Source: Alphaproteobacteria bacterium (GTDB lineage: Bacteria > Pseudomonadota > Alphaproteobacteria > UBA9219). Taken from it: a DNA stretch of 64,000 nucleotides. The notes below the pieces were generated by a model that saw nothing but the letters and a program-made list of their open reading frames with translations, searched no databases and had not been told where the DNA came from. How positions within the stretch are numbered: position 1 is the stretch's first letter; every line of letters starts with the position of its first letter. The stretch spans positions 1 through 64,000 of the forward strand of contig JAFALY010000010.1 in the NCBI GenBank assembly GCA_019233975.1, written 5' to 3'. Below are positions 1 through 64,000 of this stretch, piece after piece. The position numbers and the translations under genes are program-made.

Positions 1-962
1 GCTTCGTCATGCGCGGTTTCCGTATCAATGACAACCGGTTTGGTCACGCCATGTTCGTTGTCACCCACGGCCCGCAACCACGCATCCGGCGCGCGCGCGT
101 TTTCGGTCGCAAACCGCACGCCATCCAGAACATAGCGGCCATGCGCCCCGGGGCCGATGCCCAGATAATCTCCATAATGCCAATAAGTCAGGTTGTGGCG
201 ACTTTCGTCGCCCGGACGCGCGTGGTTCGAGATTTCATAAGCAGGCAGACCCGCCGCGCGCATCATATCCTGCGTCATTTCATAAAGCGTTACTGCTTCG
301 TCATCAGGTGTTGTCAGGACTTCGCCCTTGGCCGCGCGCACAAAGAACTGTGTGTTGGGTTCGATCGTCAGTTGGTAGAGGGAAAGATGGTCACCCGTCA
401 TAGTCAACGCGTCGGTCAGTTCGCGTTGCCAATCCGGTATGGATTGCCCGCGCCGCGCATAAATCAGGTCAAAGGAAAAACGTGGAAAATGCCTGGCTGC
501 CAGTTTGATGGCGGCGCGCGCTTCATCCGCCTTGTGCGCGCGACCCAGAAAAGCCAGATCGGCGTCATTTAATGCCTGCACACCGACCGAAACACGATTA
601 ACACCCGCCGCGCGGAAGCCGGCGAAGCGCGCCGCCTCGGCAGAGTTTGGATTAGCCTCCAGCGTGATTTCTGCATTGGTCGCCACCGGCCATGCATCAT
701 GGATGGCCTGCAGAACAGCCCCAACCGTTTCAGGCTGCATCAGGGACGGTGTGCCGCCGCCAAAGAAAATGGATGACACCGGCCGCCCGGGCATCAACCC
801 AGCGTAATAGGCAATTTCCCTACGGTAATGGTCGCGCCATACGGCTTCGTCCACCCGCTTTTGAACATGGCTGTTGAAGTCGCAATAGGGGCATTTTGAC
901 ACGCAAAACGGCCAATGCACATAGATGGCCAGGGGGTCGTATGCCACAGTGGGTTCAGTCAT
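1..962 (-). CDS. hemW: HemW-type radical SAM heme chaperone (partial, C-terminus off window)
   Basis: The reading frame starts at an ATG at 962 and stays open to the window edge, so about 320 N-terminal residues are present. Near the N-terminus it reads YVHWPFCVSKCPYCDF, which is the CxxxCxxC radical-SAM cluster motif with the extra cysteine typical of HemW and HemN-like proteins. FFGGGTPSL, EANPNS and GVNRVSVGVQ follow, then a SIPDWQREL region and the GIGPGAHG motif, all characteristic of HemW. The family binds heme and an Fe-S cluster and is thought to deliver heme; it was formerly misnamed oxygen-independent coproporphyrinogen oxidase. The gene diverges from the methionine operon. The usual upstream partner rdgB is not present here. 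Confidence 0.9.
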   Translation of the reverse strand, partial: MTEPTVAYDPLAIYVHWPFCVSKCPYCDFNSHVQKRVDEAVWRDHYRREIAYYAGLMPGRPVSSIFFGGGTPSLMQPETVGAVLQAIHDAWPVATNAEITLEANPNSAEAARFAGFRAAGVNRVSVGVQALNDADLAFLGRAHKADEARAAIKLAARHFPRFSFDLIYARRGQSIPDWQRELTDALTMTGDHLSLYQLTIEPNTQFFVRAAKGEVLTTPDDEAVTLYEMTQDMMRAAGLPAYEISNHARPGDESRHNLTYWHYGDYLGIGPGAHGRYVLDGVRFATENARAPDAWLRAVGDNEHGVTKPVVIDTETAHDE

Positions 963-987
963 GATGGACAAACTGCCGCACTTTGCC

Positions 988-1017
988 TTGACAGCCAAGC
1001 CCCCAAATTGCTTAAAT
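988..1017 (+). promoter_or_regulatory. Sigma-70-type promoter of the methionine operon
   Basis: A perfect TTGACA (988-993) is followed after 18 bases by TTAAAT (1012-1017), four of six matches to the -10 consensus. Transcription would start near 1024, about 15 bases before the riboswitch aptamer, which fits a riboswitch-led message. Assignment is by consensus match only. Confidence 0.55.
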
Positions 1018-1037
1018 GGCCCTCGTGCAATGTTTGC

Positions 1038-1091
1038 ACCGCGGGATTTGACAGGACAGCTTGCTGCCGCGACACCAACAGCTAAAGCGCC
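1038..1091 (+). promoter_or_regulatory. SAM-II (SAM-alpha) riboswitch
   Basis: The stretch shows the SAM-II layout. A P1 stem CGCGG (1040-1044) pairs with CCGCG (1067-1071). The conserved GATTT follows the 5' strand directly (1045-1049), a GCTTGC-type loop segment precedes the 3' strand, and the diagnostic tail AGCTAAAG lies about ten bases after P1 (1080-1087). SAM-II elements are short pseudoknots, known mainly from alphaproteobacteria, that sense S-adenosylmethionine upstream of metA, metX and related genes. This one lies in the leader of an operon containing metA. The tail segment AAGCGC (1085-1090) could instead pair with GCGCTT (1112-1117), giving a possible alternative fold. Confidence 0.88.
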
Positions 1092-1152
1092 ATGGTATAG
1101 TTCGATTTTTAGCGCTTCGACACCGTGGTACCTGAGGGCAATCTGCGCAAGC

Positions 1153-1186
1153 AGGCCCGCATGGCATGGTCGTTGGGGCTTTTTTT
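1153..1186 (+). terminator. Possible regulatory terminator in the metA-operon leader
   Basis: AGGCCC (1153-1158) can pair with GGGCTT (1176-1181), with one G-U pair and a long loop, and overlaps a run of seven T (1180-1186). The stem is weak. It sits between the SAM-II aptamer and the first gene, so a transcriptional expression platform is conceivable. Control of the ribosome binding site is the alternative. Confidence 0.3.
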
Positions 1187-1240
1187 ATAGCTTTTTTCGG
1201 CGGCGATTGCGGGATTTTGAAAGAAGAAGGTATTGAGCCA

Positions 1241-2227
1241 ATGACTGAACAGAAAAAGACGCGGGCGCTGGGCCTGCCGATGATTTACCAACTGACCGAT
1301 ACGGGCGATGAGGCTGACCAGATCAAGTCCGCCTGGCAATGGGCGTTGGGTATCTGGCGGACAGTGCCGGAGGAGGATTGTTACTATCCGCACACAGACG
1401 GGTATTATGACGGGCATCAGCTGGACATCCAGCATCATACCTCTACCCTGTCGATCGGCGCACGCACGGCCATTCTGGTCAACAACCCGACGCGCACCAA
1501 GCGCCTGATTATCGCCGTCAATGCCGCCCCGAATGACAACGAAAACGGCACACAGAATAATCATCGCAAAAACTTTTACTGCGCCCTGCTGAAAGACGGC
1601 ACGGTTATTTGCGGCACGACGGCGGGTTATGAATTTTCCTATATCCGGGATCAGATCGCGGAGATGTACGATCTGACCGCGACGAATGAACTCGGCTCGC
1701 AATTCAGGAACCGCGATATCCTGCCCCATTACACGGTCAAGTTCGCAGACCCCGTTTCCCGCGCCGCCTTGTTACAGGAGAAGAACGCGGACGGCACGCC
1801 CAAACTGGTGCGCGTTAATGTCGATGACGTTGTGCTCAAGCCGCCGGAGAAGAGCCATGTTTACGCGGTCGACAGCTCAGGAAACGTTAAGCTGTATTTA
1901 TCCGAAGCCGATAAAACCTTTATCCGGCGCGCGGCTGAGACCGGGCAGCGCGTACGCGTTGAGTTTGCGACAGCGTCGCTGGAGCTTGTGAATCCCCTGA
2001 CACCGGGCGGTCAACACGACTTCCACGAAGCGTTTGATGTTGCGGTCAGACCATCCTTCTTTGCCGCCAAAGATCGCGAAATTATCCTGACCACACATTG
2101 CAGCACCAAGCGCAGCGATGGCGAGGAAATCGAGCAAATCGCACAGGTACGAACCAACCACGCGACATCCAAGCCCGATTACCCCATCCCGACTGTCGGC
2201 GCGGAAGTGCGCCTGTCATTGGCATAG
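1241..2227 (+). CDS. Unknown protein of the SAM-controlled metA operon, weakly like SAM-hydroxide adenosyltransferase (DUF62)
   Basis: The protein has 328 residues. The ATG at 1241 is chosen because a good purine-rich site (AAAGAAGAAGG) precedes it. The N-terminus has a strand ending in QLTDTG (17-22), recalling the LTDFG of DUF62. NNPTRTKRLIIAVN (81-94) sits where the family has its VVDPGVG strand. FRNRDILPHY (155-164) resembles the F-x-x-RD-x-x-AP block between the two domains. VYAVDSSGNVKL (207-218) resembles the D-x-FGN-xx-TN core of the C-terminal barrel. Several family catalytic motifs are clearly different, so the match is an inference, not a firm assignment. The gene is the first of an operon under the SAM-II riboswitch and ends one base before metA, which strongly suggests a role in methionine or SAM metabolism. 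Confidence 0.5.
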   Translation: MTEQKKTRALGLPMIYQLTDTGDEADQIKSAWQWALGIWRTVPEEDCYYPHTDGYYDGHQLDIQHHTSTLSIGARTAILVNNPTRTKRLIIAVNAAPNDNENGTQNNHRKNFYCALLKDGTVICGTTAGYEFSYIRDQIAEMYDLTATNELGSQFRNRDILPHYTVKFADPVSRAALLQEKNADGTPKLVRVNVDDVVLKPPEKSHVYAVDSSGNVKLYLSEADKTFIRRAAETGQRVRVEFATASLELVNPLTPGGQHDFHEAFDVAVRPSFFAAKDREIILTTHCSTKRSDGEEIEQIAQVRTNHATSKPDYPIPTVGAEVRLSLA

Positions 2228-2228
2228 C

Positions 2229-3203
2229 ATGCCGGTTATTGTCGACAGCCAGCACCCGCACCCGTTTCTGCCATCGCTGCAATCGGGCACGGCCATCGAC
2301 ATCTGGCGCGCCGAACATCAGGATATCCGCCCGATGGAAATCGCCATTTTAAACCTGATGGCGGACAAACGCGCGACCGAGCAGCAATTGGCCGAATGGC
2401 TGGGGCATACGATATTACAGGTCAAACTGACCTTTATCGCGCCGGACCGGTATATCGATAAAATCGAGCAAGGGCATGAACCCGGCCACACGCCGCGCGA
2501 ACATATCGAAAAATTCTATCAGCGATGGAGCCGCGTACGGCATCAGAAGTTCGATGGATTGATCATAACAGGCGTGAATGCGCGGGAACGCGACATAACG
2601 CAGGAATCCGTCTGGCCGGAGGTGGTGGAAATTCTGGAATGGTCGAAACGGCATGTGCTGTCAACCCTGTTTCTATGCTGGGGGGCATTGGCCGCTCTGC
2701 ACCATTTCCATGCCATCGGCCACCGCAAGGCCGAGCGCAAAGTCTACGGGCTGTATGACCACAAACTGGGCCCAGACAAAACGGGTTTACTGCGCGGTTT
2801 TCCTGATTTGTTTCAGGTACCGGTTTCACGTTGGCGTCATATCGACCTGCAGGCGCTGGCGCAAAACACCCTGCTTGAAGCCGTTGCCACATCCACAGAA
2901 ACCGGCGCCAACATTATAGTGGAAAGCGACAACTACGATCAGGGTCGCGGATGTTTTGCACGACGCATCTATGTGTTAAATCATCCGGAATATGCGGCGG
3001 ATACATTGCGCCTGGAATATGAACGTGACCACGCCCAAGACCCCGCCACACCGCCGCCCGCACATTATTTTCAAGACGGCAATACAGAAAAAACGCCCCC
3101 CAACAGCTGGCGACACACGGCGCAGCTTTATGCCAACTGGGTGCATATGATTTACGAAGCGACGCCCTTTGACATCGCCGATATTCCAAACACCTTTGGT
3201 TGA
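2229..3203 (+). CDS. metA: Homoserine O-acyltransferase MetA (divergent)
   Basis: The protein has 324 residues, close to the family length. It activates homoserine with an acyl-CoA in methionine synthesis. RPMEIAILNLMADKRATE carries the conserved lysine (K47). LFLCWGALAAL holds the nucleophile C150. The HPEY block gives H252 and E254, so the catalytic triad is intact. SRWRHIDL and the C-terminal TPFDI are also family signatures. Two things are odd. The loop that reads GAPLG or GAPVE in other MetA proteins, where the last residue is linked to succinyl or acetyl choice, reads GVNAR here with arginine (R119). The GHPEYD block is NHPEYA. The ATG at 2229 lies one base after the preceding stop, so the two genes are surely co-transcribed and translationally coupled. 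Confidence 0.88.
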   Translation: MPVIVDSQHPHPFLPSLQSGTAIDIWRAEHQDIRPMEIAILNLMADKRATEQQLAEWLGHTILQVKLTFIAPDRYIDKIEQGHEPGHTPREHIEKFYQRWSRVRHQKFDGLIITGVNARERDITQESVWPEVVEILEWSKRHVLSTLFLCWGALAALHHFHAIGHRKAERKVYGLYDHKLGPDKTGLLRGFPDLFQVPVSRWRHIDLQALAQNTLLEAVATSTETGANIIVESDNYDQGRGCFARRIYVLNHPEYAADTLRLEYERDHAQDPATPPPAHYFQDGNTEKTPPNSWRHTAQLYANWVHMIYEATPFDIADIPNTFG

Positions 3204-3228
3204 CCGGCATAAGTCGGCTCATGCCCAT

Positions 3229-3257
3229 AAAAAAACGCCGCCCGGTTAAGGGCGGCG
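3229..3257 (-). terminator. Rho-independent terminator after atpA (probably serves metA too)
   Basis: A perfect 8-bp stem, CGCCGCCC (3236-3243) with GGGCGGCG (3250-3257), encloses a 6-base loop. On the minus strand it is followed by seven T, so it ends the atpHA transcript. It lies between convergent genes and the stem can also form on the plus strand behind metA. Confidence 0.88.
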
Positions 3258-3279
3258 CTTCCATTTCATGCCGTTTGGA

Positions 3280-4812
<1,533 letters not shown>

Positions 4813-4813
4813 A

Positions 4814-5455
4814 TTAGGCGGCTCCCTTAGTCACGAGTGATGTTGTTTGCAGTTGGCGCGTCAGGCGCAGAAGTTTGCTTTTGACCGAGGCGTCCATCAG
4901 CTTGGAGCCGATGCGCACCGTCAGACCGCCCAGCAGGCTGGCGTCTTCGGTCAATTGCAGACGGACCTTACCGCCCACAATCTGCGACAGGCGGTTGGTT
5001 AGGTCATTTTGTTGCTGTGGCGACAAAGCGCGCGCGACGGTTACGATGGCCAGATGTTCGCCCAAACGCGCGGCGCGTTCGGCCAGAAAAGCGTCCATGG
5101 CAGGCAGCAGCAGGGCAAGACGGCGGTTTTGCGCCATCAGGCCCAGAAAATCCTGGGTGGTTTTTTGTACGCCAGCACCCGTGGCGACAGCCTGCATGGC
5201 CTGCGTACGTTGCTGGGCATTGAGGCGCGGGTCATGCGCCAGACGGTCAAAAGTCGCATCGTCACCCAAAACAGGGCGTAGCTGGGCGATGTCAGCCGCG
5301 ACCATTTCCAACTGACCCTTTTCTTCGGCCAGCGCATAAAGGGCCAGGGCGTAACGGCGCGCCAAAATCGCTTCGGGGCCGGAAACCGGCATCGCGGAGG
5401 CATTCTGTTGCGTGTTTTCTGACAAAAGGACGTCCATAAACAGGGTTAAAGTCAT
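4814..5455 (-). CDS. atpH: ATP synthase F1 subunit delta (OSCP)
   Basis: The protein has about 213 residues from the ATG at 5455, which is preceded by GAAAGGG. The frame is open further upstream to 5536, but that extension has no ribosome site. A start at the internal Met of [13 protein letters not shown] is also possible. The body has the delta family pattern: [16 protein letters not shown] near the N-terminus, a helical bundle, and the C-terminal [16 protein letters not shown] signature. Delta links the F1 head to the peripheral stalk. atpA follows one base downstream. Confidence 0.93.
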
Positions 5456-5562
5456 AGCCCTTTCAGGCGCGGATCGAATAGCAGACGGGGGCCATCGGGG
5501 CAAGAGCAAGAACATGTTTTTCTGTACTTTTTTCATGGGCTTGCCTTTGCTACAAAAGTCCT

Positions 5563-6447
5563 ATGAATGACGCGCCGCACAGCCCCTATGACGCCCTTGC
5601 CCTGCTGGATTTGCAGGCCGCCATAGGCGTGGATGAAGCGATAGGAGAGGTTCCCGGCCTCCAGCATTGGAGGCAGGACAGCCTACGCCAGACGGCCAAA
5701 CCCACCACCACAGGCCCCGTCACGGCACCTGCAAAAAAGACGGCAGCCGATACGACCAAGCCCAGCGAGGCCCTTAAGGGCTTGATGGAACAGGCAGATA
5801 CGCCTGTAAAATCAGCGCCGCAACCCATGATGCCCAAGGTCAGCGCCCAGAATATTGATGAATTACGGGCCGAAATCGCCGCTTTTGATGGCTGTCCACT
5901 CAAGCAAACGGCCATCAATCTGGTTTTCTCGGATGGCAATCCGGCAGCCAGGATCATGCTAATCGGCGAGGCGCCCGGCGAAGACGAAGACCGGCAGGGT
6001 AAACCCTTTGTCGGCGTCAGCGGGCAATTATTGGACCGGATGCTAGAATCGATCGGCCTCAGCCGTACCGAGAATGTGTATATAAGTAACGTCTTGTTCT
6101 GGCGACCACCCGGCAACCGCTCGCCGACCGATGCCGAACTGGCAGCCTGCCTGCCTTTTGTCGAACGGCACATAGCCCTGATCAAGCCGGAGATCATCGT
6201 CCTGTTGGGCGGTGTGGCGGCCAAAACCCTGCTGCGTACAAAGGATGGCATCACGCGCCTGCGCGGCAAATGGGTCGATTATGCCCCGCCGCCCGGCTTT
6301 GGCGGAACGCATGCCATCCCTTGTCTGCCTATCTATCACCCGGCCTATTTGCTACGCCAACCATCTTCCAAAAGACAGGCGTGGGGCGATTTACTGAGTC
6401 TCAAAGAGAGAATTAAAAAACTTAACTTATTGAAAAATAAAGAATAA
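5563..6447 (+). CDS. Uracil-DNA glycosylase, family 4 type
   Basis: The protein has 294 residues. It removes uracil from DNA as the first step of base excision repair. Motif A is [17 protein letters not shown] and motif B is [23 protein letters not shown] and RLRGKW also match family 4. The first 100 residues are low-complexity and rich in Pro, Ala and Lys. Family-4 enzymes bind a 4Fe-4S cluster with four cysteines. Here only two have counterparts, the Cys of DGCPLK and the Cys of AACLPF. The others are replaced by Phe and by the Trp of FWRPP, so cluster binding is doubtful. I believe other alphaproteobacterial members share this, but cannot confirm it here. Confidence 0.9.
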
Positions 6448-6518
6448 ATCTTTATTAACAGGCCAAAAGTCCGATTTTGCTTGCCCTACCGACCCAAGCC
6501 GCCTAACACAGGCCCGCT

Positions 6519-8507
6519 ATGTTAGGTATGAGTAAGGCGCCTTATATCGCCGCCCCCCGTCCGAACGGGACTCCGCGCAAAGGCCGGAGAATTACTGGGC
6601 AGCGTTTAATCGCCACGACACTTTTTTGCTTTAGTCTGGGTACGCCTGTGGGTCAGGCGGCCAATGATGGCGCGCATAAGGATACGAACCCGAAACAAAT
6701 TGCAGGCGCCAAGGACGTGTCAACACGCCCGGCTATGCAGGTACTGTCGCCCGTTGACGAAGAATTGTATCGCGCCGCCTTTAAAGCCATCGACCAAAAG
6801 GACTGGAACAAGGCCAGCGCCCTGTTGGGTCAGATCGGTGATAAGCGTTTGCAGGGTTATGTCCTGGCCGGCATTTATGAAGGCCGCGGCGCCAGCCTGA
6901 CCGAATATAATTTGTGGCTCAAACAATTTGGTGACCTGCCGCAGGCCGCCGCCCTGTACAGCAAAGCCAGCCATCTGCCCGGTGTGACACGCGCCAATCT
7001 GGCCAACCCGGCCAGCAACAGCGCATGGTCCAGCGGCGATTGGGGTCATTTGTCGGCCGCAGGATTTGCCACCACCGGTTTCCGTAGTGATGCGGACCTG
7101 ATGACCGCCAAAACGATGCCTGCCGTTAAAAAGCAGATCCGCGCCATCGAACATGCCCTGCACGATGATGACGCCGCTAAGGCCGAATCCCTGTTACACG
7201 AAGCGGGCCTGCAAAATGTTTTTGAGCCCGCGCAATATATGGCGCTGACCGGCAAGATTGCCGCCAATTATTTCTACAACCACCAACCGAACGCCGCCCT
7301 GCGCCTGTTGACCGATATGGAGCAACAGGACACAGCGCATATGCTGCTGCCGCAGATGCAGTGGATCGAGGCGCTGTCTTACTGGAGCCTTGGCGATATG
7401 CCTGCGGCGGCCACACACTTCACGCGTCTGGCGTCACAAACGGGTCTGCCGGAAGGCGACCGCGCGACGGCTGCTTTCTGGGCATACCGCGCGCACAAGC
7501 GTAACAACGACAATGGTCAGGCCTATGACTGGCTGCGTCAGGCAGCCCAATATCAGCACAGTTTCTATGGTATTCTGGCGCTGCACCTGATGGGCCACAC
7601 GCCGAAGGAAGACTGGGCAGGCCGTATGCCCGGCTGGAGCGGCACGCATCTGGCCACCATGGAAGCCATTCCGGCGGGCAGACGCGCTATGGCGTTGATC
7701 CAGATCGGCCAGAACGACATGGCTGCGACCGAATTGAACACAATGCCGCTGCAAGGCCAGCGCCGCATTCAGGAAGCCATGCTGGCGCTGTCAGAAGCCG
7801 CACATATGCCGTCCCTAACCCTGCGTCTGGGCGGCCTCGCAGTTAATGACAATGGCAAGGCTTATGATGCGGCCCTGTACCCCCTGCCGCCATGGCAACC
7901 GGCAATGGGCTTCACCATCGAACGCGCCCTGATGTATGCGCTGGTGCGCCATGAATCGCAGTTTGACCCGACGGCGGTCAGCGAACGTGGCGCCTGCGGC
8001 CTGATGCAATTGATGCCCGACACCGCGCGTCTGGTCGCTAGCAAGAGCGCATCCAGCGCCATGCAGAACATCAAGCTGGGCGACTCGGATGATTGCCCGC
8101 GTTCGCTGATGGATCCGTCCATTAATCTGGCGCTGGGTCAGGATTATGTGCAACGCCTCGCCGCGCAGCCGCATATCGGCGACAATCTTTTGTATCTGCT
8201 GGCGGCGTATAACAGCGGCCCGGCGCGCCTCAGCCGCTGGTTCGACCTGAACGAGCAAAAAGATCCGCTTCTGTTTCTGGAAAGCATGCCCGTGCGCGAA
8301 ACCCGCGACTATGTCCAACAAGTGTTGATCCAATACTGGATGTACCGCACGCGCCTGAAACAACCGTTGCAATCACTGGAACAATTGGCGCGTGGCGAAT
8401 GGCCGCATTACGACGCAAAACCCGGCAACAACCGTCCCGGACGTGAAGCCGCCGCTGATGGCATCAAGGTCGCAAGCGCGGATGAAACGGATCAACCCGG
8501 CGAATAA
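6519..8507 (+). CDS. slt: Soluble lytic murein transglycosylase
   Basis: The protein has 662 residues; an ATG three codons in (6528) is an equal start candidate. A long basic N-terminus (RKGRR) and a hydrophobic stretch ending GQAA form a likely signal peptide, so it acts in the periplasm. A long alpha-helical superhelix of TPR-like repeats follows (about 75-460). The C-terminal SLT domain contains RHESQFDP with the catalytic Glu at residue 479, then GLMQLMPDTA and LAAYNSGPAR. It cleaves peptidoglycan glycan strands to 1,6-anhydro products. The C-terminal 40 residues are polar and unlike the family. It is convergent with lpxA, with eight bases between the stops. Confidence 0.93.
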   Translation: MLGMSKAPYIAAPRPNGTPRKGRRITGQRLIATTLFCFSLGTPVGQAANDGAHKDTNPKQIAGAKDVSTRPAMQVLSPVDEELYRAAFKAIDQKDWNKASALLGQIGDKRLQGYVLAGIYEGRGASLTEYNLWLKQFGDLPQAAALYSKASHLPGVTRANLANPASNSAWSSGDWGHLSAAGFATTGFRSDADLMTAKTMPAVKKQIRAIEHALHDDDAAKAESLLHEAGLQNVFEPAQYMALTGKIAANYFYNHQPNAALRLLTDMEQQDTAHMLLPQMQWIEALSYWSLGDMPAAATHFTRLASQTGLPEGDRATAAFWAYRAHKRNNDNGQAYDWLRQAAQYQHSFYGILALHLMGHTPKEDWAGRMPGWSGTHLATMEAIPAGRRAMALIQIGQNDMAATELNTMPLQGQRRIQEAMLALSEAAHMPSLTLRLGGLAVNDNGKAYDAALYPLPPWQPAMGFTIERALMYALVRHESQFDPTAVSERGACGLMQLMPDTARLVASKSASSAMQNIKLGDSDDCPRSLMDPSINLALGQDYVQRLAAQPHIGDNLLYLLAAYNSGPARLSRWFDLNEQKDPLLFLESMPVRETRDYVQQVLIQYWMYRTRLKQPLQSLEQLARGEWPHYDAKPGNNRPGREAAADGIKVASADETDQPGE

Positions 8508-8521
8508 GCGAGCGCTTATTC
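8502..8521. repeat. Perfect inverted repeat spanning two convergent stop codons
   Basis: GAATAAGCG (8502-8510), two bases, then CGCTTATTC (8513-8521). One arm carries the slt stop codon and the other the lpxA stop codon. As RNA it would form a stem with a small loop on either strand. No long T run follows, so function as a bidirectional terminator is only a possibility. Confidence 0.5.
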
Positions 8522-9316
8522 TTCTTCGATTTTCGGTTGGCAAAGCGGGCGACTGGACCCGCCGCGGATAAATTCGACAATCCGGCCGACCTGTTGCTGC
8601 GCCTGATAATGCTGTGCGGTCTCTTCCAGACGTTCTGACAAAGTGCCTTCGGGGGCGAACAACATGCGATAGGCCGCGCGCAGCGCCTTCACGTCATCAC
8701 GGCTAAAGCCGCGGCGCTCCAGACCAACCAGATTGAGCCCTGCCAGATGCGCACGTTCGCCCTTAACAAGGCCAAACGGAATCACATCGCTTTCGACACC
8801 GGACATGCCGCCGATAATTGCGTAAGACCCGATGCGCACAAACTGGTGCACAGCCGACAGGCCACCCACGATCACATAGTCACCGACCGTCACATGGCCC
8901 GCAAGCGTGGCATTGTTCGCCAGCACGACATTGTTACCGACATGGCAGTCATGCGCGACGTGCGTTGACATCATGAACAGGCCGTTATCGCCGACGCGCG
9001 TAATCATGCCACCACCCTCGGTGCCCGGATTCATGGTTACATACTCGCGGATCTGGTTGTTAGCACCGATCTCGAGCGTCGAGGGTTCGCCCTTGAATTT
9101 CAAATCCTGCGGCGGGTGGCCAAGCGAGGCAAAGGGATAAACCGTTGTGCCTGCACCGATGCGCGTGCAGCCTTCGACCACCACATGGGAAACCAGTTTG
9201 ACGCGGTCCCCCAGTTCAACCTGCGCGCCTACAACGCAATAGGGACCGACCTGCACGTCAGCGCCCAGACGGGCGGCAGGATCGACAAGGGCGGTCGGGT
9301 GTATGTGCGTGGCCAT
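8516..9316 (-). CDS. lpxA: Acyl-ACP--UDP-N-acetylglucosamine O-acyltransferase
   Basis: The 266 residues match the family length. The enzyme adds the first hydroxyacyl chain to UDP-GlcNAc in lipid A synthesis, in the cytosol. The N-terminal two thirds is a hexapeptide-repeat left-handed helix (for example HPTALVDPAARLGADVQVG). MMSTHVAHDCHVGNN contains the catalytic His. A short helical C-terminal domain ends in an acidic tail (KIEEE). It lies after fabZ, as in the usual envelope cluster, but lpxD is missing upstream and lpxI/lpxB do not follow. Confidence 0.96.
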   Translation of the reverse strand: MATHIHPTALVDPAARLGADVQVGPYCVVGAQVELGDRVKLVSHVVVEGCTRIGAGTTVYPFASLGHPPQDLKFKGEPSTLEIGANNQIREYVTMNPGTEGGGMITRVGDNGLFMMSTHVAHDCHVGNNVVLANNATLAGHVTVGDYVIVGGLSAVHQFVRIGSYAIIGGMSGVESDVIPFGLVKGERAHLAGLNLVGLERRGFSRDDVKALRAAYRMLFAPEGTLSERLEETAQHYQAQQQVGRIVEFIRGGSSRPLCQPKIEEE

Positions 9317-9408
9317 TTATAATGCTCGTTCAAAAGGTTACAGGCGGGATGCTAGAAACGGGGCGGTCTTTGGGCAAATCAAGAAAAGTGACTGCTTGTT
9401 ACGCCCTG

Positions 9409-9903
9409 TTAATCAGCGTCGGCCTCGTCTTCGTCGCGTGGCACGAGCATGGCGGAGAAAACCGCTTCGGCCACCAGCGCATTACCGACAAAGGCTTCGC
9501 CCTTAAAACGCCAGACAGAGCTGCGCGCGCGTTGTTTCCTGACCTTCATGCGCAACTGGTCGCCCGGCAAAACGGGTTTGCGAAACCGCGCGTTTTCAAT
9601 GGTCATGAAATAAACGACATGCGTGTCACAGGTCACGTCATCCATCGACGCGACGACAAGCGTCGCGGAGGTCTGCGCCATCGCTTCGACAATCAGCACG
9701 CCCGGCATAATGGGGTGACCCGGGAAATGGCCCTGGAATATGGGTTCGTTGGCGCTGACATTCTTGATGCCGGTGCAGCTTTCGCCGGCAACGAAATCTT
9801 CCACACCGTCGATCAGCAAAATAGGGTAACGATGCGGAATGCGCGCCATAATCCCGTTAATATCGATACGCCCGTTCACAACAGGCGGAACTGCTTTTGT
9901 CAT
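9409..9903 (-). CDS. fabZ: 3-hydroxyacyl-ACP dehydratase FabZ
   Basis: The protein has 164 residues. It dehydrates beta-hydroxyacyl-ACP in fatty-acid elongation and competes with LpxA for the same substrate. The hot-dog fold carries the active-site pair in GHFPGHPIMPGVLIVEAMAQ (His and Glu). IPHRYPILLID at the N-terminus is also diagnostic. A GGAG site precedes the ATG. The C-terminal tail is acidic (DEDEADAD). It is separated from skp by 95 bases, too little for lpxD. Confidence 0.95.
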   Translation of the reverse strand: MTKAVPPVVNGRIDINGIMARIPHRYPILLIDGVEDFVAGESCTGIKNVSANEPIFQGHFPGHPIMPGVLIVEAMAQTSATLVVASMDDVTCDTHVVYFMTIENARFRKPVLPGDQLRMKVRKQRARSSVWRFKGEAFVGNALVAEAVFSAMLVPRDEDEADAD

Positions 9904-9998
9904 TTTTTTCTCCGTTTCAGACGTATTTTTAGCGCGGATGGCCGGTTGTTATCAAGGGTTGTGCGGACAAACCCGGATTCAGGCAAAGCGGTGACGGT

Positions 9999-10595
9999 TT
10001 AGGGGGTGTCTGCCGAAAGGTTAACGCTGACCTGCGGTAGCTTCTTGTCCAGCTTTTGCAGGACTTCATCGGTAATATCCAGCGGTTTTTCAGACCAGAA
10101 CGCTTGTTGTTTGGTTACCACCATGTTGGCGCCATGCCCCCGTGCGGTTGATTGTACGATATCCAGCAGGGTGCTTTCGATCTCTTTCATGGCCGCCATA
10201 TAGGCCTGATCCAGATTGCTGCGTCGGCTGGAGACATGGCGCTCAACCGACAAAAACCGCTGGCGCAATTGCTGTTCACGTTCAGTGTAGACGTCGCTGC
10301 TCAGATGCTCGCGCGCGTGGGACAGTTCCTGTTCGGCATTACGCAACTGGTTTTCTTCTTTTTCAGTCTCACCCTGATATTTGGATCGCTGCGCATTCAA
10401 TTGCTTTTGCACGCTTTTGGCGGCATGCGATTCCTGCAGCACGCGCTGCATATCGACAATAGCCGCAATCGTGACCGGCAGTCTATCTTTGGGGTCAATC
10501 TTCACGGCTTCATCCTTGTCGCGGGCACAGGCTGGCCCCGACAGCAACAGCAGCGCGCAAAGCGCCGCCAGACAGGATGTCATCCGTTTACGCAT
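9999..10595 (-). CDS. skp: OmpH/Skp family periplasmic chaperone
   Basis: The protein has 198 residues from the ATG at 10595, which shares one base with the bamA TGA; a TTG one codon earlier is possible. A signal peptide (LAALCALLLLSGPACA) is followed by AAIVDMQRVLQES, the OmpH start motif, then about 90 residues of coiled coil (Q, E, R rich) and a C-terminal strand region (GANMVVTKQQAFW). Skp-type proteins form trimers that hold unfolded outer-membrane proteins on the way to BamA, which matches its position directly after bamA. Confidence 0.9.
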   Translation of the reverse strand: MRKRMTSCLAALCALLLLSGPACARDKDEAVKIDPKDRLPVTIAAIVDMQRVLQESHAAKSVQKQLNAQRSKYQGETEKEENQLRNAEQELSHAREHLSSDVYTEREQQLRQRFLSVERHVSSRRSNLDQAYMAAMKEIESTLLDIVQSTARGHGANMVVTKQQAFWSEKPLDITDEVLQKLDKKLPQVSVNLSADTP

Positions 10596-12952
10596 CAAAG
10601 ATTCGTGCCAAAGCTGAAATGGATATGTTCCAGTTTATCATAAGACTGCTTCATGATCGGTTCGGCAAAATCCAGCCGCACAGGACCAAAGGGTGAAGCC
10701 CAACTGATACCAATGCCGGTGCTGAGGCGCAGATTGCCGTCCTGCGTAAAGGTATCGCCTGGAATCTGCTGCTCATCCACATGGTCCAGCACGCCGCCAT
10801 CGACAAACAGATGCGCCTTCAGTCCCAATTCCTGCGGCAATGGCGTCGGCATTGACAATTCCATTGTGCCACGCGCGAACTGTGTGCCGCCCAGCGCATC
10901 CTGATTGGTGCTGGTCAAGTCACGCGGTCCGAGACCGGCATATTGGAACCCACGCAGCGTATCGCCACCCAGGAAAAACCGTTCGTTGATTTTGGTCGGT
11001 CCGTTCAGGCCCCAGATTTTGCCAACTTCACCAAGCCCAGAGAGAATATAATTCTCAGCCAGCGGATAATACTGCGTACCGCCCGTGCGTACTCGGAACC
11101 ATTTACGCGACCCGCCGACACCTGCCACATCAGTATCCAGATGCAGAATATAGCCCAGCGTGGGTTCAAGCTTGCTGTCGCGTGTATCAAAGGTCAGGCC
11201 CTGTCCGACGGATGAGGTAACCGTCGTCCCCTGCTGATCCAGAATGTACAACGACGCCGTATCAGGCACGTTTGTAATACTGTCGTCATGGAAGCTGTAA
11301 TTGACGCGTTGGCGCAGTTCCTCGGACAGCGGGTAGCCGCCGCGCAGGCTGAAGCCGGTGCTGTTAGTATCATACGAACTCAAATCCTGATTGTTCGTCG
11401 ATGTATGATACGCATCCACGCCTGCGGACAAATCACGCCCCAGGAAATAGGGTTCGGTAAAGCTGGTGTCCAGTTGCTTGGTGCGGCCAGAAATGGTCGC
11501 TCCCACGCGCGCATCCTGCCCACGCCCCATAAAGTTATGTTCACTGATGCTGAAATCACCCAACGGACCGTCGGTTGATGAGAAACCTGCCCCGATAGCC
11601 ACCTGGCCAGTGGACTTATCCTTCACATCCACCTTCAGGTTGGCGCGGTCTGGTTGCGCCCCGTCAGCAGTCGTGATTTTCGCTGTTTCAAAGAAACCCA
11701 GATCCTTCAAATTCTGTTCGGATTTGTGAATGAGCGTGGTGTTGTACGGGTCACCTTCAGCCAGTTTGATCTGGCGGCGAATAACTTGATCTTCGGTACG
11801 GCTGTTGCCGGAAATCTCGATACGGCCGATATAGACGCGTTCACCCTGCTTGATATCCAGATGCAGGTCGACAGTCGTCGTTTCCTTATGACGGTCCATC
11901 TGCGGTGTGATGCTCACAAAGGCGTATTGCTTGTCACCCAAAATGTTGGTGAGCTTCGTCACGCTCTTTTCTACCTGATCGGCGCTGTACCAATCGCCCT
12001 CGTGGAAGGTCAGGAATTGGCGCAGGCTTTCCGCGTCCAGGCCCTTGATCGCGCTGGTCAACGTGACCTTGCCAACTTTATAACGGGCGCCTTCTTCCAG
12101 CGTAAAGGTCAGGAAAAAGTCGTCATGGTCAGGCGTCAATTCCGCCACGGCAGAGACAACGCGGAAATCCACATAACCTTCGTTCAGATAGAATTTACGC
12201 AGCAGCTCCTTGTCGTAATTCAGGCGGTCCGGATCGTAATAATCAGTCGCCGACAAAAAGCGCCACCAGGCGCTTTCGCGCGTATTGATGGTTTCCTTAA
12301 GTTTATCGCCATCGAATTTTTGATTGCCGACAAAGGCGATGTTGCGCACGCCCGTTCTTTTGCCTTCGTCGATTTCAAACACCAGATCAACGCGGTTCTG
12401 ATCCAGCTTCACAATTTTTGGGTTAACCGTCGCGCCGAAACGGCCCGAACGGCGATAGACTTCCAGAATGCGCTGCACGTCGCGTTGCACCTTGGTCAGG
12501 GTGTAAACCTGACGCGGTTTTAACTGCACTTCTTTTTCCAGATCATCCTTCGACACCGCATCATTACCTTCGTAGGTAATGCGGTTGATGATGGGGTTTT
12601 CCGTCACATTCACGACCAAGACATCACCGACCATGCTGATATGCGCATCGGCAAACAGGCCCGTGGCGTAAAGCGATTTCAGCGATGCGTCGATACGCTC
12701 GGGATCGGCTTCATCCCCTTTGACCAGCGACAGATGCGACAGAACGGTTTCCGTTTCCAGACGCTGCGCCCCTTCGACGCGAATATCCTTGATGGTTATG
12801 GTTGCGGCTTCGATCGACGGCGCAAAAGTCGATGGCGCCGCGACAGGCCCCAATCCCTGAGCCAGTGCAGGCATGGCGGTCGTCGTCACAAGGGCGGCCG
12901 TTGCCAGTGTCAGGATAAAGGAACGGGGTGATTGAAAATGCGCACAGGCCAT
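10595..12952 (-). CDS. bamA: Outer membrane assembly factor BamA
   Basis: The protein has 785 residues. A signal peptide ends near AMPALAQG. Five POTRA domains cover roughly residues 50-430 (first one beginning ITIKDIRVEGAQRLETETV). A 16-strand barrel follows, with FFLGGDTLRGFQYAGLGPRD, the conserved loop-6 region, and the C-terminal beta signal ending in HFSFGTNL. It inserts beta-barrel proteins into the outer membrane. It follows rseP and overlaps skp by one base, the standard order. Confidence 0.97.
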   Translation of the reverse strand: MACAHFQSPRSFILTLATAALVTTTAMPALAQGLGPVAAPSTFAPSIEAATITIKDIRVEGAQRLETETVLSHLSLVKGDEADPERIDASLKSLYATGLFADAHISMVGDVLVVNVTENPIINRITYEGNDAVSKDDLEKEVQLKPRQVYTLTKVQRDVQRILEVYRRSGRFGATVNPKIVKLDQNRVDLVFEIDEGKRTGVRNIAFVGNQKFDGDKLKETINTRESAWWRFLSATDYYDPDRLNYDKELLRKFYLNEGYVDFRVVSAVAELTPDHDDFFLTFTLEEGARYKVGKVTLTSAIKGLDAESLRQFLTFHEGDWYSADQVEKSVTKLTNILGDKQYAFVSITPQMDRHKETTTVDLHLDIKQGERVYIGRIEISGNSRTEDQVIRRQIKLAEGDPYNTTLIHKSEQNLKDLGFFETAKITTADGAQPDRANLKVDVKDKSTGQVAIGAGFSSTDGPLGDFSISEHNFMGRGQDARVGATISGRTKQLDTSFTEPYFLGRDLSAGVDAYHTSTNNQDLSSYDTNSTGFSLRGGYPLSEELRQRVNYSFHDDSITNVPDTASLYILDQQGTTVTSSVGQGLTFDTRDSKLEPTLGYILHLDTDVAGVGGSRKWFRVRTGGTQYYPLAENYILSGLGEVGKIWGLNGPTKINERFFLGGDTLRGFQYAGLGPRDLTSTNQDALGGTQFARGTMELSMPTPLPQELGLKAHLFVDGGVLDHVDEQQIPGDTFTQDGNLRLSTGIGISWASPFGPVRLDFAEPIMKQSYDKLEHIHFSFGTNL

Positions 12953-13046
12953 GCCGGAACCATTTTTGTCATAAGGCAGGCAAAGTTAGGCAATAACCCG
13001 CAGTGTGACAAGGATTATTGTGGCCATCCCGCAACACCCGCAGATA

Positions 13047-14183
13047 TTAAGAGAACAGGCCCCGTATATAGGCAATAACCTTTAAGTGGACCAGATCGTT
13101 CCATGTCGCAAAAACCATCAGCGACAACACCATCGCCATGCCGACTCGCATGCCGATATCCTGCAGTTTTTCGTGTAGGGGCTGACCGCGCAGCTTTTCG
13201 TATGTATAGAAAGCCAGATGCCCGCCATCCAGAAGCGGCACGGGGAACAGGTTGATGAGCCCCAGATTGATGGAAATGATTCCCATAAACCAGACCAATG
13301 CCCAGACACCGTCCTGCGCCACATGACCGGACATTTCCGCGATACGCAGCGGACCGCCTAATTCTTCGGTTCCGCGCAAGCCCATAATCATTTGCCCGAG
13401 CGCACGCAGCGTGCTGCCTGTGAGGTCGATGGTTTCATTAACCGCCTGACGGACGGCCTTTAAGACCGGCCATTTGCGATATTTCAATTCATCAGATGTT
13501 ATGCCGATGCGGCCCAGTTTGTGTTCGCCACCAAAACGGTCGGTCATGGTGACAATTTCAGGCGTCACGGTCAGAGTCAGGGTTTCTGTGCCACGTTCGA
13601 TTTCCATGGGCACAGGCGTCCCCGCATTCAGGCCAATGATGCGTTTGATATCCTCAAAACGATGCACCTTCTGCCCATCCACCGAGACGATATGGTCATG
13701 CAGTTGTACGCCCGCCTTGGTTGCTGCGCTGTTATCCAGCAAGCCGCTGACATCGGTGGGCGTATAGGGCTGGCCCTGAAAGATGAACAGGACCGTCAGC
13801 ACCAGAATGGCAAACAGGTAATTCGTCACCGGCCCGGCCGCCACAATAGCCATGCGCTTTTCAACCGGTTGATGATAGAAGGCGACCTGTTTTTCTTCTT
13901 CCGTCATGCCTTTGACGGCAGCGTCAGGCGTGCTGGCGGCATCGGCGTCACCGAACATTTTCACATAGCCGCCCAACGGCAACCAGCAAACCTTCCAGCG
14001 CGTGCCATGTGTGTCGGTCCACCCGAAAATCTCGCGCCCGAAGCCGATAGAGAAAGCTTCGATTTTTACACCGCAGCGACGCGCAACCCAGTAATGACCA
14101 TATTCGTGGACAAAGACCACGATGCTGATCACGATGATAAAAGGCAGCAGATATTGCGGCGCGAGCGATAGAAAATTGGACAT
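13047..14183 (-). CDS. rseP: RIP metalloprotease RseP/MmpA
   Basis: The protein has 378 residues. It is an inner-membrane site-2 protease. The zinc motif HEYGH is at 26-30 in the first membrane helix, and the second metal site LDGGH is near residue 320. One PDZ region lies in between (about 125-220, including KAGVQLHDHIVSVDGQKV). Four membrane helices are visible, two at each end. In this class the enzyme cleaves anti-sigma factors or, as MmpA, polarity proteins. It is the first gene of the envelope cluster seen here; dxr and cdsA, frequent upstream partners, are absent. Confidence 0.95.
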   Translation of the reverse strand: MSNFLSLAPQYLLPFIIVISIVVFVHEYGHYWVARRCGVKIEAFSIGFGREIFGWTDTHGTRWKVCWLPLGGYVKMFGDADAASTPDAAVKGMTEEEKQVAFYHQPVEKRMAIVAAGPVTNYLFAILVLTVLFIFQGQPYTPTDVSGLLDNSAATKAGVQLHDHIVSVDGQKVHRFEDIKRIIGLNAGTPVPMEIERGTETLTLTVTPEIVTMTDRFGGEHKLGRIGITSDELKYRKWPVLKAVRQAVNETIDLTGSTLRALGQMIMGLRGTEELGGPLRIAEMSGHVAQDGVWALVWFMGIISINLGLINLFPVPLLDGGHLAFYTYEKLRGQPLHEKLQDIGMRVGMAMVLSLMVFATWNDLVHLKVIAYIRGLFS

Positions 14184-14288
14184 GCCTTAAGCCTTACCTT
14201 GTAGTGTTCGTTTTCCAGGATGTGAGTATACAGCACACCACGCCTGAATGCTCGAATTATCTACAGTAGCCCAGCAAAACCGCCAAAA

Positions 14289-15230
14289 TTATGGCCACTT
14301 CGCTTCGGGCGGCATGGACATCAAAATCGCTTCGGTATTGCCGTTGGTTTTAAGGCCAAACATGGTGCCGCGGTCATACAGAAGGTTAAACTCGACATAG
14401 CGCCCACGCCGCACCAACTGATATTCGCGCTGTTCAGGCGTCCAGGACGCCTGCATCCGGCGACGAACGATTTGCGGATAGATGTTCAGGAACGCCCGTC
14501 CGACATCCTGCGTAAAGGCAAAATTGCGCGACCAGTCATCATCCAGCCAGTCATAAAAAATGCCGCCGATGCCGCGCGGTTCCTGCCGGTGCGGCAAATA
14601 GAAATATTCATCGCACCATTTTTTGAATTTCGGGTAATAGGCAGGGTCGTGCATGTCACAGGCTTTTTGGAATGCCGCGTGGAAATCCGCTTTGTCTTCT
14701 GCCGTTTCCGGCGTGTCAAAGAACATTGGTGTCAGATCGGCACCACCCCCAAACCAGCCGCGTGAGGTTACAATATGGCGCGTATTCATATGCACAGCCG
14801 GCACAAGCGGTGAGCGCATATGCGCGACCAGACTGATGCCCGACGCCCAAAACACGCCATCGCTTTCTGCAGCACCGGGGATTTGCGCACGAAATTCGGG
14901 CGAGAAACGCCCCTGTACGGTTGAGATATTTACACCGACTTTTTCAAACACGCGGCCGCGCATAAGGGCAATCTCGCCACCATTCACCAACGGCGCGGCG
15001 GGGTCCATGTCCTGCACCAGATTATCAGGCTCCGCCGTCTGGCGTTGCCAGCGTTTGCGTTCAAAGCGCCCGGCAGGCAGGCTGCCATGTTCGCCGCCCG
15101 TCAGCGCATCCTCAACCGATTCAAACGCGGCGCAGATATCATTGCGCAGGGTGCGAAACCATGCTGCGGCCTGTGTGCGTTGATCATCGGCCATCGTGGA
15201 GAAATCCTGTTTCTGTTTTAAAAGTGTCAT
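14289..15230 (-). CDS. hemF: Coproporphyrinogen III oxidase, aerobic
   Basis: The protein has 313 residues from the ATG at 15230, four bases after the gshB stop. A second ATG at 15194 (MADDQRTQ) is as likely and gives 301 residues. It carries out the oxygen-dependent decarboxylation of coproporphyrinogen III in heme synthesis. Motifs are [45 protein letters not shown] and [20 protein letters not shown], all diagnostic. It probably forms an operon with gshB. Confidence 0.96.
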
Positions 15231-15234
15231 GTTC

Positions 15235-16176
15235 TTACCGCTTGCGCGCCTCTATCACATCGAACAATTTTGCTGCTGCGTTCACACCCGTGAACTGCAG
15301 CAATTGCTGCGCCGCTGTGGGTGATGTGACATTGATCTCTGTCAAGTAATCGCCAATAACGTCGATGCCAACGAACATCAGTCCGCGCTTTTTCAGCTCT
15401 GGCCCGATGATGGCGCAAATGTCTTTGTCGCGCGGCGTCAGGTCGGCGGCTTCGGCCCGACCACCAACGCGCAGGTTGGAACGTACTTCGCCTTCGCCCG
15501 GCACGCGATTGACGGCACCCACGGCTTCGCCATCCACCAGAATAATGCGCTTGTCACCCTTTGTAACGGCGGGGATATAAGCCTGCATCACAACCGGGTC
15601 ACGCCGCGCATCGCGATGCAATTCCATCAGCGCTTTCAAATTCGGGTCACCCGCTTTCAACCACACAACGCCGGAACCCGCACCGCCATGCAACGGCTTC
15701 AGGATGACATCGCCATGACGATTGTGAAAATCTTCCAGCGCATCGACATCCGCCGTCACAAGAGTCGGCGGTTGCAGCCCCTTGAACCGCGCAGCAAAAA
15801 GTTTTTCCGGCGCGTCCCTGACGGCAGACGGGTTGTTGATGACAAGCGTTTGCGGATGCACGATCTCAAGTAAATAGGTGGCTGTGATATAGGGCACGTC
15901 AAAAGGCGGGTCCTGGCGCATCAGCACAACATCGACTTCCGCCAGATTGACGGTTTTCCACGGACCGAAAACAGCCGGGTCGCCCGCCACGCGCTGCACC
16001 TTCACGGAACGGCCGCGCGCAAAAACCTGACCATCTTCCAGCGACAAATGCCGCGCTTCGTAGACAAACAGGTCATGCCCGCGCGCCTGCGCGGTTTCCA
16101 TCATTAGAAAGGTTGTGTCGGTATGGACATTGACCCGCTCAAGCGGATCCATTTGCACAGCGACGCGCAACGCCAT
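15235..16176 (-). CDS. gshB: Glutathione synthetase
   Basis: The protein has 313 residues. It joins gamma-glutamylcysteine and glycine using ATP. The N-terminal domain begins [40 protein letters not shown] is the substrate-binding signature. [19 protein letters not shown] is the ATP-grasp loop, and the end [10 protein letters not shown] is the metal and ATP site. All are standard for the bacterial enzyme. hemF follows four bases after the stop. Confidence 0.97.
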
Positions 16177-16257
16177 GATTACCAGCCCTGTTGGATCAGA
16201 AACACAAACCGGTTATAGCATGCGCCACCTGACGCGACCATGCTAATTCCCAGACAT

Positions 16258-16554
16258 TCAGGACGGATATAAAAGATGGCGTACGATGGCGGGGGCACCC
16301 GCACTTTTTGCAGCAATCGCGAGGAAGGGCGCGCCGATACCGCCCAACAGAATGCCGGCGCCAATCTGACCTAATGCGTCACTCGTGTTTTTATGTCCCA
16401 GCGCACGTACACCGAATGCAGCAGCTAAGAGAAGGCCAAAAACGGCCACCATAGGAAGAAGGGCAGCAGGACCGGCTACCGCAACAACATGCCAGGCGGC
16501 GACCCCCACCACAAACCCGGCAGCCATCCTAAAAAGTGCTCCAATATTTTTCAT
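16258..16554 (-). CDS. Small membrane protein of unknown function
   Basis: The protein has 98 residues, mostly Ala, Gly, Val and Leu. Two or three membrane segments are visible: about 8-28, 30-48, and a Gly/Ala-rich one about 65-85. A good ribosome site (GAAGAGG, five bases before the ATG) supports a real gene. I recognise no family. Together with the 48- and 102-residue genes nearby it makes a set of tiny glycine-rich membrane proteins around trmL. Confidence 0.6.
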   Translation of the reverse strand: MKNIGALFRMAAGFVVGVAAWHVVAVAGPAALLPMVAVFGLLLAAAFGVRALGHKNTSDALGQIGAGILLGGIGAPFLAIAAKSAGAPAIVRHLLYPS

Positions 16555-16598
16555 ATTTGCCTCTTCACTATCCGCATACGCGTTATTCTTAAAATGAC

Positions 16599-17057
16599 TT
16601 AAATAGTCGCGCCTAATTGGCGCACAGCCTCGGATAACACAATACCCGCGCTGATGGCTACATTTAATGAACGCATGGGTGGCGCCATCGGTATGACCAC
16701 GCGCGCGGCAGCGGCATTGTGCACATCATCGGGCACGCCTGCGCTTTCGCGGCCAACCATCAAGATATCGCCTTTTTGAAATGAAAATTCCGTATAGGGC
16801 CGGGCCGCCTTGGTCGTCAGCAGCACCAGCCGCGACACGCCTTTTTGCTTCTGAAAATCGTCCCAGCTGCGATGCCTTTGCCATGTCACATGATCGATAT
16901 AATCCATGCCCGCGCGACGCATACGTTTATCATCAAACGGAAAGCCGCAGGGTTCGATGATATCCATGGCCACCCCCAAGCAAGCGCAAAGCCGCATCAT
17001 GGCCCCCGTATTGGCGGCAATGTCGGGTTGATAAAGGGCGAGCCGGAGCAGTGTCAT
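16599..17057 (-). CDS. trmL: tRNA (cytidine/uridine-2'-O-)-methyltransferase TrmL
   Basis: The protein has 152 residues from the Met at 17057 (MTLLRLALYQ); the frame also has an ATG at 17069. It is a minimal SPOUT methyltransferase that modifies the wobble base (position 34) of tRNA-Leu. Signatures are YQPDIAANTGAMMRLCAC at the start, GRESAGVPDD in the middle, and the knot segment with MRSLNVAISAGIVLSEA at the end. Its position next to petABC is common in alphaproteobacteria. Confidence 0.94.
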   Translation of the reverse strand: MTLLRLALYQPDIAANTGAMMRLCACLGVAMDIIEPCGFPFDDKRMRRAGMDYIDHVTWQRHRSWDDFQKQKGVSRLVLLTTKAARPYTEFSFQKGDILMVGRESAGVPDDVHNAAAARVVIPMAPPMRSLNVAISAGIVLSEAVRQLGATI

Positions 17058-17104
17058 GGTCAGGGGCATATCATCACGCCGTCACAGGATCAATTCATGT
17101 AAGG

Positions 17105-17251
17105 TCAGATGGTTAAACAGAGGGCCTGCGCCATGGACTTCAAAATCATCGAGGTTCCGATTACAGACGCCGCAACGGCGGGCGCGATGCCAAGGCCAAA
17201 GCCAAAACCATGCTTTGCTTTGTCTTGTACGTCATACCAATCAATATCCAT
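17105..17251 (-). CDS. Very small predicted membrane protein (48 residues)
   Basis: An ATG at 17251 is preceded by a clear AAGAGG site seven bases away and opens 48 codons to a TGA. The product starts with an acidic, aromatic segment (MDIDWYDVQDKAKHGFGFG) and continues as one hydrophobic stretch rich in Ala, Ile and Leu (about 20-46). No family is recognised. The strong ribosome site and the similar small genes on both sides argue that it is real, but the length gives little statistical support. Confidence 0.5.
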   Translation of the reverse strand: MDIDWYDVQDKAKHGFGFGLGIAPAVAASVIGTSMILKSMAQALCLTI

Positions 17252-17384
17252 GCTATGCCTCTTGCGAAAAATGGAAAAATATCAAATCCGTCATTATCGA
17301 AACGTAATGCCGTTCCGTGTGTACATACAAGAGCACCATACGGCGCCATTTCACAATAAGATCCGGCTATAAATAGTCGTCTAT

Positions 17385-17403
17385 ATTACAATAAAATTGT
17401 AAT
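17385..17403. repeat. AT-rich inverted repeat
   Basis: ATTACAAT (17385-17392), three A, then ATTGTAAT (17396-17403): eight of eight bases pair. It sits in an unusually AT-rich stretch of about 60 bases (17370-17430) between two small minus-strand membrane protein genes. No T run follows on the minus strand, so an operator or promoter element is as likely as a terminator. Confidence 0.6.
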
Positions 17404-17426
17404 TATAAGATATTTTTATTATAATA

Positions 17427-17735
17427 TTATCGCATTATTGGTCCGCCAAAGGCGGGCAGATAATGAAGTCCAGCCGCAAGGCCAAGAGCACCGATTGCGG
17501 CCATCGCCACACCAGCCCACATGAGGCCACTGTAAAGCTCTGTGTTCGGGTCCATGGTTATGATGGACAGCCCGCCATAGAGAAACGAGCCCACACCACC
17601 TACCATCATCGCCGCACCGGCGGCCGTTAAGGCGAACGCGCCGTGACCAAGCAGAAAGCCAGCCGCAAGACCAAAAATCACCGAGACGCCAACACCTATC
17701 GATGCGCCTAATGCTCTTTCCTGCCATTCCTTCAT
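17427..17735 (-). CDS. Small hydrophobic membrane protein of unknown function
   Basis: The protein has 102 residues from the ATG at 17735, chosen because GGAGG precedes it. The frame is open upstream to 17879, but that part is polar, cysteine-containing and has no ribosome site. After KEWQERALG there are three membrane segments rich in Gly, Ala and Val: about 8-30, 33-52 and 68-90. No family is recognised. It diverges from petA. Confidence 0.6.
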   Translation of the reverse strand: MKEWQERALGASIGVGVSVIFGLAAGFLLGHGAFALTAAGAAMMVGGVGSFLYGGLSIITMDPNTELYSGLMWAGVAMAAIGALGLAAGLHYLPAFGGPIMR

Positions 17736-17939
17736 CACAGCCTCCACAAAAAGGGTTTGGGGTGAATTCGGCACATCCCTCAAGACACGCGGGTTATAGC
17801 CGCAGTCGTGACAACTGACAATGATTCCATGAGGAAACCCCCTGTCTTGAGTCCGGCAAGGCATTTGACATTCCCGCATATTGGCGTAGATTGCGGCGCT
17901 GATTAGTATTCCTAAAGACTTACGTTACAAAGGTGTTGC

Positions 17940-18545
17940 ATGTCTTCCTCTGCCGACCAGGGCTGCAAGGGCCACCATGGGTGTCCATCTGAACATAATC
18001 ACGAAGACGGTTCTACCCGCCGCGATTTTCTGACCCTGACAGCGGGCGCCATGGGCGCCGTCGGTGCGGCATCGGTCGCCTGGCCGTTGGTACAGAGCAT
18101 GAACCCCGCCGCCGATACGCTGGCGATGGCGACAACCGAAGTTGACCTGTCCAACGTCAAGGAAGGGCAGGCGATCACGGTCGTGTGGCGCGGCAAGCCG
18201 GTTTTCATCCGCCGCCGCACGCAAAAGGAAATTGACGAAGCGCGCGCCGCAACGGACGCCGACCTGAAAGATCCGCAAAGCGACCAGGACCGCGTTAAAC
18301 AGTCGAAATTCAACGGCAAAGATATGCCGGAATGGCTGATTATGGTGGGTGTTTGCACCCATTTGGGTTGCGTGCCGCTGGGCCAAAAGCCGACCGACCC
18401 GCATGGCGAATTTGATGGCTGGTTCTGCCCCTGCCACGGTTCGCAGTACGACAGCTCGGGCCGCATCCGCAAAGGCCCAGCGCCCAAGAATCTGGAAATC
18501 CCGCCCTATACCTTCACCGACAATAACAAAATCAAAATCGGCTAA
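17940..18545 (+). CDS. petA: Ubiquinol-cytochrome c reductase Rieske iron-sulfur subunit
   Basis: The protein has 201 residues. A TAT-type segment [12 protein letters not shown] (25-36) continues into a membrane anchor. The 2Fe-2S motifs are CTHLGC (139-144) and CPCHG (163-167). It passes electrons from ubiquinol to cytochrome c1 on the periplasmic face. The part before the twin arginine is unusual: it is rich in Cys and His (C9, H12, H13, C15, H19, H21) and could bind a metal. A good AAAGGTG site precedes the ATG. First gene of the bc1 operon. Confidence 0.96.
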
Positions 18546-18568
18546 GGCCCACAGACACGGTAAACATC

Positions 18569-19834
18569 ATGGCACACGGCACACGTACCCCATTCAAGAA
18601 TCCTGTGATCGACTGGATTGACGAAAGACTGCCCGTCTTCACGCTGATGCAGCGCGAATATGGCGCTTTCCCGACACCGCGCAATTTCAACTATTTGTGG
18701 AATTTCGGCGCACTGTCGCTGTTTATGCTGATCGCGATGGTCGCCACCGGCATTTTCCTGGCCATGGAATACACGCCGTCCACGGACCATGCCTTTGCCT
18801 CGGTCGAACGCATTATGCGCGACGTGAATTACGGCTGGTTGATGCGTTATTTGCACGCCAACGGCGCGTCGATGTTCTTCATCGTCGTCTATGTCCATAT
18901 TTTCCGCGGCATGTTCTATGGTTCATACAAGAAGCCACGCGAATTGCTGTGGATCTTTGGGGTTATCATCCTCCTGCTGATGATGGCGACTGCGTTCATG
19001 GGCTATGTGCTGCCGTGGGGCCAGATGAGCTTCTGGGGTGCCACCGTCATCACCAACCTGTTCTCAGCCATTCCGTTCGTTGGCGACAAGATCGTCACCT
19101 GGCTGTGGGGCGGTTTCTCGGTCGACAACCCGACGCTGAATCGTTTCTTTGCCCTGCATTACCTGCTGCCTTTCGTCATCTTTGCGGTGGCGTTCCTGCA
19201 CGTGGCGGCCCTGCATGTCTGCGGTTCCAACAACCCGCTGGGCGTTGAACCCAAGACCGAAAAAGACACGATCCCGTTCCACCCTTACTACACCAGCAAG
19301 GATGTTTTCGGCCTGACGGTGTTTTTGATCTTCTACGCGTTGATCGTGTTCTATAACCCGAACTATCTGGGTCACCCGGACAATTACATCCCGGCCAACC
19401 CGATGGCCACGCCCGCGCATATTGTGCCGGAATGGTATTTCCTGCCCTTCTACGCTATCTTGCGCGCGTTTACGGTCGACATCCACATTCCGTTCACGCA
19501 TGTGGTGCTGATCTCGTCCAAGCTGGGCGGCGTCTTGTTGATGTTCGGCGCGGTTGCGATGATCTTGCTGATGCCGTGGCTGGACCGTTCGCCCGTGCGT
19601 TCAGCCTTGTTCCGCCCAATGTACCGCGTCGCTTTCTGGTTGTTCATGCTGGATTGCATCGTGCTCGGCTTCATCGGTTCCAAACCACCCGAAGGACTTT
19701 ACATCGTGATCGGTCAGATCGCGACGGCGCTGTACTTCGTGTTCTTCCTGATCGCGTTGCCCCTGCTGCCGCGCTTTGAGAAAACCCTGCCGCTGCCGAA
19801 CAGCATTTCGGAAGCCGTTTTGAAAAAATCCTGA
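18569..19834 (+). CDS. petB: Cytochrome b of the bc1 complex
   Basis: The protein has 421 residues and eight membrane helices. [14 protein letters not shown] opens helix A. Heme ligands lie in [22 protein letters not shown] and in [20 protein letters not shown]. The quinol-oxidation site motif is PEWYF. It is the full-length, unsplit form seen in proteobacteria. It carries both b hemes and the two quinone sites of the Q cycle. It sits 23 bases after petA. Confidence 0.98.
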
Positions 19835-19844
19835 GGAGCCGGTG

Positions 19845-20624
19845 ATGTCCCGTTCTTTGCTTTCCCGTTCCGTTCTGGCTGCCCTTCTGGCAACAGCCAT
19901 TGCCCTGCCCGCGCATGCCAGCGAAGGCGTCACGCCGCCGCATGAACCCTCAGCCGGTTGGCCGCAAACGGGCGCCTTTGGCACCTATGACCGCGCCGCC
20001 CTGCAACGCGGGTTTCAGGTCTACAAGCAGGTCTGCGCCGTTTGTCATTCTCTGAAGCTGCTGTCCTACCGCAATCTGGCCGACTTGGGCTTTAGCGAAC
20101 CGGAAATCAAGGCCATCGCCGCCGACTATCAAGTCACAGACGGCCCGAACGATCAGGGTGAAATGTACCAGCGCCCCGCACGTCCGTCCGACCATTTTGT
20201 CGGTCCGTTCCCGAATGACCAGGCCGCGCGCGCAGCCAATGGCGGCGCGTTGCCGCCCGACCTGTCCTTGATCATCAAGGCACGTCATAACAATGAAAAT
20301 TACGTCTATTCGCTGCTGACAGGCTTTGGTCTGACGCCGCCGCCCGAAGAGAATATTGCGAAGGGCATGTATTACAACCCGTACTTCCCGGGCCACCAGA
20401 TTGCCATGCCGGCACCGCTGAAGGATGACGCCGTCACCTTTGCCGACGGCACCAAGGCAACCGTGGATCAGGAAGCACGCGATGTCGTTCAGTTCCTGGC
20501 CTGGGCATCAGAACCCAACATGGAAGAACGCAAGCAGATGGGCCTGAAGGCCGTTCTGTTCCTCCTCGCCTTTGCCGCCATTATGTATGGCGTGAAGCGC
20601 AAGGTGTGGAAGGATTTACACTAA
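19845..20624 (+). CDS. petC: Cytochrome c1 of the bc1 complex
   Basis: The protein has 259 residues from the ATG at 19845, seven bases after GAGGAG; the codon before it is a GTG that could also serve. A signal peptide ends near ALPAHA. The heme motif is CAVCHS. MYYNPYFPGHQIAMPAPL provides the axial Met region, and a single C-terminal helix (AVLFLLAFAAIMYGVKRKVW) anchors it. It takes electrons from the Rieske protein and gives them to cytochrome c. Closes the bc1 operon. Confidence 0.97.
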   Translation: MSRSLLSRSVLAALLATAIALPAHASEGVTPPHEPSAGWPQTGAFGTYDRAALQRGFQVYKQVCAVCHSLKLLSYRNLADLGFSEPEIKAIAADYQVTDGPNDQGEMYQRPARPSDHFVGPFPNDQAARAANGGALPPDLSLIIKARHNNENYVYSLLTGFGLTPPPEENIAKGMYYNPYFPGHQIAMPAPLKDDAVTFADGTKATVDQEARDVVQFLAWASEPNMEERKQMGLKAVLFLLAFAAIMYGVKRKVWKDLH

Positions 20625-20646
20625 AGCCTTCCTGCTCAGGGCTTTA
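20622..20646 (+). terminator. Possible terminator after petC
   Basis: TAAAGCC (20622-20628) pairs with GGCTTTA (20640-20646), with an 11-base loop; the left arm begins with the petC stop codon. No T tract follows, so termination efficiency is uncertain. Confidence 0.4.
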
Positions 20647-20647
20647 C

Positions 20648-20890
20648 TCAAGGTGTAACCGTTGTCCGACATTTGCGGCTTGGCGTGTTTAGCACGCCCC
20701 CGACGCGGTTTCCCTGCAGTCTTCCCTTCAAATCACCACCGGGTTTAGCTGTCGCAGCTAATGGCGGACCAAGCGTAGCCTGACTTGTCACCACGGCTTT
20801 TCCAACAATGCCGGCACCCATTTCTGCGCCAGCCTGTAACAACCCATTCCCAGCTGGAACAGTGGCCGCTCTTAAATCATCACGTCTCAT
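20648..20890 (-). CDS. Small protein of unknown function
   Basis: The protein has 80 residues. The ATG at 20890 has an excellent ribosome site, GAGGAG, six bases upstream, which is the main reason to believe it. The sequence is rich in Gly, Ala and Val (AGAEMGAGIVGKAVV, GPPLAATAKPGGDLKG) with a basic C-terminus. There is no clear membrane segment or known family. It is convergent with petC. Confidence 0.5.
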   Translation of the reverse strand: MRRDDLRAATVPAGNGLLQAGAEMGAGIVGKAVVTSQATLGPPLAATAKPGGDLKGRLQGNRVGGVLNTPSRKCRTTVTP

Positions 20891-21122
20891 TGTTATCTCC
20901 TCATCATGTGATTTGGTTGATTATAAAACGCCCACCACCCAACAAACTTTTGAGCCATGCCGGCTCCACATCAAAAACCATCACACCATAGTTACCGACT
21001 ATACTTAACGGTTACTGAATAACCGTGTTCAACGACACGAAAAGTGGGTTTTATTTGATTTTGAAAAGGATTAACCAACTCTTCACGCCTCGCGCGTAGG
21101 GTGGTGTTCCCCCTGTTACAGC

Positions 21123-21674
21123 ATGTTTCGTTCGGTCATGGAATTATCTCCCGAAGATGTCCTGAATTTCTGGTTTCTGGAAGTTGGCCGCAGCAACTGG
21201 TTTGTACGCGACGAACGTCTGGACGTCATGGTGCGCGAGCGCTTTGAGAAGTTGCATACCGACGCCGCCGCGCAAAAATTGGTAACATGGGAAACAACGC
21301 CAATTGGTATGCTGGCGCTGGTTTTGTTGTTGGGCGAGTTTCCGCTGCGCATGTTTCGTGGCACATCCCGTGCCTTTGAAACGCAGGATGACGCGTTGGA
21401 ACTGGCGCGCACCGCCATCATCAACCACTTTGATGACCGCATCGACAAGCAGTTTAAGTTGTTCTTTTATCTACCTTTTCTGCATTCAGAGGAGATAGGC
21501 GATCAGCGGCTTGCGCTGTTCTATATCCGCGAACGTGCCAAAGAGTCGGAATGGCTGGATCTGGCCGAGCGGCATTTCGAAATTATCCAGCAATTTGGTC
21601 GCTTTCCCGACAGAAACACGGCGCTAGGGCGTTCTTCAACACCCGACGAAGTGGTATTTTTGCAAAGCCGCTAA
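21123..21674 (+). CDS. DUF924 family protein
   Basis: The protein has 183 residues; a second start at 21138 (MELSPEDVLNFWF) is likely because family members begin with that segment. The family pattern is visible: VLNFWFLEVGRSNWF, then LLLGEFPLRMFRGTSRAFETQDDALELA, which matches the usual LDQFPRNMYRGTP-x-AF. FYLPFLHSEEIGDQRLAL and the C-terminal GRFPDRN follow. Members are small helical, TPR-like proteins of unknown function that are common in proteobacteria. No partner gene is suggested by the neighbourhood. Confidence 0.85.
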   Translation: MFRSVMELSPEDVLNFWFLEVGRSNWFVRDERLDVMVRERFEKLHTDAAAQKLVTWETTPIGMLALVLLLGEFPLRMFRGTSRAFETQDDALELARTAIINHFDDRIDKQFKLFFYLPFLHSEEIGDQRLALFYIRERAKESEWLDLAERHFEIIQQFGRFPDRNTALGRSSTPDEVVFLQSR

Positions 21675-21768
21675 GAAAATAGTAACTAAGAACGATTCGC
21701 ATCTTGACCCATTGTGGGTTTGGTGGGTAGTTTATCGTTACCTTCTTCCCCCCTGATGGTGCACTCTC

Positions 21769-23151
21769 ATGAAATCCCTGCTCCGCCAATTATTTGCGGT
21801 TACAACCGCCGCCGTTTTGTTGTTCAGTGCCCATAACGCCATGGCTATCCCAAGCTTTGCGGCACAAACCAACCAGCCCTGCTCAGCCTGCCATGTCGGC
21901 GCTTTCGGCCCGCAATTGAAACCCTATGGCCGCGCCTTCAAGCTGTACGGCTATGTCGCCGCAGAAGACCCCAAGAATAATGATTGGTCACAGCGTTTGA
22001 CGACTTCGCTTTGGACCTCATTCAACCAGACGAACAAAGACCAGACACCCGGCGGTGTCGGTTATGGCCCGAACAGCAATTTCTCGTTGGATCAGGTCGC
22101 CGCTTATTTCGGCGGCCGCATCACCCCCACATGGGGCGCCATTCAGGAAGTCAGTTATGACGGCGCCAACCGCGCCTTCTTCTGGGACGCGATGGATGCG
22201 CGTCATGCCTGGACCGGCGAAATGTTCGGCGAAGATTATGTGGCCGGCATTTTGTTCAGCAACCAGTTGGGCAATACCAGCATTTGGAATTCCACACCGC
22301 CCAACAACTTCCCCTATAACACATCACGCATCGCGAACAGCCCTGCGGCAGGCACCTTGTTCGATGACAGTCTGAACGGCCAAATCTTCGGGTCGGGTCT
22401 GTACCTGTCGTGGAACGACTTGCTGTATGCCGAAACTACCGTCTATGCGCCGCTGAGCCATAATCTGGACCAGGCGGTCGGCAACCCGCAAAGCGATACG
22501 TATGTCAGCCCCATCCCCTTCTGGCATCTGGCCGTCGAACATGAGTTCGATCATCACCAGCAGTATGTCCAGTTCGGCACCTATGGCGCCTATGCCGAGC
22601 GTCAGCCGGGTGGCGACCAGACAACGGGCCTGCGTGACCGCGTTGCCGATTATGGCTTTGAAGCGAATTACCAGTATATGGCCGACATGCACAACATGTG
22701 GTCACTGCATGGTAACTTCATCCATGAAAAGCAATATCTGGATGCGTCTAACGCGCTGAGCCAGAGCGACAACCCCACCGATTACCTGAATACCCTGAAG
22801 GCAGACGTGACCTACACAATCGATGACACGATTGTACCGACCGTCGGTTATTTCAGGACAACAGGTTCGCGCGATGCGACGCTCTACCAGAACCAGACAG
22901 GCGACCCGAATAATAACGGCAGCCCGGCCAGCGAAGGGTTCACCATGGATCTGGCCTATGTGCCGTTCGGCAAACCGGATTCATCGTTCAACTGGGGCAA
23001 TATGCGTTTGGCGTTGGAATACACCGCCTATACACGGTTTAACGGAACGTCCAAGAATGCGTCAGATAATAACGTGTTGTTTGCCAACATGGTTATTGCG
23101 CTGGCACCGTTGGTCCCCGCCCTTCAGCACAACGCCGGTGCCGCACAATAA
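21769..23151 (+). CDS. Exported c-heme protein with beta-barrel-like body
   Basis: The protein has 460 residues. A signal peptide ends at NAMA. Directly after it comes one heme c motif, CSACH (C38, C41, H42), in the context QPCSACHVGAFGPQLKPYGRAFKLYGY. The remaining 400 residues alternate polar and aromatic residues (many W, Y and F, few Lys) as in outer-membrane barrels. This fits a family of cytochrome-tagged outer-membrane proteins whose function is not settled. The cupredoxin gene follows after 21 bases. I infer electron transfer or metal handling at the outer membrane. No ribosome site is evident before the ATG. Confidence 0.7.
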   Translation: MKSLLRQLFAVTTAAVLLFSAHNAMAIPSFAAQTNQPCSACHVGAFGPQLKPYGRAFKLYGYVAAEDPKNNDWSQRLTTSLWTSFNQTNKDQTPGGVGYGPNSNFSLDQVAAYFGGRITPTWGAIQEVSYDGANRAFFWDAMDARHAWTGEMFGEDYVAGILFSNQLGNTSIWNSTPPNNFPYNTSRIANSPAAGTLFDDSLNGQIFGSGLYLSWNDLLYAETTVYAPLSHNLDQAVGNPQSDTYVSPIPFWHLAVEHEFDHHQQYVQFGTYGAYAERQPGGDQTTGLRDRVADYGFEANYQYMADMHNMWSLHGNFIHEKQYLDASNALSQSDNPTDYLNTLKADVTYTIDDTIVPTVGYFRTTGSRDATLYQNQTGDPNNNGSPASEGFTMDLAYVPFGKPDSSFNWGNMRLALEYTAYTRFNGTSKNASDNNVLFANMVIALAPLVPALQHNAGAAQ

Positions 23152-23172
23152 CCCGAACCACGGAGTATCCCT

Positions 23173-23490
23173 ATGAAGCGTTTCCTGATTACATGCCTTG
23201 GTTTTGCCGCGATAACAGGCATAGCCTACGCAGCCGATACAACCGTGACGCAGTCACACACTACGTTTGACGTTGATTCACTATCTCTAAACTCGGGCGA
23301 TACGATTATTTTTAAAAACGCCGACGACGTGACGCACAATATTCAAATTGTGAACAGCGACGGCGACGTGGATGACAAGGGCTTGCAAAAGCCGGGGCAG
23401 GAAATCAAATCCACCCTGACGCAAAAAGGCGAATACAAGGCCCGTTGCGCCATTCACCCCAAGATGAAGATGGCCATCACCGTCAAGTAA
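23173..23490 (+). CDS. Periplasmic cupredoxin (plastocyanin/pseudoazurin-like)
   Basis: The protein has 105 residues. A signal peptide ends AYAA, and one small beta-sandwich domain follows. Type-1 copper ligands are visible: H55 in DDVTHNIQ, then C92, H95 and M98 in ARCAIHPKMKM. The spacing C-x2-H-x2-M is that of short-loop cupredoxins. It would carry single electrons in the periplasm. GGAG precedes the ATG. It is 21 bases downstream of the c-heme protein gene, so the two are probably co-expressed partners. Confidence 0.85.
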   Translation: MKRFLITCLGFAAITGIAYAADTTVTQSHTTFDVDSLSLNSGDTIIFKNADDVTHNIQIVNSDGDVDDKGLQKPGQEIKSTLTQKGEYKARCAIHPKMKMAITVK

Positions 23491-23511
23491 CGACGGTCGG
23501 TTCCTAGGACT

Positions 23512-23540
23512 AAAGGGCGGCCCATGCTAGGCTGCCCTTT
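23512..23540 (+). promoter_or_regulatory. Hairpin directly against the ruvC start codon
   Basis: AAAGGGC (23512-23518) pairs with GCCCTTT (23534-23540), and the next base is the A of the ruvC ATG. The only Shine-Dalgarno-like sequence near ruvC (AAAGGG) lies in the 5' arm. It could be the terminator of the cupredoxin operon, although no T tract follows, or a translation control element. Confidence 0.4.
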
Positions 23541-24035
23541 ATGATTCGTGGCACTTCCATCATTGGTATCGACCCCGGCCTGAGGCATACCGGCTGGGGT
23601 ATTATCCAGCAAAGCGGCAACCGTCTGTCTTTTATCGCCGCAGGGCGCATCAACCCGCCGACCGAGGGGCCCATGGCCGAGCGGCTGCGCCAGTTGGCAC
23701 AGGAACTGCGCCAAATTCTGGAAACCCACCGACCCGACGATGCCGCGATTGAGGAGACCTTTGTCAACAAAGACGGTCAGGCCGCGTTGAAACTGGGGCA
23801 GGCACGGGGTGCCGCCATGCTGGTGTTGGCCGAAGCGGGGTTATCCGTGGCCGAATATGCCGCAAACCGCATCAAACAATCGGTTACCGGCTATGGCCAT
23901 GCCGACAAAAAGCAGGTGCAGGCTATGATCCGCATTCTGTTGCCCGGGATAGCCCAAAGCACCGGTACAAAGGCCCTGCCTGCCGACGCGGCGGACGCCC
24001 TGGCCGTTGCGATTGCCCATGCGCATCACCGGTAG
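23541..24035 (+). CDS. ruvC: Holliday junction resolvase RuvC
   Basis: The protein has 164 residues with an RNase H-like fold. Catalytic acids are visible in [13 protein letters not shown] (D11), IEETFVNKD (E71) and [12 protein letters not shown] (D149/D152). It cuts four-way junctions made by RuvAB during recombination repair. It is the first gene of ruvCAB, 32 bases before ruvA. No ordinary ribosome site lies before the ATG (see the adjoining hairpin). Confidence 0.97.
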
Positions 24036-24067
24036 CCGCAGACCCGCTTTTGCGCTAAAAGAATCAG

Positions 24068-24694
24068 ATGATCGGTAAACTGACGGGCAGAATAGACAGT
24101 GTTTCGGGTTCGCATCTGATTTTGGATGTGAACGGGGTTGGTTACGTGGTCGCGTGTTCGGCGCGCACTTTGGCCGCCGCAGGCCGCGCGGGTGACGCGC
24201 TGTCTCTGGCCATCGAAACCCATGTGCGCGAGGACGCCATCAACCTGTACGGATTTGTGTCGCATGAAGAGCAAGACTGGTTCCGCCTGTTGACCACGGT
24301 GCAGGGTGTGGGGGCCAAAGTTGCCCTGTCTATTCTGGGCATTTTGGCGCATCAGGAATTGACGAACGCCATTGCCGCGCAAGACAAGGCCGCCCTGTCC
24401 CGTGCGGATGGTGTCGGGCCGAAGCTCGCGCTGCGCATCGTCACCGAATTGAAAGATAAAGCGCCTTCGTTTGCCCATGCAGCCGCCGCTTTGCCGGACG
24501 GCGCAGGGACGACGGCACCCGCCGCAGGCGGCATTGCAGGTGATGCGCTGTCTGCGCTGATTAATCTGGGGTACAAGCGGGCTGAGGCGTTCGGTGTCGT
24601 CGCCACGCTGGCGCGCGAGCAACCGCAAATCACGCTGGATGCGCTGATCCGCCAAAGCCTGGCCGCCCTTAGCAAACGGGATCATGCGGCATGA
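24068..24694 (+). CDS. ruvA: Holliday junction DNA helicase subunit RuvA
   Basis: The protein has 208 residues. Domain I is an OB fold ([12 protein letters not shown] to [10 protein letters not shown]). Domain II has two helix-hairpin-helix motifs ([13 protein letters not shown] and [13 protein letters not shown]). A flexible linker leads to domain III ([17 protein letters not shown]), which touches RuvB. It binds the junction as a tetramer. The stop overlaps the ruvB start by four bases (ATGA). Confidence 0.97.
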
Positions 24695-25755
24695 GTGTAG
24701 CATCCGCCACAGCCGAACGCCTGATCCAGCGCGAAGCCATGCCCGGCGAAGCGCCCGATGTCGCCCTGCGCCCGCAAACGCTGGGGGATTTTATCGGTCA
24801 GGCTGCGTTGCGTGAAAACCTGAATGTCTTTATCGGCGCGGCCAAACAACGCCAGCAGGCGCTGGACCATGTCCTATTATTCGGTCCGCCGGGTTTAGGC
24901 AAAACCACATTGGCGCAGATTGTGGCGCGCGAACTGGGTGTCAATTTCCGCGCAACATCCGGCCCCGTCATTGCCCGCGCAGGCGATCTGGCCGCCCTTC
25001 TGACCAATTTGCAGCCGCATGACGTTCTGTTTATTGACGAAATTCACCGCCTGACCCCGGCAGTCGAAGAAGTCCTGTATCCGGCGATGGAAGATTTCCA
25101 ACTGGACCTGATGATCGGCGAAGGCCCGGCCGCGCGTTCGGTGCGTATTGATTTGCCGCCCTTTACGTTGATTGGCGCCACAACGCGCAGCGGCCTGATC
25201 ACCCGCCCGCTGCGCGAACGGTTCGGCATACCGCTGCGCCTGCAATTCTATACGTCCGAGGAACTGCAACACATCATGCAACGCGCCGCAGCCAAACTGG
25301 ATATGCCGCTGACATCCGACGGTGCCATGGAAGTTGCGCGCCGCGCGCGTGGCACGCCGCGTGTGGCAGGCCGGTTGTTGCGCCGTGTGCGCGACTTTGC
25401 GCTGGTGGCAGGCCACAAGCAGATTGATGCGAAGGCCGCCGATGACGCGCTGAACCGTCTGGAGGTCGACCGCATGGGTTTTGACGCCATGGACAGGCGT
25501 TATCTGGGCATGATCGCGTCACATTACGCGGGCGGCCCGGTCGGCGTTGAAACGCTGGGCGCCGCGCTTTCCGAACAGCGCGACGTACTGGAGGAAGTCA
25601 TTGAACCCTATCTGATTCAGCAGGGCCTTCTGCAACGCACGCCGCGCGGACGCATGCTGACGGCAGCCGGGTATAGCTATCTCGGCCTTTCCTGTCCGAC
25701 CGACAGGCAGGGTGATATGCTCGCCCCCACCAGCGATGAGGGCGAGGATGACTAA
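24691..25755 (+). CDS. ruvB: Holliday junction DNA helicase motor RuvB
   Basis: The protein has 354 residues. It is an AAA+ ATPase: Walker A is [10 protein letters not shown], Walker B is LFIDEIHRL, sensor 1 is [10 protein letters not shown], and arginine fingers lie in [14 protein letters not shown] winged-helix DNA-binding domain ends in [17 protein letters not shown]. It drives branch migration. It overlaps ruvA by four bases and ybgC by eight. Confidence 0.98.
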
Positions 25756-26155
25756 AGCCGCGCGCACCTTTGCCCTGCCCATTCAGGTTTATTACGAGGA
25801 TACGGACGCGGGCGGCATTGTTTACCACGCCAATTTCCTGAAATTTGCCGAGCGCGCGCGGACCAGCTGGCTGCACGCCATCGGCTGGCCCCCACGGCGC
25901 GTGCAGGAAGATTTGCATATCCAGTTCGTGGTCAAACATATCGAAATTGATTACCGCAACCCCGGCTTTCTGGATGACAAGATAACCGCCACCTGCACGC
26001 TGGAGAATATCGGCAATAGCAGCATCACCTTTGAACAGTTGATCGAGCGCGATAAAACCGTTCTGGCCGCCCTGAAGGTGGTCTGCGTAACCATTAACGC
26101 CAAGGGCCGCCCCATACGCGTGCCGCCTCAATTACGCCAGATTTTTGGGGCCTGA
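25748..26155 (+). CDS. ybgC: Tol-Pal associated acyl-CoA thioesterase YbgC
   Basis: The protein has 135 residues from the ATG at 25748, with GAGGGCGAGG upstream. The frame is open to 25712, but that part lies inside ruvB. It is a hot-dog thioesterase: [20 protein letters not shown] contains the catalytic Asp, and [11 protein letters not shown] follows. It hydrolyses short acyl-CoA or acyl-ACP and regularly leads the tol-pal cluster, as here. The start overlaps the ruvB end. Confidence 0.95.
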
Positions 26156-26254
26156 TGCCACAATTCGGGGTTGCGGTACCCGCGCACCGCCCGTTAAACA
26201 TAGTTTTGTCCGATTAACCGAATCACTGACCCTTGCAGGGAGAAGCCACCCATC

Positions 26255-27046
26255 ATGGATGCCCAAGCTGTAGCCGCCGTTAATTCCGTCCAACTGGCCG
26301 GTTCCGTTGCCGTTGTCGATATGTCGCTGACGGGTCTTTTCATGCATGCCGACTGGATCGGCAAGACCATCATCACCGCGTTGCTGACGATCTCGATCGT
26401 CACCTGGGCGATTATCTTCGACAAAATCCTTAAGCTGGGCCGCCTGAAAGAACGCGCCGCCTATTTCGAAGAGCGGTTCTGGGCCGCGGGGTCACTCGAC
26501 CAGCTTTATGACAAAATCAAACGCCCCGCCGACCCGATGCAGGCGGTTTTTGTGGCGGGCATGAAGGAATGGCGTTCCGCAAACGACAAAGGGTTGTTCG
26601 CCAACCCAGCCAGTCGCGGCACCGTCGTGGCACGCGTTGACCGCATTTTGCAGGTCACCATCGGCCGCGAAATGGCGATGATCGAAACATGGATGACTTT
26701 TTTGGCGTCCGTCGGTTCGGTTGCACCCTTTATCGGCCTGTTCGGCACGGTGTGGGGCATTATGCACAGCTTTATCGGCATCGCGCAGGCGCAGAACACC
26801 AGTCTGGCCGTTGTGGCCCCCGGCATTGCCGAAGCGTTGCTGGCGACCGCAGTCGGTCTGGTGGCCGCCATCCCGGCGACAACGGCGTTCAACAAATTTT
26901 CAACCGAGATTAACCGTTATGGCTCGCGTCTTGATAACTTCGCCAATGATTTCGTCGCGACATTGTCGCGCAATGTCGAAGAACAGCGTGCCGAGCAAGG
27001 CCCCGCGACCACACGTGACGGAGAGGCAACATGGCGGCGCAAATGA
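26255..27046 (+). CDS. tolQ: Tol-Pal system proton-channel subunit TolQ
   Basis: The protein has 263 residues and three membrane helices: about 35-55, 150-170 and 185-205. The ExbB/TolQ/MotA signature is ETWMTFLASVGSVAPFIGLFGTVWGI and the third helix contains PGIAEALLATAVGLVAAIPA. With TolR it uses the proton gradient to power TolA during outer-membrane constriction at division. AGGGAGA precedes the ATG. It overlaps tolR by 16 bases. Confidence 0.97.
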   Translation: MDAQAVAAVNSVQLAGSVAVVDMSLTGLFMHADWIGKTIITALLTISIVTWAIIFDKILKLGRLKERAAYFEERFWAAGSLDQLYDKIKRPADPMQAVFVAGMKEWRSANDKGLFANPASRGTVVARVDRILQVTIGREMAMIETWMTFLASVGSVAPFIGLFGTVWGIMHSFIGIAQAQNTSLAVVAPGIAEALLATAVGLVAAIPATTAFNKFSTEINRYGSRLDNFANDFVATLSRNVEEQRAEQGPATTRDGEATWRRK

Positions 27047-27483
27047 TGCCAACCGGTGGCGGAGGCCGTCGCGGTCGCCGTTACACAAGACCGGTTGCCG
27101 ATATCAATGTCACACCTTTTGTCGACGTTATGCTGGTGCTGCTGGTCGTCTTTATGGTGACCGCCCCCCTGATGACGGTTGCCGTGCCGTTGGACCTGCC
27201 GAAAACGCAGGCGCGTTCCCTGAGCCAGGACAAAGAACCGCTGGTTATCAGCGTGGACGCGGCAGGCAAGGTTTATCTGCAGGAAAAGCAGATGGAGCTG
27301 AATGATCTGGTGCCAAAGCTGAAAGCGATCACGGGCGCCAATCCAGATTCGCGCATTTTCGTGCGCGGTGACAAGGGCATCAGCTATGGCCGCATTATGG
27401 AAGTCATGGGGACCATCAGCGCCGCCGGTTATAACAAGGTGGCGTTGGTCGCCGAACTGCCTAAATCAGATGGCCGACGTTAA
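27031..27483 (+). CDS. tolR: Tol-Pal system protein TolR
   Basis: The protein has 150 residues. A basic, glycine-rich N-terminus (GGGGRRGRRY) precedes INVTPFVDVMLVLLVVFMV, the single membrane helix with the proton-carrying Asp. The periplasmic ExbD/TolR domain follows, including EPLVISVDAAGKVYL and RIFVRGDKGISYGRIMEVM. A GGAGAGG site lies within the tolQ end. Confidence 0.97.
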   Translation: MAAQMMPTGGGGRRGRRYTRPVADINVTPFVDVMLVLLVVFMVTAPLMTVAVPLDLPKTQARSLSQDKEPLVISVDAAGKVYLQEKQMELNDLVPKLKAITGANPDSRIFVRGDKGISYGRIMEVMGTISAAGYNKVALVAELPKSDGRR

Positions 27484-27491
27484 AGGTTATA

Positions 27492-28355
27492 ATGGCGCCG
27501 AAACCGACCACTGTTAACGATGAATCGCTGAAGCAGTACATCGCCGTTTCTGCGGCGGCGCATATTCTGTTTTTACTGATCATGTATTTCGGTCTGCCGC
27601 ATTTGCTGCCGCCACTGCCCGAACATCATGAACCCGTACCGTTCACGATTGTTGAGATTGCCGACATCACCAACACGCGTTTGCAGGAACCGGAGCAGAA
27701 ACCCCCGGCGCCGGAACCGCCCAAGCCGCAGCCAAAACCCGAAGAAGTTGTAAAGCCGACTCCGCCGCAGCCGACGCCACCGCAACCACCGACCCCGCCC
27801 AAGCCGGCTGAGCCCACCAAGCCGCAGGATCAGGCCGAGTCGTTAAAGGCCGCGCCCAAGCCGCAGGAAAAACCAAAACCGCCGGAACCGCCCAAGCCGC
27901 AGCAAACCGCCGCGTTCGATAAATTGCTGAAAAATCTTGAAAACAAGAAACAGACCGAAGCGCCCAAAAACACAGACACCAAGCCGGATGCGAAGCAAGT
28001 CACGACACCATCACCCAGCCCCGCCGCTTCGGTTTCCGACCGTTTATCGATCACCGAGGAAGATTTGCTGCGCCGTCAGATATCGAATTGCTGGAACCCG
28101 CCAATTGGCGCGCGCGACGCGCATAATCTGGTGGTTGAGGTCATCATCGAGGTGAACCCCGACAAAACCGCGCGCAATGCCGAGATTGTTGACAAGGGCC
28201 GCTACAACACGGATTCTTTTTTCCGCGCAGCGGCAGATGCCGCCGTGCGCGCCGTACTGAATAATCCGAAATGCACGCCGCTCGCGCTGCCGGACGGCAA
28301 ATACGAACAATGGAAACGTATCGACTTCACCTTTGACCCGCGCGACCTGCTCTGA
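27492..28355 (+). CDS. tolA: Tol-Pal system protein TolA
   Basis: The protein has 287 residues, in three parts as in the family. There is one N-terminal membrane helix ([19 protein letters not shown]), then a long periplasmic linker of Pro-Lys-Glu-Gln repeats (about 60-170). The C-terminal domain begins [12 protein letters not shown] and contains [14 protein letters not shown]. It is the energised arm that reaches Pal and TolB. The short proline-rich linker is usual in alphaproteobacteria. Confidence 0.93.
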
Positions 28356-28369
28356 GGAGACACACAACC

Positions 28370-29704
28370 ATGACATTCAGCCTTCGCCCCTCGGCCCTTC
28401 GTATTCTGGCACTCGCCTTCACGCTTATCTGCACCACAACGGCCCCGGCACATGCCGACCTGAAAATCGACATCACGCATGGCGTGACAGAGCCGATGCC
28501 CATCGCCATTCCCGCTTTCTTTGGTTCAACGGGCAATGAATCGCAATATGGCCGCGATATCGCGCAGGTGGTCAGTAATGACCTGGTCCGCTCCGGCCTT
28601 TTCAGCGCGGTAGACCCAAAGTCATTCGTGCAGGATGCGGATTCTCTTTTGGTTTCACCGCACTTTGCCGACTGGCGCGTTTTGAACGCGCAGGCGCTGG
28701 TCGTCGGCAAGATGGAGACACAAAGCGATGGCCGTCTGAAGGTTGAATTCCGCCTGTGGGACGTGTTCGCCGAACAGCAAATGACCGGTCTGGCTTACTT
28801 TACGATACCCAGCAACTGGCGCCGCGTAGCGCATATTGTCGCCGACGCGATTTACAAGCGCATCACAGGTGAAGACGGTTATTTCGACACGCGCGTTGTT
28901 TATGTCGCGGAAACAGGGCCCGCCAACAACCGCACCAAGCGTTTGGCTATTATGGATCAGGACGGTGAAAACAATCGCGTGCTGTCGGATGGCCGCGCGA
29001 TGGTCCTGACGCCGCGTTTTTCCCCGACCATGCAGCAGATCACCTATATGGCCTATTACAATAACAGGCCGCGCGTTTACTTGTTCAACATCGACACGGG
29101 TAGACAGGAAGTGCTGGGCGACTTTGCCAACATGACCTTTGCCCCGCGTTTCTCGCCGGATGGTAATTCGGTTATTTTCTCGCTGTCGGAAAACGGCGCG
29201 TCCAACATCTACACCATGGATTTGCGCACTCACCGCACGCAAGAGCTGACGAGCGGCGGCGCCATCAGCACGGCACCCTGCTATTCGCCCGACGGACAGT
29301 ACATCACGTTTGAATCCGACCGCGGCGGCAAGCAGCAAATCTATGTCATGCGCTCGAACGGCAGCGACGTGCAGCGCATCAGCTTTGGCGAAGGCCGTTA
29401 CGGCACGCCCGTCTGGTCGCCACGTGGTGATTTGATCGCGTTCACCAAATTGCACGACAACCAGTTTTATATCGGCGTCATGCGCCCCGACGGTTCTGGC
29501 GAGCGCATGATCGCCAACGCCTTCCACGCCGAAGGCCCCACCTGGGCACCCAATGGCCGCGTTCTGATGTTCTTTAAGGAAACGCCGTCCGGTTATGACA
29601 AGGTCAGCCATTTGTACAGCGTTGACGTCACCGGGTATAACGAACGCGAAGTAACAACCCCGACCAGCGCGTCTGACCCCGCTTGGTCGCCGTTACTGCC
29701 GTAA
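28370..29704 (+). CDS. tolB: Tol-Pal system periplasmic protein TolB
   Basis: The protein has 444 residues. A signal peptide ends near APAHA. The N-terminal domain ([13 protein letters not shown]) is followed by a six-bladed beta-propeller built of repeats such as [41 protein letters not shown] and [15 protein letters not shown]. It shuttles between Pal and TolA. A GAGGAG site precedes the ATG. Confidence 0.97.
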
Positions 29705-29827
29705 CCCACTGATACTAAAGGCAAGTGTTGACCGGCATTGCTGCGCCATGCGCCAGCATGGTATTAACCTGTGCGGTTTTTGATGTGTTTTATAAATAAC
29801 GCTACCGCGTTGATTTTCAGGTACTTG

Positions 29828-30028
29828 ATGAGCGACCGGGAAGACCCAAGTAAGAACGCCGATTATATGGCTGCGATCACTGACGCCGTCAGTGATCCTA
29901 GTTTATCGATCCCAGAGTTGCGGGGGGTAATCCGTTTTATTCAACAGCTACTTCTGGGCGGCCCCCCGAACCCGCCGCGTCCGGCTGATGGTGAAGACCA
30001 GAAACCAACCGGCTTTCCGTTCGGTTAA
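29828..30028 (+). CDS. Small acidic protein of unknown function
   Basis: The protein has 66 residues from the ATG at 29828, with CAGGTAC upstream; the frame is open to 29771. Composition is hydrophilic, with a short amphipathic segment (LSIPELRGVIRFIQQLLLG) and a Pro-rich C-terminus (GGPPNPPRPADGEDQ). No family is recognised. It lies between tolB and pal, where no gene is expected. Confidence 0.45.
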   Translation: MSDREDPSKNADYMAAITDAVSDPSLSIPELRGVIRFIQQLLLGGPPNPPRPADGEDQKPTGFPFG

Positions 30029-30586
30029 TAATCTAATTTGCTTTGTGCTGCAGCGCACGAACACCACCTTGTTATTTGTACATGCTTTGTTAGATTTGCC
30101 GCTAATTTTTATTATTCTCGAACAATATCCGATGCCGGAGACCGTACATGATTTTCTTTGCACCTTGGCTATGGTTTAATTTTCTTAGCAGACTAACCGA
30201 ACAGACCTGGACCGGATCATCGGATAGCACCCCAAAAGGCCCCGCACCCGGCGGCCAATAATCTCGCCACAATTCCGCCACAAGTTTTTCCAAACCGTTG
30301 CATTCGTGCAACGGTGGTGGGCTGTGGGCCGAATCCTTTGTTTTCACGAGATATTCGGTCTTGATTCCCTCGCAGAGTCTGTTTAGTTTTTGCGGCAGAT
30401 CGTTTCCGTCCTTGCCGTCTTTTAAGGTTCAATTAAAGTTTTTCCCGAGCTTTTCGGCTTGGCTGGAAATATCACGATAATCGTATTTTCGTTCATGAAG
30501 GCGAAGAGCGGTTAAACACTATCTCGGCCGGAGCAACGGGTGGTCCGTTGTTCTGTTCCGCCAGAGGTTCACGAAGGGGGTAACTG
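30029..30586. other. Gene-poor stretch upstream of pal
   Basis: There is no convincing coding region on either strand. It is more AT-rich than its surroundings. Short minus-strand frames here start at GTG or TTG without a ribosome site. CCGTTGCATTCGTGCAACGG (30294-30313) is a perfect 8-bp stem with a 4-base loop and could belong to a small RNA or leader. pal has a good ribosome site (AAGGGGG) near 30576, so the stretch must hold at least its promoter. Confidence 0.5.
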
Positions 30587-31063
30587 ATGTTGAAGAAAAT
30601 GATGTGCCTGATGGCGGCGCTGGTCCTGGTGTCCGCTTGCGATACGACCGGTGACAATGCTGGTAACGGCGCTGGTAACGGTGCAAACGCCAAGGCTGCG
30701 AAGCCCGGTACGCAGGAAGATTTGGTCGTTAACGTTGGCGACCGCGTGTTCTTCGCTTTGGACAAGTCCGACCTGTCGTCAGACGCCCGCGCGACTTTGG
30801 ACCGTCAGGCTGCCTGGCTGAAAAAGTACGGCACGCTGAACGTCACGATCGAAGGTCACTGTGACGAACGCGGCACCCGCGAATACAACCTGGCGCTCGG
30901 CGAACGCCGCGCTACGGCTGTGAAGCACTACCTGATTGCTGACGGCGTCCCCGCCGCCCGCATCAAGACCGTCAGCTACGGCAAGGAACGTCCCGCCGTT
31001 GTTGGCAGCAACGATGCCGCCTGGGCGCAGAACCGCCGTGGCGTGACTGTCGTCGGCCAGTAA
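30587..31063 (+). CDS. pal: Peptidoglycan-associated lipoprotein Pal
   Basis: The protein has 158 residues. The lipobox is LVSAC, with the lipidated Cys near residue 18. A Gly/Asn-rich linker is followed by an OmpA-like peptidoglycan-binding domain, including NVTIEGHCDERGTREYNLALGERRA and a C-terminal RRGVTVV. It ties the outer membrane to the cell wall and is the target of TolA and TolB. It is separated from tolB by about 880 bases, more than usual. Confidence 0.97.
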   Translation: MLKKMMCLMAALVLVSACDTTGDNAGNGAGNGANAKAAKPGTQEDLVVNVGDRVFFALDKSDLSSDARATLDRQAAWLKKYGTLNVTIEGHCDERGTREYNLALGERRATAVKHYLIADGVPAARIKTVSYGKERPAVVGSNDAAWAQNRRGVTVVGQ

Positions 31064-31072
31064 GCTGGTTCA

Positions 31073-31136
31073 AGGTTACGTCTGACGTAACCTGAGGAAA
31101 TCAAGGCTGCAATCGGTTTCCGGTTGCGGCCTTTTT
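31073..31136 (+). terminator. Double-hairpin terminator after pal
   Basis: The first hairpin is AGGTTACGT (31073-31081) with ACGTAACCT (31085-31093), a perfect 9-bp stem with a 3-base loop. The second is GGCTGCAA (31105-31112) with TTGCGGCC (31124-31131), followed by five T, a typical intrinsic terminator. Together they would separate pal from cpoB or reduce read-through. Confidence 0.75.
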
Positions 31137-31206
31137 CTTTGCCGCTTTTTCTTTAAGCCGAATTGGTCCATACTTCGACGCATCCATTATCCTGCCCCGG
31201 TGCCTT

Positions 31207-32031
31207 ATGAAACCCCTTCGTTTTCTGACCGTCTTTTGTGCGTTTGCCGCCCTGATGCCCGTCGCCGCCCAGGCGCAAACCACGGGTGCGAATTTTGAAA
31301 TGCGCATCTCAAGCCTGGAAGACGAAATGCGCGCGCTGAACGGTCAGGTCGAACAATTGAATTACGCCATTCATCGCATGGATCAGGCCGTGCAACGCAT
31401 GCAGACGGATTACGATTCGCGCCTCACACGACTGGAAACCAATGTCGCCAACCTGACCGCCGCCGCACAGGCGGCACCGCCGACACCGCCCGCTGTCGCC
31501 AATGTCGCGGGTGAGGTCAACAACCCGCCGCTCGCCGCCGTCAAGGTACAAGATGGCAAAGTCGCCGGAACCACTGTCGCGAATAACGGCACACCGCCGC
31601 TGCCGGAAGCCGCCGGCACAACCGATGGCGGCAAGCAGCTGAGCCCCAAGGAACAATATGACCGCGCTTTGGCCTATTTACGCCAAGCGGATTACGATGA
31701 TGCCGAAAAAGCGTTCAAGGCATTTATCGCCGCCAACCCGAAAGACAAGCTGATTGAAAACGCGAAATACTGGTACGCGGAAACCCTGTATGTGCGCGGC
31801 CGTTACGCCGATGCCGCCGTCGGCTTTGCCGATGCGTTCCAGCAAAACCCACAGGGCGACAAGGCGCCGGACAGTTTGTTGAAGCTCGCAATGTCGTTGG
31901 GTTCTTCTAATAAGGTGGATGACGCCTGTACCGCGCTGTCGGAACTGAAGGCTAAATACCCGAGCGCCAGCCCGAATGTGAAGGCACTGGCGGCTGAGGA
32001 GCGCAACAAACTGAAATGCAGCGCGCATTAA
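31207..32031 (+). CDS. cpoB: Cell division coordinator CpoB (YbgF)
   Basis: The protein has 274 residues. A signal peptide ends near AAQAQ. A short coiled coil follows (about 30-85: ISSLEDEMRALNGQVEQLN), then a Pro/Ala linker and a C-terminal TPR domain (SPKEQYDRALAYLRQADYDDAEKAFKAFI, then AKYWYAETLYVRGRYADAA). It links Tol-Pal to septal cell-wall synthesis. Confidence 0.95.
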   Translation: MKPLRFLTVFCAFAALMPVAAQAQTTGANFEMRISSLEDEMRALNGQVEQLNYAIHRMDQAVQRMQTDYDSRLTRLETNVANLTAAAQAAPPTPPAVANVAGEVNNPPLAAVKVQDGKVAGTTVANNGTPPLPEAAGTTDGGKQLSPKEQYDRALAYLRQADYDDAEKAFKAFIAANPKDKLIENAKYWYAETLYVRGRYADAAVGFADAFQQNPQGDKAPDSLLKLAMSLGSSNKVDDACTALSELKAKYPSASPNVKALAAEERNKLKCSAH

Positions 32032-32037
32032 AGCCAC

Positions 32038-33381
32038 GTGTCCACCGCCCACACCAAGAACCCCGAACCCCTGAACGAAGCAGAGTTTGCCGCCCTGATG
32101 GTGGCGTGCAGCCTGCCGCCTGTCGCAAAACTTGCCGTCGCCGTGTCCGGGGGACCAGACAGCATGGCCTTGGCCGCCTGCCTGCAATGCTGGTGCCAGA
32201 CACACAATATCAGTCTGCAAGCTTTCATCGTCGATCATCGTTTGCGCAGCGAGTCGACCACGGAGGCCATGACAGTACACAAACGCTTATCGGCGCTGGG
32301 TATACAGGCCAATATTCTGACATGGCAGCACGACCGCGTTGAAAAACGCCTGCATGAAACGGCACGACAGGCGCGTTACAGGCTTTTAACTGACGCGTGT
32401 AACACATCTGGCATTCAGCATCTTTTCATAGCACACCATGCGGACGATCAGGCCGAGACCGTTTTGATGCGCTTTGCCAAAGGCAGTGGTATTGACGGGC
32501 TGGCAGGCATAGCGGCGCGGCAAAAACGTGACGGCGTCACCCTGTGGCGGCCCTTGCTGACCATACCCAAGGCGCGGTTGATTGCCACCTGCGACGCCCA
32601 GACTATTCCCTTCGTGAAAGATCCCAGCAATGAGGCAGAGCGTTTCGCGCGCGGCCGTCTGCGTCAGGTTATGCCTTTGCTGGCGGCAGAGGGGATGGAT
32701 GCCACACGCGTGGCGGATCTGGCGCGTCGTGCAAGCGATGCGAGCGAGGCACTGCGTTTTTATACCGACAGTTTCTTGCAACAGCATAGCAAGCGTGATG
32801 CAACGGGCGCCTTGTGGATTGACCGCACCGCCCTGACCGCCCAACCGCGCGCCATCATCATGCGCGCGCTGGCCACCTGCCTGCAGCATATCCACCCTAC
32901 CCCCTATATGCCGGATGACGCGCCGCTGCGCGAGTTGGCTCAATCGATCATCAGTGACGACACGCCGCCCGCCTTTACCCTGAACGGATGCCTGACCTAT
33001 GGCGCAGGGCAACACATCATCCTGTTGCGGGAATTGTCGGCCATTACCGACACGCCGCAGCTAGCCGCCGGACAAAGCGCTGTGTGGGACAACCGGCTGT
33101 GCCTTCAGGCATCGGCAACCCTGCAAGGCACATGGCAAGTGCGGGCGCTTGGCCTGCAACAGCATGATGTTCTGGACGCGCTTTTGCCCGGTTTTAGAAA
33201 ACAGGTACCGCAGGGGCGTATCCGCGCCGCATGGCCGGCTCTGTGGCAGGGGGGGAAGCCTGTTATTATCCCGTCACCGGATCAGGCCAGACAAAACACA
33301 GAAAATGCTGTCACTATTGAGTTTTCGCACCCATGGCCGCCAAAATCAACCGGGTTAACAGGTAGCCTTGTGGAAAATTAA
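32038..33381 (+). CDS. tilS: tRNA(Ile)-lysidine synthase TilS
   Basis: The protein has 447 residues and starts at GTG 32038, six bases after the cpoB stop; no ATG fits before the PP-loop. SGGPDS (37-42) is the ATP-binding loop. ADDQAETVLMRFAKGSGIDGLAG is the second signature, and RLRQVMPLL lies in the tRNA-binding part. It makes lysidine at position 34 of the tRNA reading AUA. In many relatives ftsH follows; here mreC does. Confidence 0.95.
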   Translation: MSTAHTKNPEPLNEAEFAALMVACSLPPVAKLAVAVSGGPDSMALAACLQCWCQTHNISLQAFIVDHRLRSESTTEAMTVHKRLSALGIQANILTWQHDRVEKRLHETARQARYRLLTDACNTSGIQHLFIAHHADDQAETVLMRFAKGSGIDGLAGIAARQKRDGVTLWRPLLTIPKARLIATCDAQTIPFVKDPSNEAERFARGRLRQVMPLLAAEGMDATRVADLARRASDASEALRFYTDSFLQQHSKRDATGALWIDRTALTAQPRAIIMRALATCLQHIHPTPYMPDDAPLRELAQSIISDDTPPAFTLNGCLTYGAGQHIILLRELSAITDTPQLAAGQSAVWDNRLCLQASATLQGTWQVRALGLQQHDVLDALLPGFRKQVPQGRIRAAWPALWQGGKPVIIPSPDQARQNTENAVTIEFSHPWPPKSTGLTGSLVEN

Positions 33382-33448
33382 TATTTGTCCTACGGCTCAT
33401 CATGCGGTAATAAATTGTTAAGAAATATTGTCGCTGCCGGTTACAACT

Positions 33449-34351
33449 ATGGCCGTACGTTCGCATCATTCAGGTTTATCTTTTGTCACCGCCCTGCCGT
33501 GGCGGATGATGGCGCAGCGATTCTCGTTTGCCATCCTGATGATGCTGTCGGCCATCCTGCTTATTTTGGGCCGCGCGCAGCCACAAATGGTCGAGGGCCT
33601 GCGCAGCCACGCGATTGATATTGTGGCGCCCGTCGTCGACGGTATCCATCGCCCCATCTTGGCTGTCAGCAACGCAGCCGACGATCTGGTTCACTATTTC
33701 ACCCTGCGTTCCGAGAACGAACAGTTACGCGCAGCCAATGCGCAGATGAAAGAATGGCAGAACGCCGTAGCGTCATTGCAAAAAGAAAACCGCGAATTGC
33801 GCGGTCTGCTGCATTTTAAAACCGAGCCGGGTCTGGCCTACATCTCCGCCCGCGTCATTGCTGATACAGGCGGAGCATTTGCGCGCGGGTTGATTGTTAC
33901 CGCAGGTCGTCAGGATGGCGTGCGCGAAGGCATGGCCGCGACGACGGGTGATGGCTTGATCGGCACCGTCACGGAAGTGGGTGAATGGTCTTCACGTATC
34001 GTTCTGATCACGGACCTGAATTCACGCATTCCTGTGACCATTTCCGGTTCCGGTGACCGCGCAATTGTCAGCGGCGATAACAGCCCCACGCCGCGCCTGA
34101 AATTTTTGCCGCAGGATGCCGTCCTCAGCCCCGGCGCCGTTGTCGTCACATCCGGCCATGGCGGCATTTTTCCACCTAACCTGCCCGTTGGCAACGTAGT
34201 CGATCACGGCCATGGACAGTACAGCCTCATTCCGGCTGCGGATTTGGCCCGCTTGAATTATGTGCGTCTGGTCGATTTCAATCTGCGCGGCGGTGCGTTT
34301 AACCCCGTCGCGTCGCGCGTCAGTGCCGAAGCGCATGGCCGGAAAAACTGA
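33449..34351 (+). CDS. mreC: Rod shape-determining protein MreC
   Basis: The protein has 300 residues from the ATG at 33449; the frame also has a TTG at 33428. One membrane helix (FAILMMLSAILLILG) is followed by a coiled coil (RSENEQLRAANAQMKEWQNA) and the MreC beta-domain pair (ARVIADTGGAFARGLIVTAGRQDGVREGM and later GVVVTSGHGG-like strands). It is a periplasmic scaffold of the elongation machinery with MreD and PBP2. mreB, normally just upstream, is absent. Confidence 0.94.
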   Translation: MAVRSHHSGLSFVTALPWRMMAQRFSFAILMMLSAILLILGRAQPQMVEGLRSHAIDIVAPVVDGIHRPILAVSNAADDLVHYFTLRSENEQLRAANAQMKEWQNAVASLQKENRELRGLLHFKTEPGLAYISARVIADTGGAFARGLIVTAGRQDGVREGMAATTGDGLIGTVTEVGEWSSRIVLITDLNSRIPVTISGSGDRAIVSGDNSPTPRLKFLPQDAVLSPGAVVVTSGHGGIFPPNLPVGNVVDHGHGQYSLIPAADLARLNYVRLVDFNLRGGAFNPVASRVSAEAHGRKN

Positions 34352-34375
34352 TCAGGCATTGTTAGGGCTATCATC

Positions 34376-34894
34376 ATGACGGACGGTCTCTGGCTGTGGC
34401 TGGATCATAAAATGCGCCGCGCAGCGCCGGTTGTGACCGTTATCCTGTCCGTTATCATTGGCGTTCTGCCATGGCCGTTGCCCTATTTTGGTGTGGTTGC
34501 GCCACAACTGGCCCTGACTGCCCTTTATTACTGGACGCTGCACCGGCCCGATTTATTTCCCGCCAGCGCCGCCTTTGCCGCCGGTTTTCTAAATGACGTT
34601 TTGACCGGCCTGCCGCTGGGGTTATCGGCCTTTCTTTATGTCGGCATGCGGCAGGTTATTCTGGTGCAACGCCGTTTCTTTGCGGGCCATTCATTCTTCA
34701 TGTTGTGGGCGGGCCAGGCACTGGCCGTCATCGGCGGCATGGTGATGGAATGGATACTGCTATCGCTTGTGCGCGGTCAGGGCGGGCCGTTCGGATTAAT
34801 CGCGTTGCAAATTCTTTTGACGATCCTTGTTTTCCCCCTGCCTTGCTGGTTGATGATCTGGCTGCAGCGTATGCTTCTGGCAGTTGAGGTATAG
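34376..34894 (+). CDS. mreD: Rod shape-determining protein MreD
   Basis: The protein has 172 residues with five membrane helices and short loops. Family features are GFLNDVLTGLPLGLSAFLYV in the middle and the hydrophobic C-terminal PCWLMIWLQRML. Its role is known mainly through its complex with MreC and PBP2. The stop codon is directly followed by the mrdA start. Confidence 0.9.
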   Translation: MTDGLWLWLDHKMRRAAPVVTVILSVIIGVLPWPLPYFGVVAPQLALTALYYWTLHRPDLFPASAAFAAGFLNDVLTGLPLGLSAFLYVGMRQVILVQRRFFAGHSFFMLWAGQALAVIGGMVMEWILLSLVRGQGGPFGLIALQILLTILVFPLPCWLMIWLQRMLLAVEV

Positions 34895-36766
34895 ATGGCG
34901 GGCGACAGCGAACAATCGCGACTTTTTACGCGACGCGCGTTCTTAATCGGCGGCGTGCAGGCCAGCCTGTTCGCGCTGCTGGCGGGTCGCGTTTATTATC
35001 TGGATGTCATCGAAGGCGAAAAATACCGCACGCTGGCCGAGGAAAACCGCATTAACCTGCGTTTGCTGGCGCCACGGCGCGGCCAGATTTTTGACCGCAA
35101 CGGCGCACCACTGGCCTTGAATCAACAGAACTTCCGTGTGGTTTTATTACCCGAACAGATTGATGATCTGGATGAGCTTCTGGACAAGTTGTCGCTTTAT
35201 ATCGAGCTGACCGCTAATGACCGCAAACGCATCGACCGCGACCTGCGCAACAATGACAGTCTGAACGCCGTTGTCGTCAAAGATAACCTGACGCGCGACC
35301 AGATGGATGCCATTGCGGTGCGGTCATCCAGCCTGCCCGGCACGGATATCGATGTGGGTGAGGTTCGTTCATACCCCTATGGTGCGGCAACGGCGCATTT
35401 GCTGGGCTATGTCGGCACGGTGTCGGACAACGACCTTGATAAAGCCGACGCCGAAGATGATGACGATAACGACGTGTTATCCATCCCCGGCATTCGCATT
35501 GGCAAAAACGGTGTTGAGAAACAATATGACGAGCCTTTGCGTGGCATCGCGGGTGATGTCGAAATGGAAGTGAACGCACACGGCAATGTGGTGCGCGAAC
35601 TGACACGCAATGACCCCGACCCCGGCGCCGACCTGACGCTTGGCATCGACATAGGCCTGCAGCAATTCGCCCAGCAGCGATTGATGAAGGATGAGGGCGC
35701 CTCTGCTGTCATTATGGATATCCATACGGGTGAAGTGCGTATGATGGTCTCACAGCCAGGCTTTGACCCCAATCTGTTCACCTATGGCATTGCGCAGGAC
35801 GACTGGCGCCACCTGAACACGGATGAACATGCGCCACTGATGAACAAGATCATCACCGGCGTTTACGCGCCCGGTTCAACCATCAAGCCGATGGTTGCCA
35901 TGGCGGGGCTGGATTCCGGCATTCTGGACCCGACGGAAAAGGTTTATTGTCCCGGCTATTTTGATCTGGGTGATTACCGGTTTCACTGCTGGAAACATGA
36001 CGGGCATGGTCATGTTGACCTGCGCGGCGCCATTGCCGGATCCTGTGACACTTATTTCTACACGCTTGGCCATCGTATCGGCATTGACCGGATACAGGCC
36101 ATGGCACACCGGTTCGGCATGGGGCAGAAACTGGGCATTGATTTGCCGCATGAACGCGGTGGTTTTGTCCCCAGCCGCACATGGAAACTGGCCACCCGCC
36201 GTCAAAGCTGGCAGCAGGGTGAGACATTAGCCGCCGCCATAGGGCAGGGTTATATGCTGGCGTCGCCTCTGCAACTGGCGGTTATGGCGGCACGTATTGC
36301 CAATGGCGGTTACGCCGTCACACCGCATGTCGCGCGTGGATGGAGCCGGGGCGGGTCATCACCACTCAATCAAACGCCCGTCTTTGCGGCACAGAATTGG
36401 CCCACTATGGGGTTAGAACCCAAACATCTGGCCACGGTTCAGGACGCCATGGCCGCCGTCGTCAACGAGCCCATCGGTACCGCCTATGCGGCGCGCATCA
36501 TAAAGCCGAACCTGAGTTATGCCGGCAAAACAGGTACGGCACAGGTGCGCCATATCAGCGAAAGCGAGCGCGAGGAGGGCATTATCGCCAACGACGCGCT
36601 GCCCTGGAAACAGCGCGATCACGCCCTGTTCGCAGGCTATGGCCCCGTGGATAATCCGCGCTTTTCTATTGCCGTTGTCATTGAACATGGTGGCAGTGGC
36701 GGCCATACGGCGGCCCCAATTGCCCGCGATTTGATGCAGGAATGCCTGGAACGCGATAAGACATAG
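34895..36766 (+). CDS. mrdA: Penicillin-binding protein 2 (elongation transpeptidase)
   Basis: The protein has 623 residues. An N-terminal membrane anchor (ASLFALLAGRVYYLDVI) is followed by the dimerisation or pedestal domain (RGQIFDRNGAPLALN). In the transpeptidase domain are YAPGSTIKP (active-site Ser and Lys), SCD in AGSCDTYFY, and KTGTAQV. An insertion of acidic residues (DKADAEDDDDNDV) sits in the pedestal. It crosslinks lateral-wall peptidoglycan. It begins directly after the mreD stop with TTGAGG upstream. rodA, the usual glycosyltransferase partner, is not next. Confidence 0.96.
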   Translation: MAGDSEQSRLFTRRAFLIGGVQASLFALLAGRVYYLDVIEGEKYRTLAEENRINLRLLAPRRGQIFDRNGAPLALNQQNFRVVLLPEQIDDLDELLDKLSLYIELTANDRKRIDRDLRNNDSLNAVVVKDNLTRDQMDAIAVRSSSLPGTDIDVGEVRSYPYGAATAHLLGYVGTVSDNDLDKADAEDDDDNDVLSIPGIRIGKNGVEKQYDEPLRGIAGDVEMEVNAHGNVVRELTRNDPDPGADLTLGIDIGLQQFAQQRLMKDEGASAVIMDIHTGEVRMMVSQPGFDPNLFTYGIAQDDWRHLNTDEHAPLMNKIITGVYAPGSTIKPMVAMAGLDSGILDPTEKVYCPGYFDLGDYRFHCWKHDGHGHVDLRGAIAGSCDTYFYTLGHRIGIDRIQAMAHRFGMGQKLGIDLPHERGGFVPSRTWKLATRRQSWQQGETLAAAIGQGYMLASPLQLAVMAARIANGGYAVTPHVARGWSRGGSSPLNQTPVFAAQNWPTMGLEPKHLATVQDAMAAVVNEPIGTAYAARIIKPNLSYAGKTGTAQVRHISESEREEGIIANDALPWKQRDHALFAGYGPVDNPRFSIAVVIEHGGSGGHTAAPIARDLMQECLERDKT

Positions 36767-36936
36767 ATCATTTAACAGCCAATATTTTACATATATTGCC
36801 GAATCCACGGCCTATTTATCACTTTTTTGCAATAAAAACATCATTCCAAGACGTTGGTATGGCCACTACCTCTTTTTTCATTCATAATGCGCCCCTGAAG
36901 ATGATTGTTTACATAACATCATAGATTGGGAACACC

Positions 36937-37626
36937 ATGACGGCCCTGTTTACACCGGCGCAAATACGTGCGGCACGCGCCCTCCTGAACTGGTCACGGT
37001 CGGATCTGGCTGCGGCGGCCAGCGTCAGCGAACCCACCCTGCACCGCATTGAAAACAGCATCGGCACAACCGAAATCAAAACCCAGAAAAAACTACGCGG
37101 CGTTTTAGAGGCGCATGGCATTGAATTCGGCGAACTGGAAGGGGTACGCCGCCGCGCAGAGGATGTGCGCGTCCTGAGCGGCATTGATGGGTTCAACGCC
37201 TTTTGGGACGAAGTGTACAATGTCGCGGTTAACCGTGGCGGCTGGTTCCGGCAGAACGCGATCACGGAAAAGAAGTTTTTCGATATCAACCTGACACTTT
37301 TGCAAAATCATGTCGAGCGCATGACCACACTGTTCGAACAGCGCAAGAATGTGGGCCTTCGCGTTTTGGCGCAAGAGAGCAGTGCCGATATCCCCCTGCC
37401 CGTTTATGCGGAGTTTCGCGCCTTTCCAACGAACGTGCCGTTGCCGGTTCCCTATTATGTTTTTGGCGGCAATGTCGCAATTTTCGCCTTCGACGCGGAG
37501 CCGTCACCGCGCATTATCATTATTAAATCACCGCCGATTGCAGAAGCTTATGCCGCACAATTTGACGCGGCGTGGGGCATGGCTAAAAAGTCAGAGGGGC
37601 AGAAAGAAGTCAAAATACAGGCCTAG
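36937..37626 (+). CDS. HTH transcriptional regulator with a C-terminal TrmB/PLD-like sensor region
   Basis: The protein has 229 residues. An XRE-type helix-turn-helix occupies about 5-60 (RAARALLNWSRSDLAAAASVSEPTLHRIEN). In the second half YYVFGGNVAIFAFDAEPSPRIIII and PPIAEAYAAQFDAAW resemble the end of TrmB-like and phospholipase-D-like regulatory domains. The ligand is unknown. GGGAAC precedes the ATG. It stands alone, 170 bases after mrdA, and the next gene is convergent. Confidence 0.8.
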   Translation: MTALFTPAQIRAARALLNWSRSDLAAAASVSEPTLHRIENSIGTTEIKTQKKLRGVLEAHGIEFGELEGVRRRAEDVRVLSGIDGFNAFWDEVYNVAVNRGGWFRQNAITEKKFFDINLTLLQNHVERMTTLFEQRKNVGLRVLAQESSADIPLPVYAEFRAFPTNVPLPVPYYVFGGNVAIFAFDAEPSPRIIIIKSPPIAEAYAAQFDAAWGMAKKSEGQKEVKIQA

Positions 37627-37976
37627 GCTGAGCGACGCTGATCAAAGCGCGCGTCGATCAGGAACGTGATGACGGCACGGAAATCGTTGCGCTGTATCAT
37701 CTGAATACGTTCCACACTGAATTCCGCTTCGACCGTTGCGCGCACCAGTTCAAGGTCAACGCCCTGTTGCCCCGCAATATATTCCATCATGGATTGGATA
37801 GAACTGACTTCATACGGACACAGCACATTTTGCAACGCCGAAAGATCGGTGTGGTTCTGCGCCTGAAATGTTTTTTCCATAATATGCGGCTTCTGTGCCG
37901 CTTCATCAGCAGAGTTCATTTTACCCGCCTCGACCGTTTCCGATCGTTGATTATCAAACTCACTAGCACGCGACAT
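37623..37976 (-). CDS. Small protein of unknown function near cheZ
   Basis: The protein has 117 residues from the ATG at 37976, which follows a G-rich site; the frame is open to 38036. The N-terminal 45 residues are polar and probably disordered. The C-terminal 70 are helical (SALQNVLCPYEVSSIQSMMEYIA, then VRATVEAEFSVERIQMIQRNDF). No family is recognised with confidence. It has the same strand as cheZ and cheY but stands about 240 bases downstream of cheZ. It overlaps the stop of the convergent HTH gene by four bases. Confidence 0.6.
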   Translation of the reverse strand: MSRASEFDNQRSETVEAGKMNSADEAAQKPHIMEKTFQAQNHTDLSALQNVLCPYEVSSIQSMMEYIAGQQGVDLELVRATVEAEFSVERIQMIQRNDFRAVITFLIDARFDQRRSA

Positions 37977-38220
37977 AGGCCATCCCCCCCTTTTCAAGAT
38001 GTCGGATTGAATCCGAATCATCATTGGCGACATCACCTGACTGCACGGCAGCTTTTTACCCTAAAAACTTCACGGCAATTTTGTGGCAGTTGCTTAGCAT
38101 AATTATAGATTCGCTGCTAGCATCGAATTGGTTGCTATAAATATTAGCCTATAAGACCAATATATTAGCCATAGTGACGATGTGCTGAAATGGGACTGGC
38201 TGGAAAAGTGATCTAAATGA

Positions 38221-38880
38221 TCAATTTCCTAACAAGCGATCAATATCGTCTTGCGTGACCGCGTTTTGCGGCAGCTGTGGGCCGTTCAGAAGACCCTTGT
38301 CGGGATCTGCCGCATGGACGTGTTTGACTTCACGGCTGCCATCACCGCGATGCATTTCCTCACCCATCGCCTTCACGATGGCTTCGATGCGCGCGTCGAT
38401 GTGCTTCAGCGTTTCAACGACCTTGGTGATACGCTGACCCGTAATATCCTGGAAGTTACAGGCTTCAAAGATTTTGGTGGTGCAGCCAATAAGTTGGTCC
38501 TTCGTTTCCTGCGAACATGTTTCGGCGATTGCCGACATCTCATCGCAAACGTCCATGATCTTGTTGGTGGCGTCTTCCGTTGCGCCGACGACAGCATCCA
38601 GTTCATCTGTCGCGCTCGGGATATAATTAGTGCTGATATCCTTTGGCTTGATCGCCGCAATTTCATGCTTGGCCTGACGGATATAGCGCGCCAGCTCTTC
38701 CAGTTCGGAATAAAAGCGCAAATCCGCGGGCGAGACATCGCCTTCCAGCGATTCAACAACCTGGCGGACGATTTTGGCGACTTCGTCGCTGCTGAGCGGC
38801 TTACGTACTTCCTCATGCGCGCGGGCAATCTTGTCCTGCAGCGTGTTTTGCAACGTCGTGTAGCGTTCTGTATCAGCCAT
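38221..38880 (-). CDS. cheZ: Chemotaxis protein phosphatase CheZ
   Basis: The protein has 219 residues, a long helical hairpin. The catalytic motif CNFQDITGQRI contains D145 and Q149, equivalent to the Asp and Gln that dephosphorylate CheY-P. The C-terminal TQDDIDRLLGN matches the CheY-binding tail. AAAAGGAG precedes the ATG. It sits 12 bases downstream of cheY, so both are one unit. Confidence 0.92.
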   Translation of the reverse strand: MADTERYTTLQNTLQDKIARAHEEVRKPLSSDEVAKIVRQVVESLEGDVSPADLRFYSELEELARYIRQAKHEIAAIKPKDISTNYIPSATDELDAVVGATEDATNKIMDVCDEMSAIAETCSQETKDQLIGCTTKIFEACNFQDITGQRITKVVETLKHIDARIEAIVKAMGEEMHRGDGSREVKHVHAADPDKGLLNGPQLPQNAVTQDDIDRLLGN

Positions 38881-38892
38881 GGCTTTCTCCTT

Positions 38893-39279
38893 TTAGAACG
38901 CGCCGAGAACCGAAGCGATCTTCTGCTTCAAGGTTTCCGCGTTGAACGGTTTGACAATGTAATTGTTCACACCGGCTTCCTTGGCCGCCACAACATTTTC
39001 GGTTTTGCTTTCCGCCGTCACCATGATGAAAGGCATGGATTTCAGGCGGTCATCGGTCCGCACTTCCTTCAGCAGCTGCAAGCCTGTCATCGGCTGCATG
39101 TTCCAATCCGAGATCACTAGGCCAAAGGCTTGTTCGCGCAACATGCGCAGCGCCATGCCGCCATCGGTCGCCTGGTGAACATTCTTGAATCCAAGCTGTT
39201 TCAAAAGATTCTCAATGATGCGCAACATTGTTTTGTAATCATCAACGATGAGAACGTTCATGTTCATATCAACCGACAT
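38893..39279 (-). CDS. cheY: Chemotaxis response regulator CheY
   Basis: The protein has 128 residues, a single receiver domain without an output domain. The acidic pocket is D13/D14, the phosphorylated Asp is D58 in ISDWNMQPMTG, and T88 and K110 (IVKPF) complete the active site. It switches flagellar rotation when phosphorylated. TAAGGAG precedes the ATG. No cheA, cheW or receptor gene lies nearby. Confidence 0.95.
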   Translation of the reverse strand: MSVDMNMNVLIVDDYKTMLRIIENLLKQLGFKNVHQATDGGMALRMLREQAFGLVISDWNMQPMTGLQLLKEVRTDDRLKSMPFIMVTAESKTENVVAAKEAGVNNYIVKPFNAETLKQKIASVLGAF

Positions 39280-39397
39280 GGGGCTACTCCTTAAAGGCAG
39301 GCGACTTTGGGGGGAAGGGATAGTGGATTACCGTCCCGATGATAGGCTCTAGATACTAAAGAAACCGTTACCGAAACTTTAATGAATATTTGCGGTT

Positions 39398-40333
39398 TTA
39401 GGCCAGCTGTTTGACCAGTTCAGGCACAATCTGGAACAAATCACCGACAAGCCCATAATCTGCAACGCTGAATATGGGGGCATCGCCATCTTTGTTAATG
39501 GCGACTATTACCTTGCTGTCTTTCATACCGGCCAGATGCTGTATCGCGCCCGAAATACCGATGGCGATATAAAGCTCCGGCGCCACAACCTTACCGGTCT
39601 GACCGACCTGGTAATCATTGGGCACATAACCGGCATCCACCGCAGCGCGTGAAGCACCGATAGCCGCATTCAGTTTGTCGGCGAGCGGTTCCAGCACAGT
39701 CTTAAACGCATCGGCCGAACCAAGCGCCCGCCCGCCTGATACCACGACACGGGCAGCCGTTAATTCCGGACGTTCGGATTTGGAAAGTTCCTGACTGATA
39801 AATTGTGTGCCGATGGCGCAAGGTGTCGCGCCAACGGTTTCAACAGCCGCCGCGCCGCCTGTAGTGGCAACTGGCTCAAACGCCGTCATGCGAACGGTGA
39901 TGAATTTGATCTTGTCGCTGCTTTGTACAGTGGCGAGCGCGTTGCCCGCGTATATGGGGCGTACAAAAGTGTCAGCGGACACGACAGATGTAATATCGGC
40001 AAGAAGCGCCACATCACACAAAGCCGCTGCGCGCGGCATGACATTCTTGCCCTGCGCCGTGGCCGCCGCCAGAACATGCGTGTATCCCGGTGCCAGTTGC
40101 GCGATCAAAGCCGCCAGTGGCTCAGCCAGAAAATGCGCATAACGCGCGTCATCGGCATGCAAAACCTTGACAACACCCGGCAAAACAGCAGCAGCCTGCG
40201 CCACAGCGGCGGCCTGATGACCCGCCACCAGAACGGTAATGGGTTGGCCAAGTTTAGTCGCCGCACCAACGGCGTTCAATGTCGCGGGGCGCAGCGTCTG
40301 ATGATTATGGTCGGCAACAACAAGTATCGACAT
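39398..40333 (-). CDS. etfA: Electron transfer flavoprotein subunit alpha
   Basis: The protein has 311 residues. The N-terminal domain starts ILVVADH. The C-terminal FAD-binding region contains [38 protein letters not shown] and [24 protein letters not shown], the family signature. With EtfB it carries electrons from acyl-CoA dehydrogenases to the ubiquinone pool. It lies five bases after etfB. Confidence 0.97.
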
Positions 40334-40338
40334 GGTTT

Positions 40339-41091
40339 TTATCCAATAACTTTGGCTTCGTTACGCAGCTTATCAAGCAAGGTGGCAACATCCGGCACCT
40401 TGATGCCCGCCTGACGTTTGGCCGGTTCATCGACGCGCAGCATCTTCAGCCTTGGTTCCGGTTCAACGCCCAGATCGGCAAGCGTAAGATTCTCAAGCGG
40501 CTTCTTCTTCGCCTTCATAATGTTAGGCAGCGAGGCATAGCGCGGTTCATTCAAACGCAAATCAGTCGTGATAAGCGCAGGCAGTGGTGCTTCTAATGTT
40601 TCAAGGCCGCCGTCAACTTCGCGCACAACGCGCACGCGACCATCGGCAACTTCAACCCTGGACGCAAAGGTAGCCTGTGGCCAGCCCAGCAATCCGGCCA
40701 GCATGGGGCCTGCCTGACCGCTGTCGCCGTCAATCGCCTGCTTGCCCATAATCACAAGACCTGGTTGTTCTTTCTCAACAATCTTCTTCAGCGCTTTGGC
40801 AACAGTCAATGACTGCAAATCCGTTTCAACCGGCACATAGATCGCGCGGTCGATGCCCATGGCCATAGCGGTGCGCAAGGTTTCCTGCGCCTGTGTCACG
40901 CCAAAAGTCACAGCGATGGTTTCGGTCGCGAAGCCTTTTTCTTTCAGCCGAACCGCTTCTTCGACCGCAATTTCGTCGAAGGGGTTCATGGACATTTTGA
41001 CATTCTGGGTTTCAACACCGCTGTTATCCGGCTTGATGCGGATTTTGACGTTGTAATCAATGACGCGTTTAATCGAGACAAGAACTTTCAT
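40339..41091 (-). CDS. etfB: Electron transfer flavoprotein subunit beta
   Basis: The protein has 250 residues. It begins [18 protein letters not shown]. It has the AMP-binding region [24 protein letters not shown] and the EtfB recognition loop near [21 protein letters not shown]. It is the structural and AMP-binding partner of EtfA. A 233-base stretch upstream, up to the pnp stop, holds its promoter and the pnp terminator. Confidence 0.97.
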
Positions 41092-41275
41092 GACAACCGG
41101 GCGGCTTGGGAGTGTGTTGGGTTATAACAGCAGGCAGTTATGGCGGTTTTAGGGCCACAACCTGTAGATTCTCGCGCCGAATTACTAAAAACAGGTTTAG
41201 GCGTCGTAACAAACCCATTCCGACAGGCGGCGTGGCAGATTGGCAACAAACATTACAGGCAGACTGCTACCCACG

Positions 41276-41302
41276 AAAAAGGGGCGCAGTCGCCCGCGCC
41301 CC
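41276..41302 (-). terminator. Rho-independent terminator after pnp
   Basis: GGGGCGC (41281-41287) pairs with GCGCCCC (41296-41302), with an 8-base loop. On the minus strand it is followed by five T (41276-41280). It closes the translation operon behind pnp. Confidence 0.85.
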
Positions 41303-41324
41303 CCTATCATTGTGTACCTGAAGA

Positions 41325-43445
41325 TCAGGCCGAAGCAGCTTGCTGACTAAGATCGGCGCCTGTCTTTTGATCGACAGACTTCATCGACAGCTTGACCTTG
41401 CCGCGGTCATCAACGCCCAGCACCTTAACGCGCACTTCGTCGCCGACATTGACGACGTCGGTCACTTTGCCGATACGTTCGGCGCTGATTTCCGAGATAT
41501 GGACGAGGCCGTCACGTGAGCCGAGGAAGTTGACGAACGCGCCGAAATCGACGGTCTTCACAACCTTACCCAGATAGACGACACCGATTTCCGGCTCCGC
41601 CACGATGCCCTTGATCCAGTTGATCGCGGCATCTGCAGCCTTCTGATCGACAGCGGCGACCTTGATGGTGCCGTCATCTTCGATATCAACCTTGGCGCCT
41701 GTGGTTTCACAGATTTCACGGATCACCTTACCGCCGGAGCCAATCACTTCGCGGATCTTGTCCTTCGGGATGTTAAAGCTGGTGATGCGCGGCGCATTCT
41801 GGTTGACGCCGTCGCGGGCGCCCGTCAGAGCCTTTGCCATTTCACCTAGAATGTGCAGGCGACCTTCGCGAGCCTGACCCAGCGCGATACGCATGATTTC
41901 TTCGGTGATCGAGGTAATCTTGATATCCATCTGCAGCGCAGTGATGCCCTTGCCGGTACCCGCCACCTTGAAATCCATATCGCCCAGATGATCTTCGTCA
42001 CCCAGAATGTCCGACAGAACCGCAAACCCGCGATCTTCCTTGATGAGACCCATCGCGATACCCGCGACCGGTTCCGGCATCGGCACGCCTGCATCCATAA
42101 GCGAGAGCGAGGAACCGCAAACGGTTGCCATTGACGACGAGCCGTTTGATTCCGTGATTTCCGACACCACGCGCATCGTGTAGGGGAACTTGTCCTTTGC
42201 CGGCAGAAGCGGGTGCACCGCGCGCCAGGCGAGTTTACCATGGCCGATTTCACGACGGCCTGGGCCGCTCATACGACCTGTTTCACCGACCGAGTAGGGC
42301 GGGAAGTTGTAGTGCAGCATGAAGGTTTCGCGATATTCGCCGGTCAATGCGTCGACGATTTGTTCATCCTGACCGGTGCCAAGCGTGGTGACAACCAGCG
42401 CCTGCGTTTCACCGCGCGTGAACAGGGCCGAACCGTGTGCACGCGGCAACACGCCGACTTCGCACACGATGGGGCGGATATCCTTGGTCGTACGACCATC
42501 GATGCGGCGACCGCTGTCGAGGATCATGCCGCGGACATGGTCGTATTTCAGCTGTTCGATTTCGGTCAGAACGGCCTGTTCGTCATGTTCGTCGGCGGAG
42601 ATACCGGCCAGCGCCTTTGTCTTGGCGGCATCCAGCTTTTCGTAACGCGACTGCTTGACGGTTTCGTTATAGGCGGCGGTCAGATCGGCACCGATCAATG
42701 CCTTTAGCTTTGTTTGCAAAGCTTTGCGGTCATAGGCGGCGGGGGGCAGGTCACGCGGATCTTTCGCGGCGGCCTCGGCCAGCGCGATGATCAGGTCAAT
42801 GACCGGCTGGAACTGCTGATGACCGAACATGACGGCCTTCAGCATCACGTCTTCGGGCAATTCCTTGGCTTCGGATTCGACCATCAGGACGCCTTCCTTC
42901 GTACCGGCAACAACCAGATCGAGCGCGGCATCTTCGCATTCGGCAACGGTCGGGTTCAAAATGAACTGGCCATCCTTGTAACCAACGCGGGCACCGCCAA
43001 TGGGGCCGAGGAACGGCACGCCAGAGATGGTCAGCGCGGCGGAGCAACCGATCAGCGCAACGATATCCGGATTGTTTTCGAGGTCGTGGCTAAGCACTGT
43101 CGCGATGACCTGCGTGTCACACAGGTAACCTTCGGGGAACAGCGGGCGGATCGGGCGATCGATCAGGCGGCTGGTCAGTGTTTCACCTTCCGACGGCTTA
43201 CCTTCGCGTTTGAAGAAGCTGCCCGGGATTTTACCGGCGGCGAAAGCCTTTTCCTGATAATTGACGGTGAGGGGGAAGAAATCCTGACCTTCTTTGGCCT
43301 TCTTCGCCGCGACAACGGTGCAAAGGACGGTCGTGCCGCCCATGGTGGCCAATACGGCACCATCAGCCTGACGCGCAATGCGGCCGGTTTCGAGGGTCAG
43401 CGTACGCCCACCCCATTGCATTTCCTTACGATAAACTTGAAACAT
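41325..43445 (-). CDS. pnp: Polyribonucleotide nucleotidyltransferase
   Basis: The protein has 706 residues. It has two RNase PH cores joined by a helical domain. The second, active core contains [38 protein letters not shown] and [20 protein letters not shown] domain ([17 protein letters not shown]) and an S1 domain ([18 protein letters not shown]) end the protein. It degrades RNA phosphorolytically. GAGGAAAA precedes the ATG. It follows rpsO after a terminator, as in most bacteria. Confidence 0.98.
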
Positions 43446-43625
43446 AGTGTTTTCCTCTTAATACGGGGTCCATATCGGGTGCACGGCGCAACCAAGGGAT
43501 CCCCTGTTGAGTCCCGCCCAGCCCTATGCCAGACGGCCTTCATGCTGCTTTTGCTTCATGAATTTGTGGTGCTTATGCCCTAGTCGCAGCGTTTCGTCCA
43601 GTGTTTCCACACAGTTAATAGGCCC

Positions 43626-43657
43626 AAAAACAATTCGGGGCGGTTGCCCGCCCCGAA
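43626..43657 (-). terminator. Rho-independent terminator between rpsO and pnp
   Basis: A perfect 10-bp stem, TTCGGGGCGG (43634-43643) with CCGCCCCGAA (43648-43657), encloses a 4-base loop and is followed on the minus strand by TTG and then five T. Read-through or a promoter in the 200 bases before pnp would then be needed for pnp expression. Confidence 0.88.
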
Positions 43658-43687
43658 CCTTTTGCAATAAAGGCAATAGCCTGAACC

Positions 43688-43957
43688 TTACTTGCGGATG
43701 CCGAGTTCGGCGATCAGTTTTTCATAACTCGCCTGGCTAGTACGCTTCAGGTAATCCAGCAATTGGCGGCGGTTGCTGACCAGCATCAAAAGACCGCGAC
43801 GCGAGTGGTGGTCCTTCTTGTGCGATTCAAAATGCTTGGTCAGGGTATTGATACGGTCGGTCAGAATGGCGACCTGCACTTCGGGTGAACCGGTGTCGCC
43901 CTTGGCACGGCCGAACTTCTTGATCAGCGTCTGTTTACGCTCTGCTGTAATCGACAT
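43688..43957 (-). CDS. rpsO: 30S ribosomal protein S15
   Basis: The protein has 89 residues from the ATG at 43957, the standard length; the frame is open upstream but that part belongs to the truB end. It begins [16 protein letters not shown]. The S15 signature is [24 protein letters not shown], then [21 protein letters not shown]. It binds 16S rRNA early in assembly. Confidence 0.98.
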
Positions 43958-43971
43958 CGTGTACTCCTGTG

Positions 43972-44925
43972 TTAAAAGTGAAATCCGCGCACCACTCGAA
44001 ACGCGCCGGCAACAGGTTCTATCAAAGCCACCGGGACCCCTTGGCAAGAAGCGAAAACAAGTCCCGCTTCGGCCGCATGGCCGCCCAAAGCATCATCATG
44101 CTGTGGCCTGATCATCACCTCTTGACCGGAGCGCAAGCGTTGCGCCTCGCTGGCTGTCAGGGTCAGGCCCGGGATGTCGTCCAGTGCCGCCTGCAAATCC
44201 AGCAGTGCCGTCAAGGCGGCGTTCTTATGCCCCAAAGCCTCAAGATTTTCCAGTGAAATCGCATTTTCAAGGCTAAACGGCCCCACATGCGTCCTGCGCA
44301 AAGCCGACACATACCCGTAAGTGCCTAATTTTAAAGCCAGATCCCGCGCAAGCGACCGCACATACATGCCCTTGCCGCACGATACGTAAAAACGGGCATG
44401 GTCTGCATCTGGTTGATCTATAAAGGTTAATTCGTAAATATCCACCTGGCGTGACGCCAGTTCGACCTGTTCCCCCGCCCGCGCCAGATCATAGGCACGT
44501 TCACCCTCCAGCTTGATCGCGGAATAAATGGGCGGGGTCTGCTGGATAACGCCGGTAAAGGCAGGCAAGGCCGCCAGTATGGCATCACGGGTGGGTCGCG
44601 CATCGCTGGCCGCGGTAACGGTACCTTCGCTGTCATCGGTTGTGCGGGCTTCACCCCAACGGACGGTGAATTCGTACCCCTTGTCATTGTCCATGACATA
44701 GGGAATGAGCTTTGTCGCTTCACCAAACGCTAACGGCAGGATACCGGTCGCGAGCGGATCGAGCGTGCCGCCATGCCCCACTTTTTTACCGCCCAGCAGC
44801 CGACGCACCTTGCCAAGCGCCTGGGTCGAGGTGAGGCCAAGCGGTTTATCCAGCACAAGCCAGCCATGCACAGTGTTTTTAACGGGCGGCTTGGTCGCAC
44901 GCGGCGCAGATGAAGGTGATGACAT
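43972..44925 (-). CDS. truB: tRNA pseudouridine(55) synthase TruB
   Basis: The protein has 317 residues from the ATG at 44925, four bases after the rbfA stop. [18 protein letters not shown] and [20 protein letters not shown] (with the catalytic Asp) are diagnostic. [19 protein letters not shown] and the C-terminal PUA-like region complete it. It makes the T-loop pseudouridine of tRNA. Confidence 0.96.
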
Positions 44926-44929
44926 GCGG

Positions 44930-45343
44930 TTATTCTTCGTCTTCGTTATCGTCAAAGTCGTCAGCATTATGCGGCGCGTCCAGATCACGCGCCACACCGG
45001 GTTCGTGCAGGATTATATCAATGCGGTGCGCATAATCGAAACTGTGGTCCGCTGAAAAACGCAGCTTTGGCACATGCCGCAAATTCACATTCTGTCCCAC
45101 GGCATGACGGTAAAACCCAACGACCTCATTGAGTGCCTTGACGGTTTCGTCCAAACGTTCACCCCCCAGTGGCATCACAAACACGGTCGCGTTTTTCAGG
45201 TCGGGGCTGACCTGCACTTCGGTCACCGTGACGGTGGCAGGTGACTTAAACCCCTGTGGCCACGGCACGTCGCCGCGCATCAGGATGCCCGCCAGAGCGT
45301 GCCGGATTTCTTCGCCGACTTTTAATTGTCGTTGTGAGCGCAT
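44930..45343 (-). CDS. rbfA: Ribosome-binding factor A
   Basis: The protein has 137 residues from the ATG at 45343 (AAGGAAT upstream). It is a KH-type fold: RQLKVGEEIRHALAGILMRGDV at the start, VTVTEVQVSPDLKNATVFVMPLG in the middle, and LRFSADHSFDYAHRIDIIL at the end. A strongly acidic tail (DDFDDNEDEE) follows. It acts in late maturation of the 30S subunit. Confidence 0.95.
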   Translation of the reverse strand: MRSQRQLKVGEEIRHALAGILMRGDVPWPQGFKSPATVTVTEVQVSPDLKNATVFVMPLGGERLDETVKALNEVVGFYRHAVGQNVNLRHVPKLRFSADHSFDYAHRIDIILHEPGVARDLDAPHNADDFDDNEDEE

Positions 45344-45371
45344 GGGAATATTCCTTGAAATAAACTGGCTG

Positions 45372-46496
45372 TTACGGCGCTTTCCACACCTGGCGTTTGC
45401 CGTTGCGCCATTGCACATAGCGGAAGTCAAAGCCGCGCAAATTGCCCGCAGCATCGAACCCGTAAGAACCCAAAATAGTATTCAAATTCTGGCTGTGCAG
45501 AACTTTTTCAACTGCGGTTTTATCCGTTGTTCCCGCCGCCTTGACCGCAGCCAGATAGGCTTCGACCTGCGCATAGCTGTAAACCGCAAAGGGGCGGTCC
45601 ACCAACCCGCGCGCCGCAAGCGCCTTCAGAACACCAGCAGCGGTCGGAATGTTCTTCGGGTCGGGAATATCCGTATAAATCATCCCCTCCAGCGCAGATG
45701 TGCCCGCGATGGTCTCGACATCCTGTACCGTTGCGACCTGTGAGCTGATAAATTGCGGGTGATAACCGGCGTCATGCGCCTGTCGCAAAAACAGGCCGAC
45801 GCTCTTGACGAAAACGCCCAGATAGACAACATCGATTTTCTTCGCACGTAGTTCAGTGATGTAGCTGCTGAAATCAACCGTGCCGTTCGGGATGTTGATG
45901 GTCATGTCCGGCTTGACGTTTGTCGCGTTCAGCTCTGTGCTGATGTTTTTATAAAGATTGGCGTCGTATTCCTGCGGGTCGTAAATCAGCGCCAGCTTTT
46001 TCTGCGCCGACAGGGCTTTGATCAGTGACGCCAGACGTTTAGCCTCGCCATTATTATCGGGATAGGCGCGAACGATGTTACCCCAACCCTGTGACGTTGC
46101 CTGCTGTGTGCTGCAGATCATCACGAACGGGATGTTTTCTTCGGCGTAAACGGGGCCTTCGGCCATACAGGCGGCGCTGCACAGCTCGGTCGCGGCATCG
46201 ACATTTTCCGACACAAACCGGTTGGCTACGGCCACGGCGTTTTTGGGATCACAGGCGTCATCGGCAACATCAGCCGTGACTTTGCGGCCCAGAACACCGC
46301 CTTTGGCATTGATATCCTCAACAGCCAGCGCGACACCGGCACGGGCATCTTCGCCGATGGATGCAAGCTCACCCGTCAGCGGCAAGGCAATACCCAGCTT
46401 GATAGGTGGCGTGTCGGCATGGGCCAAGGTCGCCAGTGTCGACAGTGTAACTGTCGACAACATAGCGAGAGACAGGGCAAGAAACCCCTTTTTCAT
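45372..46496 (-). CDS. Branched-chain amino acid-type ABC transporter substrate-binding protein
   Basis: The protein has 374 residues from the ATG at 46496, with GGAAGG directly upstream. A signal peptide ends TLAHA, so it works in the periplasm. It is a LivK-type type-1 binding protein: IKLGIALPLTGELASIGEDARAGV, AVEDINAKGGVLGRKV, DDACDPKNAVAVANRFV, and later VVYLGVFVKSVGLFLRQAHDAGY. It lies 13 bases after infB and 28 before rbfA. No permease or ATPase gene is present. Its place inside the translation operon is unexpected and its ligand is unknown. Confidence 0.9.
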   Translation of the reverse strand: MKKGFLALSLAMLSTVTLSTLATLAHADTPPIKLGIALPLTGELASIGEDARAGVALAVEDINAKGGVLGRKVTADVADDACDPKNAVAVANRFVSENVDAATELCSAACMAEGPVYAEENIPFVMICSTQQATSQGWGNIVRAYPDNNGEAKRLASLIKALSAQKKLALIYDPQEYDANLYKNISTELNATNVKPDMTINIPNGTVDFSSYITELRAKKIDVVYLGVFVKSVGLFLRQAHDAGYHPQFISSQVATVQDVETIAGTSALEGMIYTDIPDPKNIPTAAGVLKALAARGLVDRPFAVYSYAQVEAYLAAVKAAGTTDKTAVEKVLHSQNLNTILGSYGFDAAGNLRGFDFRYVQWRNGKRQVWKAP

Positions 46497-46509
46497 GCCT
46501 TCCATCCCC

Positions 46510-49167
46510 TTAGAGCTGACGCGCGATTTCTTCCATTTCGAAGCATTCGATGATGTCGTTCGCTTCGATGCCGTCGTAATTTTCGAACGCCATACCGCAT
46601 TCAAAGCCTTCGCGCACTTCCTTCACTTCGTCCTTCACGCGCTTCAGCGTCTTCAGGCTGCCTTCGTGGATGACGACATTGTCGCGCAACAGGCGGACCT
46701 TGGCACCGCGCTTGACGATGCCTTCGGTGACCTTACAGCCCGCCACCTTGCCGACCCGCGATATGTTGAAGACCTGCAGAATAAGCGCGTTGCCGAGGAA
46801 TTTCTCACGCAGCGTGGGCGCCAGCAGACCGGACAAGGCCTGCTTCACATCATCGATCACGTTATAGATGATCGAGTAGTAACGCAGCTCAACCGCATCA
46901 CGCTTGGCCATTTCGCGCGCCTGTTGATTAGCGCGGACGTTAAAGCCGATGATCATCGCATGCGACGCCTTCGCGAGCGTGATGTCGGATTCAGTGATGG
47001 CACCAACGGCGGCATCAAGCACACGCACGCGCACTTCGTTGTTGTCATCGGTCAGCTTGATAAGCGCGCCCTTGATGGCTTCGACCGAACCATGCACGTC
47101 GCCCTTGATAAGGATGGCGAGTTCCTTGACGGAGCCGGCCTTGATGTTTTCCATCATCTGTTCCAGCGTGCCGCGTTGGCTGGCGGCAGAGGCCAGCGTG
47201 CGTTTGCGGCGTTCGCGGAATTCGGCGATTTCACGCGCCTTGGCTTCATCAGCAACCACCAGCAGTTCATCACCCGCCTGTGGTGCGCCGTTCAAGCCCA
47301 GAACTTCAACCGGCATCGCGGGCCCGGCCTTCACAACATTGCGGCCATGGTCGTCGATGAGCGCGCGGACGCGGCCCCATTCGGAACCTGCCACAAAGAT
47401 ATCGCCGACCGACAAAGTACCGCGACGAACCAGAACCGTCGCCACCGCGCCGCGGCCGCGTTCCAGTTTGGATTCGACAACCGCACCTTCGGCCACGCGG
47501 TCGGGGTTCGCCTTCAGGTCCAGAATTTCGGCCTGCAGCAAGATGGCTTCCAGCAATTTGTCGAGGTTCATGCGCTTCTTGGCAGAAATTTCTACCGACA
47601 GCACATCGCCGCCCATTTCTTCGACCTGAATGTCGTGTTGCAGCAGTTCCTGACGGACACGGTCGGGCTTGGCTGCGGGCAGGTCACACTTGTTGATGGC
47701 GACCACAAGCGGCACGCCCGCCGCCTTGGCATGACGGATCGCTTCGATCGTCTGTGGCATGATGCCGTCATCGGCCGCCACAACCAGAACGACAACGTCC
47801 GTGATGTGGGCGCCGCGCGAACGCATTTCAGTAAAGGCCGCGTGGCCCGGCGTGTCGATGAAGGTCACGCGGTCAAAACCATGCATCGGCTCAGGCATCA
47901 CAACCTGATATGCGCCGATATGCTGGGTAATGCCACCTGCTTCGCCTGCCACAACATCCGCGTTACGCAGCGCGTCCAGCAGCGACGTTTTACCATGGTC
48001 GACGTGACCCATGACCGTGACAACGGGGGGACGCGGTTGCAATTGTTCCGGCGCGTCTTCGACACCGCTTAGGTTCGTTTCAATGTCGGATTCGGCGACA
48101 CGCTTCACACGGTGGCCGAATTCGGTCGCGATCAGTTCCGCCGTGTCGGCGTCGATAACCTGCGTAATGGTGACCATCATGCCCATTTTCATGAGCGACT
48201 TGATCACATCCACACCGCGTTCGGCCATACGGTTGGCCAGTTCCTGCACCGTGATGGCTTCGGGAATGGTGACGTCGCGCGTGACTTTTTGTTGTTCCTG
48301 GCGCGACTGCATCGCCTGACGCTTTTCACGTTCAATGCGACGGCGCATGGAGGCGACGCTGCGATGGCGGCCACCGCCGTCTTCGTCCGACAACGCCTGT
48401 GAAACGGTCAGGCGGGCACCGCCGCGGCGGTCATCATCGCCGCGTGTACGTGTCGTGTTGCGGCCCGGCTTGCGGTTGTTGCCGCGATTGCCACCCTCTT
48501 CTTCTTCCTCGGTCGTTGTGCGGGGTGCATGGCCCGCGCGTGCAGCCAAAGCAGCCCCGCGCATCTGGCTTGCCCCTTCGCCGCTTGCGCGGCCCGAACG
48601 TTCACTGGTTTCATTGGCACGACGCGCCTGCAAGTCGCGGCCACGCGCTTCGTCTTCAACGCGACGGCGTTCGCCTTCGACCTTTTCCTGTTCCTGAATA
48701 CGGCGCAATTCGTCCAGTTCGCGTTGACGCAGGGCATCCTGGCTGGGCGGTTGATAAACCGGCGCACCACCGACGGGGATTTGCGGCGCCTGTGTCGCGG
48801 CTTCCTGCGGCGCACGTTCATTTTCAGCGGCACCACGCAAGGCGCGGGCGCGGGCGTCACGTTCTTCGGGCGTCAATTGACGGATGATGGCGCTGGTCGC
48901 GCGGCCACGACCACCCATGGTGACAGAGGTGCCGGGTTCCGGCCCCTTAACAGTCGTCGCGGCGCGTACCGTGTCACCTGTAGGCGCTGTAGCAGCGCGG
49001 TTGCCGCGCTTGACCTCAACAGCCACGGTCTTTGAACGGCCATGCGAGAAGCTTTGCTTGACCGAACCGGCCGCCGTGGGGCTGTCCGTCGAAACGGGCT
49101 TTTTCAGCTCCAGCTTCGGACGCCCACCAAGGCTCAGGACTTTTTTATTGCTGTCTTGTTCAGTCAT
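46510..49167 (-). CDS. infB: Translation initiation factor IF-2
   Basis: The protein has 885 residues. The N-terminal 270 residues are low-complexity (Arg, Ala, Gly, Glu rich, as in alphaproteobacterial IF-2). The IF2 N-domain ([24 protein letters not shown]) precedes the G domain, with [22 protein letters not shown] and NKCDLP. The C-terminal domains, ending [21 protein letters not shown], bind initiator tRNA. It follows ylxR after eight bases. Confidence 0.98.
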
Positions 49168-49175
49168 AACCGCTT

Positions 49176-49799
49176 TTACCCGTTCTGGTTTGTTTGTGTT
49201 GTCGTGTCTGCGTTAAAGCCGGCGAGGCGTTCAACCTCAACGGCGAGTTTTTCTGTCAATCCATGTGCGGCAAACCCGACATAGACGATCTGTTCGTATC
49301 CCAAAGCCGCGCCAAGTTCGGCGCGTGAAAGCGTGCGGCATGTGGCGATGTCTTTGCTGTAGCCAAGTTCGGCGCCTGCGTCATCGGCAAGAAACAGGAG
49401 CGTGACGCACCGCGCCTTCAGGGCCGCTTCGACCTGCGGCTGACCCAGAGTTGCAGTGCCCGCCGAACGCGACAGGCCGATAAAATCCAAAATGCGTTTG
49501 CGCAACAATTGCGCGGTCATGTCCGGCAGGTCTTGCGACGCCTTGGCCGGTTCATGCGCTGCTTTGGCAAAAAGATTTTTCTGAACCGCGGTCGCGACAT
49601 CGGCGCGCGATGCCGTCACCCACAGGCCACGCCCCGGCAGATTGCCAGCGAGGTCTGGCACAACGCGCCCTTCGGGGTCGAGGACATAACGAACCAGCTT
49701 CTCTTTCGGCAGCAGATTACCCGTGACGATGCAACGGCGCGTTTGTTCGGCCGTTGCTTCCGTCGTCTCCGGTAAGGTCTGTTGCGCGACCGCCGTCAT
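49176..49799 (-). CDS. ylxR: YlxR/DUF448 RNA-binding protein with L7Ae-like domain
   Basis: The protein has 207 residues. The YlxR domain ([20 protein letters not shown], then NLPGRGLWV) is fused to an L7Ae/L30e-like domain ([22 protein letters not shown], then [13 protein letters not shown]). This fusion is usual in alphaproteobacteria, where the gene sits between nusA and infB as here. It probably binds RNA; its precise task is unclear. AAAGGG precedes the ATG. Confidence 0.93.
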
Positions 49800-49826
49800 G
49801 ATGCCCTTTCGCCCACATGGTACGCG

Positions 49827-51329
49827 TTAGGCCGGGTTCGCGGGGGTTTCCCCCTCGCCGAACCAGTGCGCGCGCGCTGCCATGATGATGTCGTTTGCCT
49901 TGTTTTCTGTCAGTGCGTCTTCGCCGAGGATTTCGCGGAGTTCATCCCCCGCCAGATCCGCAACGTCGTCGAGCGTCTTGATACCCTTTTCACCCAGCTT
50001 GACCGCCATATCGATGGTCAGACCCGGCAACGCGATAACGGCGTCTTCCACGCCGAATTCGCGACGCTTCGCTTCCAGCTTGGCTGCCGTTTCGGCAAGC
50101 CACGCGCTGGCGCGCTGTTGCAATTCACTGGCAACCTCGGCGTCAAAGCCTTCGATTTCCGCCAGTTCATCAATCGCGGTGTCGGCGATCTGCTCCACCT
50201 TCGTGAAGCCTTCGCTGACCAGCAGGTGCGCGATAACGTCATCAACAGCCAGCGCTTCGATAAACAGCGCAGTGCGTTGTTGCAGTTCGCCCTGACGGCG
50301 TTCGGATTCTTCCTTTTCAGTCAGGATGTCGATATCCCAGCCTGTCAACATAGAGGCCAGGCGCACATTCTGACCGCGACGGCCGATGGCGAGCGAAAGC
50401 TGTTCATCCGGCACCACGACGTCCATGCGGCCATTGTCTTCGTCAAGGACGACCTTGGCCACTTCGGCAGGCGCCAGCGCGTTCACGACGAAGGTCGCCG
50501 GGTCCATGGACCAGGGAATGATGTCGATCTTTTCACCCTGCAATTCACCGACAACCGCCTGAACGCGGCTGCCACGCATGCCGACGCAGGCACCGACGGG
50601 GTCGATCGATCCGTCGTTCGATACGACGGCGATCTTCGCACGGCTGCCCGGGTCGCGGGCGACGGACTTAATCTCGATAACGCCGTCATAGATTTCCGGC
50701 ACTTCCTGCGTGAATAGCTTCGCCATGAACAGCGGATGCGTGCGCGACAGGAATATCTGCGGCCCGCGCTGTTCTTCGCGTACGTCATAGATATAGGCGC
50801 GGACGCGGTCGTTATTCTTGAAGTGTTCGCGCGGCAAGGTTTCATCACGACGCAGAACCGCTTCGGCGCGGCCCAGATCGACGGTGACATTGCCGTATTC
50901 GACACGCTTCACAACGCCGCTGACGATTTCGCCAACGCGGTCTTTGTATTCTTCGAATTGGTGACGGCGTTCGGCGCGGCGCACTTCCTGCACAATGACC
51001 TGCTTGGCGGTCTGTGCGGCGATGCGGCCCAAATCGATCGGCGGCAGATCATCAACGATAAATTCACCGACGGCGATATCGGGGTTTGAACGACGCGCGG
51101 CCTTCAACGTGATTTGCGTCCATTCATTTTCAACGGGATCTGCAACCTGCAGATAACGCTTCAGGCGAACTTCGCCGGTGCGGCGGTCGATTTCGGCGCG
51201 GATGTCGTTTTCATGACCGTACTTGGCGCGGCCGGCCTTTTGAATGGCCTGTTCCATCGCGACCAGAACTTCGTCGCGTTCAATGCCTTTTTCGCGCGAA
51301 ACCGCATCGGCCACATGCAATAATTCCAT
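49827..51329 (-). CDS. nusA: Transcription termination/antitermination factor NusA
   Basis: The protein has 500 residues. The N-terminal RNA polymerase-binding domain begins ELLHVADAVSREKGIERDEVLVAMEQA. It is followed by S1 (VGEIVSGVVKRVEYGNVTVDLG) and two KH domains (ACVGMRGSRVQAVVGEL and LAIGRRGQNVRLASML). Two acidic C-terminal helix-hairpin repeats close it. It controls pausing, termination and antitermination, possibly including its own leader. GGGGAGAAG precedes the ATG. Confidence 0.97.
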   Translation of the reverse strand: MELLHVADAVSREKGIERDEVLVAMEQAIQKAGRAKYGHENDIRAEIDRRTGEVRLKRYLQVADPVENEWTQITLKAARRSNPDIAVGEFIVDDLPPIDLGRIAAQTAKQVIVQEVRRAERRHQFEEYKDRVGEIVSGVVKRVEYGNVTVDLGRAEAVLRRDETLPREHFKNNDRVRAYIYDVREEQRGPQIFLSRTHPLFMAKLFTQEVPEIYDGVIEIKSVARDPGSRAKIAVVSNDGSIDPVGACVGMRGSRVQAVVGELQGEKIDIIPWSMDPATFVVNALAPAEVAKVVLDEDNGRMDVVVPDEQLSLAIGRRGQNVRLASMLTGWDIDILTEKEESERRQGELQQRTALFIEALAVDDVIAHLLVSEGFTKVEQIADTAIDELAEIEGFDAEVASELQQRASAWLAETAAKLEAKRREFGVEDAVIALPGLTIDMAVKLGEKGIKTLDDVADLAGDELREILGEDALTENKANDIIMAARAHWFGEGETPANPA

Positions 51330-51330
51330 C

Positions 51331-51888
51331 TTACTTCTCCCCTTCGCTACCAGCGTTGTTATCCATCACCTGACCCGCACGCGCAACCTCCGCCGCATGG
51401 GCCGCCAAAAGCGCATCAGTCAGAACCAAACGCGCCCGCGCGATTTTACTGACCGGTACGCGCTTATCCCCGGTTTCCGTATGAAATTCAACTATTGCCG
51501 CAGGCCCATCGCCCACAACACGCAAAATTTTTCCCTGAAAGCGGCGATGTCCCTGCAAAGCGCCATCCATGGGCGACGACAAATCCACCCGCGCGATATG
51601 TCCTTGAAACCGCGTATAATCTTTCAAACGCGTCAGGGGCCGGTCGATGCCCGGTGAACTCACCTCCAGCGCGGCGCGGTCAGCCAGCGCTTCGTCGCTG
51701 TCCAGCGTTTCTTCAATCGCGCGCGTGATGGTCGCACAATCATCCACCGTCATGGGTTTTTGATCGACACGTTCGGCCATAATCTGCAAATGGACACTGC
51801 GGCCTTGCGGCAAGACCTGCACACGCACAAGCTCATAGCCAAGGGTGTCGAGCGCGGGCGTAATAAGCGCCTCAGCCTTCGACTCCAT
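51331..51888 (-). CDS. rimP: Ribosome maturation factor RimP
   Basis: The protein has 185 residues from the ATG at 51888 (MESKAEALITPALDTLGYEL), where family similarity begins. No ribosome site precedes that ATG. A GTG at 51981 would add a 31-residue Lys/Thr/Gln-rich extension and is a real alternative. VDDCATITRAIEETLDSDE and EVSSPGIDRPLT are diagnostic. It helps 30S assembly. It is the first gene of the operon and ends just before nusA. Confidence 0.9.
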   Translation of the reverse strand: MESKAEALITPALDTLGYELVRVQVLPQGRSVHLQIMAERVDQKPMTVDDCATITRAIEETLDSDEALADRAALEVSSPGIDRPLTRLKDYTRFQGHIARVDLSSPMDGALQGHRRFQGKILRVVGDGPAAIVEFHTETGDKRVPVSKIARARLVLTDALLAAHAAEVARAGQVMDNNAGSEGEK

Positions 51889-52002
51889 CGGCGCTGTGGC
51901 CGTTGATTTTGCAGTACTTTTTACCACTTTATCCGTCTGTTCCGTTTGTTTCTTATCTGCAACAACAGACAGGGAGGTCACCCGCTTTGAACGCAAGGTA
52001 AC

Positions 52003-52028
52003 AAAAAAGGCGGGCTTTTTGGCCCACC
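52003..52028 (-). terminator. Intrinsic terminator in the rimP-nusA leader (possible attenuator)
   Basis: On the minus strand GGTGGGC pairs with GCCCGCC (plus strand 52022-52028 and 52009-52015; seven pairs, one G-U), with a 6-base loop, followed at once by six T (52003-52008). It lies upstream of the first gene of the operon and 22 bases before the GTG alternative start of rimP. No minus-strand gene lies upstream until the trmB-yggS block, so it most likely acts on the operon's own leader. Confidence 0.65.
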
Positions 52029-52180
52029 CCAACCCTACCTGTACTGTGCCCCCATCATAGTTATTTTGATTGGTAAAGCAAGTTTTATCGGCATCACAGG
52101 GCCACAATCGCTAATTATTTCGATTCCGTAATGCACAAATTTTAGGCAGAATTAACTTTTCATAAGCTATGATGTTTTCA

Positions 52181-52230
52181 GGAGGAGGCTCTGCGAAGTC
52201 ATTGATGTAATGACATTTTTATTGCAGAGC
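52181..52230 (+). promoter_or_regulatory. Remote Shine-Dalgarno with nested hairpin leader
   Basis: A very strong GGAGGAGG (52181-52188) lies 50 bases before the ATG of the next gene, which has no nearer ribosome site. Between them GCTCTGC (52188-52194) pairs with GCAGAGC (52224-52230) and encloses a second perfect stem, GTCATT (52198-52203) with AATGAC (52209-52214). Folding would leave eight unpaired bases between the stem and the start codon. A 13-codon frame (ATG 52169 to TAA 52210) overlaps the element. Function is inferred. Confidence 0.5.
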
Positions 52231-52238
52231 AACAAACC

Positions 52239-53114
52239 ATGCTGCGGGTTTTGTGCCATAGGCTACAAGACCGGGTTTTAACCAACCCGCCCTTGGTTTT
52301 GTTAACTTTTTTGCTGACTTTCACTCCCTGCACCCCCCCTGCCCTGGCTGACAGTAGCACGCCACCCACCATGGGACAGACGACACAGGCTCTGGCCGAC
52401 AGGCTGGCGCTGGAACATGAAGCTAAACAGCGCGCAGGCTATCTTTTAGACTATCTGCGTCTGCATCAAAATGACCTGGTCCCGAACATGTCGCCGCTGG
52501 CCGGTTTTGCCGCTGCCGTCAGTGAGCCGACACAAATTCTGGGACACTATGCCCGCGAAGCCGGCGATGCGTTGGAAGTCAACAGTTGGGGCGGCGCGCT
52601 GGGTTTGGACGGCATGATGCCCGATCTGACCGGCCTCAGCGGCTTAATGGATCAACCGCGCGATAATGACCTGAGCGGTACATGGATGACGCCCGGCTAT
52701 CACCACCGGGGATTTTTGCCGACCCATGATGCCATCAAACTGGGTATGACGGGACGCGAACATTTCATGGATGATTTCGTGCGCCTGGAGGCGCGACCTT
52801 TTGTCGGCGAAAACTGGTTGCACGGCGGCGGCATTTACGGCGCGACCGTGTCGATGAATTTCGGCCAGTCGCCCGTCATGCCCAAAAACAAATTACAGGC
52901 GGCCATGAACCCCGTACGTGATACGGGCGGATGGGGACGCATCAGCATGGGCTTTGTTGGCGGCGAAAGCGAATTGACCGACCACGGCAAAGGGTTCGAC
53001 CTGCATGGCGAAGTGCGTTTTACAGAAAACCTGGCCCTGCATTCTGGCGTGCGCGACAATGGCGACGCGTCAGCCAATTATGTTCTACTGCGTTGGAGCA
53101 TGGATCTGAAGTAA
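52239..53114 (+). CDS. Exported protein of unknown function, probably outer-membrane associated
   Basis: The protein has 291 residues. A long signal peptide (basic start, then LVLLTFLLTFTPCTPPALA) indicates export. Residues 45-110 are helical and charged (QALADRLALEHEAKQRAGYLLDYL). The rest is rich in Gly, aromatics and alternating polar residues, ending in strand-like segments and SANYVLLRWSMDLK, which resembles a barrel end. No family is recognised. It diverges from the nusA operon and has the unusual leader described above. Confidence 0.75.
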   Translation: MLRVLCHRLQDRVLTNPPLVLLTFLLTFTPCTPPALADSSTPPTMGQTTQALADRLALEHEAKQRAGYLLDYLRLHQNDLVPNMSPLAGFAAAVSEPTQILGHYAREAGDALEVNSWGGALGLDGMMPDLTGLSGLMDQPRDNDLSGTWMTPGYHHRGFLPTHDAIKLGMTGREHFMDDFVRLEARPFVGENWLHGGGIYGATVSMNFGQSPVMPKNKLQAAMNPVRDTGGWGRISMGFVGGESELTDHGKGFDLHGEVRFTENLALHSGVRDNGDASANYVLLRWSMDLK

Positions 53115-53177
53115 GGAAACGCCCCTCAGACCGCACACCCTAATCATACGCCGACAAAACTGACGTTGGTGTTTAGA

Positions 53178-53345
53178 TCAACGCCACCATGGTGGCAATA
53201 GTGGCGGCGGAATGTGGAAAGGTGTCGGATTGTTATGCGATCCATGGCTCATAACGGGCCGTATCGCATAGGTCTCGCCAACCTCAACCATTGTGCTTGG
53301 CGCCGCCTCTAAAATTTCCTGATGACATGCTGAAATCGTTCGCAT
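53178..53345 (-). CDS. Possible small protein (55 residues)
   Basis: The ATG at 53345 has GGGAG eight bases upstream. The product is polar, then very Pro-rich with a Trp-Trp end (FHIPPPLLPPWWR). No family is recognised. It lies in a 363-base gap between an exported protein and trmB where nothing else is seen, so it is offered with low confidence. Confidence 0.33.
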   Translation of the reverse strand: MRTISACHQEILEAAPSTMVEVGETYAIRPVMSHGSHNNPTPFHIPPPLLPPWWR

Positions 53346-53477
53346 CGAAACTGCTCCCATATGAATAATGTTTGGAAGACTGCACGACTCACTTCGTCTT
53401 GAAACTGCACGCTCTAATATGTCGGGAAGGCTACAACGGCGCACTATATTGTCAATAGTTACGTGTGGTACGCAATT

Positions 53478-54197
53478 TTATTTCCTGACAAACAGCAGGT
53501 AATAAGGCACACGCCCTGCCGCTATGCCCTTTTGTTCATAGCGTGTGGGAACCCAATCGGCGGGTGGCGTGGCACTGTCATGCAGGCAGGTGAATAGATC
53601 GGAGGCCTGTGCCATTTGTTCGCGCATCCAGGTCACAAGCCCGGCTGCGTCAGAAGCCAGACGCAACTCCCCGCCCGGTTTGATAACACGCGCAAGGCGC
53701 GCGATGTTATCGGGCCTGATGAAGCGGCGTTCCGCATGCCGCGCCTTTGGCCACGGATCGGCAAACAAAACAAAACAGCGCGACAGACATGCATCCGGCA
53801 GCGCGTCGATCAGCACGCGCGCATCATCCGGGTAAATGCGGACATTGTTCAGACGAGTGTCTTCGACATGTTCCAGAAGGCTGGCCACACCATTGATAAA
53901 AGGTTCGCAGCCGATCACACCGACGGCAGGATTAAGGGCCGCCTGCCCCGCCAGATGTTCACCGCCGCCAAAGCCAACTTCAAGCCATACAGATTGTGGC
54001 TTGTGGGGAAAAAGTTCTGTCGGCCAATTAGGATATTTCGCGTTTTTGTCAGCATCCAAAGTAATGGTCAGTTGCGGCAATAATTCCTGCATCAGCCGCG
54101 TTTTGCGTATACGCAACGGGCGGCCTTTGCGCCTGCCGAACAGACGCGTTTCCACCGGTTTATAATTTTTTTTCTTCTTCTCTTCTTGTTCCGTCAT
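53478..54197 (-). CDS. trmB: tRNA (guanine-N7-)-methyltransferase
   Basis: The protein has 239 residues. A Lys-rich start (EEKKKKNYK) precedes a Rossmann methyltransferase: VWLEVGFGGGEHL binds SAM, and LFADPWPKARHAERRFI is the family motif, followed by GELRLASDAAGLV. It makes m7G46 in tRNA. The start overlaps the yggS stop by four bases (ATGA). Confidence 0.96.
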   Translation of the reverse strand: MTEQEEKKKKNYKPVETRLFGRRKGRPLRIRKTRLMQELLPQLTITLDADKNAKYPNWPTELFPHKPQSVWLEVGFGGGEHLAGQAALNPAVGVIGCEPFINGVASLLEHVEDTRLNNVRIYPDDARVLIDALPDACLSRCFVLFADPWPKARHAERRFIRPDNIARLARVIKPGGELRLASDAAGLVTWMREQMAQASDLFTCLHDSATPPADWVPTRYEQKGIAAGRVPYYLLFVRK

Positions 54198-54880
54198 ATC
54201 TGTTTCCGTTCGCCAAACAAGGCGGTACCGATGCGCACCTCGGTCGCACCTGCCGCAATGGCTTCTTCAAAATCATCACTCATCCCCATGCTGAGATGCG
54301 GCATGTTATGTGTACGCGCAAGTTCCTGCATGGTTTTGAAATAAGCATCTGCCCCCTGCTCCATCGATGCTTGCGCAGGCGGAATACACATGAGTCCGAC
54401 AGGATGCAAGCCCGCCTGCATCCGGCAATAATCCAGAAAGGCGGGCAAATCTTCCGGCATCACGCCTGCCTTTTGCGGCTCGCGGCCAACATTCACTTCG
54501 ATATACAAACGCGGCTGCTTGCCGGTTTTACGCATGGCGGCGGCCAGCGCGTCGGCAAGACGTGGTCGGTCAAGCGTTTGGATCACGTCAAACAGACGCA
54601 CAGCGTCTTCGGCCTTGTTGGTTTGCAGCGGGCCAATCATATGCAATTCCAGTTCCGGCCATCCGTCGCGCAGCGAGGCAAATTTCTGCGTCGCTTCCTG
54701 CACGCGATTTTCGCCAAATATATTTTGCCCAAGAGCGCGCGCATTCAGGACGGCATCAACCAGATGGAATTTGCTGACGGCAATCAGTTTGACGCCTGTC
54801 GTGTCGCGCCCTGCTCTTTCGGCAGCAGCGCGTATGCGTTGCCTGATCGACAACCAGTTGGCTTCAAGCGTATGCGGCAT
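54194..54880 (-). CDS. yggS: Pyridoxal phosphate homeostasis protein YggS
   Basis: The protein has 228 residues with an alanine-racemase-like barrel. LIAVSKFHLVDAV carries the PLP lysine. FGENRVQEA, HMIGPLQTNKAEDAV (with Gln for the usual GxLQ) and LSMGMSDDFEEAIAAGATEVRIG are diagnostic. It has no known catalytic activity and keeps PLP balance. It is close to leuS, as often in alphaproteobacteria, although a porin gene intervenes. Confidence 0.95.
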   Translation of the reverse strand: MPHTLEANWLSIRQRIRAAAERAGRDTTGVKLIAVSKFHLVDAVLNARALGQNIFGENRVQEATQKFASLRDGWPELELHMIGPLQTNKAEDAVRLFDVIQTLDRPRLADALAAAMRKTGKQPRLYIEVNVGREPQKAGVMPEDLPAFLDYCRMQAGLHPVGLMCIPPAQASMEQGADAYFKTMQELARTHNMPHLSMGMSDDFEEAIAAGATEVRIGTALFGERKQI

Positions 54881-54924
54881 ATCTGGCTCTTTCCAAAACG
54901 TCTTTGGACTTAAACAAAAGACCG

Positions 54925-54961
54925 CAAAAAAAGAAAGGCGGCAGATAACTGCCGCCTTTCA
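54925..54961 (-). terminator. Rho-independent terminator after the porin gene
   Basis: AAAGGCGGCAG pairs with CTGCCGCCTTT (11 perfect pairs, 4-base loop, about 54936-54961). On the minus strand it is followed by a C and then a run of T. It lies 20-odd bases after the porin stop and is the strongest terminator in the window. Confidence 0.9.
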
Positions 54962-54982
54962 GGTCTTGATGATGCTCCAGGA

Positions 54983-56191
54983 TTAGAACGCCAACTTCTG
55001 CGACACCAGAACGACGTAGCCGTCGTCGTGATCCGTCGTGACGCCCGACTTCTGAGCAAAGAGCACGCCATCGATGTTCGAGGTCAAGCCCGGGAACCAG
55101 GTGTAGGCCGCGCCCGTACCATAGCTGTTGAAGCTGCCGACATAGGCATTTGCCGCTGACGGGGCCGTACCGGCTGTCGTCTGCAGGTAGTTCACGTAAC
55201 CCTTGCCACCCAAGTAGTTGGCTGCAACCGCGACCTTGTCAAATTCGTACTTCGCGCCGCCGCTGTAGGTTTCCTGTGACTTGCCCTGGCTCGCCACTTC
55301 GTTGTAGTGGCCGAGGTCGGTGTAAGAACCGCCGAAGGTCCAGCCGTTGTAACCAACCTGCGTGCCGAAGCCATAGGAGGTGAAGTCACGCGCCGTACCG
55401 GCAACACCCGACGAACCACCGAACAGAACCGTGCCGGTTTCATTCGAGTGGCTGCCCGCGATCAATTGCGCGCTGGCTGTAACGTCAACCTTGCCGTACT
55501 TGCCGGTGTATTGCAGCGCTGACTTGATGACGTCCACGTAGGGCGAGATCTTGGAGGTGCCTGCGCCATTCTTATAGTTGTTCACACTCTGACCGTAGTC
55601 ATACAGGGTCGGGATAAATGAAATACCCAATTGAACCTTGTGGGTTTCGTTGCCAACCTTCGGCGTGTAATAGGTGACCTTGGTGCTGTGTTCGGTGTTG
55701 TCGATGCCCGAAGCCTGGAAGAAGGCCAGGGTGTGCTGATCGACGAAGTCGGTGTAGCGACCGTCAACCTGACCTTCGCCAACCGTCGGCGCGTAAACAA
55801 ACAGGTCCGAAGCACCATGTTCGTCGCCCAACAGGACCTTACCGAACGCACCTGACAACCAGACATAGCCGGAGTTCAGGGTAAAGCTGGTACCGCCATT
55901 GCCCCACAGGGTGCCGGCTTCTGAACCATTCCACAGGCCGATGTTGGCGCCGTATTCAACGCCGTTTGCGGCTTTGCCTGTCGCATCAAAGTTCAGCTTG
56001 GCTTCGGTTTCGAAGTCATGGTTGGCGCGGGCGCCATTGGCCGACGTGCCTTCGGCTTCATGATAGAAACCGGCGACGAAATCTGTGTAACCGCCGACAT
56101 TCAGCGAAATCGGTGAAGCCGGGGCAGCATGGGCGGCACCTGCAAAAGCAACGCCAACAAACGCTGTCGTCGCGAGTAGAGTCTTACGCAT
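54983..56191 (-). CDS. Outer membrane porin (general porin type)
   Basis: The protein has 402 residues. A signal peptide ends AGAAHA. The mature protein starts with a porin-type strand (ISLNVGGYTDFVAGFYHEA). GYVWLSGAFGKVLLGDEHGASDLF is the conserved loop-3 entrance of alphaproteobacterial porins. Alternating strands and a C-terminal DDGYVVLVSQKLAF with terminal Phe are typical. It likely forms trimers for passive diffusion of small solutes. GAGGAG precedes the ATG. Confidence 0.92.
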   Translation of the reverse strand: MRKTLLATTAFVGVAFAGAAHAAPASPISLNVGGYTDFVAGFYHEAEGTSANGARANHDFETEAKLNFDATGKAANGVEYGANIGLWNGSEAGTLWGNGGTSFTLNSGYVWLSGAFGKVLLGDEHGASDLFVYAPTVGEGQVDGRYTDFVDQHTLAFFQASGIDNTEHSTKVTYYTPKVGNETHKVQLGISFIPTLYDYGQSVNNYKNGAGTSKISPYVDVIKSALQYTGKYGKVDVTASAQLIAGSHSNETGTVLFGGSSGVAGTARDFTSYGFGTQVGYNGWTFGGSYTDLGHYNEVASQGKSQETYSGGAKYEFDKVAVAANYLGGKGYVNYLQTTAGTAPSAANAYVGSFNSYGTGAAYTWFPGLTSNIDGVLFAQKSGVTTDHDDGYVVLVSQKLAF

Positions 56192-56542
56192 GAGGATCTC
56201 CTCTAACTAGGTTACAATAAGCTTTAGGTCTTCAGTACGCCGTCGAAACGACAGCCACGAGCGGAACCGCTCTTACCGCATCAATCTGGTACCAGATGCT
56301 TGCACAGACAAGGATTTCTTGGGGTAAATGGGCCTCGAAAAAAAATGTGTTGCACATACGCAACAACCCCTGCGGCGCACAAAATTGTGGATAACCCTCA
56401 CAAGCCATCCATATCGTTTCGATATAGAAATAATAATTAGCACCAGAAAACTGTTGGCATAACATTGGGTTAGGACATTAACCCTTGCCATGCCCCCCGA
56501 ATATGGGCAGGATCTCTTCTTAACCGCCTGACCTCATCCGGC
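56192..56542. other. Long porin leader / divergent promoter region
   Basis: There is no gene here. It holds the leader of the porin gene (minus strand) and the start region of the DUF3576 gene (plus strand). Visible elements are a perfect inverted repeat GAGCGG-AA-CCGCTC (56259-56272), a short GTCG-AAA-CGAC repeat (56242-56252), a terminator-like hairpin (56338-56365, listed separately) and a single TGTGGATAA (56386-56394). Regulation by operator binding or by the leader is possible but not proven. Confidence 0.55.
56338..56365 (-). terminator. Terminator-like hairpin in the porin leader
   Basis: TGTTGC (56348-56353) pairs with GCAACA (56360-56365), with a 6-base loop. On the minus strand it is followed by CA and then eight T (56338-56345). 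The stem is only six pairs. Since no minus-strand gene lies upstream for several kilobases, it would act on the porin's own leader or end a small RNA. Confidence 0.4.
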
Positions 56543-56572
56543 GTGGATCCGCATCTCTTCGGTTTTGGAAAA

Positions 56573-57106
56573 ATGATGAAAAGAAACCCCCTCCTGACCC
56601 TCGCCCTCTTGACACCTTTGGCCCTGACCGCCTGCGAAAGCCTGGGCCTTGAAAGCGAGCCTACTTACAGCGATAAGCAACGCGACGCCATATACAAAAA
56701 CGGCAGCCTGTTAAGTGATAAGGGCGGCGTCGATATCATCGGTGGCGAACAAAAGAAGGCCGAGGAAACCGGCGGCATTGGCGTTAACGGCTTTTTGTGG
56801 CGCGCCTCGCTCGACACCGTATCGTTTATGCCCATCGCGTCAGCCGATCCCTTTGGCGGGGTCATTATCACCGATTGGTACAGCGCACCTGAAACGCCGA
56901 CCGAGAGAACCAAGCTGAACATCTTTATTCGCGGGCGCGATCTACGCGCCGACGGCGTCAAGGTTTCGGTGTTCCGCCAGACCAAAGATGCAGATGGCAA
57001 CTGGACAGATGCGCCGGTTGCGGGTGCCCTGTCCGGCACGCTGGAAAACGCCATCCTGACAAAGGCGCGTCAGATCCGCGTCGCGCAAAAGCAGGTCCAG
57101 CAATAA
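56573..57106 (+). CDS. DUF3576 lipoprotein
   Basis: The protein has 177 residues from the ATG at 56573, with GGAAAA upstream; the frame is open to 56543. The signal ends in LALTAC, a lipobox. The DUF3576 domain includes GGIGVNGFLWRASLDTVSFMPIASADPFGGVIITDW. The family is restricted largely to alphaproteobacteria, is outer-membrane or periplasmic, and regularly precedes leuS, as here. Function is unknown. Confidence 0.9.
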   Translation: MMKRNPLLTLALLTPLALTACESLGLESEPTYSDKQRDAIYKNGSLLSDKGGVDIIGGEQKKAEETGGIGVNGFLWRASLDTVSFMPIASADPFGGVIITDWYSAPETPTERTKLNIFIRGRDLRADGVKVSVFRQTKDADGNWTDAPVAGALSGTLENAILTKARQIRVAQKQVQQ

Positions 57107-57130
57107 CTTCACCGACAGAATACCAAGGCC

Positions 57131-59719
57131 ATGAACACGACAAACGCCCGCTATAACCCGCAAGTCACAGAATCCAAATGGCAAGCCGTCTGGAGTGATC
57201 GCGAAAGCTTTAAGGCAGCCGAAGACGCGACACGCCCTAAATATTTTGTGATGGAAATGTTTCCATACCCGTCAGGCCGCGTCCATATGGGCCATGTGCG
57301 GAATTACACGTTGGGGGATGTTGTCGCGCGATACAAGCGCGCCTGTGGCTTCAATGTCCTGCACCCGATGGGATGGGACGCGTTCGGCCTGCCTGCCGAA
57401 AACGCCGCGCGCGATAACAATACGCACCCCGCGACCTGGACCTATGACAACATCAAGGCGATGCGCACTGAGTTACAGCGCATGGGTTTGTCGATTGATT
57501 GGAGCAGGGAGGTCACGACCTGCCATCCATCCTATTACAAACATCAGCAAAAACTGTTTCTGGATTTTATGCAGGCAGGCTTAGTGTACCGCAAGGAATC
57601 GTGGGTCAATTGGGATCCGGTTGACCATACCGTTCTGGCGAATGAGCAGGTGGTCGATGGCCGTGGTTGGCGTTCGGGTGCGGTTGTTGAAAAACGCCAA
57701 TTGTCGCAGTGGTTTCTGAAAATCACATCCTATGCCGAAGATTTGCTGAAAGGCCTTGGTACTCTGGACCGATGGCCGGAAAAAGTGCGTCTGATGCAGG
57801 AAAACTGGATTGGTTGCTCGCAGGGCGCCCGGGTCCGTTTTAAGCTGGCCGACGGCGGCAAAATCACCAATGAAGATGTCGAGGTTTTCACGACACGCCC
57901 CGACACGCTGTTTGGCGCTTCGTTTGTCGCGCTGTCACCGCAGCACCCACTGGCGGCAAAGCTGGCTGAAACGGACGCCAACCTGGCTGCGTTCATTGCC
58001 GACTGCAACCGCATGGGCACATCCGAAGCGGCCTTGGAAACAGCGGAAAAGAAGGGATACGACACAGGGCTAAAGGTAGCACACGTGTTCGACGCCAATT
58101 GGCATTTGCCGGTTTACATCGCCAACTTTGTTTTAATGGAATACGGGACGGGCGCCATCTTCGGTTGCCCCGCGCATGATGAACGCGACTTTGAATTTGC
58201 CCGCAAATACAACCTGCCGATCAAGGCTGTGGTCCTGCCGCCCGATGCGGACGTTGCCAGCTTTGCGGTCAACGCCGAGCCTTATACGGGTCCTGGTAAA
58301 ATCATGGCCTCGCAATTTCTGGATGGCCTTGAAGTTGATGAGGCCAAAAAGCGCGCGATTGCCGAGATTGAAGCGCGCGGCGCCGGGCAGGGGGTCACAC
58401 AATACCGCCTGCGCGACTGGGGTGTCAGCCGCCAACGTTATTGGGGCTGTCCCATTCCGGTTGTACATTGCGAATCCTGTGGCGCGGTCCCGGTTCCGGC
58501 GAAGGATTTGCCGGTTCTGTTGCCCGACGATGTTACCTTTGACAAACCCGGCAATCCGCTGGAGCAACACCCCACATGGAAGCATGTGAATTGCCCCACG
58601 TGCAACAAACCCGCGCGACGTGAAACCGATACCTGCGACACGTTTGTGGACAGCAGCTGGTACTTTGCCCGCTATTGCTCGGCCACTGACGACACGCAAC
58701 CGGTTAACAGGCTGGCGGCGGATTACTGGCTGCCAGTTGACCAATATGTCGGCGGCGTTGAGCATGCGATCTTGCATTTGCTGTATGCGCGTTTCTTTGC
58801 GCGCGCGATGAAGGCAACCGGCCATATCGGCGTGAACGAGCCTTTCGCCGGCCTGTTTACCCAAGGCATGGTCACGCACGAATCCTATAAAAACGCGAAG
58901 GGTGAATGGATTTACCCCGAAGACGTTGCGAAAAACGCCGACGGCACAGCGACTGAAGTTGGGTCTGGCGCGCCCGTGACCATCACGCGTAGCGAGAAGA
59001 TGAGTAAGTCCAAAAAGAACGTGGTTGATCCGGGCCGCATCATGAACACCTATGGCGCAGATACGGCGCGTCTGTTCATGTTGTCTGACAGCCCGCCTGA
59101 ACGCGATCTGGAATGGTCGGATGCAGGGGCCGAAGGCGCATGGCGTTTTCTGGGCCGCCTGTGGCGCCTTGTCGATAGTACCGTTGGCCAACTGCCCACG
59201 GCAGACATGCCGTTACCAACCCTGAATGCAACAGCAGACAAAGCGCGCCGCATCACACACAAAACCATTGCGGATGTCACGGCGTCGCTGGAGCGGTTCC
59301 ATTTCAATGGCGCCGTTGCCCGCATTCGTGAATTCGCCAACGCGCTGGAAACACTGAACACCGGTGACGCAGGCGAAGCCTGGGCCTTGCGTGAGGGGTT
59401 GGACAGTCTGGTACAGATCATCGGCCCCATGGTGCCGCATCTGGCCGAAGAATTGTGGCAGCGGCTGGGACATAAGACCCTGTTGACAGACAGCGCATGG
59501 CCAAAGGCGGACTCCGCCCTGGCGGTTGATAATCAGGTCACCATCGCGGTTCAGGTAAACGGCAAATTGCGTGCGACCATCACGTTGCCGCGCGATGCGC
59601 AGGCCACGGATGCGGAAACAGCCGCGCTGGCCGACGACAATGTGCAGCGCGCGATTGCAGGCCAGAAGCCGAAGAAAATTATCGTCGTGCCGAACAAGAT
59701 CATCAATATCGTCGCGTAA
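57131..59719 (+). CDS. leuS: Leucyl-tRNA synthetase
   Basis: The protein has 862 residues. It is a class I synthetase: the HIGH motif reads HMGH (52-55) and the KMSKS motif lies in [14 protein letters not shown]. The CP1 editing domain includes [16 protein letters not shown] and [21 protein letters not shown] zinc-type segment has Cys pairs ([16 protein letters not shown]). The anticodon-binding and C-terminal domains are complete. Operon order with lptE and holA is typical of alphaproteobacteria. Confidence 0.98.
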
Positions 59720-59728
59720 GGCGCAGCC

Positions 59729-60319
59729 ATGGCCATCAGCCACCGCAACAAAGATAGCAAGATGCAAAAGCGGCGCGAGCAGGGGCGTTGCATACCGATG
59801 GCCGTACTGATCCTGTCCGGCCTGATGGTGCAGGGCTGCGGTTATCACGCCGTCTACGCGACGCAAGGCAGCACATCGGCGGTTGCGAATGAACTTAATC
59901 AGGTCGGCATCGACAGCATTCCAAACCGCGAGGGGCAGGTGCTGCGAAACGACCTGATTGACCGCCTGTATGGCAAAGGCCGCCCGACGAGCGTGAATTA
60001 CCACTTGTCAGTGAAAATCAATATTGGATCCGAAGATCTGGGCACACTGGCTGACTCCACCACCGTTTTGGTCGGTATCAACACAGACGCAAATTATACA
60101 TTGACGGACACCGCAGGCCATCAGGTGTTGAGCGGCCATGCGCACAGCGCCACGAGCTATGACAAGCTGAACAACCAGTATGGCACACTGGCGTCGCATG
60201 ACAGTGCGGTCGACCGCACCCTGCATGAAGTGGGTGAGCAGATCACGAACCGTCTCGGCCTGTATTTTGCGGAAAAGGATTCATCGACCTCGACCGTCCC
60301 GGCGACCAAAGCGCCGTAA
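59729..60319 (+). CDS. lptE: LPS assembly lipoprotein LptE-like
   Basis: The protein has 196 residues; ATGs at 59729 and 59762 are both possible starts. The lipobox is MVQGC, followed by GYHAVYA, the family's usual start of the mature protein. The domain has the alternation typical of LptE (NREGQVLRNDLIDRLYGKG, then LTDTAGHQVLSGHAHSATSYDKL). It plugs LptD in the outer membrane during lipopolysaccharide export. It sits nine bases after leuS. Confidence 0.88.
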   Translation: MAISHRNKDSKMQKRREQGRCIPMAVLILSGLMVQGCGYHAVYATQGSTSAVANELNQVGIDSIPNREGQVLRNDLIDRLYGKGRPTSVNYHLSVKINIGSEDLGTLADSTTVLVGINTDANYTLTDTAGHQVLSGHAHSATSYDKLNNQYGTLASHDSAVDRTLHEVGEQITNRLGLYFAEKDSSTSTVPATKAP

Positions 60320-60324
60320 CCTCC

Positions 60325-61332
60325 ATGAAACTGACGCCCGCGCAAACGACGCAGTTTTTACAAAAACCAGACTCCGCAAAACGCGTGATTCTGGTGTATG
60401 GACCGGACGCCGGTTTGGTCAGCGAACGCGTCAAAATGTTGGCCCTATTGGTTGTACCTGATCCGGATGATCCGTTCCGCACCGCGCATTTGACGGCAGC
60501 CGCGGTTGCCGATGACACAGCCCGTTTGTATGATGAAATGGCCGCGCAGTCACTGGGCGGCGGACGCCGCCTGATCCGCCTGAGTGCGGCGGAATCCGCC
60601 ACGGGCGCGATTGCCAGCCTGTTAAAAGACCCGCCGCCAACCGACAGCCTGTTGTTGATTGAGGCCGGTGATCTGGACAAAAAATCCAAGCTACGCCTTC
60701 TGTGTGAAAATGAAGCACTGGCGGTCACGATCGCCTGCTACGCCGAAGAAGGTGCCGCACGCCAACGTACCATTGCCGATATTTTGCAAGCCGAAGGCTT
60801 GCGTATTGACCGCGACGCCCTGATGGCCCTGGCCGACATCTTACCATCCGACCGTATGGCCATGCGGTCGGAGTTAGAAAAACTGGCGCTATACGCGCGC
60901 GGCCAAAAGGAAATCAGCCTGCGTGATATCGAAGCGGTGATTCAGGATGCGGGGGCCGCCGAGCTGGATGACCTGATTTATGCCGTGGCGAGTGGCGATG
61001 CTGCACGTTCCGGCACCCTGATGGCGCGGTTGTGGGAAGAACAAACATCGCCCGTCGCCATATTGCGTGCAGCACAACGTCATTTCATGCGCCTGGCGCA
61101 GGCGCGCGCGCAAATGGATGAAGGATTGAACGCGGCCGAGGCCGTGAAGCGCCTCAGCCCGCCGGTATTCTGGAAATTCGAGAACGCATTTGCCGCGCAA
61201 TTGCGACGCTGGTCATCCGCCCGCATTGAGGCCGCTCTATCCCGCCTTTATGAGGCCGAAGCCGCCGTAAAGCGCACAGGCATCCCGGATCAGACGCTGT
61301 GCGCGCAATTGCTGCTGCGCCTGACCGGCTAG
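60325..61332 (+). CDS. holA: DNA polymerase III subunit delta
   Basis: The protein has 335 residues. It begins with a delta-type N-domain (VILVYGPDAGLVSERVKML). The AAA+-like fold follows (DSLLLIEAGDLDKKSKLR, then ADILPSDRMAMRSELEKLALYA). The helical collar domain at the end (VAILRAAQRHFMRLAQARAQM) binds the clamp-loader ring. It opens the sliding clamp. It starts five bases after lptE. Confidence 0.95.
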   Translation: MKLTPAQTTQFLQKPDSAKRVILVYGPDAGLVSERVKMLALLVVPDPDDPFRTAHLTAAAVADDTARLYDEMAAQSLGGGRRLIRLSAAESATGAIASLLKDPPPTDSLLLIEAGDLDKKSKLRLLCENEALAVTIACYAEEGAARQRTIADILQAEGLRIDRDALMALADILPSDRMAMRSELEKLALYARGQKEISLRDIEAVIQDAGAAELDDLIYAVASGDAARSGTLMARLWEEQTSPVAILRAAQRHFMRLAQARAQMDEGLNAAEAVKRLSPPVFWKFENAFAAQLRRWSSARIEAALSRLYEAEAAVKRTGIPDQTLCAQLLLRLTG

Positions 61333-61362
61333 GTCGATATCCATCCATCACGATAACGCTAT

Positions 61363-61395
61363 AAAAAAATCGGGGCCCGATAGCGGACCCCGATT
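61363..61395 (-). terminator. Rho-independent terminator after the coiled-coil gene
   Basis: AATCGGGG (61368-61375) pairs with CCCCGATT (61388-61395). On the minus strand it is followed by a T-rich run (61363-61369). It lies between convergent genes and may also serve holA. Confidence 0.8.
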
Positions 61396-61418
61396 GTTCT
61401 TCTGCTGATTTTTCAAGT

Positions 61419-64000
61419 TCAGCTGATCTTCTGCAGACCGGCTTGCGCCTGTTCCTGCAGAACCTGATCAACCGTGTCACCCAGCGCATCGCCGGTGACG
61501 GACAGTTGACGCAGGATCTGCTGCAGCGAACCCATCAGTTCGTCGCCCTGCAACTTCAATGACACGCGCATGCGGTCAGTGCGTTGCTGCATTTCCTCGA
61601 TCGTCTTGTTCATGGCCTGAACCTGACCATGCGCTTCACGTACTGAACCGCTGACAACCTGCGACTGTTCGCCGTAAATCTGGCCGATGCCGCGAATAAT
61701 GCCCGCCGCCGTCTGTGAACCGTTCGTGAGGTTTTGCATTTCACGCTGTACGGTTGAAACGACGTCGATCAGTTTCTTCGACGCTTCTTCGCTGACATTC
61801 GCGGCCAGAGTGCGGCCTTCTTCCAGCTTGGAGGAAACGACGCTGAGGTGGCCCAGTGCGGTTTCAAGCTGACCGACCAGATCACCTTCATGACGACGGA
61901 TGCCATCGCCCGCCATCGACAGACGGTCAAGCAGAACATCCAGTTGATCGCCAAAGCCGGTCAGCAGCTTGGCGACTTCTTCGGTCGCGCCGCGCATACG
62001 GGCCGTTTTGTCGGTCAGTTGCAGGATCGTGTCCTTGCCGGTCTGGTCGAAGCGTTGCGAAATGCGTTCGACATCAGCCACCGTGGCGACCGTGGTCGTA
62101 CGCAGCGTGCTGCCCGTACGTTCCAGTTGGGTCGTGATTTGCGTCAAGCCGCGGTTGATGTCGTCGATCTGCGACTGAACACCGGTGCGGATACGTTCCA
62201 GCTGTTCGCGGAACTGCGCGGTGGCGCCCGTCAACTGGCCTTCGGCGCGTTGGCCCGCCTGGCTGAGCGCATCGATATGCTTCGCGACAACCTCGCCAGT
62301 CGCGGCAAGTTTTTGCGTACTGACGGCAGCGCGTTGATCCAACGTGTCAAACTCGCGCACCAAACGTTCGGCTGTCTGTGTCGCATCGCGACGCAGGGCT
62401 GAGAGACGTTCGCCCGAGCTTGCCAGTTCGGCAATGCTTTGTTCGGCGCGGGCGACCAGTTGCTTCTGTTCGTCCGACAGAGTCGCGGTGGCGCCCTGCA
62501 TCGCCGTCACATGCTGTCCCAATACCACGCCAAAGCTCTTCAGCAAATCTTCGGCCTCGCCTGATGTTGCTGTAATGCGGCGCATTTCATCAATCATGCT
62601 TTCGCGCGCCGTGGTTGTAACGGCGATGAAGCGGTCAGCGGTGCTGACCAGATGCGCATCGGCTTCAGCCGCACGGTCTTTCAGCATACGCGTCGCCTGT
62701 TCGATACCGGCCGTGTTGCGGTCAAGCAGCGTCGGCAGATGCGCCGATTCCTGACGCAGGTTGCCAGTTGCCTGTTCAATCGCCGATTCCGACATCGCCA
62801 GATTGGCACGGAGCGCGTCGCTTTGACCCAACAGCTTATCAGCTGCCGCGGCCACATGTTCGACCGCCTGTACAGACAGGCTGCCAACGCGTTGCAGTTC
62901 GTCGGTCAGTGTCTGACGCGCATCCGTCACGCGCGACCAGGCCTGTTCCAGAATGCCGCGGGCATCCTTATCCGTTTCCGCGAGCGAGTCACGCAGCATA
63001 ACCAAACGTTCGGTCGCGTAGGCTGCCGTATCAGCCAACTGGCGCGCCTGCGCTTCGGACTTGGCGCCGGTCGTTTCAATAACCTGCAGCTGATCGCGCA
63101 TTTTGTCGCTGACGATTGTCACGCGTTCTTCCGCATCGCGCGCCGTTGCCGCGAATACGGATGCCTGCTTTTGCAAGGCTTCGATGCTCGACTGGCTGTA
63201 ACCGGCAAATTGCTGCGCGGTGTAATCCAACGCACCTGTCGCGGCCCCCGTTTGTTGCTTCAACTGGTTGGTGGCGGCGTCAATTTGCGCAACCGCGCCT
63301 GTCATCTGGTCGGCAACGCGCGCGCTTTCCGCCTGCAATGTGTCGCGCAGATAACGCGCCTGTTCTTGCATATTGGCGGCAGAGGCAACAATGCTGCGCG
63401 TCTGCTGTTCGGCTTGCTGCGCCTGCATGGACAGTTTGCCGGCTTCATCGGCAAAGCCGCTGCTGGCCGCCTGCACTTGCGCCAATGTGCTTTGCGCCTG
63501 CGTGCCGATGGCGTCCATCTGGCGATTGATTTGCTGCGTACCGTCTGTGACGCGAGCAACCGTGCGTTCCGCGATCGAAGCCGTTTCATCCTGAGCCAGG
63601 CTGAGACGGTTCAGAAGGCCATTCAACACGTCACGCTGCGCATCGAGCGCGGCAGTGAGCGTACGTTGACGATCGGCAATTTGCGCCATAGTCGTATTCA
63701 GCGTCTGCGTCTGACCCGACAGGCCGGATTGCAAACCACCCAGCGTAACTTCGGTCGCGGTTGTAACTTCGCGCAATTCCACGCCGGATGCGGCCAGCTT
63801 GGTGATCAAGCCGCCCAGCACATCGCCCGCACGGGTACTTTCGTCCTGTACGGTTTCGCGCAAGTGACGCGCCTGTTCCTGCAGCGCGGCGGTGACGGAC
63901 AAGATGGTCCGCGCCTGCTGTTCGGCTTGTTGCGCATTTTGCACCAGTTGCCCCGCCTGATCGGCAAAGGCTGTGCCGGCATCGCGCACATAGCCAACCG
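61419..64000 (-). CDS. C-terminal part of a large repetitive coiled-coil protein (partial)
   Basis: The frame is open to the right edge, so the N-terminus lies outside; about 860 residues are visible. It is almost wholly helical and rich in Gln, Ala, Thr and Arg, with heptad-like spacing throughout. A repeat is clear: FADQAGQL-x-QNAQQAEQQARTI recurs 171 residues later as FADEAGKL-x-MQAQQAEQQTRSI, followed in both by LQEQARHLRET or MQEQARYLRDT. Such proteins are found as structural or polarity factors in alphaproteobacteria, but I cannot assign it to one. Membrane segments, if any, would be in the missing part. Confidence 0.85.
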   Translation of the reverse strand, partial: VGYVRDAGTAFADQAGQLVQNAQQAEQQARTILSVTAALQEQARHLRETVQDESTRAGDVLGGLITKLAASGVELREVTTATEVTLGGLQSGLSGQTQTLNTTMAQIADRQRTLTAALDAQRDVLNGLLNRLSLAQDETASIAERTVARVTDGTQQINRQMDAIGTQAQSTLAQVQAASSGFADEAGKLSMQAQQAEQQTRSIVASAANMQEQARYLRDTLQAESARVADQMTGAVAQIDAATNQLKQQTGAATGALDYTAQQFAGYSQSSIEALQKQASVFAATARDAEERVTIVSDKMRDQLQVIETTGAKSEAQARQLADTAAYATERLVMLRDSLAETDKDARGILEQAWSRVTDARQTLTDELQRVGSLSVQAVEHVAAAADKLLGQSDALRANLAMSESAIEQATGNLRQESAHLPTLLDRNTAGIEQATRMLKDRAAEADAHLVSTADRFIAVTTTARESMIDEMRRITATSGEAEDLLKSFGVVLGQHVTAMQGATATLSDEQKQLVARAEQSIAELASSGERLSALRRDATQTAERLVREFDTLDQRAAVSTQKLAATGEVVAKHIDALSQAGQRAEGQLTGATAQFREQLERIRTGVQSQIDDINRGLTQITTQLERTGSTLRTTTVATVADVERISQRFDQTGKDTILQLTDKTARMRGATEEVAKLLTGFGDQLDVLLDRLSMAGDGIRRHEGDLVGQLETALGHLSVVSSKLEEGRTLAANVSEEASKKLIDVVSTVQREMQNLTNGSQTAAGIIRGIGQIYGEQSQVVSGSVREAHGQVQAMNKTIEEMQQRTDRMRVSLKLQGDELMGSLQQILRQLSVTGDALGDTVDQVLQEQAQAGLQKIS

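Follow-up and report, generated by a model that had tools for sequence, protein, structure and literature searches.

A SAM-II riboswitch predicted to act as a transcriptional OFF switch ahead of metA and a divergent DUF62-fold gene

Introduction

What does a SAM-II leader regulate when the first gene behind it cannot be placed by sequence profiles, and by what means might it do so? The question is raised by a locus near the start of the alphaproteobacterial contig JAFALY010000010.1, where a candidate aptamer precedes an unannotated open frame (gene 1) and then metA; 'the window' denotes the whole stretch of DNA analysed, 64,000 nucleotides in length. A preliminary description, made from the sequence, had proposed a SAM-II riboswitch leading an operon with an unknown first gene. 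We argue here, with a probability that we would put at roughly 0.87, that the leader is a SAM-II transcriptional OFF switch on a gene 1–metA operon, and that the product of gene 1 is a divergent member of the DUF62 fold, probably something other than an ordinary hydrolase (Table 1). The SAM-II class is already known, and the clade seen here falls below Rfam thresholds; what is new is the riboswitch's hidden target.

Table 1. Features of the leader and operon, and SAM-II leaders found with relatives of gene 1
Feature	Position	Strand	Basis or remark
Promoter candidate	988–1017	+	-35 TTGACA 988–993, 18-nt spacer, -10 TTAAAT 1012–1017
Accessory 5' hairpin P0	1025–1039	+	GTGCAA-TGT-TTGCAC, flush with P1
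SAM-II aptamer (SAM_alpha, RF00521 type)	1039–1095	+	Covariance models, pair covariation
P1 and loop L1	1040–1071	+	1040–1044 with 1067–1071; GATTTG 1045–1050
P2 pseudoknot	1057–1089 (whole P2)	+	1061–1065 with 1080–1085 (U1083 unpaired); pair counts
P2 pseudoknot, further part		+	1057, 1059, 1060 with 1087–1089
Antiterminator P3	1089–1129	+	1089–1096 with 1122–1129; folding, conservation
Intrinsic terminator	1114–1186	+	Stem 1114–1179, U7 1180–1186; folding energy
Shine-Dalgarno-like purine run	1226–1233	+	AAGAAGG, 5' of ATG 1241; sequence
Gene 1, 328 aa	1241–2227	+	Divergent DUF62 / SAM hydroxide adenosyltransferase fold (predicted), hydrolase triad altered
metA, homoserine O-acyltransferase	2229–3203	+	PF04204
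Leader in G027	C7:318317–318374	-	Before relative 317242–318147
Leader in G078	C186:14084–14138	-	Before relative 13024–13911
Leader in G267	C8:109376–109431		Before frame holding 109986–110246
Leader in G025	C2:347781–347834		Gene X between leader and relative

The leader aptamer

The SAM-II hallmarks pointed out beforehand are all present, namely P1 (CGCGG/CCGCG), GATTT (1045–1049) and the tail AGCTAAAG (1080–1087). The class, SAM-II or SAM_alpha (RF00521), is the metA motif of Corbino et al. 2005 (PMC1273637), and the window shares with it P1, the GAUUUG loop and the CUUGC/GCUAAA pseudoknot, as well as a site 5' of methionine genes and a terminator 3' of the aptamer. When the Rfam SAM_alpha covariance model is run, as had been suggested, it matches 1031–1105 across its whole length, scoring 26.1 bits with an E-value of 5.8e-4 for the leader, under the gathering score of 36; no Rfam family reaches its gathering threshold in the window. 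The leader is the best RF00521 match of the 1.88-Mb genome (E 6.4e-4), the next scoring 19 bits. Apart from this sub-gathering score, which concerns a search threshold and is no structural feature of the class, the window differs from RF00521 in its tail (GCUAAAGCG), in its clade's flush 5' hairpin P0 and conserved P3 antiterminator, both missing from the Rfam model, and in having a gene of predicted DUF62 fold under the aptamer's control. The SAM-II long-loop family (RF01726) has the same aptamer architecture, but its cut-off is 44 bits and the window reaches only 15.3; some relatives score higher with it (L017 34.3 bits, L087 30.8 bits).

An order-level covariance model (R2), trained on 22 aptamers of the same order with the window excluded, finds the leader at 71.1 bits (E 1e-18), with the next match in the window at 8.6 bits. 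A second match of the riboswitch model in the genome (G000:C6:17717-17797) was rejected as chance, being antisense within a long open frame whose translation resembles the beta chain of a phenylalanyl-tRNA synthetase. Across 91 distinct aptamers, in an alignment fitted to P1 and not to P2, standard pairs make up 98.4% of P1 and P2, and the computed covariation measures, two-sided changes included, all lie above 500 of 500 shuffles. P1 is paired in 98.9% of cells, with two-sided changes in four of its five pairs; P2 is 97–99% paired, and its pairs are nearly invariant other than 1065:1080 (UA 27, AU 21, GC 12). Together with the gene context, in which metA comes second in the window and a methionine regulon is seen in relatives, these computations identify the aptamer as a real SAM-II riboswitch that would be expected to bind SAM.

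Upstream, the promoter had been called good, which is true of its perfect -35 box and less so of its -10: a sigma-70 consensus scan lists nothing there, because TTAAAT is weak. Of 30 leaders from relatives, 25 have a TTGAC-like box 50–65 nt upstream of P1, a count without a chance control. P0, which belongs to none of the Rfam models, has a stem of at least 5 bp in 26 of 30 leaders of the order and 81 of 104 wider leaders (about 23–26% in shuffles), and its arms differ from leader to leader. Downstream, the ATG at 1241 lies about 146 nt 3' of the aptamer, close to the 150 or so bases previously estimated; an ATG at 1166 was discarded as the start of gene 1, lying as it does inside the terminator, whereas that at 1241 has a ribosome site.

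The fold of gene 1

Described at first as unknown, gene 1 does lack a profile match, but its predicted structure points to a divergent protein of the DUF62 fold. Searches of Pfam (SAM_HAT_N and SAM_HAT_C included), NCBIfam, PHROGs, PADLOC and PDB sequences gave nothing usable, and neither back-translated scans of genomic and viral contigs nor tblastn on phages returned a relative. Relatives came to light only through whole-genome searches: those in three genomes of the order (G024, G025, G027) share 35–40% identity, and others occur in the class, with frames open in all of them. Of the four family members found first, one has SAM_HAT_C at E 0.07; the profile is also matched by some of the class relatives, L044 lying above the cut-off at 27.2 bits. 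With hhalign, the five closest members alone gave no significant alignment to canonical DUF62, significance being reached only once bridging sequences were included.

An AlphaFold2 model built from 12 sequences (pLDDT 74, pTM 0.75), which replaced an earlier one from four sequences with the same fold (pLDDT 54), has the two-domain DUF62 architecture. Foldseek places chains of the DUF62 fold in all of its top 18 positions (E 1.1e-9 to 5.8e-6; next 0.07), and VIA gives this fold a Z-score of 17.2 over 236 residues against 5.1 for the next unrelated fold, with SAM hydrolases, chlorinases and fluorinases at Z 14–17 to the model. At the level of prediction, then, the assignment of gene 1 as a divergent protein of the DUF62 / SAM hydroxide adenosyltransferase fold is established.

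An altered active site

Relative to the DUF62 hydrolases (PF01887 and PF20257; PH0463, 1WU8/2WR8, and MJ1651, 2F4N), gene 1 shares the fold over residues 12–328 (Z 15.7–17), the TD-loop Asp and the D...N motif of the C-terminal domain, Asp20, Asp211 and Asn215 matching residues that are invariant in canonical DUF62. It differs in an insertion between Asn94 and Arg109, in being a gene under SAM-II and, above all, in the catalytic triad, described as a strictly conserved feature of DUF62 hydrolases that halogenases lack (PMC10491745). Aligned with eight canonical DUF62 proteins, the Asp-Arg-His of the hydrolases reads Asn94, Arg109 and Arg156 in gene 1 (D68 to N94 and H122 to R156, with R75 kept as R109); Asn94 and Arg156 are invariant in 12 of 12 family members, and Arg109 is invariant only among the five closest. 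The triad is missing too from the SalL chlorinase and FlA fluorinase, which share the fold (Z 14–16) at about 12–17% identity, a likeness of fold only.

From the model and these residues, the gene 1 product has probably kept the ability to bind SAM or some related adenosyl compound, and we would not expect it to be an ordinary SAM hydrolase. That it nonetheless releases adenosine and methionine in the usual way is unlikely: the fold match does include the SAM hydrolases PH0463 and MJ1651, and the three residues matching invariant DUF62 positions are retained, but two of the three triad residues are changed throughout the family, and an enzyme that destroys SAM while being made only at low SAM would be wasteful.

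Because the known catalytic residues are changed, a new SAM-related activity can be sought, and an altered active site in a SAM-splitting fold makes enzyme activity directly testable. We speculate, as a somewhat less unlikely idea which we hold tentatively, that gene 1 might found a new adenosyltransferase branch within the DUF62 fold, produced under SAM scarcity and with a chemistry other than SAM hydrolysis; for example, methionine and a 5'-substituted adenosine could be joined to restore SAM (the halogenase reaction reversed) or, alternatively, a damaged SAM-like compound could be cleared. Were this so, control by SAM-II would amount to feedback on a step of SAM salvage or repair.

Operon, regulon and linkage to SAM-II

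The presence of metA in the operon, as first proposed, is borne out: its product matches the HTS profile PF04204 (E 2.8e-84), though it does not reach the NCBIfam equivalog cut-offs. A single base separates the stop of gene 1 (2227) from the metA ATG (2229), and the two are presumably co-transcribed; hemW is divergent on the other side of the leader, and atpA lies tail to tail downstream. Elsewhere in the order, the regulon under the same motif takes in metA, metE, metF, sirohaem synthase and sulphite/nitrite reductase domains.

It might be supposed that gene 1 is a passenger of the metA operon, its product being degenerate or serving a purely structural purpose, with the DUF62 fold but no role involving SAM. 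Its strong divergence, with neither a Pfam nor an NCBIfam match, speaks for this, as does our failure to find it in the other 23 genomes of the window's family. Against it stand the relatives' open frames and the linkage of the gene 1 family to SAM-II leaders in varied neighbourhoods: in G025, G027, G078 and G267 there is a SAM-II leader and metA is not next, which argues that gene 1 is no passenger of metA. We regard the passenger reading as doubtful, to the same degree as ordinary hydrolysis.

This linkage was computed for six family members, the window's included. Five have a SAM-II leader directly above them, and the sixth, in G024, is reached by contig overlap: the contig end bearing the leader and that bearing the relative carry nearly identical gene fragments, and we infer that the two are joined. 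Each genome has only a few leaders, and it is, by our estimate, very unlikely that all these leader–relative pairs came about by chance. The source genomes of the distant relatives L039–L044 have no listed SAM-II leader. Since the gene lies near atpA in the window, in G027 and in G024, we argue for one ancestral locus, to which metA seems to have been added in the lineage of the window. None of the papers searched mentions DUF62 or 'S-adenosylmethionine hydrolase' along with a riboswitch, and a DUF62-fold member of the SAM-II regulon appears to be unreported; it would widen that regulon beyond the classical methionine genes, to a hidden family that has the SAM-splitting enzymes' fold.

Three further protein families were noted near SAM-II leaders. 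Gene X (L035 2423–3268, minus strand; L036 491–1330, plus; L045 2333–3154, plus) has conserved His motifs (HIPDWHDH-like) and adjoins relatives of gene 1 under SAM-II; it was not found in the window's genome. A small orphan family of about 90–150 aa with a VxRAIVDNxFG motif (L018, L024, L084, L016) occupies, in other genomes of the family, the place that gene 1 has in the window, lying either between SAM-II and metA or by itself under SAM-II; two members scanned had no Pfam match. A large protein (LLxLRPTLRPLxEAxNL..YLAPVL) is common to regions 3' of SAM-II leaders (L015, L033, L023), and the member scanned likewise had no Pfam match.

A model for the switch

The transcriptional mechanism that had been suggested is supported by a strong terminator, a conserved competing stem and folding calculations, although two of its parts need redrawing. 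The stem had been thought weak and followed by seven T; the T run is there, but the stem folds at about -33 to -34 kcal/mol and is the most stable among the leaders compared. Similarly, the alternative pairing put forward for the tail (1085–1090 with 1112–1117) is perfectly complementary, but the stem that is conserved is P3. In relatives, P3 consists of the 8 nt 3' of GCTAAAGCG paired with a downstream copy; a stem of at least 6 bp is found in 30 of 30 leaders against 31% in shuffles, with matched changes between leaders (CCACAG/CTGTGG, TCACAG/CTGTGA, CTACAG/CTGTAG and, in the window, CCATGGT/ACCGTGG), and with a TCCCTG-like motif usually following.

Computed for partial transcripts of the window, the pairing probability of the antiterminator is 0.97–0.99 without ligand and falls to 0–0.2 at most lengths once P1 is fixed and pairing by the L1 strand and the tail is prevented, the SAM-bound state being an imposed constraint and the calculation one of folding thermodynamics only. 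Once complete, the terminator greatly exceeds the antiterminator in stability, and regulation must therefore be kinetic. We propose that, at low SAM, the aptamer tail (1089–1096) would pair with 1122–1129, holding the 5' arm of the terminator such that polymerase reads through. With SAM bound, the pseudoknot would take up the tail through about position 1091 and the antiterminator would fail, allowing the terminator to form and transcription to stop at the U run, 5' of gene 1. Intrinsic terminators have been placed after many SAM-II aptamers (PMC1273637, PMC2258182), and the SAM-II leader of Sinorhizobium meliloti metZ is a predicted terminating riboswitch (PMC9373788); the window shares with it an aptamer followed by a terminator expected upon SAM binding, whereas the target gene differs and P3 is defined within the window's order.

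The aptamer might instead act mainly on translation or RNA stability beside a SAM-independent terminator, as for S. meliloti metA, whose SAM-II terminator is not predicted to respond to SAM (PMC9373788). Some leaders of the order do lack a U tract (L010, L013 and L017, for example), so that termination is not universal in the clade. In the window, though, the ribosome site of gene 1 lies about 130 nt from the aptamer and past the terminator, and the antiterminator, which covaries in relatives, shares bases with the aptamer tail as well as with the terminator arm; this possibility thus seems to us more remote than either alternative reading of gene 1. A chance resemblance, with no riboswitch at 988–1240, would agree with the window's lack of an Rfam match at gathering threshold and can be dismissed on the leave-one-out score, the covariation, the metA context and the terminator.

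A SAM-II clade below Rfam thresholds

The SAM-II aptamer of the window belongs to a clade whose members mostly escape Rfam. In the order, RF00521 at E<=0.01 has matches in 17 of 33 genomes, and only one genome passes the gathering threshold; 14 control genomes gave no match at the same E-value. The clade model at E<=0.01 matches 24 of the 33, and for 23 of these the E-value is 2e-8 or better. Nearly all of the RF00521 matches in the order come from sequences that have CGCGGGATTTGA...CAGCTTGC..CCGCG...GCTAAAGCG in common; three RF00521 matches (L002, L021, L030) were discarded for want of this core motif.

Named carriers of the motif include Nisaea, Thalassobaculum, Inquilinus and Rhodoplanes. 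Across 18 named contigs, all motif-bearing, the Rfam gathering level calls a single SAM_alpha aptamer, the upstream partner of a tandem pair, and the RF00521 threshold therefore looks too strict for the clade. A survey with Rfam profiles reported SAM_alpha in Rhizobiales and Rhodobacterales only (PMC4239095), with which the motif in named Nisaea, Thalassobaculum and Inquilinus records contrasts. Current thresholds thus overlook a whole clade of SAM-II aptamers, one that appears to be unreported.

An alphaproteobacterial-type SAM-II motif was also seen in three records titled Actinomycetota, Coriobacteriia and Mycobacterium (L119, L187, L195), which are probably mis-binned or mislabelled contigs. 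Tandem SAM-II/SAM-II leaders occur in L092 (1367–1556), L101 (1362–1556), L106 (1375–1556) and L112 (1360–1555) and, on the minus strand, in L115 (3563–3739), L103 (1501–1698) and L097 (1501–1716); in these, a more canonical aptamer and a terminator-like element are followed, about 120–160 nt on, by an aptamer of the clade type, and the genes behind them, where read, are cysH-like or metY-like. A looser arrangement is found in G002:C421 (L026/L031) and G015:C247 (L016/L027), where two separate SAM-II leaders lie 610–680 bp apart on one strand, each with its own gene 3' of it.
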